Positions 1 through 49,267 of a DNA stretch of 49,267 bases are shown here, one piece after another (within the stretch, counting starts at the first letter, position 1; each line of letters begins with the position of its first letter). The notes beneath the pieces are model-generated. The model saw only the letters and a program-made list of their open reading frames with translations, did no database searches and was not told the origin of the DNA. The stretch comes from Candidatus Nanoarchaeia archaeon (GTDB taxonomy: Archaea > Nanobdellota > Nanobdellia > Woesearchaeales > SKGA01): the NCBI GenBank assembly GCA_028691765.1, contig JAQUYS010000004.1, positions 1 to 49,267 on the forward strand, in the 5' to 3' direction. A program made the position numbers and the translations under genes.

Positions 1-217
1 TGAGCCAAAAATAAATTTTTTTGGTCGTCTTTCATTTTTACTCAGAATGACGACAGAACGCCACAAAATACAGAATTAAACCATATAAACCAGTAACCAC
101 TTATAAGTAACAAACAAATAGAAACCTTTATAAAGTAATTTGCATTTCTCTATTTTCTAAGACTTAATGAATTAAATCAAATTCAAGAGTTTCACACCAT
201 ATTGGGGGTTAACAAAA

Positions 218-1030
218 ATGATTGTTGATAAAGGATTAATAGATAAATTAAAATTATTCGGATTAAATAGTTATGAAGCAAAAATTTGGGTTGCTTTATT
301 ATCTAGAGGAGTATCTAGTGCAGGTGAACTTTCTGACATTTCTAATGTACCGAGATCAAGAAGTTATGATGTTTTAGAATCTTTAGAAAAAAAAGGTTTT
401 ATTGTTATGAAAATTGGAAAACCAATAAAATATATTGCAGTACCACCAACGGAAGTTTTAGAAAGAGTAAAATCTAGAATCCAAATTGAAGCAGATCAAC
501 AATCTAAAAATATAGAATCTCTTAAAGAATCAACAATATTAACTGATTTAACATTATTACATAATAACGGTGTAGAAGTAATAGAACCTTCCGATTTAAC
601 AGCTTCTTTTAAAGGAAGAGACAAAGTATATGAACAAATACTTTTGATGTTAAAAACTGTGGAAGATGAATTTATATTAATGACTTCTGAAGAAGGATTT
701 ATCCGAAAAGCAGATATTTTAGCAAAAGCATTTAAAAAAGCTCATGAAAGAGGAGTAAAAATCAAAATTGCTGCAGATTTAACTAAAAAATCTTCTGAAG
801 CTATAAAACTTGTCGAACCTTATGCTGAAATTAAACACATAGATCACATAAAAGCAAGATTTGCAATAGCGGATGGTAAAGAATTAGCATTTTTATTATT
901 TAATGACAATTCAGTACATCCATCTTATGATGTTGGTATTTGGTTAAACTCAGAATATTTCGCAGCAGCATTACAATCTTTATTCGATACTGTTTGGGAA
1001 ACGTTGGAAAAACCAAAATTAAAGGTTTAA
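218..1030 (+). CDS. TrmB-family transcriptional regulator (paralog of 30965-31780)
   Basis: N-terminal wHTH (LNSYEAKIWVALLSRGVSSAGELSDISNVPRSRSYDVLESLEKKGFI) plus C-terminal sensor-like domain; GGGGGT SD-like element before ATG. Confidence 0.85.
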   Translation: MIVDKGLIDKLKLFGLNSYEAKIWVALLSRGVSSAGELSDISNVPRSRSYDVLESLEKKGFIVMKIGKPIKYIAVPPTEVLERVKSRIQIEADQQSKNIESLKESTILTDLTLLHNNGVEVIEPSDLTASFKGRDKVYEQILLMLKTVEDEFILMTSEEGFIRKADILAKAFKKAHERGVKIKIAADLTKKSSEAIKLVEPYAEIKHIDHIKARFAIADGKELAFLLFNDNSVHPSYDVGIWLNSEYFAAALQSLFDTVWETLEKPKLKV

Positions 1031-1068
1031 TACGAACTTTTTTAAACTAAGAATTTATTTTCTTTTAT

Positions 1069-1758
1069 ATGTTAGACAATATTTTAATTTTAGGTACTAG
1101 TCATATTTCTTCAGATTCAGTAAATCAAATAAAAAATACTTTTTTAGATTTCAAACCAGATATAGTCGCGGTTGAATTAGATAAAAATAGATTATTTTCT
1201 TTGAAACATCCACAAAAAAAAATCAAATCAAATATTTTTTTACAAATAAAAACTTTTGGAGTTACGGGTTTTGTATTCGCCACATTAGGAAAATATCTTC
1301 AAAAAAAACTGGGTTCAATCGTAAAAACAAATCCTGGCGCAGATATGCTTATGGCGGTAAACTTAGCTCAAAACAATTCATTACAATTAGAATTGATAGA
1401 TCAAGACATACAAATAACTTTAAAAAAATTTTCTAAAGCATTTTCATTCAAGGAAAAAATGAAACTTCTCAAAGATTTAATATTATCCCCTTTTTCTAAA
1501 AAACAAAAAATAAATTTCGATATCAAAAAAGTTCCTGAAGAAAAAATAATTACTCAATTAATAGATCAAATAAAATTAACATATCCTTCAATATACTTTG
1601 TTTTTATAGAAGAAAGAAACCAAATAATGGCTAAAAACTTAATAAGATTACATAAATTACATCCTGATAAAAAAATACTTGCAGTAGTTGGTGCAGGTCA
1701 TAAAGAAGGGATGTTACCATTATTAAAAAAATATGATTTACTCTTTGAAAAGCCATAA
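1069..1758 (+). CDS. TraB/PrgY-like family protein
   Basis: ILGTSHISSDSV, DIVAVELDKNRL, ERNQIMAKNL, VVGAGHKEGM motifs. Confidence 0.8.
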   Translation: MLDNILILGTSHISSDSVNQIKNTFLDFKPDIVAVELDKNRLFSLKHPQKKIKSNIFLQIKTFGVTGFVFATLGKYLQKKLGSIVKTNPGADMLMAVNLAQNNSLQLELIDQDIQITLKKFSKAFSFKEKMKLLKDLILSPFSKKQKINFDIKKVPEEKIITQLIDQIKLTYPSIYFVFIEERNQIMAKNLIRLHKLHPDKKILAVVGAGHKEGMLPLLKKYDLLFEKP

Positions 1759-1773
1759 TTTATTCAAAATATT

Positions 1774-1798
1774 GTTTTCCAGAGGAAATGAAGGGGTT
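1774..1798 (+). promoter_or_regulatory. ORB-like candidate origin recognition box
   Basis: GTTTTCCAGAGGAAATGAAGGGGTT: TTCC..GGAAA dyad followed by a G-string, as in archaeal ORB/mini-ORB elements; near-identical to 27375-27398. Confidence 0.65.
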
Positions 1799-1932
1799 AA
1801 ATTTAAATAAATCTAACAAAAAACCACATATTACAGGCATTTTTTAATCTCCATAGGAAATTTAAAATAATTTCTTTATAAATATTTCAAGTAATTTTAT
1901 TTATAAATATTTTTAAATAAGAAATAGGAGTG

Positions 1933-1942
1933 TTTATAAATA
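1933..1942 (+). promoter_or_regulatory. TATA box/promoter for TBP gene
   Basis: TTTATAAATA in the AT-rich intergenic region upstream of 2022. Confidence 0.5.
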
Positions 1943-2021
1943 AGTCTAACTTTTGCTTTTTCTAAGTGATTGATTTTTCGACCACTCTTTTTATTTCAAA
2001 CTTTTTAGGGGGTACTCAAAA

Positions 2022-2588
2022 ATGGCTGAAAAAAGCTTAGAACAATTGAAAAAAGAATTAGATATAACAATTGTTAATATTGTTGTTTCTACAAGTTTAG
2101 ACCATGACATTCCATTAGAGAAAATGGCTGCAAATCTTTCTAACACTGAATACAATCCAGAACAATTTCCAGGATTAGTAATAAGAATTAAAGAACCAAA
2201 AACATCTGCATTAATATTTAGTTCAGGTAAAGTTGTTTCTACAGGGGCTAAAAGCTTGGAAATGGTTAGAGAATCATTAAATAAAATCATTGAAACTTTA
2301 AAGAAAATAAACATAACAATTAAAGTTGTTCCTGAAATCAATGTTCAAAACATGGTTGCTAGTGGAAATATAGGTATGGATTTAAATTTGAATACCTTAG
2401 CTATGAAATTAGACAACACAGAATATGAACCAGAACAATTCCCTGGATTAGTATTTAAATTGCCTGCTGCAAAAGCAACATTTTTACTATTTAGTAATGG
2501 AAAAATTGTTTGTACAGGTACTAAATCTGTGGAAGAAGTTTACAGAGCAGTAGATATGCTTATTAAAGTTCTTAAAGAAAAGAAATAA
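2022..2588 (+). CDS. tbp: TATA-box-binding protein
   Basis: Two-repeat TBP fold: NTEYNPEQFPGLVIRIKEPKTSALIFSSGKVVSTGAKS and NTEYEPEQFPGLVFKLPAAKATFLLFSNGKIVCTGTKS. Confidence 0.95.
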   Translation: MAEKSLEQLKKELDITIVNIVVSTSLDHDIPLEKMAANLSNTEYNPEQFPGLVIRIKEPKTSALIFSSGKVVSTGAKSLEMVRESLNKIIETLKKINITIKVVPEINVQNMVASGNIGMDLNLNTLAMKLDNTEYEPEQFPGLVFKLPAAKATFLLFSNGKIVCTGTKSVEEVYRAVDMLIKVLKEKK

Positions 2589-2697
2589 TTCTTTTAATTT
2601 TTTTATATTTTCTACAATATATATATTCTAATATATTTATTTTCCAAATACGTATATTTATGAATGGTTTAACATTTCACAAACAAGGGTGTCTTAG

Positions 2698-4731
2698 ATG
2701 GATGTTGGGGAACAATTACAAATATTTCAAAATTTTTTTGAAAAATTCTATTATGAGAATTTAATTTCTGCTTTTCAAAGAGGCGAAAATTATATTGTAG
2801 TTGATTTTCAAGATTTAGCAGTTTTTAATCCTGAATTGGCTCAAAAAGTTTTAGATTCTCCTGAAGAATGTTTTAAAACTGCAAGCTTATCTATTGAAAG
2901 ATTAGATTTACATGAAGATAAAAAGGAAAAAGAATTTTTTGTAAGATTTAAAAATATTCCTTTATCACAAAAAGTTTCTATAAGAAATATACGGAGCAAA
3001 CACATAGGAAAATTAATACAAGTTGATGGAGTTATACGTCAAAAAGGAGATGTTCGACCAAAAGCAATATCTGCAAAATTCGAATGTCCTTCATGTGGAA
3101 ACATAATGAATATAATTCAAATCGATGAAAAATTTAGAGAACCTTCCCAATGTGGTTGTGGTAGAAAGGGTGGATTCAAATTATTAGATAAATTGTTAAT
3201 CGATATACAAAAAATAGTTTTAGAAGAACCCACAGAAAATTTAGATGGTGGTGAACAAGCTAAACGATTTAAAATTTTATTACAACATGATTTAGTTAGT
3301 CCTATAGGAGAAAAGAAAACAAATCCAGGTAGTCAAGTAAGATTAGTTGGCGTTGTTTCAGAAATACCCATCTCTCTTTCAAGTGGGGGAAAATCAGTTG
3401 AGTTTGATTTAATATTAGATGGAAATCATGTAGAACCATTACAAGAAGATTTTGGTGCAGTTATCATTACACCTGAGGAAGAAGAAAAAATAATTCAATT
3501 ATCTCAAAAACCAACCTTGATAAAAGATTTAGTTACTAATTTAGCTCCTTCAATATATGGTTATGAAAAAATAAAAGAAGCATTGTTATTGCAACAATTT
3601 GGTGGAATTCGTAAGCCACGAAGTGATGGAATTAAAACAAGAGGGGACATACATATATTGTTGGTAGGGGATCCTGGTGCGGCGAAAAGTCAGTTATTAA
3701 AAAGAATGTCTGTTATAGCTCCAAAATCTCGATTTGTTTCTGGAAAAGGTGCTTCTGGTGCAGGATTAACTGCAGCCGTTATAAAAGATGATTTTCTAAA
3801 AGGATGGGCTTTAGAAGCAGGAGCATTAGTTTTAGCAAACAATGGTTGTGTTTGTATTGATGAGTTAGATAAAATGACTCCTGAAGATCGTTCTGCGATG
3901 CATGAAGCATTAGAGCAACAAACTGTAACTATAAGTAAAGCGAATATTCAAGCAACATTAAGATGCCAAACAACAGTTCTGGCTGCAGCGAATCCAAAAT
4001 ATGGAAGATTTGATCCATATGAAATTTTAGGAAAACAAATTGATTTACCTCCTGCTTTAATGTCTCGTTTTGATTTAATGTTTCCAGTTAGAGATGTACC
4101 TGATAGGGAAAAAGATACTCAAATTGCTAAATTTATTTTAAATTTACACCAAGATAGTACTCGAACTGAAAGAACTGTGGAAATAGATACAAATTTATTA
4201 AAAAAATACATTGCCTATGCTAAGAAAAATGTTTTTCCAAAATTAACTAATGAAGCATTAGAAGAAATAGAAAAATATTATGTTAAAATAAGAAACTCGG
4301 GAGGGGATTCAGGCGGAATTAAATCCGTTCCAATTACCGCGCGTCAACTAGAAGCATTAATACGTTTAACTGAAGCATGTGCTAAAGTTAGATTATCTCA
4401 AATAGCAAATAGAGAAGATGCAAAAAGAGCAATAAATTTATTACACTATTCTTTAGGTCAAATCATGTTGGACCCTGAAACTGGAAGATTAGATATAGAT
4501 AGAATTACAACAGGAATTACCGCGAGTCAAAGAAGTCATATTGCGATTGTTAAAGAAGCATTAATTAATTTAGAAAATATAACTATGAAAAAAATACTTC
4601 CGGTAGCAGATGTTATAAAAGAATGTGAAAGTAAAGGTATGGAACTATCTAAAATAGAAGAAACTATTGAAAAACTAAGTCGGAGTGGAGACATATACAA
4701 ACCTAAAAAAGATTTTATTTCAAGATTGTGA
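2698..4731 (+). CDS. mcm: Replicative DNA helicase MCM
   Basis: N-terminal zinc motif, Walker A GDPGAAKSQLLK, Walker B CIDELDKM, Arg finger SRFDLMF, C-terminal wHTH. Confidence 0.96.
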   Translation: MDVGEQLQIFQNFFEKFYYENLISAFQRGENYIVVDFQDLAVFNPELAQKVLDSPEECFKTASLSIERLDLHEDKKEKEFFVRFKNIPLSQKVSIRNIRSKHIGKLIQVDGVIRQKGDVRPKAISAKFECPSCGNIMNIIQIDEKFREPSQCGCGRKGGFKLLDKLLIDIQKIVLEEPTENLDGGEQAKRFKILLQHDLVSPIGEKKTNPGSQVRLVGVVSEIPISLSSGGKSVEFDLILDGNHVEPLQEDFGAVIITPEEEEKIIQLSQKPTLIKDLVTNLAPSIYGYEKIKEALLLQQFGGIRKPRSDGIKTRGDIHILLVGDPGAAKSQLLKRMSVIAPKSRFVSGKGASGAGLTAAVIKDDFLKGWALEAGALVLANNGCVCIDELDKMTPEDRSAMHEALEQQTVTISKANIQATLRCQTTVLAAANPKYGRFDPYEILGKQIDLPPALMSRFDLMFPVRDVPDREKDTQIAKFILNLHQDSTRTERTVEIDTNLLKKYIAYAKKNVFPKLTNEALEEIEKYYVKIRNSGGDSGGIKSVPITARQLEALIRLTEACAKVRLSQIANREDAKRAINLLHYSLGQIMLDPETGRLDIDRITTGITASQRSHIAIVKEALINLENITMKKILPVADVIKECESKGMELSKIEETIEKLSRSGDIYKPKKDFISRL

Positions 4732-4736
4732 TTTAA

Positions 4737-5423
4737 ATGGAAAATAAAAATAAATTCAAAAGAGAAATTGCAAAAAAATTTCCATTAAAACACTTATTGA
4801 GTGGAACATATGTTCTTCAAGAAGGATGGAATCCTAATTATGTTGAATCTAAATATGGAAAAATTTCTCGAATAAACACAATAGGTGTGATTGTTAAAAT
4901 AGAGTCTCCAACAAAATTTTTATTAGATGATGGAACTGCAACGATAGGAGTTAATTGTTTCTCAGAGGAAATTCTAAAACATGAATTAGTCGTAGGTGAT
5001 TCGGTTTTACTCATTGCAAGAATCAGAGAATATGAAAATTCATTATGTTTAGTCACTGAAATTTTGAATAAAACTCAAATCAATTCAAATAAAAAATGGT
5101 TTGAATTCAGAAAACAATATTTGGATGAATTTGAAAATTTAATTGATAAAAATGTCGATTTTTTTGTCGAAGAAACTCCTACACAATACATTGAAACACC
5201 TGAAGTCATAGAATTTCAAATACCTTCTTTAAATGACTCTGATGAAAAAGAAATAACTCCAGATAATTTAATTTTATTTATTCAAAAAAATGATTCGATT
5301 AATGGTTGTGCGATTCAACAAATAATTGACTTTTATGGACAAGATGTTGAAAAAACAATAAATCTTTTAATTTCAATGGGGGAAGTTTACGAAATTAAAG
5401 CAGGATTCTTAAAAATACTTTAA
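4737..5423 (+). CDS. OB-fold nucleic-acid-binding protein (RPA-like)
   Basis: OB-fold pattern NTIGVIVKIESPTKFLLDDGTATIGVNCFSE...GDSVLLIARIREYENSLCLV; 5 nt downstream of mcm. Confidence 0.6.
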   Translation: MENKNKFKREIAKKFPLKHLLSGTYVLQEGWNPNYVESKYGKISRINTIGVIVKIESPTKFLLDDGTATIGVNCFSEEILKHELVVGDSVLLIARIREYENSLCLVTEILNKTQINSNKKWFEFRKQYLDEFENLIDKNVDFFVEETPTQYIETPEVIEFQIPSLNDSDEKEITPDNLILFIQKNDSINGCAIQQIIDFYGQDVEKTINLLISMGEVYEIKAGFLKIL

Positions 5424-5480
5424 TTAAGCACTGGTCAACCCACCTAAAAATTTATAAACCTAAGAAGAGGTTTATTTATT

Positions 5481-7670
5481 ATGTTAAAAGCGTTTAACCC
5501 TCGAAAATATCAATTAGAGTTATATGAGAATTCAATAAATCAAAATACACTAATCGTATTGCCTACAGGATTAGGTAAAACTGCAATCGCTATGTTATTA
5601 GCTGCGAAAAGATTGATTGATTTCCCAAATAACAAAATTCTATTTTTAGCTCCAACAAAACCATTAGTAGAACAACAAATGAATTCGTTTAAAAAACAAT
5701 TTTTATTTTCAGAAGATAACTTTAATTTATTTACTGGTTTGATTTCGCCTGAAAAAAGAAAGGAATTATATCAAAAAACTAAATTTATTTTCTCCACACC
5801 ACAAACTATTGAAAATGATGTGATTTCTGGAAATATTGATCTAGAATGCGTATCTTTAATTGTTTTTGATGAAGCACACAGAGCAACAGGAAATTACGCA
5901 TATGTTTTTTTAGCTCAAAAATATATTGAGATTTCAAAAAATCCCTTAATTTTAGCACTTTCAGCTTCTCCTGGTTCTCAAAAAGAAGAAATTGAACAAA
6001 TATGTAAGAATTTATTTATTGAAAATGTACAATATAAATCTTCAAATGACGAAAGCTTAAAAGAATATTCTCAAAAAACCGATTTGATTTGGAAAGAAAT
6101 TGAATTAACTCCGAACATAAATAAAGCCATCGCTTATTTGAACAAATGCGTAACTATTAGAAAAAATAAATTATCTGATTTAGGTTTTAAAAAAACATCA
6201 TTTAATACAAATTTAGATATTTTAAATGCACAAAAAGAGATACAAAGTTCAATTGCCCAAGGAAAAACAGATTATAACGCTTTAATTGCGATGAGTGTTT
6301 TAGCTGAATTAATAAAATTAAATCATTCATTAGAGTTAATAGAAAGTCAATCTTTATTTGCTGCAAATCAATATATTTCTGGAATATTTTCAAAAAGTAA
6401 AATTTCTAAAGCCAAATCCATACAAAATTTAGTTAAAGATGTAAATTTTATTTCAGCTATTGCTACGATAAGAGATGCGATTAACAATAATGAAATACAC
6501 CCTAAAATAATATTTTTAAAAAAAGAGATCGCTTCAATATTAAGTCAAACTCCTAATTCAAAAATAATTATATTTACACAATTTAGAGATACTGCAACAA
6601 ATATAAAAGAAGAATTAGGAACTCTCGGTTCTGCGAATATATTTTTTGGACAAGCAAAAAAAAATGGTGTGGGATTTTCTCAAAAACAACAAAAAGAAAT
6701 ATTAGAAGATTTTACAAACAACAAATTTCAAATTTTAATTGCGACAAGTGTTGCTGAAGAAGGATTAGATATTCCCTCAGTAAATCATGTTTTTTTCTAT
6801 GAACCTATACCAAGTGCAATTCGTTCAGTGCAAAGAAGGGGAAGAACAGGTAGACATTCAAAAGGAAATGTTACTATTTTAATTTCTAAAGGAACTCGAG
6901 ATGAGGCCTATAGATGGGCATCATTTAATAAAGAAAAAAATATGTTTAAAGTTTTAAAAGACTTTTCTACAACCCCTGAAAAAACTCCACAAAAATCTTT
7001 AACATCCTATGTACAACAAACCAATTTAACAATGTATGTTGATCATAGGGAAAAAGGTTCAAATCTCGTAAAAACATTACTTTCTCAAAACATTGATTTA
7101 AAATTAAAACAATTAGCGGTTGGAGATTTTCTAATATCTAGCGATGTTGTTGTTGAGTTTAAAAATGTACGAGATTTTGTAGATTCCATAGTTGATGGTA
7201 GATTACTAACACAATTAAAATCTTTAATTCAATATTCAAAACCACTAATTCTAATTGAAGGTGAAGAAAATATATATTCGATTAGAAATGTCGATCCTTT
7301 AGCCATAGATGGCATGTTGGCAACAATTTATCTATCGTATAAGATTCCTTTATTCCGAACTAAAAATTCCGAAGAATCAGCAAGGTTATTAATAGCGTTT
7401 GCAAAAAAAGAACAAGAAAATAAAAATTCTTCTTTCACATTTCATTCTGCAAAACCCATGGATGATAATTCATTACAAGAATATATTGTTTCATCATTTC
7501 CTGCCATAGGCGGTGCCTTAGCAAAAAAAATAATGTCTCATTTTAAAACGTTAAGTTCTTTCTTTAACTCATCTAAAGAAGAATTGGTTCAAATAGATCA
7601 ATTAGGCGAGAAAAAAGCAAATGAAATACTGCGGATTAGAAATTTAAATTATGGTTCTAATTCAAAGTAA
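5481..7670 (+). CDS. hef: Hef-like SF2 helicase/ERCC4-domain protein
   Basis: Helicase motifs (LPTGLGKT, DEAH, QRRGRTGR), ERCC4 domain (VDHREKG...VEFKNVRDFVDSIVDGRLLTQ) and C-terminal HhH. Confidence 0.92.
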   Translation: MLKAFNPRKYQLELYENSINQNTLIVLPTGLGKTAIAMLLAAKRLIDFPNNKILFLAPTKPLVEQQMNSFKKQFLFSEDNFNLFTGLISPEKRKELYQKTKFIFSTPQTIENDVISGNIDLECVSLIVFDEAHRATGNYAYVFLAQKYIEISKNPLILALSASPGSQKEEIEQICKNLFIENVQYKSSNDESLKEYSQKTDLIWKEIELTPNINKAIAYLNKCVTIRKNKLSDLGFKKTSFNTNLDILNAQKEIQSSIAQGKTDYNALIAMSVLAELIKLNHSLELIESQSLFAANQYISGIFSKSKISKAKSIQNLVKDVNFISAIATIRDAINNNEIHPKIIFLKKEIASILSQTPNSKIIIFTQFRDTATNIKEELGTLGSANIFFGQAKKNGVGFSQKQQKEILEDFTNNKFQILIATSVAEEGLDIPSVNHVFFYEPIPSAIRSVQRRGRTGRHSKGNVTILISKGTRDEAYRWASFNKEKNMFKVLKDFSTTPEKTPQKSLTSYVQQTNLTMYVDHREKGSNLVKTLLSQNIDLKLKQLAVGDFLISSDVVVEFKNVRDFVDSIVDGRLLTQLKSLIQYSKPLILIEGEENIYSIRNVDPLAIDGMLATIYLSYKIPLFRTKNSEESARLLIAFAKKEQENKNSSFTFHSAKPMDDNSLQEYIVSSFPAIGGALAKKIMSHFKTLSSFFNSSKEELVQIDQLGEKKANEILRIRNLNYGSNSK

Positions 7671-7702
7671 GTTTTTTAAACCCGTTCTTCTTCTAAAATG
7701 TC

Positions 7703-9430
7703 ATGGTAAAATGGAATTTAAACGATATTTTCAAAGAAGATGACAAAAATAAATTAATGAGTGCTATGGATTCTTCTGTAACTAAACTGTGTTCGTTCAA
7801 AAATAAATTAAATTCGTGTAAGATTAAGGAATTTATTGAAATTTTTAATTTAATTGAAGAATTAACTAAAATATCTAACACACTATACATTAAAATTTAT
7901 TTGAAAAATTGTGAGGATCAAGGAGATAAAAAAACAATTAAAGAACTACAAAAATTAGATATGTTGTTAACAGAAAATCAAAACAAACTTTTATTCATAA
8001 ATGAATTTATCCGAAATTTGGATGAGAAAAAAGCAAATATGCTTTACAAAAATTTAGGAAAATACAAATATTATTTTAAATCAATACGTGACACAAAACC
8101 TCACATGCGTTCTTTGGAAGAAGAAAAAATATTGAATTTAAAAAATTTAAGTGGTCACCAAACATTAACTACCATAAGAAACTTGCTTTCTTCAAAGCTA
8201 ATTTTTAAATTCAAAAATAAAAAAATAAATGAAACTGAATTAATACAACATACGATGGATAAAGCTTCAAAAAATCACATAGAAGCGTACAAGTCATTAT
8301 TATCAGAATATAAAAAGAATGAAGATTTATTTGGTGAAGTGTATAAAGGATTGGCTTTAGATTGGTCTAATGAAATGATTAAAATAAGAAATCATACCAC
8401 ATCTATATCTGCACGAAATTTTTCAAATACTCTTCAAGATAGTACAATAAATATGTTGTTGAATTTAATAAGAGAAAAAAGAAATATTTTTCAAAAATTT
8501 TTCAAATTAAAATTTAAAGTTTTAAATTTGCCAAATTCAAGATACCACATATATGCACCTTATCAAATTAAAACATCTAAAAAATATGATTTTCAAACAT
8601 CTAAAAAATTAGTTTTAAAAACTTTTAAAAATTTTTCTCCAGATGTTGAAAAATTAGCTAAAAACGTATTTGATAAATCCCACATACATTCAGATGTTTT
8701 AAAATCTAAACGAGGAGGTGCATTTTGTTATTCGTACGATAAAAATACCGTTCCATTTATTATGTTAAATCATACAGATGATTTAAATTCAATATTGACT
8801 ATGGCTCATGAACTAGGTCACGGCATACATGCACAATTGGCGAAAGATAAAACACAAATGACTTATCACTCCTCATTGGTTTTGGCTGAAACTGCCAGCA
8901 TATTTTCGGAATTATTGTTAACTGAAGAATTATTAAAGATTGCAACAAATGAAGAAAAAAAATATTTATTGTTTCATCACATAAGTGCTATGTTTGCGAG
9001 TATTTTAAGACAAGCATATTTTGTAATCTTTGAAATAGACGCTCACAAATTAATTTCTCAAGGAGCGAGTGTTGATGATCTTAATCAAAAATATTATGAT
9101 TTATTAAAAGAACAATTTGGAGATGACATGACTATCCCTGACGAATTTAAATGCGAATGGTTAAGAATTCCACACATATATGAATCGCCATTCTATTGTT
9201 ATGCTTATGCATTTGGAAATCTTTTAGTTCTCGCTCTTTATATTAAATATCAAAATGAAGGAACTAAATTTGTAAAAGACTATTTAAACATCTTAAGTTC
9301 TGGAGGGGATGCAGATGTTGAAGAAATATTATCTAAAGTTAAGATAGATGTTAACAACAAATCTTTTTGGAAAGGTGCATTTGATAAACTAGAAAAGGAC
9401 GTAAATGATTTAGAGAATTTAATAAATTAG
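7703..9430 (+). CDS. M3-family oligoendopeptidase (PepF-like)
   Basis: HELGH zinc motif in MAHELGHGIHAQL; M3 C-terminal region. Confidence 0.85.
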   Translation: MVKWNLNDIFKEDDKNKLMSAMDSSVTKLCSFKNKLNSCKIKEFIEIFNLIEELTKISNTLYIKIYLKNCEDQGDKKTIKELQKLDMLLTENQNKLLFINEFIRNLDEKKANMLYKNLGKYKYYFKSIRDTKPHMRSLEEEKILNLKNLSGHQTLTTIRNLLSSKLIFKFKNKKINETELIQHTMDKASKNHIEAYKSLLSEYKKNEDLFGEVYKGLALDWSNEMIKIRNHTTSISARNFSNTLQDSTINMLLNLIREKRNIFQKFFKLKFKVLNLPNSRYHIYAPYQIKTSKKYDFQTSKKLVLKTFKNFSPDVEKLAKNVFDKSHIHSDVLKSKRGGAFCYSYDKNTVPFIMLNHTDDLNSILTMAHELGHGIHAQLAKDKTQMTYHSSLVLAETASIFSELLLTEELLKIATNEEKKYLLFHHISAMFASILRQAYFVIFEIDAHKLISQGASVDDLNQKYYDLLKEQFGDDMTIPDEFKCEWLRIPHIYESPFYCYAYAFGNLLVLALYIKYQNEGTKFVKDYLNILSSGGDADVEEILSKVKIDVNNKSFWKGAFDKLEKDVNDLENLIN

Positions 9431-9476
9431 CTTTAATTAACATTAGTTTTATATTTAAGTAGGTTTTTATTTTATC

Positions 9477-11489
9477 ATGGACATATCTTTTTCATTATCT
9501 TATTATAAACGTAAAGAAGTTCAATCCGCAATAATTAGAGAATCACACGATAAAGAGTGTTCTGTTCGATTTATAAATGAGGGTTTTGGAAAAAGACCGG
9601 ATATTTTGTCATATGAAAATGATGTTTTAGAATTGGCAAAAAAGAAAGCAACTTCTTTTCACTGTTCAGAAGAATTGTGGTTTAATCCTTTAGCTTTAAG
9701 TACAGGTATGAAAAGGCGAGAATTAGATGATTTAAGAAAAGGTTGGGATTTAATTTTAGATATTGATTGTCCTGATTGGGAGTTATCTAAATTAACTACT
9801 CATTTATTTGTGAAGGCTTTGGAAGCACATGGCATAACTACAATTTTTTGTAAATTCTCAGGAAATAAAGGCTTCCATATCGCAGTCCCATTTGAAGCAT
9901 TTCCTGAAAAAGTATCTTATGAAGGTCAAGTAGTATTTTTTAAAAATTTGTTTCCAGAAGGAGCAAGAAAAATGGCTTTGTATTTGTTAAGTTATATCAC
10001 TGAAAATTTTGCTAAAATAGAGGACGATTATGTATTGTTCTTGGATGAATACAAATTTTCATTTAAACAACTTCAAAATATCGCTAAAAAAAATTCTCAT
10101 TCAGTCATTGCATATCGTTGTCAAAATTGCAAAACTATTTCTGAAGAGTTTCCCAAAAAATCAAAATCAACTTATGAGTGTGTTAAATGCGGAACCATAA
10201 ATGTATCTAAAAATAATGCAGATGTAATTGCGTGTTCTTCTTGCGGTTATCCTGTGCAAGCAAAAATTGAAAAAAACATTTGTAAACATTGTAATCATTC
10301 TTCAAAATTCGAAAAAATTTTTAATTTTTTCGCAGTAGTAGATGTAGATACAATACTCATAGCATCAAGACATTTATATCGTATGCCTTATTCTTTACAC
10401 GAGGTATCCAAATTAGTTTCCACACCAATATCCACATCCAATATTTTAAATTTTAAAAAAGAAAATGCATCTCCTGAAAAATGTTCTTTTGATAAGCCAT
10501 TCATCATTCGAGAAAAAGCAAAAAAAGGTGAAGCTTCAAATTTAGTTTTGTTAGCATTTGATTCTTCATTCAATGAAACCAAGCGCAAGGATGAAAATGT
10601 TCAAAAAGAAATAGTGTTACCAGAAACAGCATTATCTGAAGAGTTTTTCCCACCATGCATTAAGAAAATTTCATTAGGACTTGAAGATGGAAAAAAACGA
10701 GCGTTATTCGTATTATTGAATTTTTTAAGAACTGTTGGATGGTCATTAGAACAAATAGAAGAATATGTTTATGAGTGGAATTCAAGAAATTCTGAACCTT
10801 TGAGAGAACAATATATTAAAGGTCAATTAAGCCAAATTAAACAAGGAAAAAAACCAATTCTCCCACCAAGTTGTTCAAATAAAAATTATTACACCTCAAT
10901 ACAAATATGTTCGCCAGATGGATTTTGTCAACACATAAAAAATCCTTCTCATTATACAAAAAATAAATCTGAACTCAATCCATCTAAAAAACAAAAAGAA
11001 AAAAAGAAAGTTGAAAAACCTAGAGAAGTCGTAATTGTGGATGACAAAAACAACGAAATTAATTTTAAATTACTTCAAAATATAACTAATGACGATTTAT
11101 TAAGAAGATGCGTTTTATTAATTAAAAACAGTGGAGATGGATTTTTACTTGCCAAAGATAAAGCTGAAAAATGGATTTTGCCATTGGAAACTTATGTAGA
11201 AAAAAAAGAAGATGTATCTAAGGCAATGAAAAGAATTGCAAAATCGAATATAGGTCTTCGTACATTTTTTCCACGAGAAATAAATTTACCAAAAGAATTA
11301 TTGAAAAAAGATAACTTTTTTAATTATTTTTTCTATACTGTTGTTGATAGGCACATAAACAATTTTAATCCTTGCGAAGACTTTCAAGAGTTAAAATGGT
11401 TCTCCAAATCTGAGTTGTTAAAAAAACTAAAAGAAAAAGAAAATTCATTTTCGAAAGAAATAAATGAAATATTAAAACTCAATATTTAA
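9477..11489 (+). CDS. Single-chain DNA primase: PriS catalytic domain with inserted zinc ribbons, PriL C-terminal Fe-S-like domain, C-terminal NUDIX-like domain
   Basis: PriS motifs LDIDCPDW, FSGNKGFHI, VDVDTILIASRHLYRMPYSLH; four CxxC pairs at ~10112-10310; FPPC...PPSC...QIC...FCQH as in PriL-CTD; C-terminal WILPLETYVEKKEDVSKAMKRIAKSNIGL. Confidence 0.88.
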   Translation: MDISFSLSYYKRKEVQSAIIRESHDKECSVRFINEGFGKRPDILSYENDVLELAKKKATSFHCSEELWFNPLALSTGMKRRELDDLRKGWDLILDIDCPDWELSKLTTHLFVKALEAHGITTIFCKFSGNKGFHIAVPFEAFPEKVSYEGQVVFFKNLFPEGARKMALYLLSYITENFAKIEDDYVLFLDEYKFSFKQLQNIAKKNSHSVIAYRCQNCKTISEEFPKKSKSTYECVKCGTINVSKNNADVIACSSCGYPVQAKIEKNICKHCNHSSKFEKIFNFFAVVDVDTILIASRHLYRMPYSLHEVSKLVSTPISTSNILNFKKENASPEKCSFDKPFIIREKAKKGEASNLVLLAFDSSFNETKRKDENVQKEIVLPETALSEEFFPPCIKKISLGLEDGKKRALFVLLNFLRTVGWSLEQIEEYVYEWNSRNSEPLREQYIKGQLSQIKQGKKPILPPSCSNKNYYTSIQICSPDGFCQHIKNPSHYTKNKSELNPSKKQKEKKKVEKPREVVIVDDKNNEINFKLLQNITNDDLLRRCVLLIKNSGDGFLLAKDKAEKWILPLETYVEKKEDVSKAMKRIAKSNIGLRTFFPREINLPKELLKKDNFFNYFFYTVVDRHINNFNPCEDFQELKWFSKSELLKKLKEKENSFSKEINEILKLNI

Positions 11490-11518
11490 TCTTTTAAACA
11501 AAATAAGTCTAAAAATGC

Positions 11519-11537
11519 CTTATTTTTTAAAAATAAG
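11519..11537. terminator. Palindrome, possible terminator after primase
   Basis: CTTATTTTT-T-AAAAATAAG perfect inverted repeat. Confidence 0.35.
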
Positions 11538-11670
11538 CTTAAAATGTGCGCATATGTCCAAAATAAATAAAATTAAGCAAAACATTTATAAGTAAAGTAA
11601 CTTTTCTACCATTTCACTTCAACAATATATTAATAATTAATATATGATGTGCGGCCTGGAAATAAGTCCA

Positions 11671-11707
11671 TTTTCAGTACCAACAGTACAAGTACTGTTT
11701 CTGAAAA
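11671..11707 (+). promoter_or_regulatory. Leader hairpin upstream of uL3 operon
   Basis: TTTTCAG...CTGAAAA enclosing AACAGTA-CAAG-TACTGTT. Confidence 0.5.
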
Positions 11708-11728
11708 AACGCAAAGAGTATGATATAA

Positions 11729-12712
11729 ATGAAAAACGTAAATCCTCGTCATGGAAGTATGCAATTTTGGCCTCGAAAGAGAGCAGCTAGAGCTTATGCT
11801 AGAGTTAGATCTTTACCAACTGTAAAAGATGCTAAACCATTAGTTTTTGCAGGCTATAAAGTCGGTATGACACATTTAATTGGAATAGATACACAAAAGA
11901 ATTCCCCAACAAAAGGAGATCAAGTAGCCTATCCTGTAACAGTTATTGAATGTCCTAATCTCAAAATTGTAAGTGTGAGAACATATAAAGCAAATGGTTA
12001 TGGTTCGTCTGTAAACCAAGAATTATTTTTTAAACACGATAAAGAATTATTAAGAAAAACAACAGTTCCTACAAAATTGGCTTCTATTGAAGATTTAGAT
12101 AAATTAGATTTAACAGATGTTCTTGATGTAACTGCAGTTGTAAATACTCAACCAAATAAAACTGGTTTAGGTAAAAAAACACCAGATGTTTTCGAAATTT
12201 CTTTTGGTGGTTCCGATAAAGAAAAAATCAATTATTTAAAAAATCATTTAGATTTAGGAATCGCTATAACGGATGTATTTTCTGCAGGTTCTGTAGTGGA
12301 TGCAAGATCTGTGACTAAAGGAAAAGGTTTTCAAGGCCCTGTAAAAAGATTTGGTGTTAGTATTAGATCACACAAATCTGAAAAAACAATCAGAGGCCCA
12401 GGTTCTTTAGGTCCGTGGAAAGGTCAAGGTCATATTATGTATAGAGTAGCATATGCTGGTCAAATGGGATTCCATCAAAGAACACAATATAACAATCAAA
12501 TATTAATGATATCTGAAGATTTAGATAAAGTAAATCCGAAAGGCGGATTTGTAAGATATGGAAATGTTAAATCACAATATGTTTTAATCAAAGGTTCTGT
12601 ACCAGGACCTTCAAAAAGATTAATTCATTTAACTGCTCCATTAAGGTCAACACAACAACCTGCATTACCTACTATAGAGTATGTAAGTGTAGAATCCAAA
12701 CAAGGTAATTAG
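11729..12712 (+). CDS. rpl3: Ribosomal protein uL3
   Basis: HGSMQFWPRKRA, VTKGKGFQGPVKRFG, SLGPWKGQ motifs; first gene of operon. Confidence 0.95.
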   Translation: MKNVNPRHGSMQFWPRKRAARAYARVRSLPTVKDAKPLVFAGYKVGMTHLIGIDTQKNSPTKGDQVAYPVTVIECPNLKIVSVRTYKANGYGSSVNQELFFKHDKELLRKTTVPTKLASIEDLDKLDLTDVLDVTAVVNTQPNKTGLGKKTPDVFEISFGGSDKEKINYLKNHLDLGIAITDVFSAGSVVDARSVTKGKGFQGPVKRFGVSIRSHKSEKTIRGPGSLGPWKGQGHIMYRVAYAGQMGFHQRTQYNNQILMISEDLDKVNPKGGFVRYGNVKSQYVLIKGSVPGPSKRLIHLTAPLRSTQQPALPTIEYVSVESKQGN

Positions 12713-13555
12713 GTGATCAAGATGAAATTAAACGTTATTGATACAAACAATGTTGTGAAAAACACAATCGAATTACCACAACAATTTTTAGAAAGCTTTA
12801 GACCAGATTTAATTACTCGAGCTGTTTTGGCGTTACAAGCAAACAGACGTCAACAATATGGTGCAAGTCCAGAAGCAGGTCAAAGATATTCTTCATATAT
12901 TTCAAAACGAAGACACAATTACAAAACAACATATGGAATTGGTCAATCAAGAACACCTAGAAAAGTTTTGAATAGAAGAGGAACTAGATTTTATTTTGTT
13001 GGAGCAACTGCACCACAAACAGTAGGTGGTCGAAGAGCACATCCTCCTAAAGCAGAAAAAATTTGGATTCAAAAAATAAATATTAAAGAAAGACGAAAAG
13101 CAATTAGATCTGCATTAGCCGCAACAATGTTGCCAGAAATAATTTCGGCTAGAGGACATAAAATTCCAAAAGAATTCCCATTTATTTTAGATTCTTCCTT
13201 TGAATCAATAAATAAAACTAAAGATTTAGTACAAACTTTAATTAAATTAGGATTTTCAGAAGAAATTGAAAGAGCTAGTAATGTCGGAATTAGAGCTGGA
13301 ATGGGTAAAATGCGTGGAAGAAAACACGTAACAAAAAAATCCTTCTTATTTGTAGTATCTAAAGATTGTCCTTTGTTAAAAGCGGCAACAAACATTTCAG
13401 GAGCAGATGTTGTTCCAGTAGATGCATTGAATGCTGAGTTGTTAGCACCAGGAACTCATCCAGGTCGTTTAACATTATTTACGGATTTGGCGATAAATAT
13501 TTTAGAAAAATCTAATCTATATACAAATCAAAAAAATACGGGTGATGCCCAATGA
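12713..13555 (+). CDS. rpl4: Ribosomal protein uL4 (start GTG 12713 or ATG 12722)
   Basis: uL4 sequence and synteny. Confidence 0.93.
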   Translation: MIKMKLNVIDTNNVVKNTIELPQQFLESFRPDLITRAVLALQANRRQQYGASPEAGQRYSSYISKRRHNYKTTYGIGQSRTPRKVLNRRGTRFYFVGATAPQTVGGRRAHPPKAEKIWIQKINIKERRKAIRSALAATMLPEIISARGHKIPKEFPFILDSSFESINKTKDLVQTLIKLGFSEEIERASNVGIRAGMGKMRGRKHVTKKSFLFVVSKDCPLLKAATNISGADVVPVDALNAELLAPGTHPGRLTLFTDLAINILEKSNLYTNQKNTGDAQ

Positions 13556-13797
13556 TAAAAACAGTTTTAGCTACAGAAAAAGCAACAAGATTAATGGAAT
13601 CTGAAAACAAACTTGTTTTTGTAGTAGATAAAAAAGCAACAAAAAAAGAAATCAAAAAAGAAATTGAAGAAATGTTTAATGTTAAAATTGAACACGTAAA
13701 CACAATGATTGGTTCTGACGCAAAAAAGAAAGCGTATGTTACTTTTTCAGACAATACTCCTGCTATCGATTTAGCAACTAAATTAGGTTTGATGTAA
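13552..13797 (+). CDS. rpl23: Ribosomal protein uL23
   Basis: TEKATRLMESENKLVFVVDKKATKKEIKKEIEEMF; synteny. Confidence 0.93.
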   Translation: MIKTVLATEKATRLMESENKLVFVVDKKATKKEIKKEIEEMFNVKIEHVNTMIGSDAKKKAYVTFSDNTPAIDLATKLGLM

Positions 13798-13809
13798 GAG
13801 GTTTCCAAA

Positions 13810-14511
13810 ATGGGTAAAAATATTATTTCACAAAGAAGAGGAAAAGGATCTCAAACATTTGAAAGTCATGGTTTAAGATTTAAAGGAGAAGCTAAAATGA
13901 TGGAAGCTTCAGATGCTGTTGTTATGGACATAGTTCATTGTGCAGGTCATTCGGCACCATTATTAGCATTATATTATGATACAGGTGCATCAAGTTACGT
14001 TATTGCTCCGGAAGGAATTCGAGTAGGAGATAAATTAGATTTTTCTAATGAAGCAAAATTAGAATTTGGCAATGTATTAAAATTAAAAAATGTTCCAGAA
14101 GGAATATCTGTATTCAATATTGAAGCGAGACCAAATGATGGTGGAAAATTTATCCGTTCAACAGGTGCATCTGCACGAGTTGTTTCTAAAAATGAAAAAT
14201 TTGTCACAATTGAATTTCCTTCAAGAAAACAAAAAAAGTTTAATCCTGAATGCCGAGCAATGATTGGAGTTGTTGCAGGTGGTGGAAGAGTTGAAAAACC
14301 ATTCTATAAAGCAGGAAATAAATTTTATGCAATGAAAGCTAGAAATAAGTATTGGCCAATTGTATCTGCAAGTGCTATGAACGCAGTCGCACACCCATTT
14401 GGTAACAAACGTACTTTAAGAAAATCTAAAGCAAAGCCAGCTCCAAAGAACGCACCACCAGGTAGATTGGTAGGATTAATTAGACCGCGTAGAACTGGTA
14501 GAAAGAAATAA
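13810..14511 (+). CDS. rpl2: Ribosomal protein uL2
   Basis: AMNAVAHPFGNKR; GRLVGLIRPRRTGRKK. Confidence 0.95.
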   Translation: MGKNIISQRRGKGSQTFESHGLRFKGEAKMMEASDAVVMDIVHCAGHSAPLLALYYDTGASSYVIAPEGIRVGDKLDFSNEAKLEFGNVLKLKNVPEGISVFNIEARPNDGGKFIRSTGASARVVSKNEKFVTIEFPSRKQKKFNPECRAMIGVVAGGGRVEKPFYKAGNKFYAMKARNKYWPIVSASAMNAVAHPFGNKRTLRKSKAKPAPKNAPPGRLVGLIRPRRTGRKK

Positions 14512-14521
14512 AGGTGATTAA

Positions 14522-14884
14522 ATGGCAAAAAAAGAATTCACATATCGTTCAAAAACACTTGATCAATTAAAAGAATTGAGTTTATCTCAACTTTTAGAAA
14601 TATTGCCTTCTCGTCAAAGAAGATCAATTAAAAGAGGATTTTCAGAAGAGAAAAAAGCATTATTGAAAAAAATAGAAGCGAAAGATAATGTTAAAACACA
14701 TCGTAGAGATATGATTGTTTTACCATCAATGGTAGGAAAAACAGTGCAAATATTCAATGGACATAAATTCGAACCCGTAACACTTCGTCAAGAAATGATC
14801 GGGCAATATTTTGGAGAATTTGCATTAACTAGAAAACGAGCTGTGCACACTTCAGTTGGAGTCACAAACAAACCAAAAAAATAA
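14522..14884 (+). CDS. rps19: Ribosomal protein uS19
   Basis: VKTHRRDMIVLPSMVGKTVQIFNGHKF. Confidence 0.95.
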   Translation: MAKKEFTYRSKTLDQLKELSLSQLLEILPSRQRRSIKRGFSEEKKALLKKIEAKDNVKTHRRDMIVLPSMVGKTVQIFNGHKFEPVTLRQEMIGQYFGEFALTRKRAVHTSVGVTNKPKK

Positions 14885-14893
14885 GGTGATTAA

Positions 14894-15412
14894 ATGGCAA
14901 AACTAAAATACGCATACCAAAATTTTGATGAAACTTGTGCTTCAGCATATGGTCGAGATTTACCAGTATCAACTAAAAACTCTATAGAAATGTGTTCATT
15001 TTTGAAAGGAAGATCCATTGAAGATGCTACAAAAATATTAGAAAGAGTTTTAATTTTCAAACAAGCAATTCCATTTAGAAGATTTAATGATGGAGTTGGA
15101 CATAGACGAGGTAAAATAGGTCCAGGAAGATATCCTCAAAAATTAACTTCAATTATGTTAAAATTATTAAAAAATGTTAAAGCAAATGCCGAAACTAAAG
15201 GTTTATCCGACTCTTTAAAATTAGTTCACATGTGTGCTCACAAAGCGGCAACACCTTTTCATCAAGGTCGTCAAAGAAGAAGAGCTATGAAAAGAACACA
15301 TATAGAACTGGTTGTTAAAGATGTATCAACAAAAAAGGAACAATCAAAACCAAAAGTTGAAAAGCTAAAACCAAAAGTTGAAACAACAACTCCTAAAGGT
15401 GACAACAAATGA
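14894..15412 (+). CDS. rpl22: Ribosomal protein uL22 with Lys-rich C-terminal tail
   Basis: uL22 core; tail KPKVEKLKPKVETTTPKGDNK. Confidence 0.93.
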   Translation: MAKLKYAYQNFDETCASAYGRDLPVSTKNSIEMCSFLKGRSIEDATKILERVLIFKQAIPFRRFNDGVGHRRGKIGPGRYPQKLTSIMLKLLKNVKANAETKGLSDSLKLVHMCAHKAATPFHQGRQRRRAMKRTHIELVVKDVSTKKEQSKPKVEKLKPKVETTTPKGDNK

Positions 15413-16197
15413 TTGAACGAAAATTCGTATCACAAAAATTCAAAGAATTTCACATCAAACAATATCTTAAACTAGAATTAAATAGGGCAGGATTAAGTGA
15501 TGTTAAACTTCAAAGAACAAGTATGGGTGAAAAAATATTAATCTCTGCAAATCGACCTGGTTTAGTTGTTGGAAGAGGCGGAGCAGTAATACAAAAATTA
15601 ACTAAAGTGATGAAGGATCAATTTAAATTAGAAAATCCTGAAATCGAAATTGAAGAAATTAAAGATGTAAATACTGATGCAAACATAATTGCAGAATATA
15701 TTGTTAATCAACTAGAACGATTTGGCTCACAAAGATTTAAAGGAATTGCACATAAAGCACTTTCTCGTGTAATGGAGGGGGGAGCATTAGGTGTTGAAAT
15801 TTTAATTTCTGGTAAAATTCCTTCCTCAAGAGCTAAAAGTTGGAGATTTGCAGTAGGATACATGAAAAAATGTGGAGACATTGCAATAACTGGCGTTAAT
15901 ACTTGTAAAACAAGCGCTTGTCTAAAAACAGGAATCGTAGGAGTTCAAGTTAAAATTATGCCTGGTTCAACAATACTTCCTGATAAAATTGAAGTTAGTT
16001 CAACAGCGATAGAACAAAAACCAATTGTAGAAAGTAAAAATAGATTAAATGAAGTTAAAGATGAAAAATCTAAAAAACGATCTACAAAAAAAGAACCAAG
16101 AAAAACTTCAACTAAAAAGAAAACTGAAAATGATTCAAAACCAAAAAAGGAAAAAGCTGTGAAAAAAGAAGCTTTGCCTTCGGAGGATAAACAATGA
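15409..16197 (+). CDS. rps3: Ribosomal protein uS3 with Lys-rich C-terminal tail
   Basis: KH motif GRGGAVIQKLTK; synteny. Confidence 0.95.
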   Translation: MIERKFVSQKFKEFHIKQYLKLELNRAGLSDVKLQRTSMGEKILISANRPGLVVGRGGAVIQKLTKVMKDQFKLENPEIEIEEIKDVNTDANIIAEYIVNQLERFGSQRFKGIAHKALSRVMEGGALGVEILISGKIPSSRAKSWRFAVGYMKKCGDIAITGVNTCKTSACLKTGIVGVQVKIMPGSTILPDKIEVSSTAIEQKPIVESKNRLNEVKDEKSKKRSTKKEPRKTSTKKKTENDSKPKKEKAVKKEALPSEDKQ

Positions 16198-16385
16198 AAT
16201 TCAAAGAAGTTTTAGCAATGACTCCTGTAGACCGAGAGAAAAAACTAAAAGAATCAAAAATGGAGTTGCTTAAATTGAGAGCACAAGTATCTCAAGGAAC
16301 AGTACTAAAAAGTCCTGGTCAAGTAAAACAACTAAAAAAATTAATAGCACAAATTTCTTCCGTAAAAGAAGAAGGAGCTAAATAA
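16194..16385 (+). CDS. rpl29: Ribosomal protein uL29
   Basis: ELLKLRAQVSQGTVLKSPGQVKQLKKLIAQI. Confidence 0.9.
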   Translation: MKFKEVLAMTPVDREKKLKESKMELLKLRAQVSQGTVLKSPGQVKQLKKLIAQISSVKEEGAK

Positions 16386-16705
16386 TGGTTGAAATTTGTC
16401 CTGTAACGGGACTTCCAAAGGAACTTTCAGCTTGGGATAATATCTCCAAAGAAAGTCAAAAAATAGTAACAAAAATAATCAAAAAAAAATTCGGAAAACA
16501 ATATACTGTTGTTGAAGGATTAAATCCTGCAGAAATTGATGTTAAAGATATTACAAAGAAATTAAAAAACAAATTCGCATGTGGCGGAACAGCAAAAAAA
16601 GATTTCATCGAATTGCAAGGCAATCACATCACAAAAATAAAAGATGTTTTGATTGAAATCGGATTTGCTCCAGAAACAATCGAAGTACATAATGGAAAAA
16701 AATAA
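16385..16705 (+). CDS. Translation initiation factor aIF1 (SUI1/YciH)
   Basis: KFACGGTAKKDFIELQGNHITKIKDVL. Confidence 0.92.
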   Translation: MVEICPVTGLPKELSAWDNISKESQKIVTKIIKKKFGKQYTVVEGLNPAEIDVKDITKKLKNKFACGGTAKKDFIELQGNHITKIKDVLIEIGFAPETIEVHNGKK

Positions 16706-16937
16706 AGTTCAAAGAATGTCGTTCATAGGAAAAGAAATTTGCGTTAATGACGCCAAAAATAAATCTTATGTCGGACTGAAAGGAAAAATAGTGGATGAAA
16801 CAAAATGTTCATTCATTGTTGAGCAAGAAAGTTCAAAAAAAACAGTTTTGAAAAACGGAACGGTTTTTATGATTGAAGGAACCACCATTACTGGAGAATC
16901 AATTATTGGACGATGTGATCAAAGAATCAAAAGATGA
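16692..16937 (+). CDS. rnp1: RNase P protein component 1 (Rpp29/Pop4)
   Basis: SFIGKEICVNDAKNKSYVGLKGKIVDETKCSFIVE; ATG at 16692 preferred over track start 16653. Confidence 0.85.
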   Translation: MEKNKVQRMSFIGKEICVNDAKNKSYVGLKGKIVDETKCSFIVEQESSKKTVLKNGTVFMIEGTTITGESIIGRCDQRIKR

Positions 16938-16981
16938 AAAAATCTTTTGAAGTTAAAATAAGTAAATAAGAGGAATGAAGA

Positions 16982-17263
16982 ATGACTTCAAATATTGCAA
17001 ACACAAGTATTCGCGGAAAAATCATTGTAGGTAGAGTTGTTAGTGCTAAAATGCACAAAACGGTGACTGTCGAATGGGAACGAAAAGTTCTCTTAAGAAA
17101 GTTTGAGAGGTTTACTAAAAAAACATCTAAAGTTGCAGCTCACAATCCTGAAAATATCAATGCACAAGAAGGAGATTTAGTTAAAATTGGAGAAGTTAGA
17201 CCTCTTTCAAAAACTAAAAATTTCATGGTTTTAGAAATTTTAGAAAAAGCTACAGGTAATTAA
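16982..17263 (+). CDS. rps17: Ribosomal protein uS17
   Basis: GRVVSAKMHKTVTVEWER; GDLVKIGEVRPLSKTKNFMVLE. Confidence 0.93.
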   Translation: MTSNIANTSIRGKIIVGRVVSAKMHKTVTVEWERKVLLRKFERFTKKTSKVAAHNPENINAQEGDLVKIGEVRPLSKTKNFMVLEILEKATGN

Positions 17264-17264
17264 A

Positions 17265-17666
17265 ATGAAAGCAATAAAAGCAAATGTAACAAATGGATTG
17301 CAAATTGGTTCCTATGTAGATACTTGTGATAATTCAGGTGCTAAACTAATCAAAATAACTGGTGTTAAACGTAAGAAAACTGTTAAAGGTAGAATTCCCG
17401 GAGCAGGTGTAGGTGACATGGTTATAGTTGCAGTAAAAAAAGGAAGACCCGACATGAGAAAAACAGTTGCATTTGGAATTGTAGTAAGGCAAAAAAAAGA
17501 ATTCAAAAGACCTGATGGAACAAGAGTATCATTCGAAGATAATGCGGTAGTTATATTAAAAGATGACAAAGGAAATCCTAAAGGAACTATTTTCAAAGGA
17601 CCAATTGCTAAAGAAGCTGCGAGTAGATGGCCTGCAGTTGCAAAAGTAGCGAACATAATATTATAG
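17265..17666 (+). CDS. rpl14: Ribosomal protein uL14
   Basis: VDTCDNSGAKLIKITGV; GVGDMVIVAVKKG. Confidence 0.95.
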   Translation: MKAIKANVTNGLQIGSYVDTCDNSGAKLIKITGVKRKKTVKGRIPGAGVGDMVIVAVKKGRPDMRKTVAFGIVVRQKKEFKRPDGTRVSFEDNAVVILKDDKGNPKGTIFKGPIAKEAASRWPAVAKVANIIL

Positions 17667-17676
17667 AGGTATCAAA

Positions 17677-18060
17677 ATGAAGTCAATATTTTCACTAAGT
17701 TGGTTAAGAAGCATTAAACCAAACAAACAACGAAAGTTTCGTACTAATGCACCATTACATATAAAAGGCGAGTTTTTGAATGCACATCTTTCAAAAGAAC
17801 TTAGAGCTAAAGAAAATGTTCGAAGCTTGAGAGTTAGAAAAGGAGATAAAGTTAAAGTTTTGAGAGGACAATTCAAAAGTCAGTCAGGCGTAGTTGAAAA
17901 AGTTTCAGTTTCAAAATCAAAATTATACATAACAGGTGTGGCTTTGACTAAACGAGATGGTTCAAAATCTCTTTATCCAATTGATCCATCAAATGTAATG
18001 ATTTTAGAATTATTCAAAGAAGATAAAAAAAGATTAAAGAATCTTAAAAAGAGTGATTAA
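17677..18060 (+). CDS. rpl24: Ribosomal protein uL24
   Basis: HLSKELRAKENVRSLRVRKGDKVKVLRGQFK (KOW). Confidence 0.93.
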   Translation: MKSIFSLSWLRSIKPNKQRKFRTNAPLHIKGEFLNAHLSKELRAKENVRSLRVRKGDKVKVLRGQFKSQSGVVEKVSVSKSKLYITGVALTKRDGSKSLYPIDPSNVMILELFKEDKKRLKNLKKSD

Positions 18061-18062
18061 AA

Positions 18063-18752
18063 ATGACAAAACAACACTTAAAACGATTAGCAAGTCCAAA
18101 AAGTTGGAGTATTAAAAAGAAAAATATAACTTTTACGACAAGACCCAATCCAGGACCACACAAATTATCTCTTCAAATGCCAATAACATTAATTTTAAGA
18201 GATTTGTTAAATGTGGCTAAAACTACAAAAGAAGTTAAATTTATTTTGAAAAATAAATCTTGTTTAATTGATGGTTCAGTTTGTCATGATTATAGACGAC
18301 CTGCAGGTTTAATGGATGTTATTTCGATTTCTTCAATAAATGCTTACTACAGAATGTTAATTAATGCTAAAAATAAATTGTATTTAGTTCCAATAAGCAA
18401 AGAAGAAAGTTCATTCAAATTAGTAAAAGTTTCTTCTAAAACCAATCTCAAAGGTGGAAAAATTCAATTAAATTTCTCAGATGGAAGAAATATGTTGATT
18501 GAGAACATAAAAAAATATTCTATTGGAGACACATTGAAAATAAATTTACCTGATCAAAAAATTTTAGAACATTATCCTTGTACATCTGGAGCTTCTGTAA
18601 TATTAACTTCAGGAACACATGTTGGTGAATTAGGAAATATAAAAGAATCTAAAGATTCAATTATAACTATCCAAACTGAAAACGGCGAATTTACTACTAA
18701 AAAACACTTCGCATTTGTTGTAGGAAAAACAAAACCAGTGATAACTTTATAG
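18063..18752 (+). CDS. rps4e: Ribosomal protein eS4
   Basis: HLKRLASPKSWSI; RPNPGPHKLSLQMPITLILRDLL. Confidence 0.95.
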   Translation: MTKQHLKRLASPKSWSIKKKNITFTTRPNPGPHKLSLQMPITLILRDLLNVAKTTKEVKFILKNKSCLIDGSVCHDYRRPAGLMDVISISSINAYYRMLINAKNKLYLVPISKEESSFKLVKVSSKTNLKGGKIQLNFSDGRNMLIENIKKYSIGDTLKINLPDQKILEHYPCTSGASVILTSGTHVGELGNIKESKDSIITIQTENGEFTTKKHFAFVVGKTKPVITL

Positions 18753-18762
18753 GTGTATCAAA

Positions 18763-19278
18763 ATGAACGTGATGAAAAAAATAAAAATCGATAAACTGAC
18801 TTTAAACATTGGTGCAGGTAAAGATGCAACTATGTTAAAAAAAGCAGTTAAATTATTAAAACACATAACTAATGTTGATCCAGTTCAAACTATAACTCAA
18901 AAAAGATTGGCTGCTTGGGGATTAAGACCAGGATTACCTATAGGTGCAAAAATAACTTTAAGAGATGAAGCTGTCGTTAATGAATTAGTAAAACGTTTAT
19001 TTGCAGCAAGAGATAATAAGTTAAAACCTGAATGTTTTGATAATTATGGAAATATTTCCTTCGGTATTCACGAATATGTTGATATACCTGGAGTTAAATA
19101 TGAAACTGAATTAGGAATTTTGGGATTACAAGTTTCAATCACTTTATCTAGACCAGGATTCAGAGTGAAAAGACGTAAAATCCAAAAAACATCCATTGGA
19201 AAAACACATTTAATAACACAAGAAGAAGCAATTTCTTTTGCAAAAGAAAACTTTGGAATTGCTTTAGAGGAGGATTAA
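18763..19278 (+). CDS. rpl5: Ribosomal protein uL5
   Basis: [46 protein letters not shown]. Confidence 0.95.
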
Positions 19279-19279
19279 A

Positions 19280-19510
19280 ATGACTACTTCCGATCATACA
19301 AAAATGTTGAAACAAATTGGCATCAAGCCAGGAAAATATCAAAAATACTTGAAACACAATGTTCCAAGAGATCGTAAATTCGGTCAATCCACCAAAAAAT
19401 GTAAATTGTGCGGCAGAACCGGTGCACATGTAGCAAAATACGGTTTAGATGTATGCAGACACTGTTTTAGAGAAAACGCCCTAGAATTAGGTTTTAAAAA
19501 GTTTAGTTGA
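19280..19510 (+). CDS. rps14: Ribosomal protein uS14 (zinc-binding)
   Basis: [25 protein letters not shown]. Confidence 0.93.
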
Positions 19511-19518
19511 GGTTAAAA

Positions 19519-19911
19519 ATGTCACTTAATGATCCATTAGCAAATGTGTTGTCAAAAATAAGCAACGCTACAAAAATAGGAAAGTTTGAAGTACTTGTTG
19601 AAAACAATTCAAATTTAATAAAAAAAGTTTTATCAATTATGAAAGACTCCAAATATATTACAAGTGTTGAAGAAATTGAAGATTCAAAAGGTAACTTTCT
19701 TAAAATTATTTTAAGTGGAAACTTAAATAATTGTGGAGTTATAAAACCAAGATTTGCAGTAAAACTTGAAGATTATGAAAAATTTGAAAAAAGATTTTTA
19801 TTAGCTAAAAATTTCGGATTTTTATTAGTTTCAACAAATCAAGGTTTAATGACTCATAATGAAGCTAAAGATAAAAATTTAGGAGGAAAACTCATTAGCT
19901 TTTGCTATTGA
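19519..19911 (+). CDS. rps8: Ribosomal protein uS8
   Basis: DPLANVLSKISNATKIGK; VSTNQGLMTHNEAKDKNLGGKLISFCY; ATG 19519 preferred. Confidence 0.93.
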   Translation: MSLNDPLANVLSKISNATKIGKFEVLVENNSNLIKKVLSIMKDSKYITSVEEIEDSKGNFLKIILSGNLNNCGVIKPRFAVKLEDYEKFEKRFLLAKNFGFLLVSTNQGLMTHNEAKDKNLGGKLISFCY

Positions 19912-19922
19912 GATAATTTAAA

Positions 19923-20471
19923 ATGTCTCAAACAAAAAATTCAGAAACATTCTCTATACCTAAAGGAATAACTTGTTCCATACAAAACGGAATAGTAACA
20001 TTCAAAGGTCCTAAAGGAGAAGTCTCAAAATCATTCCTTCACACATTAATAAAATTAAATTTGAATGAAGATAAAATTGAATTAACAACTGAAAAAGTAA
20101 GACAAACTGAAAAAAAATTGTTAAATACATTTCTATCGCTATTGAAAAATTTAGTTAAAGGTGTTTCCGAAGGACACATGTACAAATTAAAAATTTGTTC
20201 AGGTCATTTCCCAATGAATGTCTCTTTAAAAAACAACGTTTTAGAAATAAAGAATTTTATTGGTGAAGCAGTTCCAAGAAAATGTGCATTGAATTCAAAT
20301 GCAGAAGTAAAATTAGATGGTAATTTCATAACTGTTTTTGGTATTGACAAAGAACTAGTTTCTCAAGTAGCGGCCTCAATAGAGAAAACAACTCGTAGAA
20401 ATGGTTTTGATAAACGTATATTCCAAGATGGAATTTACATTATTGAAAAAGACGGTAAGAAAATCGAATAG
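19923..20471 (+). CDS. rpl6: Ribosomal protein uL6
   Basis: ITVFGIDKELVSQVAASIEKTTRRNGFDKRIFQDGIYI. Confidence 0.93.
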   Translation: MSQTKNSETFSIPKGITCSIQNGIVTFKGPKGEVSKSFLHTLIKLNLNEDKIELTTEKVRQTEKKLLNTFLSLLKNLVKGVSEGHMYKLKICSGHFPMNVSLKNNVLEIKNFIGEAVPRKCALNSNAEVKLDGNFITVFGIDKELVSQVAASIEKTTRRNGFDKRIFQDGIYIIEKDGKKIE

Positions 20472-20479
20472 GTGTTATT

Positions 20480-21019
20480 ATGATACAAAAATTTATAGAA
20501 CTTCGTAAAAAGTTAAAATCCAAAAAACCAGTATTCAAAACACATGATTCTCACAAAAAGAAACGTGTGGGTGATGGTTGGAGAAGACCTAAAGGAAGAC
20601 AAAACAAAATGCGATTACATAGAAAAGGATATGCTAGAGATTGTTCAACAGGATTCGGTTCTCCATCGATGGTTAAAGGTTTATCGCCAACAGGTTTAAC
20701 TCAAAATATAATTCATTCAGTAAACGATTTCGAATGTTTAGAACCATCTAAAGATGGAATCATTATTTCAGGCCCAATGGGTATGAAAAAGAAAACGGAA
20801 TTGTTGGATTTTGCAGTTAGTAAAGGATTCAAAATTTTAAATTTAAATGTTGATAAGTTCAAAGAAACATATAATAAAATGTTGGAAAATAAAAAAGAAC
20901 AAAAATCTAAACTAAATAAGAAAAAATCCGAAAAACAAAAAATTGCAGCAAAACCAAAAAAGGAAACCAAATCAACAGAATCTGAAAAAACAGAAGATCA
21001 AAAAGGTGACAACAAATGA
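20480..21019 (+). CDS. rpl32e: Ribosomal protein eL32 with Lys-rich C-terminal tail
   Basis: WRRPKGRQNKMRLHRKGYARDCSTGFGSP. Confidence 0.92.
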   Translation: MIQKFIELRKKLKSKKPVFKTHDSHKKKRVGDGWRRPKGRQNKMRLHRKGYARDCSTGFGSPSMVKGLSPTGLTQNIIHSVNDFECLEPSKDGIIISGPMGMKKKTELLDFAVSKGFKILNLNVDKFKETYNKMLENKKEQKSKLNKKKSEKQKIAAKPKKETKSTESEKTEDQKGDNK

Positions 21020-21468
21020 AATTGTCTGTTCAAAAGAAAATTGCAAGTAAACTATTGAAGTGTTCACTTAAAAGAGTGAAAATTTCTCCAGATAGATTAT
21101 CGGATGTTAGTAAAGCGATAACAAGAAATGACATGTCTGATTTAGTTAATCAAGGAATAGTCGTTAAAGCTCCAGTAAAAGGGGTATCTCGAGTTAGAGC
21201 AAATCACAAAGCAAAACAAAAACGTAAAGGATTACAAAAAGGTCCAGGAAAACACAAAGGAAAAATAACTAGTAGAACTCCTTCGAAAGAAGCATGGATG
21301 ACCAAAATAAGATTACTAAGAACTTTTTTGAAAGAATTGAAAGAAAAAGAACTTTTGAATGCTGAAAATTATAAAAACCTTTATAGAAAATCAAAAGGTG
21401 GTTTTTTCAGAAATAAACGTCACATGAAAATCTACATAGATGAACACAATCTTGTGAGGAAGGGATAA
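21016..21468 (+). CDS. rpl19e: Ribosomal protein eL19
   Basis: QKKIASKLLKCSLKRVKISPDRLSDVSKAITRNDM; GKHKGKITSRTPSKEAWM. Confidence 0.94.
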   Translation: MKLSVQKKIASKLLKCSLKRVKISPDRLSDVSKAITRNDMSDLVNQGIVVKAPVKGVSRVRANHKAKQKRKGLQKGPGKHKGKITSRTPSKEAWMTKIRLLRTFLKELKEKELLNAENYKNLYRKSKGGFFRNKRHMKIYIDEHNLVRKG

Positions 21469-21470
21469 TT

Positions 21471-22022
21471 ATGGCAAAAAATAGCATATTCACTGTCGCA
21501 TACAGACGAAAAAGAGAAGGTAAAACTAATTATAAAAAACGATTAACGTTATTAAAAAGTAATTTAACTCGGTTAGTTATCCGAAAAACAAATACCGAAA
21601 TAGTTTTACAATTAGTTAATTATGATCAAGATGGAGATAAAGTAGTTGCTACAGTTCCATCTAAAAAGTTAATCAAGTTTGGTTGGGATTATAGTAAGAA
21701 ATCCATTCCTGCAGCATATTTAACTGGTTTGTTGTTAGCAAAAATGGCCAAAACTAAAAATGTAACTGAAGCTGTTTTAGATTTAGGATTACAAACACCT
21801 GAACAAAAATCAAAAGTTTATGCTGCATTAAAAGGCGCAATTGATGGTGGTTTAAATATTCCTGCAGATGAAAAAGTTTTTCCTGATGAATCAAGAATAA
21901 AAGGCGAGCACATATCAAAAATGTCCGACCTACCTTTATTCAGCAAATACAAATCTAAAAAATTAGATGTAACTAAAATGCCAACTGTTTTTGAAGCAGT
22001 TAAAAAGAAAATTATGGAGTAA
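21471..22022 (+). CDS. rpl18: Ribosomal protein uL18
   Basis: YRRKREGKTNYKKRLTLLKS; uL18 core. Confidence 0.94.
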   Translation: MAKNSIFTVAYRRKREGKTNYKKRLTLLKSNLTRLVIRKTNTEIVLQLVNYDQDGDKVVATVPSKKLIKFGWDYSKKSIPAAYLTGLLLAKMAKTKNVTEAVLDLGLQTPEQKSKVYAALKGAIDGGLNIPADEKVFPDESRIKGEHISKMSDLPLFSKYKSKKLDVTKMPTVFEAVKKKIME

Positions 22023-22027
22023 TCAAA

Positions 22028-22801
22028 ATGAAACAAAACGACTCACAAAAAAACAGACTCCCTCAAAATTTTGACGATGCTACAGCTAGTTTAGAAGCAT
22101 GGGTACCTAAAACCGAATTAGGAAAGAAAGTAAAATCTGGAGAAATAAAATCCATAGATGAAATCTTAAATACAGGTATGCGAATTTTAGAACCTGAAAT
22201 TGTAGACACATTATTAACTCTAAAAAGTGAATTATTGTTAATAGGTCAAGCTAAAGGTAAATTCGGTGGAGGTCAAAGAAGAGTATTTAGACAAACACAG
22301 AAAAAAACCAGAGAAGGTAACAAACCTAAATTTGCAACGATGGCAGTTGTAGGCGATAGTGATGGTCATGTAGGAATAGGTTTTGGAAAATCTAAAGAAA
22401 CCGTTCCCGCAAGAGAAAAAGCTCTAAGACAAGCAAAATTAAATGTAATTGCAGTAAGAAGAGGAAGTGGTTCATGGGAAGAAGATTCAAATCAACCTCA
22501 TTCAATACCATTTGCAGTAGAAGGTTCTTGTGGTTCATATAGAATAAAATTAATGTCTGCTCCAAAAGGTAAAGGTTTAGTTTGTGATAAAGAAATTGCG
22601 AAAATATTAAAACTAGCAGGAGTTAAAAATGTTTGGGCAAGATCTCAAGGACAAACAAAAAATAAAATAAATGTTATAACTGCTACAATGCAAGCATTAA
22701 AAAAATTATCAAGAACAAGAATTATGCCTGAACACGTAGGATTCTTATCCATTGCAGAAAGTTCAATAAATAAATCACAAAAGGTGGATTCAAATGAGTA
22801 A
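22028..22801 (+). CDS. rps5: Ribosomal protein uS5
   Basis: MAVVGDSDGHVGIGFGKSKE; RRGSGSWE. Confidence 0.95.
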   Translation: MKQNDSQKNRLPQNFDDATASLEAWVPKTELGKKVKSGEIKSIDEILNTGMRILEPEIVDTLLTLKSELLLIGQAKGKFGGGQRRVFRQTQKKTREGNKPKFATMAVVGDSDGHVGIGFGKSKETVPAREKALRQAKLNVIAVRRGSGSWEEDSNQPHSIPFAVEGSCGSYRIKLMSAPKGKGLVCDKEIAKILKLAGVKNVWARSQGQTKNKINVITATMQALKKLSRTRIMPEHVGFLSIAESSINKSQKVDSNE

Positions 22802-23165
22802 ATTAGCAGTAATTTTAATAAGAGGGTTAGTTGGAATTCGTAGAGATATAAGAGAAACTTTATATTTTTTAAATTTAAAGAAAAAACACACATGTGTTGT
22901 TGTAGAAGACACACCAACTTATCGGGGTATGCTCAAAAAAGTTGAAAACTTTACAACATATGGTGAAATTTCAGAAGAAACTATCAAGTTATTAAAAGAA
23001 AAAAGAGAAGTAAAATTAAAAGATGGAACAATTAAAAAATTTTATTCGCTTGCACCTCCTGTAAAAGGATTTGAAAGAAAAGGAATAAAAAAATCATTTG
23101 TTGTTGGTGGAGCTCTAGGATATAGAGGCGAAAACATAAATGAATTGATTTCCAAAATGATATGA
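22794..23165 (+). CDS. rpl30: Ribosomal protein uL30 (short form)
   Basis: LAVILIRGLVGIRRDIRETLYFLNLKKKHTCVVV. Confidence 0.9.
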   Translation: MSKLAVILIRGLVGIRRDIRETLYFLNLKKKHTCVVVEDTPTYRGMLKKVENFTTYGEISEETIKLLKEKREVKLKDGTIKKFYSLAPPVKGFERKGIKKSFVVGGALGYRGENINELISKMI

Positions 23166-23175
23166 GGTATTCAAA

Positions 23176-23631
23176 ATGACAACTAATCATCGTAAAAAAA
23201 GTTCAAGACATCGAGGTTCCTGGACACATGGCCATGGTGAAAAGAAAAAACACCGAGGGGCAGGTAGTCGTGGAGGTCGTGGAAATGCAGGTTCTGGTAA
23301 AAGAGGAGATGCAAAAAAACCATCTTTTTGGAAAATCAAAAATCGTGAAGGTAAACACGGATTTACAAATCCGACTAAAAAATTAGTTGTTGCGGCAACA
23401 ATTGCACAATTAAATACAAATATTCATTATTTAATTGAAAATCAAATGGCAAAACAAGAAGGTAAATTGTTCCTTGTAGACTTATCTGCATTAGGCGTGG
23501 ATAAGTTAATAGCTACAGGTGATCCAAAATTTGCTTTCAAAATTGTTGTTAAAAGCGCAACTGACGCAGCTGTTGAAAAAATAAAGGCAGCTGGTGGAAC
23601 AATTGAACTAGAAAACGCTAGTTCAGAATAA
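23176..23631 (+). CDS. rpl15: Ribosomal protein uL15
   Basis: RHRGSWTHGHGEKKKHRGAGSRGGRGNAGSGKRG. Confidence 0.95.
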   Translation: MTTNHRKKSSRHRGSWTHGHGEKKKHRGAGSRGGRGNAGSGKRGDAKKPSFWKIKNREGKHGFTNPTKKLVVAATIAQLNTNIHYLIENQMAKQEGKLFLVDLSALGVDKLIATGDPKFAFKIVVKSATDAAVEKIKAAGGTIELENASSE

Positions 23632-23654
23632 TTTTATTTTTTATTTTTTAATAC

Positions 23655-23681
23655 GGGAAGATTTTTAAATAAGTTCTTCCC
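23655..23681 (+). promoter_or_regulatory. secY promoter: TATA-like core flanked by inverted repeat
   Basis: GGGAAGA-TTTTTAAATAAGT-TCTTCCC. Confidence 0.5.
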
Positions 23682-23708
23682 CTTAAATGTATTTTAGGGT
23701 GTAAAAAT

Positions 23709-25097
23709 ATGACATTGATGCAAAACATTCTCAACATAATTCCGGAAGTTAAAGCTCCTAAAGAAAAAAAATTACCATTTGGTCAAAAGTTAAAATGGAC
23801 TGCCTTCGTTTTAATTCTGTTTTTTATATTAGGTGCAGTTCACTTATATGGTTTAGGTGCTAACGCATTATCTCAATTTGAGTTTCTATCCGTTGTATTA
23901 GGAGCTAGTTTCGGTTCAATAATTTCATTAGGTATTGGTCCCATTGTAACTGCATCCATCGTTTTACAATTATTAAATGGGGCAGGAATTTTAAATTTTG
24001 ATTTAACAACTCATCACGGTAAAGAAAGTTTTCAAGGAACCCAAAAATTATTAACATATTTTTTCATAATTTTAGAAGCATGCATATATGTTTTAATGGG
24101 AGGTTTATCCCCTAAAGTCGGAATTCATCCAGCCATATTGATAATTCAATTATGCATAGGTGCATTAATCATAATGTATTTAGATGAAGTAATAAACAAA
24201 TGGGGCTTTGGAAGTGGAATATCATTATTTATTGCAGCAGGAGTATCACAATCCATATTCATACAAGCATTAAGTCCGCTACACCCAGTTACAGCTGGAG
24301 TTTCAGATCCAAATACATATGTTGGAGCAATACCTCAAATATTCAAATCATTAACAATGGGAGATTCTTTAACCGTCGGTTTAAAATTAGCAGTATTGAT
24401 TGCAACAGTAGCTGTATTTTTAATTGTTGTTTTCGCACAAGCAATGAAAGTAGAAATTCCATTATCTTTTGGAAGAATAAGGGGACATGGAATAAGATGG
24501 CCTTTGAATTTTATTTACACTAGTGTAATTCCAGTTATTTTAGTTTCAGCATTAATTGCAAACATACAATTATTAGCGAGATTAGTTAGTAATGCAGGAA
24601 TTTCTTGGCTATCTTGGCTAGGAACTTTTTCAGGTGGTCAAGCAGTAGGAGGTCTTGCTGCATGGTTAACCAACGTTAATTTACTTAGTAAAATTGTTCA
24701 AGGAAATGTTGTTGCAATGGATTTCGCACAAGCTGGTGTTTACATGCTTATAATGATTGCAGGATCCGTATTATTTAGTTGGTTCTGGATGCAAACATCT
24801 GGATTAGATCCTCGTGCACAAGCCAAACAAATGATGGCATCAGGTTTACAAATTCCAGGATTTAGAAAAGATGCTCGAGTTTTAGAGCGATTATTAAAAA
24901 GATACATATATCCGTTAACAGTGATGGGAGGAATATTTATAGGATTCTTAGCATCAATAGCGAATATGACAGGGGCTTTAGGAAGTGGCACGGGATTATT
25001 ATTAACCGTTATGATTATTTACAAATTATATGAAGATGTAGCTAAACAACATCTTGAAGATATGAATCCAGCATTACGTAAAATGATGGGGAGATAA
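23709..25097 (+). CDS. secY: Protein translocase subunit SecY
   Basis: Multi-TM SecY sequence; synteny after uL15. Confidence 0.95.
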   Translation: MTLMQNILNIIPEVKAPKEKKLPFGQKLKWTAFVLILFFILGAVHLYGLGANALSQFEFLSVVLGASFGSIISLGIGPIVTASIVLQLLNGAGILNFDLTTHHGKESFQGTQKLLTYFFIILEACIYVLMGGLSPKVGIHPAILIIQLCIGALIIMYLDEVINKWGFGSGISLFIAAGVSQSIFIQALSPLHPVTAGVSDPNTYVGAIPQIFKSLTMGDSLTVGLKLAVLIATVAVFLIVVFAQAMKVEIPLSFGRIRGHGIRWPLNFIYTSVIPVILVSALIANIQLLARLVSNAGISWLSWLGTFSGGQAVGGLAAWLTNVNLLSKIVQGNVVAMDFAQAGVYMLIMIAGSVLFSWFWMQTSGLDPRAQAKQMMASGLQIPGFRKDARVLERLLKRYIYPLTVMGGIFIGFLASIANMTGALGSGTGLLLTVMIIYKLYEDVAKQHLEDMNPALRKMMGR

Positions 25098-25101
25098 ATA
25101 A

Positions 25102-25884
25102 ATGTCAGGAATGAGTTCAATTTTAAATCCTGTATTAAATCCCTTATTAAATTTAAACCCTTTTTGGGTTATTTTTATTGTTTCTATAATTGTTTCTATA
25201 ATTACAACATTAATATACAAATACACAACTGATCAAAAAAAATTAAAAGAATTAAAAAAAGAAACAAAATCTTGTCAAGAAAAATTAAAATTGAATTCTT
25301 CTAATCCTGAAAAGAGCCTTCAAATTCAAGGAGAAATGATGAAATTAAATGTGGAGTATATGAAATCTTCATTTAAACCCATGTTTTTTACAATCATACC
25401 TGTTCTTTTATTTTTTGGATGGTTAGGCGCAAACTTAGCATTTATACCCTTACAACCAGATGTGCCTTTTTCAATTAATGTAACCTTAATGGAAAATGTG
25501 CAAGCAGAAATTTCTTTAATATTACCTTCAGAATTATCTATGAATGATGAAGAAACCAAAACAGCACAGATAAATTTAGGGTGGCAAGGAATTAAAGGAC
25601 CTGCGGGACAATATGATTTAATACTTAAAAATGAAGAAACGCAAGAAGAACAAATAATTTCCGTATTAATAACTGAAGAACAAAAATATTTAGATCCTTT
25701 AAAAGAATTAAAATCCCCCACGTTCAAAAAAATAGTCGTCAATCAACAAAAATTATTACCTTTCAAAGGAATTGTATTATTAGAAAATATTTTCTGGATA
25801 GGTAATTTTGGATGGTTAGGTGCATATATTTTATTCTCTCTAATTTTCTCCACATTGTTAAGAAAATTATTAAAAATAGCTTAA
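25102..25884 (+). CDS. DUF106/EMC3-like membrane protein (YidC-like insertase family)
   Basis: N-terminal TM, charged segment, MKSSFKPMFFTIIPVLLFFGWLGANLAF; synteny after secY. Confidence 0.8.
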   Translation: MSGMSSILNPVLNPLLNLNPFWVIFIVSIIVSIITTLIYKYTTDQKKLKELKKETKSCQEKLKLNSSNPEKSLQIQGEMMKLNVEYMKSSFKPMFFTIIPVLLFFGWLGANLAFIPLQPDVPFSINVTLMENVQAEISLILPSELSMNDEETKTAQINLGWQGIKGPAGQYDLILKNEETQEEQIISVLITEEQKYLDPLKELKSPTFKKIVVNQQKLLPFKGIVLLENIFWIGNFGWLGAYILFSLIFSTLLRKLLKIA

Positions 25885-25973
25885 AACTAAGCAACATACA
25901 CGAATATTTATAAATGAACTTTGTTTTCTATACTTTTACATACTAGACAAAAAAATGAAATAGAGGTTATATT

Positions 25974-26264
25974 ATGCCAAGAGGTATGTTTAAGTCAAGA
26001 ACGTTTCGTAGAATATTTAAAAAAGTTCCAGGAGGAGCAACAGTTCTCCGTTACTTTAGAAGAAAACCAAGTGTAGCTCATTGTGGTAGATGTGGCGCTG
26101 AATTACAAGGAATACCGCGTGCAAATCCCAAAGATATGGCAAAGCTTTCAAAAACAGAAAGAAGGCCTGAAAGACCATTTGGTGGCGTTTTATGTTCAAA
26201 ATGTCTTAGAGACATTGTAAAATACGAAGCAAGAGAAGAGTCAGACAAAGAAAGTATGGATTAG
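25974..26264 (+). CDS. rpl34e: Ribosomal protein eL34
   Basis: RYFRRKPSVAHCGRCGAELQGIPR; CSKCLRD. Confidence 0.93.
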   Translation: MPRGMFKSRTFRRIFKKVPGGATVLRYFRRKPSVAHCGRCGAELQGIPRANPKDMAKLSKTERRPERPFGGVLCSKCLRDIVKYEAREESDKESMD

Positions 26265-26329
26265 ATTATTCTTTTCCATCTCAGTAAGTTAAGGTAACTA
26301 CTTACACAAAAAACGAGAAGGAGGTCAAA

Positions 26330-26635
26330 ATGTTAAATCAAATTGGTCGTATATGCGTAAAAATTGCAGGCAGAGATGCAGGTAAAGAATGCGTGATTGT
26401 AGATATTTTAGACGATAATTATGTGTTAATTGATGGTGCAACAAGAAGAAGAAAATGCAATATTTCTCATCTTGAACCAACAAAAAAGATTTTAGAGTTA
26501 AAAAAGAATGCAGATCACAAAACAATTGAAGCATTATTTAAAGAAAATAATTTAGATTTTCGAACAGAAACAAAGAAAAAAACAATTGCTGCAAAACTTA
26601 AAAAACAACACATAAATCGAAAAACATCTAAATGA
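26330..26635 (+). CDS. rpl14e: Ribosomal protein eL14
   Basis: IGRICVKIAGRDAGKECVIVDILDDNYVLIDG. Confidence 0.92.
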   Translation: MLNQIGRICVKIAGRDAGKECVIVDILDDNYVLIDGATRRRKCNISHLEPTKKILELKKNADHKTIEALFKENNLDFRTETKKKTIAAKLKKQHINRKTSK

Positions 26636-26651
26636 TGTTTTTATTTTTTTA

Positions 26652-27263
26652 TTAAATTTCTAAACTTTTATTTTGGTTTTTTATTAATAAAGTTCTGTTA
26701 TCTATAACAACAACGCTCAATAAACCCAATTTTTGTAATTCTTTCACGTGTCTATACAATGTTGCTCTTGAGCAATATTTTTTTTCATCTACAAACCGAG
26801 TTTTTAGTCCAATCATATCTACATCCATGTGTTCTACCACATCCATTATTTTTTGTTTAACCCAGTCTTTTTTATTTTGACTAATTATATTTGATTCATA
26901 AATTCTTTTTTCTGTTTTGGTTGCAGAAAAATCAGTTTCGGTTGTTAAGTTTGATTCAGAAGATGATTCTTCGATAGGATTTAATTCTTTTATATTCTCT
27001 TGTTTCAGGGGTTTTTCGTTTAGTTTGGAATCAACATATTCTTTTAATTCTTCGATTTTTTTCACAAATTCTTCCTTTAACCAAATAAAATTATCTTCTG
27101 AGGGAGATTCTAAATCGGATTTTTTTGAAAATAACGCATTTTTAGCCAAAATACTTTGATTCTCAAGAATTCTTGAGTTTTGGGCTTCTAAATATTTTAT
27201 TTTTCTCTCTAAATAAGTCAATATTTCAAGTTTTTTGTTATTTTTGTTGTTTTTTTGTTCCAA
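26652..27263 (-). CDS. Coiled-coil + C-terminal winged-HTH protein
   Basis: N-terminal coiled coil; C-terminal CSRATLYRHVKELQKLGLLSVVVIDNRTLLI. Confidence 0.65.
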   Translation of the reverse strand: MEQKNNKNNKKLEILTYLERKIKYLEAQNSRILENQSILAKNALFSKKSDLESPSEDNFIWLKEEFVKKIEELKEYVDSKLNEKPLKQENIKELNPIEESSSESNLTTETDFSATKTEKRIYESNIISQNKKDWVKQKIMDVVEHMDVDMIGLKTRFVDEKKYCSRATLYRHVKELQKLGLLSVVVIDNRTLLIKNQNKSLEI

Positions 27264-27308
27264 TTTACCCTCAACATCAAAAATGTCTTCTTTTTTATAA
27301 ATTTAGTC

Positions 27309-27540
27309 TTTGTCTCAAAAATCTCACTTGAGACGAGATTGAGACAAATATTTTATTAAAATGGCTCTAAAATGGTTTTCCACAGGAAATAAGGGGGTGT
27401 CTCAAAAATCTCAAAAATCTCAATGAGACTGAGACAAATGAGACGAAATAAGCTAAAATGGATTTAAACAGTCTAAAACTAGTGTATTTCTGCGTCTCGG
27501 GTTGAGACTATTTTGAGATAAATTGATTTGCACTAGTCTC
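27309..27540. promoter_or_regulatory. GTCTC/GAGAC motif array with nested inverted repeats
   Basis: 10 GTCTC/GAGAC pentamers (27312, 27330, 27341, 27399, 27425, 27431, 27440, 27494, 27504, 27536); perfect 10-bp IR TTTGTCTCAA 27309-27318 / TTGAGACAAA 27339-27348. Confidence 0.85.
27375..27398 (+). promoter_or_regulatory. ORB-like candidate origin recognition box
   Basis: GTTTTCCACAGGAAATAAGGGGGT; matches archaeal ORB dyad + G-string and the copy at 1774-1798. Confidence 0.7.
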
Positions 27541-27647
27541 ACTGGACAAGTCGCAATAACGTATATAAATGATGAAAGATGCCATAAATTAGCTCCCATG
27601 ACATAAAATGTCTGCTGAAATAAAATGGGATAACCAAGGAGTTAAAA

Positions 27648-27926
27648 ATGGAAACAATAGATGTAAGTAAAAATTCACCTGAAAAAAAATTCAGGGCTAG
27701 TCCAATAAGTGCAACGATTTGGTCTAATGAAGTTAGAACTTCAGACGGCGAATTGAAAGTTTTTAGAACAATACACGTCGAACGAACATATAAAGATAAA
27801 GAAGGTAAATGGCAAAAAACCAATTCTTTGAGAGTTAATGACCTTCCTAAAGCTATTTTAGTCTTAAATAAAGCTTACGAATACATAAGTATAGTTGAAG
27901 AAGGCGACGAAATATCGGAGGAATAA
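27648..27926 (+). CDS. Small conserved-looking protein upstream of RadA, possible ssDNA/nucleic-acid binder
   Basis: 92 aa, KKFRASPISATIWSNE...FRTIHVERTYKDKEGKWQKTNSLRVNDLPKAILVLNKAYEYI; stop just before the RadA start. Confidence 0.5.
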   Translation: METIDVSKNSPEKKFRASPISATIWSNEVRTSDGELKVFRTIHVERTYKDKEGKWQKTNSLRVNDLPKAILVLNKAYEYISIVEEGDEISEE

Positions 27927-27927
27927 A

Positions 27928-28863
27928 ATGAGTAAAGATTTAACCGTAAGTGATCTTCCTGGTGTTGGATCTGCAACTGCAGAAAAATTAGCTGCGGGAG
28001 GATTTGATTCCTTAATAGCGATTGCTGTAGCCACACCTGCAGAATTATTAAATGCGTCAGGTGTAACTGAAGCAGCTGCACGTAAAATGATTCAAGCGGC
28101 CCGTTCTATGCTAGATATGGGCTTTCAAACAGGAGAAGAAATTTTAGCCAAACGTAATAACATAATAAAATTAAAAACAGGCGTATCTGCATTTGATATG
28201 ATGATGGGAGGAGGATTTGAAACAGGAGCAATTACAGAATGTTTTGGTCAATATGGTTCATCTAAAACACAAATTGCACACGTTTTATGCGTTACTTGTC
28301 AAATCGAGGACCCAGATGCGATAGCAGTATTTATTGATACAGAAAACACATTTAGACCTGATAGAATACAACAATTAGCGATAGGTGCGGGTTTAGATCC
28401 TGAAAAAGTTTTAAAAAATATTCGTGTAGCTCGAGCATTTAATTCAGATCATCAAATGCTCTTAGCAGAAAAAGTAGAGGAACTGATAAAAAATGGAGAT
28501 AAAGTTCGTTTAGTTATAGTTGATTCACTTACAGCCCATTTTAGAGCAGAATTCGTGGGAAGAGGAACCCTTGCAGATAGACAACAAAAACTAAATAAAC
28601 ACATGCACGTATTGTCCAAATTCGCAGATATGTATAACTTATGCGTATATGTAACAAATCAAGTAATGGCTAAACCAGATGCATTTTTTGGAGATCCTAC
28701 TGAAGCGATTGGAGGAAATATTGTTGGACATAATAGTACCTTCCGAATCTATTTACGTAAAGGTAAAAAAGGAACTAGAGTTGCCAAATTAGTGGATAGT
28801 CCTAATCTTCCAGATGCAGAATGCATTTACGAAGTAACTGAATCAGGTCTAAAAGATGTTTAA
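27928..28863 (+). CDS. radA: RecA/Rad51-family recombinase RadA
   Basis: HhH N-terminus, GQYGSSKTQ, LVIVDSLTAHFRAEFVGRGTLADRQQKLNKH; ATG 27928 after GGAGG. Confidence 0.95.
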   Translation: MSKDLTVSDLPGVGSATAEKLAAGGFDSLIAIAVATPAELLNASGVTEAAARKMIQAARSMLDMGFQTGEEILAKRNNIIKLKTGVSAFDMMMGGGFETGAITECFGQYGSSKTQIAHVLCVTCQIEDPDAIAVFIDTENTFRPDRIQQLAIGAGLDPEKVLKNIRVARAFNSDHQMLLAEKVEELIKNGDKVRLVIVDSLTAHFRAEFVGRGTLADRQQKLNKHMHVLSKFADMYNLCVYVTNQVMAKPDAFFGDPTEAIGGNIVGHNSTFRIYLRKGKKGTRVAKLVDSPNLPDAECIYEVTESGLKDV

Positions 28864-28927
28864 TTTTTAATTTTTTTAATTTTTTAAAATACATTAACTT
28901 TTTATACTAATAAAAAAATATCTTATC

Positions 28928-29983
28928 ATGATTATATTAAAAAAAGATTTTAAACAAGGAATTGTTTCTTTAAAAATTTCATTACAAGAAGATTTATGGT
29001 ATTTATCACACATCATTGCGCCCGAAGATAAAGTAACTATGAACTCCGAACGTAAAATAAAAATTTCCCAAGGTTCAGACGAAGCTACTTCAGTAAAAAG
29101 ACAAATGGTTGTTTTAACTTTAAATGTTGAAGATGTAAATTATAATTCAGCATTACAACAACTAAGATTGAAAGGAAAAATTATTGAATGTCCTGATGAT
29201 GTACCAAAAGGTTCATACCACACATTTGGCGTAGAATTAAATTCATCATTAACAATACAAAAAAAATCCTGGCCGAATTATCTAAGAGATAAATTAGACG
29301 AATCTTTAAAATCAAATTCAAAAAATATTTTAATTGTTGTTTTCGATAGAGAAGAAGCCATAATTTCTTTAGTGAAACAAACAAACATAGAGCATTTAGT
29401 AAATTTAACTGCCGACGTTCAGAAAAAAGATTTACAATCAAACATAGGTGAAACAATATATTCCCAAATAGTGAAAAAAGTTACAGAGTACCTTCCACAA
29501 TACAATATTTCGAACATCATTTTTGCATCACCTTCTTTTTGGAAACAATATTTAGAAACTATTTTGCCACAAGAAATAAAATCCAAAAGCACATTTACAA
29601 CATGTTCAGAAGTACACAAAAAAGTAGTATCTGAATTATTATCCAGAACAGAATTAAAATCAATTTTAGAATCTCAACGAACTGCTTCCGAATTAGAATT
29701 TGTAAATTTAATGCTGGAAAAATTAGAAAAAAATTTAATCTCCTACGGAATTCAAGACATATCGCATTCTTCACAAATGGGTGCAATTTCACAATTAGCC
29801 GTAACTGAAAAATTCATAAATAAAATGAGAGAACAAAACACTTATGACTCATTGGACTCAATATTATCTAAAGTAGATTCATCGAATGGAAAAATAATTT
29901 TTATAACCTCGGACGAAGCTTCAAAACAAGTAGATGGTTTCGGAGGAATAGTTGGAATATTAAGATGGAATATCAATCAATAA
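28928..29983 (+). CDS. pelA: Pelota-family ribosome rescue protein
   Basis: eRF1/Pelota-like three-domain sequence; C-terminal DGFGGIVGILRW. Confidence 0.88.
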   Translation: MIILKKDFKQGIVSLKISLQEDLWYLSHIIAPEDKVTMNSERKIKISQGSDEATSVKRQMVVLTLNVEDVNYNSALQQLRLKGKIIECPDDVPKGSYHTFGVELNSSLTIQKKSWPNYLRDKLDESLKSNSKNILIVVFDREEAIISLVKQTNIEHLVNLTADVQKKDLQSNIGETIYSQIVKKVTEYLPQYNISNIIFASPSFWKQYLETILPQEIKSKSTFTTCSEVHKKVVSELLSRTELKSILESQRTASELEFVNLMLEKLEKNLISYGIQDISHSSQMGAISQLAVTEKFINKMREQNTYDSLDSILSKVDSSNGKIIFITSDEASKQVDGFGGIVGILRWNINQ

Positions 29984-30822
29984 CATTAGAGTTAATCAAA
30001 CTAATAAAAAATAAAAAAGAATTGAATTCTTTAGACGACTCTTTAATAGAGACCCATTTACTAAAATATAAAAATGAAATAAATTCAATTTTAAATAAAT
30101 ACGTATCCTTCAAGCAATTTCAAAAAAGTGCTGTTTGCAAAGATATAATTTCCAGCATTAGAGCGGATTTAAGGGAAATATATGGAGTATTCATAAAAAC
30201 AAATTTAAATAATTTTGAAAAAAATATAACTAAATTAAATAATTATGAAGATCCCTTGATAGAAAAAATATTGTCCGGACATCAATCATCAATAGAACGA
30301 TTAAATCATTACTCAAAAACATATATTTTAATTTTCAACAAATTATTTGAATGGGGTTTAAATAAAAAATATTCTTTAATTGATTTAGCATGTGGGTTCA
30401 ATCCTTTCGCATACAAATACCTCCCAATAAAACCAACAAAATACCTTGCTTCAGATTTATCAACAAAAGATATGTCTTTAATAAATTTATTTTTCAAAAA
30501 TACAAAAATAAAAGGAGAGGCAATCGCGTTAAATTTATTAAGTCAAAATGATACTGACATTTTAAAAAACCATTATGATGTTTGTTTTTTATTTAAGGCA
30601 TTAGATTCATTGGAATCCAAATCAAGACACAGTTCTAAAAAATTAATTTCAAAAATAAATTCAGATTTTTTTGTAATATCGTTCCCAAAAAAAACCATAG
30701 GGGGAAAAAAAGAAATTAAACTTTCCAAACGAACTTGGTTTGAACGATTTTCAGATCAAAATTTTTCAAAAAAAGAAGTTTTCGAGATTGAGAATGAAAC
30801 ATTTTACCTTTTAAAAAAATAA
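29965..30822 (+). CDS. Arm/Rmt/FmrO-like 16S rRNA methyltransferase
   Basis: HQSSIERLNHYSKTYILIF, LIDLACGFNPFAYKYLP, YLASDLSTKD, CFLFKALDSLE, VISFPKKTIGGKKEIKLSKRTWFERF. Confidence 0.8.
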   Translation: MEYQSITLELIKLIKNKKELNSLDDSLIETHLLKYKNEINSILNKYVSFKQFQKSAVCKDIISSIRADLREIYGVFIKTNLNNFEKNITKLNNYEDPLIEKILSGHQSSIERLNHYSKTYILIFNKLFEWGLNKKYSLIDLACGFNPFAYKYLPIKPTKYLASDLSTKDMSLINLFFKNTKIKGEAIALNLLSQNDTDILKNHYDVCFLFKALDSLESKSRHSSKKLISKINSDFFVISFPKKTIGGKKEIKLSKRTWFERFSDQNFSKKEVFEIENETFYLLKK

Positions 30823-30964
30823 GAAATTATCTAAATTCAAATATCACTCCTTCTAAACAACATTAAGGTGCTGTTATTCATCAATAGAAAATAGTAACAT
30901 ATAAATATGAGTTCGTCAACATCAAGTGTGAAAAAGAGTGTGAGAACTTTTTCGGGGGCTTATA

Positions 30965-31780
30965 ATGATTGTAAAAGACGAGTTTTTAAGTAAATTAAGA
31001 AGATATTTCTCCTTGAATTTGTATGAAGCAAAAGTATGGACTGCCTTATTATCTAGGGGCGTTAGCACAGCAGGAGAACTTTCAGATATAGCAAATGTAC
31101 CGAGATCAAGAAGTTATGATGTTTTAGAATCTCTCGAAAAAAAAGGATTCGTAGTTATGAAAATTGGGAAACCTATAAAATATGTTGCAGTACCGCCAAC
31201 TGAAGTTTTAGAAAGAGTAAAAAAGAACATTTCTCAAGAATCGCAAGATCAAATAAAACAATTAGAACAATTAAAAAACACTGAAATAATTAATGAATTA
31301 AGTTCATTACATACACAAGGTGTTGAATTAATTGAACCATCTGATTTATCTGGAAGCATCCGAGGAAGGACAAATTTATATAATCACACGGAATTCACAA
31401 TTAGAGAAGCCGAAAGTGTAGTAACAATAATGACATCCACACAAGGATTAATACGGAAAGTGGAAGGATTATTTCCAGTACTCCAAGACTTGAATAAACG
31501 TGGTGTAAAAATAAGAATTGCTGCACCAATAAACACTCCGGAAGCTAAAAAAGCAGCAGAAACATTAAAAGATGTTGCAGAAGTAAGACACATAGATCAT
31601 ATTTCAGCAAGATTTATAATTGTGGATGGTGAAGAGTTAATATTCATGGTGATGCCGGATGATGCAGTTCATCCAACATATGACATAGGTATTTGGGTAA
31701 ATACGCCTTATTTCGCATCTGCTTTAGAACAATTATTTGAATTAGCATGGACAAATTTAAAAGTGCCTGCTAAAAAATAA
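30965..31780 (+). CDS. TrmB-family transcriptional regulator (paralog of 218-1030)
   Basis: Near-identical wHTH to the first ORF. Confidence 0.87.
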   Translation: MIVKDEFLSKLRRYFSLNLYEAKVWTALLSRGVSTAGELSDIANVPRSRSYDVLESLEKKGFVVMKIGKPIKYVAVPPTEVLERVKKNISQESQDQIKQLEQLKNTEIINELSSLHTQGVELIEPSDLSGSIRGRTNLYNHTEFTIREAESVVTIMTSTQGLIRKVEGLFPVLQDLNKRGVKIRIAAPINTPEAKKAAETLKDVAEVRHIDHISARFIIVDGEELIFMVMPDDAVHPTYDIGIWVNTPYFASALEQLFELAWTNLKVPAKK

Positions 31781-31809
31781 TTTATTAAACAGTTTTTATT
31801 TTTAGTATG

Positions 31810-31829
31810 CAAGAAACAATTGTTTCTTG
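31810..31829. promoter_or_regulatory. 20-bp perfect palindrome
   Basis: CAAGAAACAATTGTTTCTTG followed by T-rich sequence. Confidence 0.5.
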
Positions 31830-31868
31830 ATGTTTTATTTTTATTTAATTAGTAAGGGTTAAAAAATA

Positions 31869-32210
31869 ATGACAAATGAAAGAACAAACAATTCTCAAAC
31901 AGTTCCAGTGACTGTTGGTGAGGTCATTAAAGCAAAAGTTTTATCTGTCGGTGAACGAGGAGATGGAATTGTAAGAACAAAAGGATTTGTGATTTTTGTT
32001 CCTAACGTTAAACAAGGAGATTTTATAAAACTAAAAATAACTAAACTATCTTCTAAAGTTGGCTTTGGTGAATGTATAGAAAAACTAGAATCTTTGCCGT
32101 TTGAAGGAAGAAAAATTCCTACACCTGAAGAATTGAAACAAAGGACAAAAGGTCCAAAAGAAGACGTATCCCACCTATTAACAACCGAAGGAGATAGCGA
32201 AGAGTTTTGA
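31869..32210 (+). CDS. TRAM-domain RNA-binding protein
   Basis: GEVIKAKVLSVGERGDGIVRTKGFVIFVPNVKQGDFIKLKITKLSSKVGFGECI. Confidence 0.85.
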   Translation: MTNERTNNSQTVPVTVGEVIKAKVLSVGERGDGIVRTKGFVIFVPNVKQGDFIKLKITKLSSKVGFGECIEKLESLPFEGRKIPTPEELKQRTKGPKEDVSHLLTTEGDSEEF

Positions 32211-32230
32211 TTTTTTTTAAAAATATTTAT

Positions 32231-32254
32231 AAATGAAGAATGTTTTCTTCATTT
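32231..32254 (+). promoter_or_regulatory. Inverted repeat adjoining the uS2 TATA box
   Basis: AAATGAAGAA-TGTT-TTCTTCATTT just after TATTTATAAAT. Confidence 0.55.
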
Positions 32255-32263
32255 TAGAACCCA

Positions 32264-32324
32264 TTTGTAAGTCAAAGACATTGTCTGGCAATTGCTAAAA
32301 AACTTACAAAAACGAAAATCGTTT
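32264..32324 (+). promoter_or_regulatory. Structured leader of uS2
   Basis: TTTGTAAGT 32264-32272 / ACTTACAAA 32302-32310 plus AAACGA-AAA-TCGTTT 32310-32324. Confidence 0.45.
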
Positions 32325-32387
32325 GCACAGGGTTAAAATGAGTGCGGAAAGGCTAGTTCTTTTTGTCACATAAAATAAGGTGAAAAT

Positions 32388-32987
32388 ATGAGTGAAGAAA
32401 ATTTGTTAATACCTACAGAAGAATATCTAAAGTCAGGAATTCATATAGGTACTAAGTTTAGATCAAAATATATGGAAAATTTCATATACAAAACACGTAG
32501 TGACGGACTTTCAGTTCTTAATCTTCAAAAAATTGATGATAGAATAAGACAAGCAGGAAATCTAATTTCAAAGTACAATGCGGAAGATATTTTGGTTGTA
32601 TGTAGAAGAGAAAATGGTTGGAAACCAGTAAGATTATTCGCAAAATTAACAGGCAGTAAATTATTTGCTGGAAGATATCCTCCAGGCGTTTTAACAAACC
32701 CACAATTAAAGAATTTTATGGAAGCAAAATTAATGTTGATAGTTGATGTAGGGCCAGATAGAAATGCCTTAAAAGATGCATTAACAACAGGAATACCTAC
32801 AATCGCATTATGTGACACAAACAATGCCACAAACAACATAGATTTCGTACTTCCTTGTAACAATAAAGGAAAAAAAAGTTTAGGATTAGTATTCTACTTA
32901 TTGTCCAAATTATATTTAGAAAATAGAAATTTAATAAATAAAGGACAAGCAATGGAATATTCAATTGATGACTTCTCAGAAGAATAA
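32388..32987 (+). CDS. rps2: Ribosomal protein uS2
   Basis: SGIHIGTKFRSKYMENFIYKTRSDGLSVLNLQKID; AGRYPPGVLTNPQLKNF. Confidence 0.95.
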   Translation: MSEENLLIPTEEYLKSGIHIGTKFRSKYMENFIYKTRSDGLSVLNLQKIDDRIRQAGNLISKYNAEDILVVCRRENGWKPVRLFAKLTGSKLFAGRYPPGVLTNPQLKNFMEAKLMLIVDVGPDRNALKDALTTGIPTIALCDTNNATNNIDFVLPCNNKGKKSLGLVFYLLSKLYLENRNLINKGQAMEYSIDDFSEE

Positions 32988-33000
32988 AATTTTTTCTTTT

Positions 33001-33687
33001 TTATTTATATTCTTCCAATTTTATTTCTTCAATACCCAAATCAGTTATTTTGAAAACAACTTCTTTACCTTCTTCAATTGAGCGATGTTTACGTATTATT
33101 GCTTTTCGTAAACCATCTTCTTTTTGAATTTCAATTAAACATTTACTTTGATATTTTAACAAATCCCCGCCAACAATATTTATTTTTCCCTTTTGTTCAA
33201 AATCAGCATAAACTTGGTTTGTTATTAAAACAGGAATGTTATTTTTTCTAGCAAATTCCGTAAGTTGTCCAAGTTGAATTCCTAACTCTCGATTAACTTC
33301 ATAAACATTCTTAGATTTACCCATTTCCAAACGATACAACATCGCAATAGAATCAATAATTATTGCACTAATTTTACTATTCACCAATTCATTTAATTTT
33401 TTAAATGCTTTTTTTTGCTCTTCAAAAGTTGTAGGATTAAGAAAAATTATATTTTTCATAGATTCTTCAACATTATCGCAAATCTGTCTAAATCTCGAAA
33501 CTGAAAAAGAACCTTCAGTATCTATAAATATTATTTTACCTTTATTCATTTCCTTCGCAAATAACAAACAAACATTACTTTTACCACTGCCTGCGGGACC
33601 ATAAATAGTTGTTATTACACCCTTCTCAAAACCACCTTCTAACAACCAATCAAAACAACCAATACCTGTACTAACTTTAATATCCAT
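33001..33687 (-). CDS. radB: RadB-like RecA-family protein
   Basis: Short RecA core, STGIGCFDWLLEGGFEKGVITTIYGPAGSGKSN; no HhH domain. Confidence 0.88.
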   Translation of the reverse strand: MDIKVSTGIGCFDWLLEGGFEKGVITTIYGPAGSGKSNVCLLFAKEMNKGKIIFIDTEGSFSVSRFRQICDNVEESMKNIIFLNPTTFEEQKKAFKKLNELVNSKISAIIIDSIAMLYRLEMGKSKNVYEVNRELGIQLGQLTEFARKNNIPVLITNQVYADFEQKGKINIVGGDLLKYQSKCLIEIQKEDGLRKAIIRKHRSIEEGKEVVFKITDLGIEEIKLEEYK

Positions 33688-33688
33688 T

Positions 33689-34111
33689 TTAAGATTCCTT
33701 TGAAGAAGAATACAAACTATATATGCCTTCTTTTAAACTTTCTTTATCTGCAATTGAATTGTGTAACTGAGGCCTTATCAACCATTTACTTTGAGTATTT
33801 ATATCTATGAACAATATTATTAATCTAGGATTAGAAATAAATTTATCCCATTTAGAAATAAGAAAATCAACATTGTGTTTGGTGTTGTCACAAACAAAAT
33901 AAATTTTATCAAAATCAATCATTGCGATATGATTAATTAAATTTTCTAATTCATTCGAAAAAAAATACCTAACTTTTTTTTGCTCTCCTTTTTCAACATA
34001 CGTATGAATACAACTAGTTTCATCCATTTCAATTTGATTATTTTTATATTTCAAAGAATTAAAATTAATGTATGTTTGAGTCCATTCTTTTATGTCCATA
34101 AACAACCTCAA
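33689..34111 (-). CDS. Hypothetical protein between gyrA and radB
   Basis: 140 aa ORF in a tight same-strand cluster; no family recognised. Confidence 0.6.
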   Translation of the reverse strand: MRLFMDIKEWTQTYINFNSLKYKNNQIEMDETSCIHTYVEKGEQKKVRYFFSNELENLINHIAMIDFDKIYFVCDNTKHNVDFLISKWDKFISNPRLIILFIDINTQSKWLIRPQLHNSIADKESLKEGIYSLYSSSKES

Positions 34112-34116
34112 TAAAC

Positions 34117-36615
34117 TTATTCTGAAGATTCTTCTTCAATAATATCGACAAGTTCTGCACTATCATCATGTTCGGCAATAGTTGCATTTTGAACTCGATC
34201 TGCGTCTGTTTTCAATCTCATTAATCTAACGCCTTGAGTATTTCTACCTATAACATTAATTTGAGATGCTCTTGTTCGTATTATTATTCCTTGTTGAGAC
34301 ACTATTAAAATATCTTTAGAATCATCAACACCTTTTACTGCAACAACATCTCCATTTCTTTCACTACATATGATGTTTCGAACTCCTTTTCCACCACGAT
34401 TAATTAAACGATAATCATCAATACGTGTTCTCTTACCATAACCATTTTCAGTAATTGTTAAAATGGTTTCAAGAGGATTCAATAAAATCATACTAATCAC
34501 GGAATCATTAGGAGCTAAAGTTATTCCTCTAACACCTCTACTAGTCCTTCCAATAGAACGAGCATCTTCTTCATTGAATCTAACGGCTTGACCTTTTTTA
34601 GTCGCAATAAGCAATTCTTGTTTTCCATCAGTTAACACAGCATTAATAACTTTATCACCATCATCTAAATTAATTCCAATAATTCCATTTTGACGAGGTC
34701 TTGAATAAGCCATCAAATTAGTTTTTTTAACAACTCCTTTTTCAGTAGCCAAAATTAAATGATGTTCTTCATTAAATTCTCTAACAGGAATAACCGCAGC
34801 AACACATTCATTTTCACTCAAATTAACTAAATTAACTATTGCCTTGCCCTTAGATTGTCTTCCAGCTTCAGGAACTTTCCAAACTTTCAACCAATGAACA
34901 TTTCCTTTATTTGTAAAAATAAGTAAATAAGAATGCGTATTTGCAATAAACAAATGCTCAATAATATCTTCTTCTTTCGTGGTTGCACCAATAACGCCAG
35001 TACCCCCTCTATTTTGAACTCTATATGTTAACATATTTGTACGTTTAATATATCCTGAAGCACTTATTGTTAAAATTTGATCCTCCTCAGGAATTAAATC
35101 TTCAATATCTAAATCATCATCATAATAATCAATAATATCTGTTTTTCTATTATCTTGGTACTTCTCTTTCACTTCTTCAAGTTCAGTTTTAACAACACCA
35201 CGTATTTTAACCTCACTTGCTAAAATTGATTCCAATTCTAAAATTAATTTTTTAGTTTCTTCATAATCGCTCTTAATTTTATTTTGTTCTAAACCAGTTA
35301 ATCTTTGCAACTTCATTTCTAAAATCGCTTGACTTTGTTCTTCACTTAAAGAATAGATTTCTTTTAATTTTTCTTTTGCAACAGAAGAATTATCTGCTTC
35401 CTTAATTAATTTAATTACTGCATCTATGTGATTTAATGCAATTGCTAAACCTTCTAAAATATGGGCCTTTTTGTAGGCTTTCTTCAAGTCAAAAGCAGTT
35501 CTTCTTTTAACAACCTCAATTCTATGATTTAAAAAATGCACCAAAATTTCTTTTAAATTCAATACTTTAGGTTGATTATCGACAATAGCTAAAAAAATGA
35601 TTCCTGTGCCAACTTGCAATCGAGTATGTTTGAAAAGTTGATTTTGTACAACTTCTTCATTAGCATCTTTTTTCAATTCAAAAACAATACGCATACCTTT
35701 ACGATCACTCTCATCTCGAATGTCGCTAATACCTTCAACTCGTTTTTCTTTTATCTCTTCAGCAATTTGTTCAAGTAAATCCGATTTATTAACTTGATAA
35801 GGAATTTCAGTAACAATTAATTTTTTTCTTCCATTCTTTTCTTCAATGTGAGATTTACATCTAATTTTGAATTTACCTTTACCAGTTAAATACGCTTGTC
35901 TTATTCCCGCATTACCTAAAATTATTCCTCCTGTGGGAAAATCAGGACCTTTAACAAGATCAAATAATTCATCTATTTCTAAATCAGGAAAATCTAAAAC
36001 TTTAATTGAAGCATCAACAACTTCAGAAATATTATGTGGAGGAATATTCGTGGCCATGCCCACCGCAATACCATTAGAACCATTAATCAATAAATTAGGA
36101 AGTCTAGTGGGCAACACAACAGGTTCTTCTAAACTTTCATCGAAATTTGGACGCATATTAACAGTTTCTTTTTCTATGTCCTTCAACATCTCATCACAAA
36201 TTTTAGACATACGTGCTTCAGTATACCTCATAGCAGCCGCATTATCTCCATCAACAGAACCAAAGTTTCCTTGACCTTGAACTAAAGGATATCTTAAAGA
36301 AAATTCTTGAGCCATACGAACCAAAGATTCATAAACTGCAGAATCGCCATGAGGATGATATTTACCTAAAACTTCCCCAACAATTCTCGCACATTTTTTA
36401 TAAGATTTATTGAATGTGATGCCCATATCATTCATAGCATATAGGATCCTTCTATGAACAGGTTTTAAACCATCTCTAACATCGGGCAATGCACGACCAA
36501 TTATAACAGACATAGCATAATCTAAGTATGCACTTTTCATTTCATCTTCTAAAATTCCACTAACAATATGACTATCGTTAGCCTCTATTTTTATATCGTT
36601 ATTTTCGTCCATCAA
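34117..36615 (-). CDS. gyrA: DNA gyrase subunit A (bacterial type)
   Basis: [38 protein letters not shown]-terminal pinwheel repeats, acidic tail. Confidence 0.96.
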
Positions 36616-36693
36616 TCTAGTATTTCAGAAGCGCAAACTCTTTATAAGTCTTACGTCATACAACGGTTTAATAACTCTTTTTTTAACTTAGAA

Positions 36694-36864
36694 TTACATC
36701 ATTTTTTGATGAACTTGATTCAACGTTTGAGGACTGATATTATCCCTATTTATAACAAAACTTTTACCACAAAAAACACAACTTTTTCGCTTATTTAAAA
36801 ATTCCCCTCTTGGAGAATAATTCATAAAAGAACAACAATGAGGGCACCTAAGAGTTAAAATCAT
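36694..36864 (-). CDS. 56-aa zinc-ribbon miniprotein (not in ORF track)
   Basis: MILTLRCPHCCSFMNYSPRGEFLNKRKSCVFCGKSFVINRDNISPQTLNQVHQKMM; two CxxC motifs; start abuts the scpB stop. Confidence 0.7.
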   Translation of the reverse strand: MILTLRCPHCCSFMNYSPRGEFLNKRKSCVFCGKSFVINRDNISPQTLNQVHQKMM

Positions 36865-37755
36865 CTAAAGAAAATCCTCCTCTTTATTTTGGTCTTTTTT
36901 TTCTTGTTCATCAGCAAACTCGTTCAATTCTTCTAAAGGAGTTTGAGTTTCTTCTTGAACTTCTTCCTCTTTTTTTGGTGGAACAATATCTCCATGTTCC
37001 GTCAACCTTTTTGAAATTTGATCTATTTGAGAATCAATGTCTGACAAAAATGTTTTTTGAATTTCTTTTTCCTCATTTTTTTGTTTTTTAAACTCATCGT
37101 GATTAGTTTCAGTTCCATCAGCTTCAACAATCTCCAAACCACTCAAACCTTCCACATTTTCAACATTCGAGTTTTCAGATGCATTCATTTTAATTGGTTC
37201 AGGTTCTACATCAACAATCTCTAATTCGCCCAATTTTTTAATTTGTTCGCTTCTCAATTTTTCAAAAACATCTCGAATTTCTTCATCCCCTTCAACATCA
37301 AAATATTGATAAAATTTATCAGTTATTTTTAAAACAAAACTACGCCCTTCAGGATCTTTAGTTATTAATTTTTCTTTTGTTAAAATATTAATGTGATCAT
37401 ATGCGCCTTGTCCGCGAATATCAATGATTTCTGATTGCAATACAGGACTCTTAAATGCAACAATAGCAAGAGTTTTCAATATTGGCTGAGGAAGCTCAGT
37501 TTCACTAACTAATTTTTCGATATGCTCAACATACCTACTTTTAACAGTTAATTTCCATTTATCTTCCTTAGTACTTATTTGCAAACTAGTATTTCTTGAA
37601 GAATATTCCTTCTCTAAATTTTTTAATGCTACAAGAATTTTCTTATCCGATTCATTTACAATTTTTGCAATTTCAGAAATAGCCACGCCCTTACCAGATG
37701 CAAACAAAATTGCTTCAATTTGATTTTCAAGTTCTTTTGACATTAATATCTCCAA
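36865..37755 (-). CDS. scpB: Segregation and condensation protein ScpB (possible start 37743)
   Basis: ENQIEAILFASGKGVAISEIAKI; LKTLAIVAFKSPVLQSEIIDIRGQGAYDHINIL. Confidence 0.9.
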   Translation of the reverse strand: MEILMSKELENQIEAILFASGKGVAISEIAKIVNESDKKILVALKNLEKEYSSRNTSLQISTKEDKWKLTVKSRYVEHIEKLVSETELPQPILKTLAIVAFKSPVLQSEIIDIRGQGAYDHINILTKEKLITKDPEGRSFVLKITDKFYQYFDVEGDEEIRDVFEKLRSEQIKKLGELEIVDVEPEPIKMNASENSNVENVEGLSGLEIVEADGTETNHDEFKKQKNEEKEIQKTFLSDIDSQIDQISKRLTEHGDIVPPKKEEEVQEETQTPLEELNEFADEQEKKDQNKEEDFL

Positions 37756-38349
37756 TTACCGTATCAAATGATATACATTTTTTTCTTTAACTATTTTTTT
37801 CTCTTTGATTAATTTTTCAACAAATAATTCAGTATGTTTATCTTCCATACCTATTTTTTTACTTATTGATTGAATATCACAAGGTTCTTTCAAAACCAAT
37901 AAAATAGCATTTCTAGTCATTGCATTAAAATTTCTTATTAACCCTTCGTTATCTGAATGAATTTTTTTCTGTGCAACACCAATTTCATGAAGTTTAGCCA
38001 ATAAATCATTTAGCCAATGAGTAATTTCTTTTTGTTCGATAACAACTTCATCAGGTTCAATTAATTCAATTGATGCCGGAGAAAAATTAACACATAACCA
38101 AGTAAGTTTTTCAATATTTTTAACAAGCATTTCAATTTCAGCGATAACCCCAAAAACACCACCTTCAAGTTCTTCCGCAGGCTCATATTCTTCCTTAAGT
38201 ACAACAATTTCAGAATCTTTTTTGATGTTTTCAACATATGCCTTCATAGTTGATTCTACATGTTCTTTTGGATGACCAATTATTTCAAAAATAGTATTGA
38301 TTCGTAAATATTTTTTTTCAATGTATTCTTTAATTTCTTTATCTTTCAT
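37756..38349 (-). CDS. Uncharacterised protein adjacent to scpB with C-terminal HTH-like segment
   Basis: 197 aa; GHPKEHVESTMKAYVENIKKDSEIVVLKEEYEPAEELEGGVFGVIAEIEMLVKNIEKLTWLC. Confidence 0.65.
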   Translation of the reverse strand: MKDKEIKEYIEKKYLRINTIFEIIGHPKEHVESTMKAYVENIKKDSEIVVLKEEYEPAEELEGGVFGVIAEIEMLVKNIEKLTWLCVNFSPASIELIEPDEVVIEQKEITHWLNDLLAKLHEIGVAQKKIHSDNEGLIRNFNAMTRNAILLVLKEPCDIQSISKKIGMEDKHTELFVEKLIKEKKIVKEKNVYHLIR

Positions 38350-38404
38350 CTATATCCCTCTTTCATTCTTGACTTTAGTTTTTTTTATAAATCTATCGAA
38401 AAAC

Positions 38405-39952
38405 TTATTTTTGTTTAAAAAAGAAACCATATGCTCCCCAAATACCTAAAATAGATATACTTGCATACATTAACACATTTTTAACACCCAATTTAGTTAA
38501 ATTCCCTTCATCAACAGCATTTAAAATTATGTTTCCCGTTATTAAATCATCTTTAACAACCTCGGAAGAAATAAAACTAAAATTCTCCAAATTACTCTGT
38601 AAAATTTCTTTCTTCTCCTCTCTCAATAACAGATTTAAAGCCATTTCATTGTTCAAAATTTCCTTAAACGGCACTAATCTCGCAGATATATTCATATTTG
38701 GTAAAGCATCAAATACAAAGTCAAAAGTTTTTACACCACTAACATTTACTTTTTCAATAATAATTGGATTGTTGTTGTTTTGAAGAATCAATAACGCTTC
38801 TCCTTCTCCTTCAACCTTAACATACCAAGTCAAATTTCCTTCAGCATATTGTTTTTTAGTACTTTGATTAAGTATTTTCCAAGAACCTTTTTCTTCTTCA
38901 AAAAAGTTATTTTCCAAATAAATATTTTCATGTTTAGTTAAATTCAAACCCTCTACAACAAAAACAACTTCTTCAATTTCTTTTAATTTATTTAAATCAC
39001 AATAAAGCGAACCATAAAACTTGATTTTCCCTTTAGTTAACAAATCTAATTTCAAACTATCACAAACTTTTTTACCATCCACATTTTCGCCATTAATCTC
39101 TACAATCCTCTTCAAACCTTCATTTTTTTCAATCAACATCTCAAAATCAATGGTTTTAGAAACATAATCAAATTTAACTTCCTCTAGTTCAATATTATTT
39201 TCAATATTTGAAGAAACATAATTTTCATTCACAAAAGCAAATAATTTCTGATCACTTTTTTCCAAACCCTCTTGATACAAAGTAGCCTTAACAACAAATC
39301 CTTTTTCCAAATCTTCAAATGAAGGAGTAAACGATTTATATTCAGTATTTTGAGTAGTATATTTTGATTTAACAATATTGCCTCTTAGATCTTCCACCCA
39401 ATAACTTATTTGAAATGGTTTGGAAGTGTTTACATTGTTAAAATAAATTTTAACTTTTTCTCCTAAAACATAAATATCTTTGTCAGTGTTGATGTTGAAA
39501 AAAATTTGAAATTCTTCAGTCGTTTCATTTTCAGTTTGATTAATTTCAGGTTCATTACAAGAAACATTGTAGTTCCAACTAAGCGAGAGGTTATCTAAAT
39601 TAAAAATCAAATCATAACTTCCACTCAAGTTAAATTGCACAAAACCCGTATTTGCTTTAGTATATGAATTTATTTCCTTAATAACATTTTTTTCAACAAT
39701 AAGTTTATTTTCAAAATCTAAAAATTGAATATAATTCAGATAATAAGGATTAGGATTTGTACTATAATTCAATCTAACAATATGAAATACAGACGTTTGT
39801 TCTACATTACAAAAATCAGTTATAATTGGTTGTATTGAAAAATATTCATCTTCAATATTAAATTGTTTTAATTCATTTCCCTGAACCGCCAAAACATTGG
39901 TCAGTAGTATTAAAAAAATACTTATGTATTTTATCGATTGAATTTTTGTCAT
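38405..39952 (-). CDS. Secreted/membrane-anchored extracellular protein, beta-rich
   Basis: Signal peptide MTKIQSIKYISIFLILLTNVLAVQG (start 39952 preferred over 40033) and C-terminal TM VLMYASISILGIWGAYGFFF. Confidence 0.7.
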   Translation of the reverse strand: MTKIQSIKYISIFLILLTNVLAVQGNELKQFNIEDEYFSIQPIITDFCNVEQTSVFHIVRLNYSTNPNPYYLNYIQFLDFENKLIVEKNVIKEINSYTKANTGFVQFNLSGSYDLIFNLDNLSLSWNYNVSCNEPEINQTENETTEEFQIFFNINTDKDIYVLGEKVKIYFNNVNTSKPFQISYWVEDLRGNIVKSKYTTQNTEYKSFTPSFEDLEKGFVVKATLYQEGLEKSDQKLFAFVNENYVSSNIENNIELEEVKFDYVSKTIDFEMLIEKNEGLKRIVEINGENVDGKKVCDSLKLDLLTKGKIKFYGSLYCDLNKLKEIEEVVFVVEGLNLTKHENIYLENNFFEEEKGSWKILNQSTKKQYAEGNLTWYVKVEGEGEALLILQNNNNPIIIEKVNVSGVKTFDFVFDALPNMNISARLVPFKEILNNEMALNLLLREEKKEILQSNLENFSFISSEVVKDDLITGNIILNAVDEGNLTKLGVKNVLMYASISILGIWGAYGFFFKQK

Positions 39953-39995
39953 AAAATTACTTTTATTAAACTCCAATATTAAACCACCTTTCAAA

Positions 39996-40016
39996 AATCC
40001 GAAAATATTTCGGATT
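39996..40016. promoter_or_regulatory. Inverted repeat between divergent genes
   Basis: AATCCGAAA-ATA-TTTCGGATT. Confidence 0.55.
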
Positions 40017-40090
40017 GTGTGATTTTCATTCATCAGTGGTGAGAAACATTTTAATACTCTTACCGGGTGTAATATTAAAAGAGGTGTGGA

Positions 40091-40756
40091 ATGGGCTTAT
40101 TTAATTTCTTTAAGAAAAAAGAAGAATATCCTAAATTGGATGAAGAAAATGACTTTTCTAGTTTAGATTTAGATTTAAAAAATCCGGAAAAACCTCCTGT
40201 TCTAGATCAAGAAACTCAAGAAAATTACTTTTCAATACCCTCTGAAGAACCTGAAATGCATGAAGACTCAAACAGTTCAAAACCTACAGAAGATTCCGAT
40301 TTAAGTTTAAATGAATTTTCTGATGAAGAAGTTGAACAATTAGAACATTCAGTTGAAGATTTGCCAGAAATAAATAAAAAGATTCCTGAAGAAAATCACG
40401 CACTAGAAACTAAATCTCTTGAAGAACCTGAACCAGAAGAAGATGCTGACGATTTATTAAGTGGGTTACCTTCATTTGAAGAGGAAATACAATCCGAATA
40501 TATGGAAGCCCCAAAATATGGTTCAGATTTTTTAAGAAAAGAAACAAAAGATTCATTTTTCGTTTCTAAAAAAACTTATTCAGACATGATTTCAAATTTA
40601 AAAAATATACAAAACACATTACAATCCCAAAATACAGATACAACTAAATACTCCACAATATTAACAAGAAGTTCAAAAGCAATGAGCAAAGGAGTAACAG
40701 ATTTAGAAAACTTACAAAACAAATTCATGGAAATAGAATCAAAATTATCGAGGTAA
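40091..40756 (+). CDS. Acidic, partly disordered protein with basic/aromatic N-terminus and C-terminal coiled coil
   Basis: MGLFNFFKKKEEYPK N-terminus; Glu/Asp-rich middle. Confidence 0.6.
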   Translation: MGLFNFFKKKEEYPKLDEENDFSSLDLDLKNPEKPPVLDQETQENYFSIPSEEPEMHEDSNSSKPTEDSDLSLNEFSDEEVEQLEHSVEDLPEINKKIPEENHALETKSLEEPEPEEDADDLLSGLPSFEEEIQSEYMEAPKYGSDFLRKETKDSFFVSKKTYSDMISNLKNIQNTLQSQNTDTTKYSTILTRSSKAMSKGVTDLENLQNKFMEIESKLSR

Positions 40757-40758
40757 AA

Positions 40759-40983
40759 ATGGCAACAAATCAAACATTCATAAAACTTGAAGAATACAAA
40801 GAAATATTGGATATAGTTGACCTTTGTAAAGCAAAACTATCCGACGTAAATTCAACATTAAATCAAATAGATTCAATTCGTTCAGAAGAAGCTAAAGAAT
40901 TGAGCGCTTGGCGAGATAATGTTAAAGAAATAGAATCCAAAATCTCTTCAATAGATAAAAATTTATTTAACCCAGAGGAATAA
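40759..40983 (+). CDS. Small coiled-coil protein
   Basis: 74 aa, tightly spaced in a 3-gene operon. Confidence 0.55.
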   Translation: MATNQTFIKLEEYKEILDIVDLCKAKLSDVNSTLNQIDSIRSEEAKELSAWRDNVKEIESKISSIDKNLFNPEE

Positions 40984-40984
40984 A

Positions 40985-41344
40985 ATGAGCGAACCATTTT
41001 TTGTTAAAATGGAAAATGTCGATGACATAAGAATAAACCTATTAGAAAGCTCTAAATTAGCCCTGCACAGCATGCGAATAGAAGAAAAATTAAATTCGTT
41101 AAAAGAAGAAAAATTAAAATTAAACAATATTCTAAAAGAACAACTAAAAGAAATAATATTACTTTCAACAAAATTAGAAGAATGCTTACCTCATAAAGAA
41201 TTGTTTGTTGAGAAAAAAGTTGTTGCTAAAACTAAAAAAGGTAAAAAAGCAATTGTTGTTGAGAAAAAAGTTGTTTCTAAAAATGTGGATAAAATTGCAC
41301 AAGCTTTGTCTGATATAGAGAAGAAGTTGTCTATGTTAAGGTAA
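40985..41344 (+). CDS. Small coiled-coil protein with internal repeat
   Basis: 119 aa; repeated VEKKVV(A/S)K. Confidence 0.55.
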   Translation: MSEPFFVKMENVDDIRINLLESSKLALHSMRIEEKLNSLKEEKLKLNNILKEQLKEIILLSTKLEECLPHKELFVEKKVVAKTKKGKKAIVVEKKVVSKNVDKIAQALSDIEKKLSMLR

Positions 41345-41791
41345 ATCATATGTTTTTGTTAAAGCTTTTTTAATTCTTGACCAATAACATTTTGAAAAGG
41401 TATCATTATCTAGAATTAGATTATAATAAGTACAAATTATGCCTAAATTTATTTCTACCTCTGAACTACAATCTCTGTAATTGGAAATAGTCAATTCCAA
41501 TCCTTCACAATCGGTTAATTCCACATTTATAACTTCTCCTTCATAAGGGAAATTGGTCATTATTGGCATGTGTGCTAGTTTTTCTTCTATGGTTCCGTCA
41601 GAATTTTTACAAAAATAAGAAATAGTTTTATCTGAACTTTCTTCATTTATTTCAATTCCTTCTGCTGTGAGATTTTTTAGAAGAATGTTAATATCATATT
41701 CGTTCAATTTAGGAATGTATGGTTTGTTGTTTGCATCCAGCTTTGGTTTGTTGAAGAGTTGCTCTTCAATTAAGATAGGATCGTCTTCCAT
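41336..41791 (-). CDS. Hypothetical acidic protein
   Basis: 151 aa ORF with TATA-like box about 20 bp upstream. Confidence 0.5.
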   Translation of the reverse strand: MEDDPILIEEQLFNKPKLDANNKPYIPKLNEYDINILLKNLTAEGIEINEESSDKTISYFCKNSDGTIEEKLAHMPIMTNFPYEGEVINVELTDCEGLELTISNYRDCSSEVEINLGIICTYYNLILDNDTFSKCYWSRIKKALTKTYDLP

Positions 41792-41837
41792 TAAGTGTAT
41801 AGTTCTAAAGGAATTTATAAATCTTTAGAAAAAGAGG

Positions 41838-41917
41838 AGTCCTCCATGTGCAAAAAAGGATGGTCCCCCCACCCGCCGAATGGGTCATGTCGCCACATCA
41901 GAGGACTATAGCTTTTT
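41838..41917 (+). ncRNA. Candidate small structured RNA (element 1)
   Basis: GC-rich island in AT-rich intergenic DNA; AGTCCTC-C-ATGTG (41838-41850) pairs with CACAT-CA-GAGGACT (41894-41907); TATA-like ATTTATAAAT upstream; T-tract after; core shared with 43765-43784. Confidence 0.55.
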
Positions 41918-41989
41918 ACCCTTTTTTATTTCAAATCAAAAAATAAAGGGTAATTTACCCTCTACATTGTATTTTTGAATTGTAGAGGG
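41916..41989 (+). terminator. Overlapping inverted repeats, candidate terminator/attenuator region
   Basis: TTACCCTTT 41916-41924 / AAAGGGTAA 41945-41953; AGGGTAA-T-TTACCCT 41947-41961; CCCTCTACA 41958-41966 / TGTAGAGGG 41981-41989. Confidence 0.45.
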
Positions 41990-42024
41990 CAACATTTATA
42001 AATGAGTTAATCTTTCTAATAAAC

Positions 42025-43029
42025 ATGGCATACATTCACAAAAAGCAAATTGGAAATCAAACACAATATACTTTAAGAATATCTGTAAGAGAAGGATCCA
42101 GAGTTATTGCCAAAGATTTAGCTAATTTAGGTACAGATTTATCCAAAATTAAAATTGAAGATTTAGAAAAAAATTATTCTAAAGAAATAAGAAAATCATA
42201 CAAAACTATTAAAAAATTCCTTCAATCAAATCATTATTTAGAATTGGCTAAAGAATCTAAATTAAAATCTCAAGAACTATTAAATAAAGAGCAATTAGAA
42301 GAAATAGAAGCAACAAAAGTACATTATCAAAAAGAATTTTTAAAATTAAATAAAAATACTCAAAAAGATATTTTAGAATATTTCTTAATTAGGTTTGCTG
42401 TAAATTCAACTGCAATAGAAGGTAATACAATTACTTTAAAGGAAGCTGTTGATTTATTTGTTAATCAAAAAACGCCTAAAAATAAATCTGTGAGAGAAAT
42501 TCATGATTTAGAAAATACAAAACGAGTTTTTTATGATTTGATTGATAAAAATCCAAAATTAGATTTGAAATTAATTGTAAATATTCATGATGAATTATTA
42601 GATAAAATTGATGATAGAAAAGGATTGAGAAATCATGATATTCATATTTTTGGACAGCCTTTCAAACCAACACCTTTTATTTATGTTAAAGGAGATTTAG
42701 AATTGTTGCTTAAATGGTATAATGAAAATAAGAAAAAAATACATCCTTTTGTGTTGGCTACATTATTTCATCATAAATTTGAACAAATTCATCCATTTTC
42801 TGATGGAAATGGAAGAACGGGTAGAATGATTATGAACAAAATTTTAATGGATGCTAAATATCCCCCAATTGTTATTGATAAACGAGATAGAATTGAATAT
42901 ATTGAGGTTATGAATAAAGCCGATAAAGCAACTAAGAAAAATTTAGTTTCTGTATCTGATGAGTATGTTAAATTGTTGGAATTTATTGTTTATCAATTGA
43001 GAAAATCTTATTGGGATATTTTTCTTTAA
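42025..43029 (+). CDS. Fic/DOC-family protein
   Basis: HPFSDGNGRTGR motif; STAIEGNTITLKEA segment; TATA box about 25 bp upstream. Confidence 0.92.
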   Translation: MAYIHKKQIGNQTQYTLRISVREGSRVIAKDLANLGTDLSKIKIEDLEKNYSKEIRKSYKTIKKFLQSNHYLELAKESKLKSQELLNKEQLEEIEATKVHYQKEFLKLNKNTQKDILEYFLIRFAVNSTAIEGNTITLKEAVDLFVNQKTPKNKSVREIHDLENTKRVFYDLIDKNPKLDLKLIVNIHDELLDKIDDRKGLRNHDIHIFGQPFKPTPFIYVKGDLELLLKWYNENKKKIHPFVLATLFHHKFEQIHPFSDGNGRTGRMIMNKILMDAKYPPIVIDKRDRIEYIEVMNKADKATKKNLVSVSDEYVKLLEFIVYQLRKSYWDIFL

Positions 43030-43161
43030 TTTCAAACCATTTCCCCTTTATTGAGATTTCTTGAGAATCAAATATTCTGAAAACCCTACGGCGGAAAACT
43101 TAAGAAATTGGTCCTCCTGCGTATGTGAGTAGGAATTATCCTGGAGAAAACTATAGAAAAA

Positions 43162-43731
43162 TTAATTTATATTTTTTAACCATAAACCATTATTCATTTT
43201 ATATCCTAATCTTTTTGCAGTTACATCATATCTCATTTTAGATCGTTCATCGTAACGCATAGCATAATTTTTTGAAGCAGGTAAAATGGCAGAAGCAGAA
43301 AATCCAAGTTGTTTAGCATAATCTTCAAAAACACTAACAAACATTCGTTCCCATTTTAATGGTCGTAATATTTCATTTGCCATACAAATTCCTTGTAATT
43401 GAACAACACATAAAATTTCATCTGTAACTGAACCAAAATCATCTGCAATTACAAACGAATCATTTTCTAACTGCATAATAGAATAGGATGACATTGCGAT
43501 GGGTGAGCCAGAATATCTTAAAAGCAAATAATGAGGCGTATCTCTATATATATCTACATCAAGGTCATGTGTGCCATTTATCAAGTATTTTGATAAATTT
43601 ATATCTCCCTCATATGTTTCTTTCTTAAATCTTCTAAATAAATCAGTTTCAGCATCTATGGCGCATTTTTCAATATTTTCTATGGCCCATCGAGTAGTTC
43701 CTTTTTTTTCGATAAACATTTTATGATACAA
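43162..43731 (-). CDS. GNAT-like protein (tentative; start possibly 43719)
   Basis: C-terminal YDVTAKRLGYKMNNGLWLKNI resembles GNAT C-termini. Confidence 0.35.
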   Translation of the reverse strand: MYHKMFIEKKGTTRWAIENIEKCAIDAETDLFRRFKKETYEGDINLSKYLINGTHDLDVDIYRDTPHYLLLRYSGSPIAMSSYSIMQLENDSFVIADDFGSVTDEILCVVQLQGICMANEILRPLKWERMFVSVFEDYAKQLGFSASAILPASKNYAMRYDERSKMRYDVTAKRLGYKMNNGLWLKNIN

Positions 43732-43764
43732 ATTACATGTTAATTATAAATATGTCTATTCAGA

Positions 43765-43825
43765 AGGATGGTCCCCCCTCCCGAACGAAACCTGATGACA
43801 CGGTTTAAAGGACTCTTTATTCTAA
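43765..43825 (+). ncRNA. Candidate small structured RNA (element 2)
   Basis: AAGGATGGTCCCCCCTCCCG (43765-43784) matches element 1 at 19/20; AAACC-N9-GGTTT hairpin; downstream GGAC and T-rich end; TATA-like AATTATAAATA 43743-43753. Confidence 0.45.
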
Positions 43826-43871
43826 TTTAGCACAATATTTATAAAATAATTCATAAAAAATTTTATTCTAT

Positions 43872-44186
43872 TTAATTTTGTTTTGACATGTCCTGAGTTC
43901 CAAGAACAATTAAATCCTCTTCAGCATTTATTCCTCTAATTTCATCTTTCTTGATATAGATGCCTTGATTTTTAGTCAAAATATGTTTTCCATTTATATC
44001 GGTAAAGATTCCTTTACCTTCAAGAACCATCAAGTAAACAGCATAATCTTCAGGATGAGGTGGAATCTCAACACCTTTTTTCAAACATATCAAAGCTGAA
44101 TGAAATCCTTTAGAATTTAGGAAATGCTTCTTTAGTGGTTTACCTTGTGAAAACTCAATTAGTTTATTTAAATCATATGTTTTCAT
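43872..44186 (-). CDS. Cupin-domain protein
   Basis: PPHPEDYAVYLMVLEGKGIFTDINGKHILTKNQGIYIKKDEIRGI. Confidence 0.75.
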   Translation of the reverse strand: MKTYDLNKLIEFSQGKPLKKHFLNSKGFHSALICLKKGVEIPPHPEDYAVYLMVLEGKGIFTDINGKHILTKNQGIYIKKDEIRGINAEEDLIVLGTQDMSKQN

Positions 44187-44223
44187 TTTTTATTTTCTCC
44201 AATAATTGTATTTGTGTAAAGTT

Positions 44224-44739
44224 TCATTTATTTTCTCTCCAGTTAAGTATGTTTTTTATTGCCTTATTTTCTACAGTTCTTAGCGTTTGACTTAAAGTCG
44301 CTTTTGATATTTTAAGTAATTTTGCAAGTTCTGTTAATGTTACGCCTCTAGGATATTTGAAATATCCTAAGCTTTGAGCTTTATTTATGATTTCTTCTTG
44401 TCTGTTTGTTAATTCTATTTTAGGTTTATATGAATCACTTATTTGTAAAATCCTAAATTCTGGCAAATTTTTTTTAAGTTCATCTAATTGTTTTCCATTA
44501 ATAAAAAATTCTAATTTATGTCTTCCATTTTTCAATATTGTAGGATATATTATAGTCATATCTTTTTGTTCAAAAGCATTAAAAAATTTGGATTTTAAAT
44601 GAATCATTACTACATTTCCAATTTTATCTATGTCAATTATTGTTTTATTTTTTCTTTCAATGAATTTCTTATTTGATTTATTGCTATTCTCATTCCAAAA
44701 CCATATTCTGCATTGTCTTCGAACAATGAATTTGCCCAT
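44224..44739 (-). CDS. HTH_10 (bacterio-opsin activator-type) regulator; true start probably downstream of 44739
   Basis: LTNRQEEIINKAQSLGYFKYPRGVTLTELAKLLKISKATLSQTLRTVENK. Confidence 0.75.
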   Translation of the reverse strand: MGKFIVRRQCRIWFWNENSNKSNKKFIERKNKTIIDIDKIGNVVMIHLKSKFFNAFEQKDMTIIYPTILKNGRHKLEFFINGKQLDELKKNLPEFRILQISDSYKPKIELTNRQEEIINKAQSLGYFKYPRGVTLTELAKLLKISKATLSQTLRTVENKAIKNILNWRENK

Positions 44740-47306
44740 GCGGGTCCTTCTCCATTTTTATCTACTGAAAAAGGTATTGTTGGGAATGTTCCTCCATATA
44801 TTGATGAACATCCTGTTGCATTTGCAATTATCATTCTATCTCCGAAGAATTGTGTTACTAATTTTATGTAAGGTGTTTCTCCACATCCGGAACATGCTCC
44901 TGAAAATTCAAAGAATGGTTTTCTTAGTTGACTTTCTTTTATTGTGTTTGGAATTGCTCCATCTAAAATATTTTCTGGTAAATTGTCAAAAAATTTTTCA
45001 TTTTCACTTTCATTATTTTTAAAAGATTGTTCTATACTTATCATGCTTAATGCTTTTGTTGGGCATTCTTTTACACAATGTGTACAACCTGTACAATCTT
45101 CTGGATAAACTTGAACTTTGAATTTTAAATCATTTTGATTTTTTATATCTAATGTTTCAAATGTTTTAGGTGTATTTTCTAAATCTTTTGAATGTATTTG
45201 TTTTGTTCTTATTGCTGCATGTGGGCAAACAAATGAGCACATTCCACATTGTATGCATTTTGATTTATCCCATACTGGAACCATATCTGTTGCACATCTT
45301 TTTTCAAGTCTTGTTGTATTTGTCGGTATTGTTCCATCAAAAGACATTTGAGAAACTGGAATTGAATTTCCTTCTAATTTCATTATTGGTAAAACTAAAT
45401 TTTTGGTGAATTCATCGCTATTTTCAGGAATTAGATTTTGTAACTCTAGATGTTTTGATGTTTGTTTTATTGGAACTTCATATGTTGAATTTATTGCCAT
45501 ATCTATTGCAGTTATATTCATATCTACAACTTTTTGTCCTTTTATTTCAAATGTTTTTTTAGTGTGTTCTTTTATTAATTTTAAACTTTCATCAAATGGA
45601 ATTATGTTTGCTAATTTGAAAAATGCCGTTTGCATTATGGTATTTATTCTGTTTCCAAGTCCTACTTCTTTTGCTATCTCTAATGCGTTAATTGTATAAA
45701 CTTTAATATTATTTTCAATTATTTGTTTTTGCATTAATTCAGGTAAATTTTCAAATAATTCTTCAGGTTTGTAATGTGAATTAATTAAGAAAATTCCATT
45801 CTTTTTTATTCCTTTTAATATATTATATTTTTTTATATAAGAACATTTATGAAGCGCAATTATATCTGAATTTTCTACATCATATTCTGAATTTATTTGT
45901 TTATCACTAAATCTTAAATGAGAAATTGTTACTCCTCCTGATTTTTTTGAATCGTATTCGAAATGTGCTTGTATAAATTTATTTGTAGTTTCTCCAATTA
46001 TTTTTATGGTGTTTTTGTTTGCACTTACTGTTCCATCTGAACCATATCCCCAAAATTTACATTGTATTGTTGATTTATCTACTGTTGAAATTTCTTCTTT
46101 TATTGGAATTGAAAGATTTGTTACATCATCAGTGATTCCAACTGTAAAATTGTGATGAGGTTTATCATCTAAGAAATCATAAATTGATTTTACCATTGAA
46201 GGTGTAAATTCTTTTGAAGATAAACCATATCTTCCTCCATAAATTTCTGGTTTTAATTTTGTTGAGTTTAATGAAGTAACTACATCAAGATAAAGTGGTT
46301 CTCCTATTGAACCTGGTTCTTTTGTTCTGTCTAATACAGCAATTTTTTTAATTGTTTTTGGAATTTTATCTATAAAGTGTTTTATTGAAAATGGACGATA
46401 TAAATGTATTATCAAACATCCTAATTTTTTATCATTAAGGTAATCTAATGTTTCTTTTATTGTATCTGTACCTGAACCCATTGCAATAATTATTTTTTCT
46501 GCTGTTGGACTTCCATAATATTCAAATAATTCATATTTTCTTTTTGTTTTTTCTTCAAATAATTGCATATATTTTTCTACGATTTCTGGAGTTACATCAT
46601 AGTATTTATTTACTGTTTCTCTGCCTTGAAAATAAACATCTGGATTTTGTGCTCCAACTTTTACAAATGGTTTTTCTGGATTTATTGCTCTTGATTTGAA
46701 ATTTTTAATATATTCTTCATTTATCATTGATTTTAAAGTTTCATCACTTATTTCTTCTATTTTTTTTATTTCATGTGATGTTCTAAAGCCATCGAAGAAG
46801 TGAAGAAATGGAATTTTTGATTCTAGTGTTGCTAAATGAGCTATTACTGCTAAGTCTTGTGCTTGTTGTACGTTTGCTGAGGATAAAAGTGCAAAGCCTG
46901 TTGTTCTTGCAGCCATAACATCTGAATGATCTCCAAAAATTGAAAGAGATTGACAGGCTAAAGAACGAGATGCTACATGAAATACTGTTGGAAGCATTTC
47001 ACCTGCTATTTTAAACATATTTGGAAGCATTAAAAGAAGTCCTTGGGAAGCTGTAAACGTTGTAGTTAGAGCTCCTGCTGTTAAAGAACCATGAATTGCT
47101 CCTGCTGCGCCACCTTCTGATTGCATTTCTTGTACTTTAGGCACTGTACTTAAAAGGTTTAATTTGCCTTGAGAAGCCCATAAATCTGCTAATTCACCCA
47201 TTGGAGAAGATGGTGTTATTGGATAAATTGCTGCTATTTCACTGAATTTGTAAGCTATATTAGTTGCGGCTTGATTTCCATCGCAAATTATGAATTTTTT
47301 TACCAT
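44637..47306 (-). pseudogene. Pyruvate:ferredoxin oxidoreductase, truncated within the C-terminal TPP domain
   Basis: 889 aa matching N-terminal PFOR domains, two 4Fe-4S motifs and SGACSGCGETPYIKL; stops after AEYGFGMRIAINQIRNSLKEKIKQ. Confidence 0.7.
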
Positions 47307-47409
47307 TTAAAACACCTTCTTTGATAAGTTTTAGAATGGTTTTATTTATAAAGTTAATGGGGTAGTGTTTTGACAAGACTTATAAATAAACACAAGTTTT
47401 GCTCATTTT

Positions 47410-48294
47410 ATGAATTTAGCTTACGCTGTGGGCATACCTGTTAGAAACGAAGAAAACACAATAATTCAAACTATTGAAAGCGTTCTTAATCAAAGTGTTT
47501 CGCCCAAAGAAATACATATCTGTGTAAATGGATCTTCTGATAATACATATAATTTAGTTCAAGATATGGCTAAAGTTGAGAAAAGTATAAATTTAATAAC
47601 TTCTGAACCTGGAAAACCAAATGCCTGGAATAAGATTGTTTCTGAATCATCAGAAAATAAAATTATGTTTTGTGATGGTGATGTTTTAATTTGTAATAAA
47701 GCTGGAGAAAATTTAAGTAAAAGATTAGAAGATAAAAATTTAATTATAGTTGGAGGAAGCAAAAAATATTTTGAACCCAACACATTAAAAGGAAAATATT
47801 TAGGATTTAGAAAAAGTGAGAAGATAACTAAAATTAATTGGATTTCTGGAAGTCTTTACATGGTTAAAATAAAAGAACTTTTTGACTTAGCCCAAAATTT
47901 AAAAGTTGAAGTGATGCCTAAAGATATAATATGTGAAGATAGTTATTTGGATTTAATTACTCAAGGGTATAAAGAAATTATTGAATCTGCTTATAATATT
48001 TCAAGGCAAGTTGAAACTTTTAAAGATTGGAATTTAAGTCTGCAAAGATCTTTTGTTGGAAAAAAACAATTGAAAGAAAAACTTCCTGATTTACAATACG
48101 GAAATCTTTCGATGAAAAAATTATCTCAATATTACTACAGATTAAATCAATTTGAAGGAATTTTTAATAAATTTTCAGCCTTATCTTTACATATATTAGG
48201 TAGATGCTTAAGAAAATATTATGAAAAAATTGGAAAACCTGATATCGGAGTAGTTTGGCCAGAAACTAAATCAACAAAAAGATTCTATAATTAA
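47410..48294 (+). CDS. Family 2-type glycosyltransferase
   Basis: VGIPVRNEENTIIQTIESVLNQSVSPKEIHICVNGSSDNT...FCDGDV. Confidence 0.88.
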   Translation: MNLAYAVGIPVRNEENTIIQTIESVLNQSVSPKEIHICVNGSSDNTYNLVQDMAKVEKSINLITSEPGKPNAWNKIVSESSENKIMFCDGDVLICNKAGENLSKRLEDKNLIIVGGSKKYFEPNTLKGKYLGFRKSEKITKINWISGSLYMVKIKELFDLAQNLKVEVMPKDIICEDSYLDLITQGYKEIIESAYNISRQVETFKDWNLSLQRSFVGKKQLKEKLPDLQYGNLSMKKLSQYYYRLNQFEGIFNKFSALSLHILGRCLRKYYEKIGKPDIGVVWPETKSTKRFYN

Positions 48295-49013
48295 TATAAT
48301 TTATTTTGCATTTCTGATGTAACTATTAATTTATAATTCTCATCTATATAAAAATCAATTTCGCTTCTTATTCCAAATTTACCATCTATATAAATTCCTG
48401 GTTCTATAGTATAACCTAAATTTAATTTTATAGGATTTTTATTTCTTCTTGAAATTGCGCCGTAAACTCCATGTGGAGAAACTGTTCCTATTGAATGTCC
48501 TGTACTATGTTTTATGTGTTTTTTATATCCTGCTTTTATTATTACTTGGTTTGTTATTTCATTTATTTCAAATCCAGTTGGAAGTATTTTTTTCTTTAGA
48601 TTTTTTTGTATAAATTTTAGTGCTTCATCTCTTGCATTTATTACAATATTGAATGCTTCAATTATTTTTTTTGAAGGTTTTCCATTATGCGTTACCCATG
48701 TTAAATCTGCATATGGCGCTTTTGAAATATTTAATTTTGCCCATAAATCTATTAATATTAAATTATTTTTTTCTAATTTTTTTGATTTTATTTTTGGACA
48801 AAAATGTGGTGAAGCCGCACTTTCGTTAAATGCCACAATTGGTTTATCTGTTGTAATCATTTTTCTTTTTTTGTATTCTTGTAAAATAAATTGTTGTATT
48901 TGATATTCTGTAATAGATTTTTCTGTGTTTATTAAATCAAAAACGTTATTTTTTATTTCTGTTAAATTTTTTACTGCAATTTTATGTTGAAGAATTTGTT
49001 TTTTTGTCCACAT
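48291..49013 (-). CDS. M24-family (Xaa-Pro/methionine aminopeptidase-like) peptidase
   Basis: ILIDLWAKLNISKAPYADLTWVT, KHSTGHSIG, YTIEPGIY, GIRSEIDF. Confidence 0.87.
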   Translation of the reverse strand: MWTKKQILQHKIAVKNLTEIKNNVFDLINTEKSITEYQIQQFILQEYKKRKMITTDKPIVAFNESAASPHFCPKIKSKKLEKNNLILIDLWAKLNISKAPYADLTWVTHNGKPSKKIIEAFNIVINARDEALKFIQKNLKKKILPTGFEINEITNQVIIKAGYKKHIKHSTGHSIGTVSPHGVYGAISRRNKNPIKLNLGYTIEPGIYIDGKFGIRSEIDFYIDENYKLIVTSEMQNKLY

Positions 49014-49101
49014 GATATTTGTTATGATTTAGATATATAAAAAGCTAAGCTTTATTAATTAAATCGCTATTTCTTTCGAGTTGGTAATAAAAAGGTAATA
49101 T

Positions 49102-49267
49102 ATGGATTGCCGTTTGAGCGAATATTGTATAAACACATGCAAGGCAAAGTGTTGTAAACGTGGTAAATTGCCTTTATCTTCTGAAGAAGCAAAGCTGTTC
49201 GGCAAAAACAGAATTGATAAAAACAATCACTATGATTTAACGGGTGGTTGCGAACATTTGGATAAAA
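49102..49267 (+). CDS. Cys-rich YkgJ-like putative metal-binding protein, truncated by window end
   Basis: MDCRLSEYCINTCKAKCCKRGKLPLSSEEAKLFGKNRIDKNNHYDLTGGCEHLDK, open at window end. Confidence 0.5.
   Translation, partial: MDCRLSEYCINTCKAKCCKRGKLPLSSEEAKLFGKNRIDKNNHYDLTGGCEHLDK

Follow-up and report, generated by a model that had tools for sequence, protein, structure and literature searches.

A promoter-linked ORB upstream of tbp-mcm in Woesearchaeales, a probable regulatory site for Orc1/Cdc6

A 25-base box (GTTTTCCAGAGGAAATGAAGGGGTT) at 1774-1798 (+) of the window, that is, the whole stretch of 49,267 nucleotides analysed here, lies upstream of the genes for TATA-binding protein and the replicative helicase in a genome of the order Woesearchaeales. 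The first-pass annotation proposed that it marks either a replication origin or a site at which Orc1/Cdc6 regulates replication genes, and the question is which of these the locus resembles. To our knowledge, little is understood of how archaea link the supply of helicase with initiation, and publications on replication control in DPANN archaea are few. In the open-access literature nothing was found on Woesearchaeota origins or on ORB promoters of mcm or tbp. If ORBs do control tbp-mcm, the initiator doubles as a transcription regulator, like bacterial DnaA. The spacing rules described below are open to direct, cheap testing, and the analysis also yields a predicted replication origin for these uncultured archaea. 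All evidence for the role of the ORBs is comparative sequence. The features of the window are:

1777-1796 (+): full ORB TTCCAGAGGAAATGAAGGGG (dyad and G-string), most readily interpreted as the distal ORB in the promoter of tbp-mcm
1849-1861 (+): mini-ORB-like dyad at +72 relative to the ORB (83-87 bp being the norm of the order), a candidate for an eroded proximal ORB
1875-1881 (+): TATA-like TTTATAA, 98 bp from the ORB start
1900-1906 (+): TATA-like TTTATAA, 123 bp from the ORB start
1933-1939 (+): TATA-like TTTATAA, 156 bp from the ORB start (158-159 bp in G001, G002 and G003, of the window's own family)
2022-2588 (+): tbp, TATA-binding protein (Pfam PF00352, E 1.9e-60)
2698-4731 (+): mcm, replicative helicase (Pfam PF00493, E 6.5e-90)
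27378-27397 (+): second window ORB, a separate locus of the same ORB type, flanked by a divergent regulator-like gene and by the 27648-radA genes

The box is ORB-like, as had been suggested from the letters alone. Its dyad (TTCCANNGGAAA, also given as TTCCAGAGGAAA; 1777-1788) has no mismatch, and neither has the G-string (TGAAGGGG; 1789-1796) on the 3' side of the dyad when set against the pattern of the order. Near-identity to a second site in the window was also borne out: 20 of 23 positions agree with 27376-27398, and not one match of this kind arose in 100 dinucleotide shuffles of the window. Throughout the genome (1,093,016 bases in 99 contigs, G+C 0.30) only three sites lie within three mismatches of the box, compared with zero for a reversed control pattern, and the only strong ORBs are those at window 1777(+), window 27378(+) and C88:2557(+). 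When the genome was scanned with a PWM built from tbp-upstream sites of other species, with the window's own family left out, the 1777 ORB was the top match of all 1.09 Mb (score 35.1); maxima in 10 Markov-simulated genomes were 12.7 to 21.5. A chance motif is ruled out by the shuffles, the simulated genomes and the order-wide conservation described below.

Replication genes do follow downstream. Beyond tbp and mcm (2698-4731), a 228-aa protein without a Pfam match is followed by a Hef-like helicase/ERCC4 protein (5481-7670), with an M3 peptidase next, and by a fused primase S+L (9477-11489). GC skew in the window tracks gene strand and is negative chiefly over the minus-strand genes at 33-40 kb.

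Conservation before mcm in related genomes, which had been named as a check on the box, was surveyed at 80 mcm loci (L216-L295), 74 of which had enough upstream DNA. An ORB was counted if it lay on the same strand, within 400 bp upstream of tbp (whose starts were extrapolated from tblastn), with ≤ 2 mismatches. Such an ORB was present at 39 of the 74 Woesearchaeota loci (expected 0.12), and at 32 when only ≤ 1 mismatch was allowed (expected 0.05), the expectations being derived from the remainder of the same loci. Neither an opposite-strand ORB nor the reversed pattern occurred within these 400 bp at any of the 74. The surveyed loci are related, so the counts are not independent, although MCM identity to the window was only 51 to 61% among them. 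As about half of the loci have no recognizable ORB before tbp, the ORB there is not indispensable. Anywhere in the genome, a match with ≤ 2 mismatches was found in 138 of 145 genomes of the order, and the reversed control was much rarer. The PWM and the ORB pattern were both learned from these loci; the spacing and TATA results below are independent of that.

In a phylum-wide sample, counted by comparing listed coordinates, the order contributed 44 genomes and other orders of the class 16. An ORB lay near tbp in at least 23 of the 44, whereas among the matches listed none of the 16 had one near tbp-mcm. This was despite the proximity of tbp and mcm in nearly all of these 16, and most of them do have ORBs near cdc6. 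The link between ORB and tbp is therefore rejected as a class-wide feature, and the promoter ORB seems either to be particular to this order or to have been lost in the others. Several genomes of other orders have a second ORB approximately 6 to 9 kb from cdc6, away from tbp-mcm (G148:C52:16436, G149:C28:2403, G152:C20:40593, G158:C2:9721 and G168:C18:73771).

The arrangement of the conserved ORBs is tied to the promoter. Where two ORBs precede tbp they are direct repeats, 83 to 87 bp apart at 12 of 13 loci, and partner sites found with the PWM lay 82 to 88 bp away in 16 of 18 cases. Measured from the start of the last (promoter-proximal) ORB, TTTATAA begins at exactly 59 bp in 13 of 53 loci and at 73 to 74 bp in 19 of 53, often with a second TTTATAA 23 to 26 bp after the first. 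The bases preceding TATA are AAAAGTATTTATAAAT-like, a BRE/TATA. The most frequent single ORB-TATA distance was common to 15 of 49 loci, compared with a maximum of nine in 2000 trials in which ORB positions at the 49 loci were shifted by up to 15 bp. The spacing between box and core promoter is thus constrained and conserved, as in an initiator-regulated promoter, and at 36 to 50 bp upstream of TATA the ORBs occupy an activator-like position. Pairs of TATA boxes 23 to 26 bp apart are found in many tbp promoters (L216-L295), and also in the window (1875 and 1900); the second of such a pair lies near the expected start site, where TBP may repress its own gene.

Rearranged loci show which genes the box accompanies. 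In one family (f7; G009, G134 and G091) tbp has moved away, and two ORBs 83 bp apart are found immediately upstream of mcm, with TATA still at 59 or 73 bp. ORBs precede both tbp and mcm at L218, and mcm at L245, L252 and L226. In G058 the ORB has stayed with tbp and mcm lies elsewhere without one. As the ORB is kept with whichever of the two genes, it belongs to the tbp-mcm unit, and the arrangement in G058 indicates that the target (tbp or mcm) differs between lineages.

The window departs from the typical promoter in its proximal part. The stretch at 1799-1930, earlier suggested as an unwinding element, is indeed AT-rich (84% A+T, the 99.7th percentile of 132-bp windows in the genome), but with three TTTATAA motifs it is better read as a promoter with TATA boxes. 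Their distances of 98, 123 and 156 bp fit the rule of the order only if the window ORB is the distal one, and it is read as such because the TATA box at 156 bp corresponds to that at 158 to 159 bp from the distal ORB in G001, G002 and G003. Of the half-similar dyad reported near 1849-1861, the dyad itself stands (CTCCATAGGAAAT); its G-string is absent, and a second full ORB is unsupported by the PWM (-8.8). A same-strand dyad this good is expected by chance within 245 bp at about 1.5% (129 such dyads genome-wide, both strands). At +72 it could plausibly, if tentatively, be an eroded proximal ORB one helical turn closer than the norm. The relatives are similarly uneven: in G001 two ORBs are spaced 84 bp apart, the proximal one being weak; in G002 the proximal position, at +85, is taken by a dyad lacking the G-string; and in G003 there is only the distal ORB. 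All three keep the synteny TrmB-TraB-ORB-tbp-mcm with cdc6 and tbp-mcm on different contigs, and no cdc6 was found within 45 kb downstream of tbp-mcm in the window genome. The ORB before tbp-mcm thus persists in this family despite separation from cdc6. In G002 (L296:244) and G003 (L297:54) the TrmB-family gene at the head of this synteny has a further ORB upstream; the counterpart of this ORB in the window would fall at the start of the contig.

The protein most likely to read these boxes is the product of the sole cdc6 gene of the genome (C67:23277-24509, -). It is of the initiator type, being closest in PDB to Sulfolobus Orc1-1 (E 1.5e-108) and Aeropyrum ORC1 (E 6.5e-98). Four wH arginines are reported to read ORBs (PMC9738581), three of which are kept here (RR of TQRR intact, RGR changed to KGR). 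In the relatives, ORBs upstream of cdc6 are inverted with G-strings outward, at spacings that vary from 107 to 613 bp for most loci. The same PWM found such a pair on C67:

C67:24639(-) and C67:25010(+) (24639-25029; L006:4639-5029): inverted ORB pair upstream of cdc6, predicted origin

Taken singly, each of these ORBs scores near the chance maximum (19), but the 350 bp enclosed by the pair have an A+T content of 86.6%, a value unsurpassed in the genome. Inverted ORBs around an AT-rich core are the described layout of archaeal origins (PMC4010727, PMC7776575), and a replication origin upstream of cdc6 on C67 is likely. The window site, with one full ORB and a dyad in the same direction only, has no inverted ORBs around an AT-rich core and no adjoining initiator gene (cdc6 being on another contig), so it is not the best origin candidate.

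An origin at the window site, primary or secondary, at which Orc1/Cdc6 on the ORB would melt the adjoining AT-rich stretch and load MCM, is accordingly unlikely. The full ORB does adjoin an intergenic stretch of 84% A+T with replication genes downstream, and in many relatives tbp-mcm lies approximately 8 to 12 kb from cdc6 and its ORBs. However, the ORBs before tbp-mcm are direct, one-sided and at preferred distances from TATA, and it is upstream of cdc6 that inverted ORBs surround the AT-rich core (in this genome, the 350 bp with the highest A+T content), with the variable spacing that suits an origin and not a promoter. Direct one-sided ORBs together with the canonical layout at cdc6 rule out an origin as the leading reading, and of the two possibilities first proposed it is regulation that fits, given direct repeats on one strand at preferred TATA distances across the order. 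The same geometry weighs against a titration or negative site, in the manner of datA, at which near-origin ORBs soak up Orc1/Cdc6 after early duplication: this needs neither a preferred TATA distance, nor a single orientation, nor a tie to one gene, and the site in the window's family has left the neighbourhood of cdc6 yet persists. There is precedent in the downstream ORB cluster proposed to control, by repression, Haloarcula oriC2 (PMC4010727, PMC3936714), the site is close to cdc6 and its ORBs in relatives, and the tbp-side ORB of this genome is closer to consensus than the origin ORBs (35 versus 19). Titration as the main role is nevertheless improbable, and it could be a side effect of a promoter role. 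It is very improbable that the box is read instead by an Orc1 paralogue or an unrelated regulator whose specificity resembles that for ORBs. In several families a small regulator-like gene also has an ORB next to it, and some genomes with tbp ORBs have no detected cdc6, probably owing to MAG gaps. The single Cdc6 of the genome, however, is of the initiator type by sequence, and one PWM picks up both the tbp-side box and the inverted pair upstream of cdc6. Moreover, cdc6 was missing more often from genomes without an ORB (4 of 7, versus 15 of 138 with one; Fisher p 0.006, confounded by completeness).

The reading favoured here, at a probability of roughly 0.7, is that the single Orc1/Cdc6 binds the box to control transcription of tbp-mcm. 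For an Orc1/Cdc6 site at a set distance upstream of TATA, regulation of transcription is the simplest reading, and the likely origin elsewhere together with the promoter-tied geometry makes the window site a regulatory promoter element rather than an origin. We infer both binding by Orc1/Cdc6 and transcription as the controlled process from the sequence, conservation, orientation and preferred spacings of the ORBs, which were observed. The ancestral promoter would have had two same-direction ORBs approximately 84 bp (eight helical turns) apart, and a strong TATA box whose start lay 59 or 73 bp beyond the proximal one; in the window genome the distal ORB would be intact and the proximal ORB eroded. 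From a site upstream of the core promoter, the bound initiator would tie the output of helicase and TBP to its own amount or nucleotide state, comparable to DnaA boxes in bacterial promoters. The upstream position suggests activation, and repression may also be possible. That the whole order uses Orc1/Cdc6 in this way, through an ORB-84-ORB-59/73-TATA promoter forming a DnaA-like feedback loop that arose independently in DPANN archaea, has slightly better than even odds; in that case radA and the small regulator gene might be among further genes under ORB control.

The predicted element has traits in common with known systems. Like oriC1-type ORBs of Pyrococcus, Sulfolobus and haloarchaea, it has a dyad and a G-string with polarity, in a genome with an initiator-type Orc1/Cdc6 whose ORB-reading residues are mostly kept. 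Unlike them, the window site is neither beside cdc6 nor inverted, flanks no AT-rich core and sits in the tbp-mcm promoter at preferred TATA distances. DnaA boxes are likewise reported outside the origin at bacterial replication-gene promoters (dnaA, nrd and others; PMC8203912); the initiator there is non-homologous, whereas the targets predicted here are archaeal helicase and TBP genes. Sulfolobales Orc1-2, a DNA-damage transcription regulator, is likewise an Orc1-family protein at promoters, as is predicted here, but it is a non-initiator reading ANTTTC and not ORBs (PMC9738581), in contrast to the ORBs and initiator-type Orc1 of this genome.

Other genes neighbouring ORBs have heterogeneous functions. 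The second window ORB lies amid many TGAGAC/GTCTC repeats (27300-27530), with the divergent small regulator-like gene at 26652-27284 (-), and is conserved in G001, G002 and G003; ORBs also occur beside homologues of that gene at L128, L158, L169, L310 and L315. The third ORB of the genome (C88:2557; L002:1501) lies 116 bp before an uncharacterized 146-aa gene, which is close to a gene resembling that for ribosomal protein S6e, and a similar site (TTGCAGTGGAAATGAAGGGG) is found at G073:C26:85.

Follow-up and report, generated by a model that had tools for sequence, protein, structure and literature searches.

A conserved repeat array joined to an ORB box beside a winged-helix gene in Woesearchaeota: a candidate for a new kind of chromosome start or partition site

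Here, we describe an array of phased TGAGAC/GTCTCA repeats that encloses or abuts one or two predicted ORBs, the ORB being the binding box of the universal archaeal replication initiator Orc1/Cdc6, and that comparison of related loci links, throughout the Woesearchaeota, a little-known order of very small archaea, to a gene for a coiled-coil winged-helix (wHTH) protein. The best explanation, to which we give a probability of about 0.5, is a composite Orc1/Cdc6 and wHTH element that most likely serves as a secondary replication origin. According to this proposal, the wHTH protein would very probably bind TGAGAC as an oligomer, with the coiled coil self-associating and the winged helix contacting DNA, and Orc1/Cdc6 would very probably bind the ORB beside it. 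The two could form a secondary, replicator-specific chromosomal origin in the manner of Sulfolobus oriC3/WhiP or of iteron plasmids, at which the cis-encoded wHTH protein might remodel the site or control Orc1/Cdc6-dependent MCM loading; the primary origin would lie at cdc6. In the family of the analyzed genome, in which the array lies in the region of the divergent radA and wHTH promoters, it may regulate both genes.

The repeat array and its ORB

The window, i.e., the whole stretch of DNA analyzed, comprises 49,267 nt of contig JAQUYS010000004.1 from the Candidatus Nanoarchaeia archaeon assembly GCA_028691765.1, a genome of 1.09 Mb. The dense GTCTC/GAGAC array reported in the first-pass annotation is confirmed: ten pentamers lie at 27312–27540 versus 14 in the remaining 49 kb of the window, and 2000 shuffles of the region that kept dinucleotides yielded 0.57 pentamers on average and never more than four. 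The low density of GTCTC elsewhere and the conservation of the motif in relatives both speak for that description. The hexamer GTCTCA forms the core of the array (nine copies, with four elsewhere in the window), TCTCA occurs 13 times in it, and direct TGAGAC pairs at most 25 bp apart are found only here across the 1.09-Mb genome, in which the 230-bp array is unique. Chance clustering of the repeats is rejected by the shuffles, by this genome-wide uniqueness, and by the linkage to the wHTH gene as compared with control loci.

The repeats fall into three blocks with no assigned strand. The left block (27309–27348) holds GTCTCA at 27312, ATCTCA at 27321, and direct copies of TGAGAC at 27329 and 27340, i.e., 11 bp apart; the central block (27399–27444) has GTCTCA at 27399, ATCTCA at 27408 and 27417, and TGAGAC at 27424, 27430, and 27439; the right block (27494–27519) combines GTCTC-GGGTT-GAGAC (27494–27508) with TGAGAT (27514–27519). 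Inverted repeats are present where the first-pass annotation had placed them. The outer ACTAGTG/CACTAGT palindrome that it had listed among them is absent from both same-family sequences inspected (L035 and L036) and is probably due to chance. An Rfam search of the array returned nothing convincing.

The ORB-like box previously noticed inside the array is real and conserved. This predicted Orc1/Cdc6 site, TTCCACAGGAAATAAGGGGGT, lies on the forward strand at 27378–27398, has a spacing one base shorter than the longer ORB form, and directly abuts the GTCTC at 27399–27403; the same ORB-TGTCT junction occurs in related loci.

Conservation across the Woesearchaeota order

A search of 100 relatives with the wHTH protein found it in 40 genomes, and a profile search of the genome collection gave 37 loci, all from Woesearchaeota/Nanoarchaeota or unclassified archaeal assemblies and including the complete chromosome of archaeon GW2011_AR15 (AR15). 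Matches in a sample of the phylum, the listing of which does not state the number of genomes from other orders, were confined to the Woesearchaeota order. We compared 38 loci, i.e., the 37 from the profile search plus the window, with 55 control loci (radA outside the family, and cdc6), an array being defined as three or more GTCTCA within 300 bp next to the wHTH gene. Arrays were present in 33 of the 38 loci and in none of the 55 controls (Fisher p = 3e-20), an ORB with at most one mismatch was near the wHTH gene in 30/38, and 36/38 had an array or an ORB beside it. GTCTCA clusters and ORBs occur at wHTH loci even where radA lies elsewhere. Neighboring direct repeats are spaced by 11, 22, or 33 bp, with 86 of 103 pairs within one base of an 11-bp phase. 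Such helical phasing is the signature of an oligomerizing protein whose subunits line up on the same side of the DNA.

Exact ORBs in 100 genomes (n = 88) were located beside group-1 genes (within 1.5 kb) in 19 cases and beside cdc6 in 26; another 15 were within 15 kb of cdc6, mostly at about 10 kb, 28 lay elsewhere, and none of the 88 was beside a group-2 or group-3 paralogue. The reversed ORB pattern, used as a control, had one match. The array ORB is usually fused to a repeat (AGGGGTGTCTCA): GTCTC abuts 17 of 40 array ORBs versus 0 of 21 cdc6 ORBs (p = 2e-4), and TGTC abuts 30/40 versus 3/21. As this junction is common at arrays and rare near cdc6, the array ORB represents a distinct composite element. 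It is quite likely, by our judgement and not as a computed value, that the array is a composite site shared with Orc1/Cdc6. The sole perfect ORB of AR15 sits in the array locus, as does that of contig C1 of a further genome, G070.

Archaeal origins of the canonical type combine cdc6 with an adjacent pair of inverted ORBs. The array locus is like oriC1 of this canonical type in its ORB sequence and in the presence of Orc1/Cdc6 in the genome, but differs from it in lying away from cdc6, in its single or same-orientation ORBs, and in the extra repeat and protein. The window array has one ORB, and related loci listed with two have both in the same orientation; no inverted ORB pair flanking an AT-rich unwinding element was found at the window array or at these loci. 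Several group-1 loci and group-2/3 arrays are without ORB. A second ORB of the window genome (1777–1798, forward strand) lies upstream of the TBP and MCM genes and has no repeat array. Given that ORBs are also found near TBP-MCM, the presence of an ORB is not in itself enough to identify an origin. The ORB located about 10 kb from cdc6 in several relatives may be the same TBP-MCM ORB.

The radA operon and the operator alternative

On the other side of the array, the window encodes an operon that starts with a small protein of 92 aa (27648–27926, forward strand), which has no Pfam match and is conserved upstream of radA in the Woesearchaeota order, followed by radA of the Rad51 family (27928–28863, forward strand; Pfam Rad51 8e-85, same-family synteny). 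The TATA-like box of this operon, GTATATAAAT (27559–27568, forward strand), was recognized by sequence and has the same position in relatives. Just upstream of it, CACTGGACA (27540–27548) is conserved and often occurs in tandem; sequence comparison indicates that the last GTCTC of the array (27536–27540) overlaps this promoter element, forming GTCTCACTGGACA (27536–27548, forward strand).

This arrangement between two divergent starts is compatible with a transcriptional operator array. The wHTH protein would then regulate its own gene and, in the window's family, the divergent small-protein-radA operon as well, with Orc1/Cdc6 serving as a transcription factor at the ORB. Some Orc1-like proteins do regulate transcription, e.g., Haloarcula Orc1-2 (PMC9738581), and the wHTH gene has the array on its 5′ side in 24 of 33 cases. 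However, five arrays are 3′ of the gene and three inside it (one is unassigned), and the genes beside the wHTH gene and array differ between families, which indicates that the array is more than an operator of radA or a site of autorepression. The earlier placement of the array at the small-protein-radA operon holds for the window's family, the only one in which radA is next to the array; elsewhere, the array has other neighbors. A radA-specific operator is thus rejected as a general explanation, because the wHTH gene and array sit elsewhere outside this family, and a simple autorepressor site is weakened by the eight of 33 arrays 3′ of or inside the gene. Furthermore, radA keeps its own conserved CACTGGACA in genomes without an array (CACTGGAC is present in 26 of 32 radA upstream regions, array-less genomes included and some genomes counted twice), and the uniqueness of the array speaks against a regulon. 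We consider the operator explanation unlikely. Of the proposal in the first-pass annotation that the array is an operator, an origin, or both, the wHTH protein as predicted binder and the conserved ORB stand, and the radA operator is not general.

The 5′ leader of the small-protein-radA operon (27580–27645) is itself conserved across the order and consists of a variable hairpin and, after it, the sequence UGAAAYAARAYGCGAAAGCAAGGAGG. In 200 partner shuffles the highest score was 5.11, compared with 5.30 for the helix 5′ of UGAAA; the leader had no Rfam match and RNAalifold found no consensus fold for it. Possibly, it is a cis-regulatory RNA of a new type.

The coiled-coil winged-helix protein

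The putative binder of the array is encoded by an ORF on the reverse strand at 26652–27263, with TTG as the listed, putative start. Its AlphaFold2 model comprises helices at residues 4–50 and 56–92, a disordered linker, and a wHTH domain at 116–195 (pLDDT ~95). Searches of Pfam, NCBIfam, PHROGs, and PDB sequences for a known family gave only weak or scattered matches, and Foldseek retrieved generic winged helices only (best E 4e-3), with no convincing solved relative. In some genes the linker between the coiled coil and the wHTH domain is encoded by repeat units (QSQSQGS in L253, SESQPSLS in L019).

Binding of the protein to the repeat is best supported by covariation between the predicted recognition helix and the repeat sequence. 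The family is conserved across the Woesearchaeota order and its recognition-helix motif CSKATFYRY, which reads CSRATLYRH in the window protein, is nearly invariant and pairs with TGAGAC repeats. Paralogues with the helix CSKSSFYRL or CSKSTFYRL pair with TGGGA[AC] arrays (L028, L030, L032, and G070 at 854.4 kb), and those with CGRTAFY pair with GGTTCG repeats (L025 and, more weakly, L021 and L026). This concerted change of helix and repeat, seen over about eight paralogue loci and without a tree, makes it very probable that the protein binds its repeat, a claim in which we have high confidence as a matter of judgement and not of a computed value. The earlier assignment of the array to the wHTH protein as predicted binder is strongly supported by this covariation together with the order-wide linkage of gene and array. 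In G070, contig C1 positions 854364–856923 hold a group-3 paralogue, a TGGGAAT array, a second coiled-coil protein, and a gene for an Xer-like recombinase; on the 1.0-Mb contig, some 475 kb separate this locus and the group-1 array.

A long coiled coil combined with a wHTH domain would also suit a partition or nucleoid-anchoring site, i.e., a centromere-like array whose ParB/SegB-like or nucleoid-associated wHTH binder serves to compact the origin region or to segregate it, while the ORB would do no more than mark the neighborhood or couple it to replication. Such a role is in accordance with phased arrays that are concentrated at one locus per genome, with an array on a small circular element, and with paralogues that have their own arrays elsewhere, one of them beside the Xer-like recombinase gene of G070. 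The tight fusion of repeat and ORB, however, points to replication proteins, and, unlike in ParABS/SegAB, no gene for a ParA/SegA-like ATPase is a recurrent neighbor among the 38 loci. We regard partition as conceivable and rather improbable.

A probably circular mobile relative

The wHTH family is also present on L253, a viral-collection contig of 3,638 bp with a 127-bp terminal direct repeat, which indicates that it is probably a circle of about 3.5 kb. L253 carries a wHTH gene with GTCTCA sites in the coding sequence, an array without ORB, and further encodes a P-loop-bearing 377-aa protein and a NikA-like protein. That this circular element and a viral contig have the same wHTH family with GTCTCA sites could mean that the chromosomal array is the remnant of a captured plasmid or virus replicon, a module that was brought in by extrachromosomal elements and may have lost its activity; a precedent for captured origins is reviewed in PMC4010727. 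Yet repeat, ORB, and recognition helix are conserved in many families and a DUF192 gene neighbors the wHTH locus in 16 loci, which argues for long-term selection in the chromosome and leaves a mere remnant very unlikely.

GTCTCA arrays were also seen in viral contigs without the wHTH family (L310, L315, L347, L348, L294, L309, L323, and L343), mostly unrelated phage contigs and in some cases at the end of primase/helicase-like genes. Their occurrence in unrelated phages means that the repeat alone is not diagnostic.

Strand asymmetry and the position of cdc6

In AR15, the minimum of the cumulative GC skew (873,171) is close to the array (870,363–870,663) and the largest jump in gene orientation (60-kb arms) is at the array, at 870.5 kb; the amplitude of the skew is not significant under block shuffling (p = 0.25). 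The array of G070 ranks in the top 7–16% for GC-skew jump and gene orientation is less consistent there, and the 27 short loci (~4 kb on each side) show no consistent switch in skew or gene orientation. Ribosomal-protein genes in the window read toward the array, which counts against an origin. The window also contains a DNA gyrase subunit A-like ORF at 34117–36615, as judged from reading its translation.

Orc1/Cdc6 is represented by two TIGR02928 matches in the window genome and by at least one in all 100 relatives. The cdc6 gene is not beside the array; it lies on contig C67 in the window genome and 402 kb off in AR15. In both AR15 and G070, the keto-skew extremum is within about 1.6 kb of cdc6 and not at the array. 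This position suggests a primary origin at cdc6 and, for the array, a secondary one at most. The earlier reading as an origin, for which a GC-skew analysis had been proposed, is plausible: the strand asymmetry with its switch at the array is good in AR15, but weak in the second chromosome, G070, and absent from the 27 short loci. Considering these weaker signals and the sharper keto skew at cdc6, origin function is likely and unproven. Our own estimate for the array being a replication origin, again a judgement and not a computed value, puts the chances at about even.

Known systems and biological significance

The closest functional parallels are oriC3/WhiP and UBP/ucm, neither of which matches in all features. 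Sulfolobus oriC3/WhiP is an origin with a winged-helix initiator for which capture from extrachromosomal elements was proposed (PMC4010727). It resembles the array locus as a proposed second chromosomal origin with a cis-encoded winged-helix protein, the gene-array linkage being order-wide here; unlike the array element, which includes an ORB, oriC3 has none, and compared by description with WhiP, the present protein is a small coiled-coil protein with one wHTH domain. UBP is a small DNA-binding protein that acts through a defined motif, ucm, next to the ORBs at Sulfolobus oriC1 (PMC12141716), and to this extent parallels the predicted binding of the wHTH protein. However, ucm occurs as a single site flanked by two ORBs, and its binder UBP has hundreds of sites and is not cis-encoded, whereas the arrays studied here are at one locus beside the wHTH gene. 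PDB profile matches of the wHTH protein (E up to 1) included no UBP chain, the presence of the UBP entry in the searched set being unconfirmed. Iteron plasmid replicons likewise have helically phased direct repeats beside the gene of the binder (here a predicted one), but the array is chromosomal and holds an ORB, and the wHTH protein has no homology to known Rep families. A literature search for replication origins of Woesearchaeota or DPANN, in which subscription journals were mostly not covered, brought up neither a description of the array element nor a paper on Woesearchaeota origins.

More tentatively, the wHTH proteins may constitute an order-wide initiator family unrelated to Orc1/Cdc6 or WhiP, each encoded beside its own iteron array and cooperating with Orc1/Cdc6 at the fused ORB. 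Paralogues with new helices and repeats would then provide several independently addressed chromosomal sites per cell, and the module would be shared with small circular elements.

The array locus is a candidate for a new type of chromosomal site, at which replication starts or partition takes place. It gives concrete origin candidates, with a specific protein, a repeat, and a fused Orc1/Cdc6 box, that are amenable to binding assays and to analysis of metagenome read depth. The paralogue series, in which helix and repeat change together, is a natural data set for the evolution of DNA-recognition specificity, and the presence of gene and array on a small circular element is relevant to the question of how chromosomes gain extra origins.
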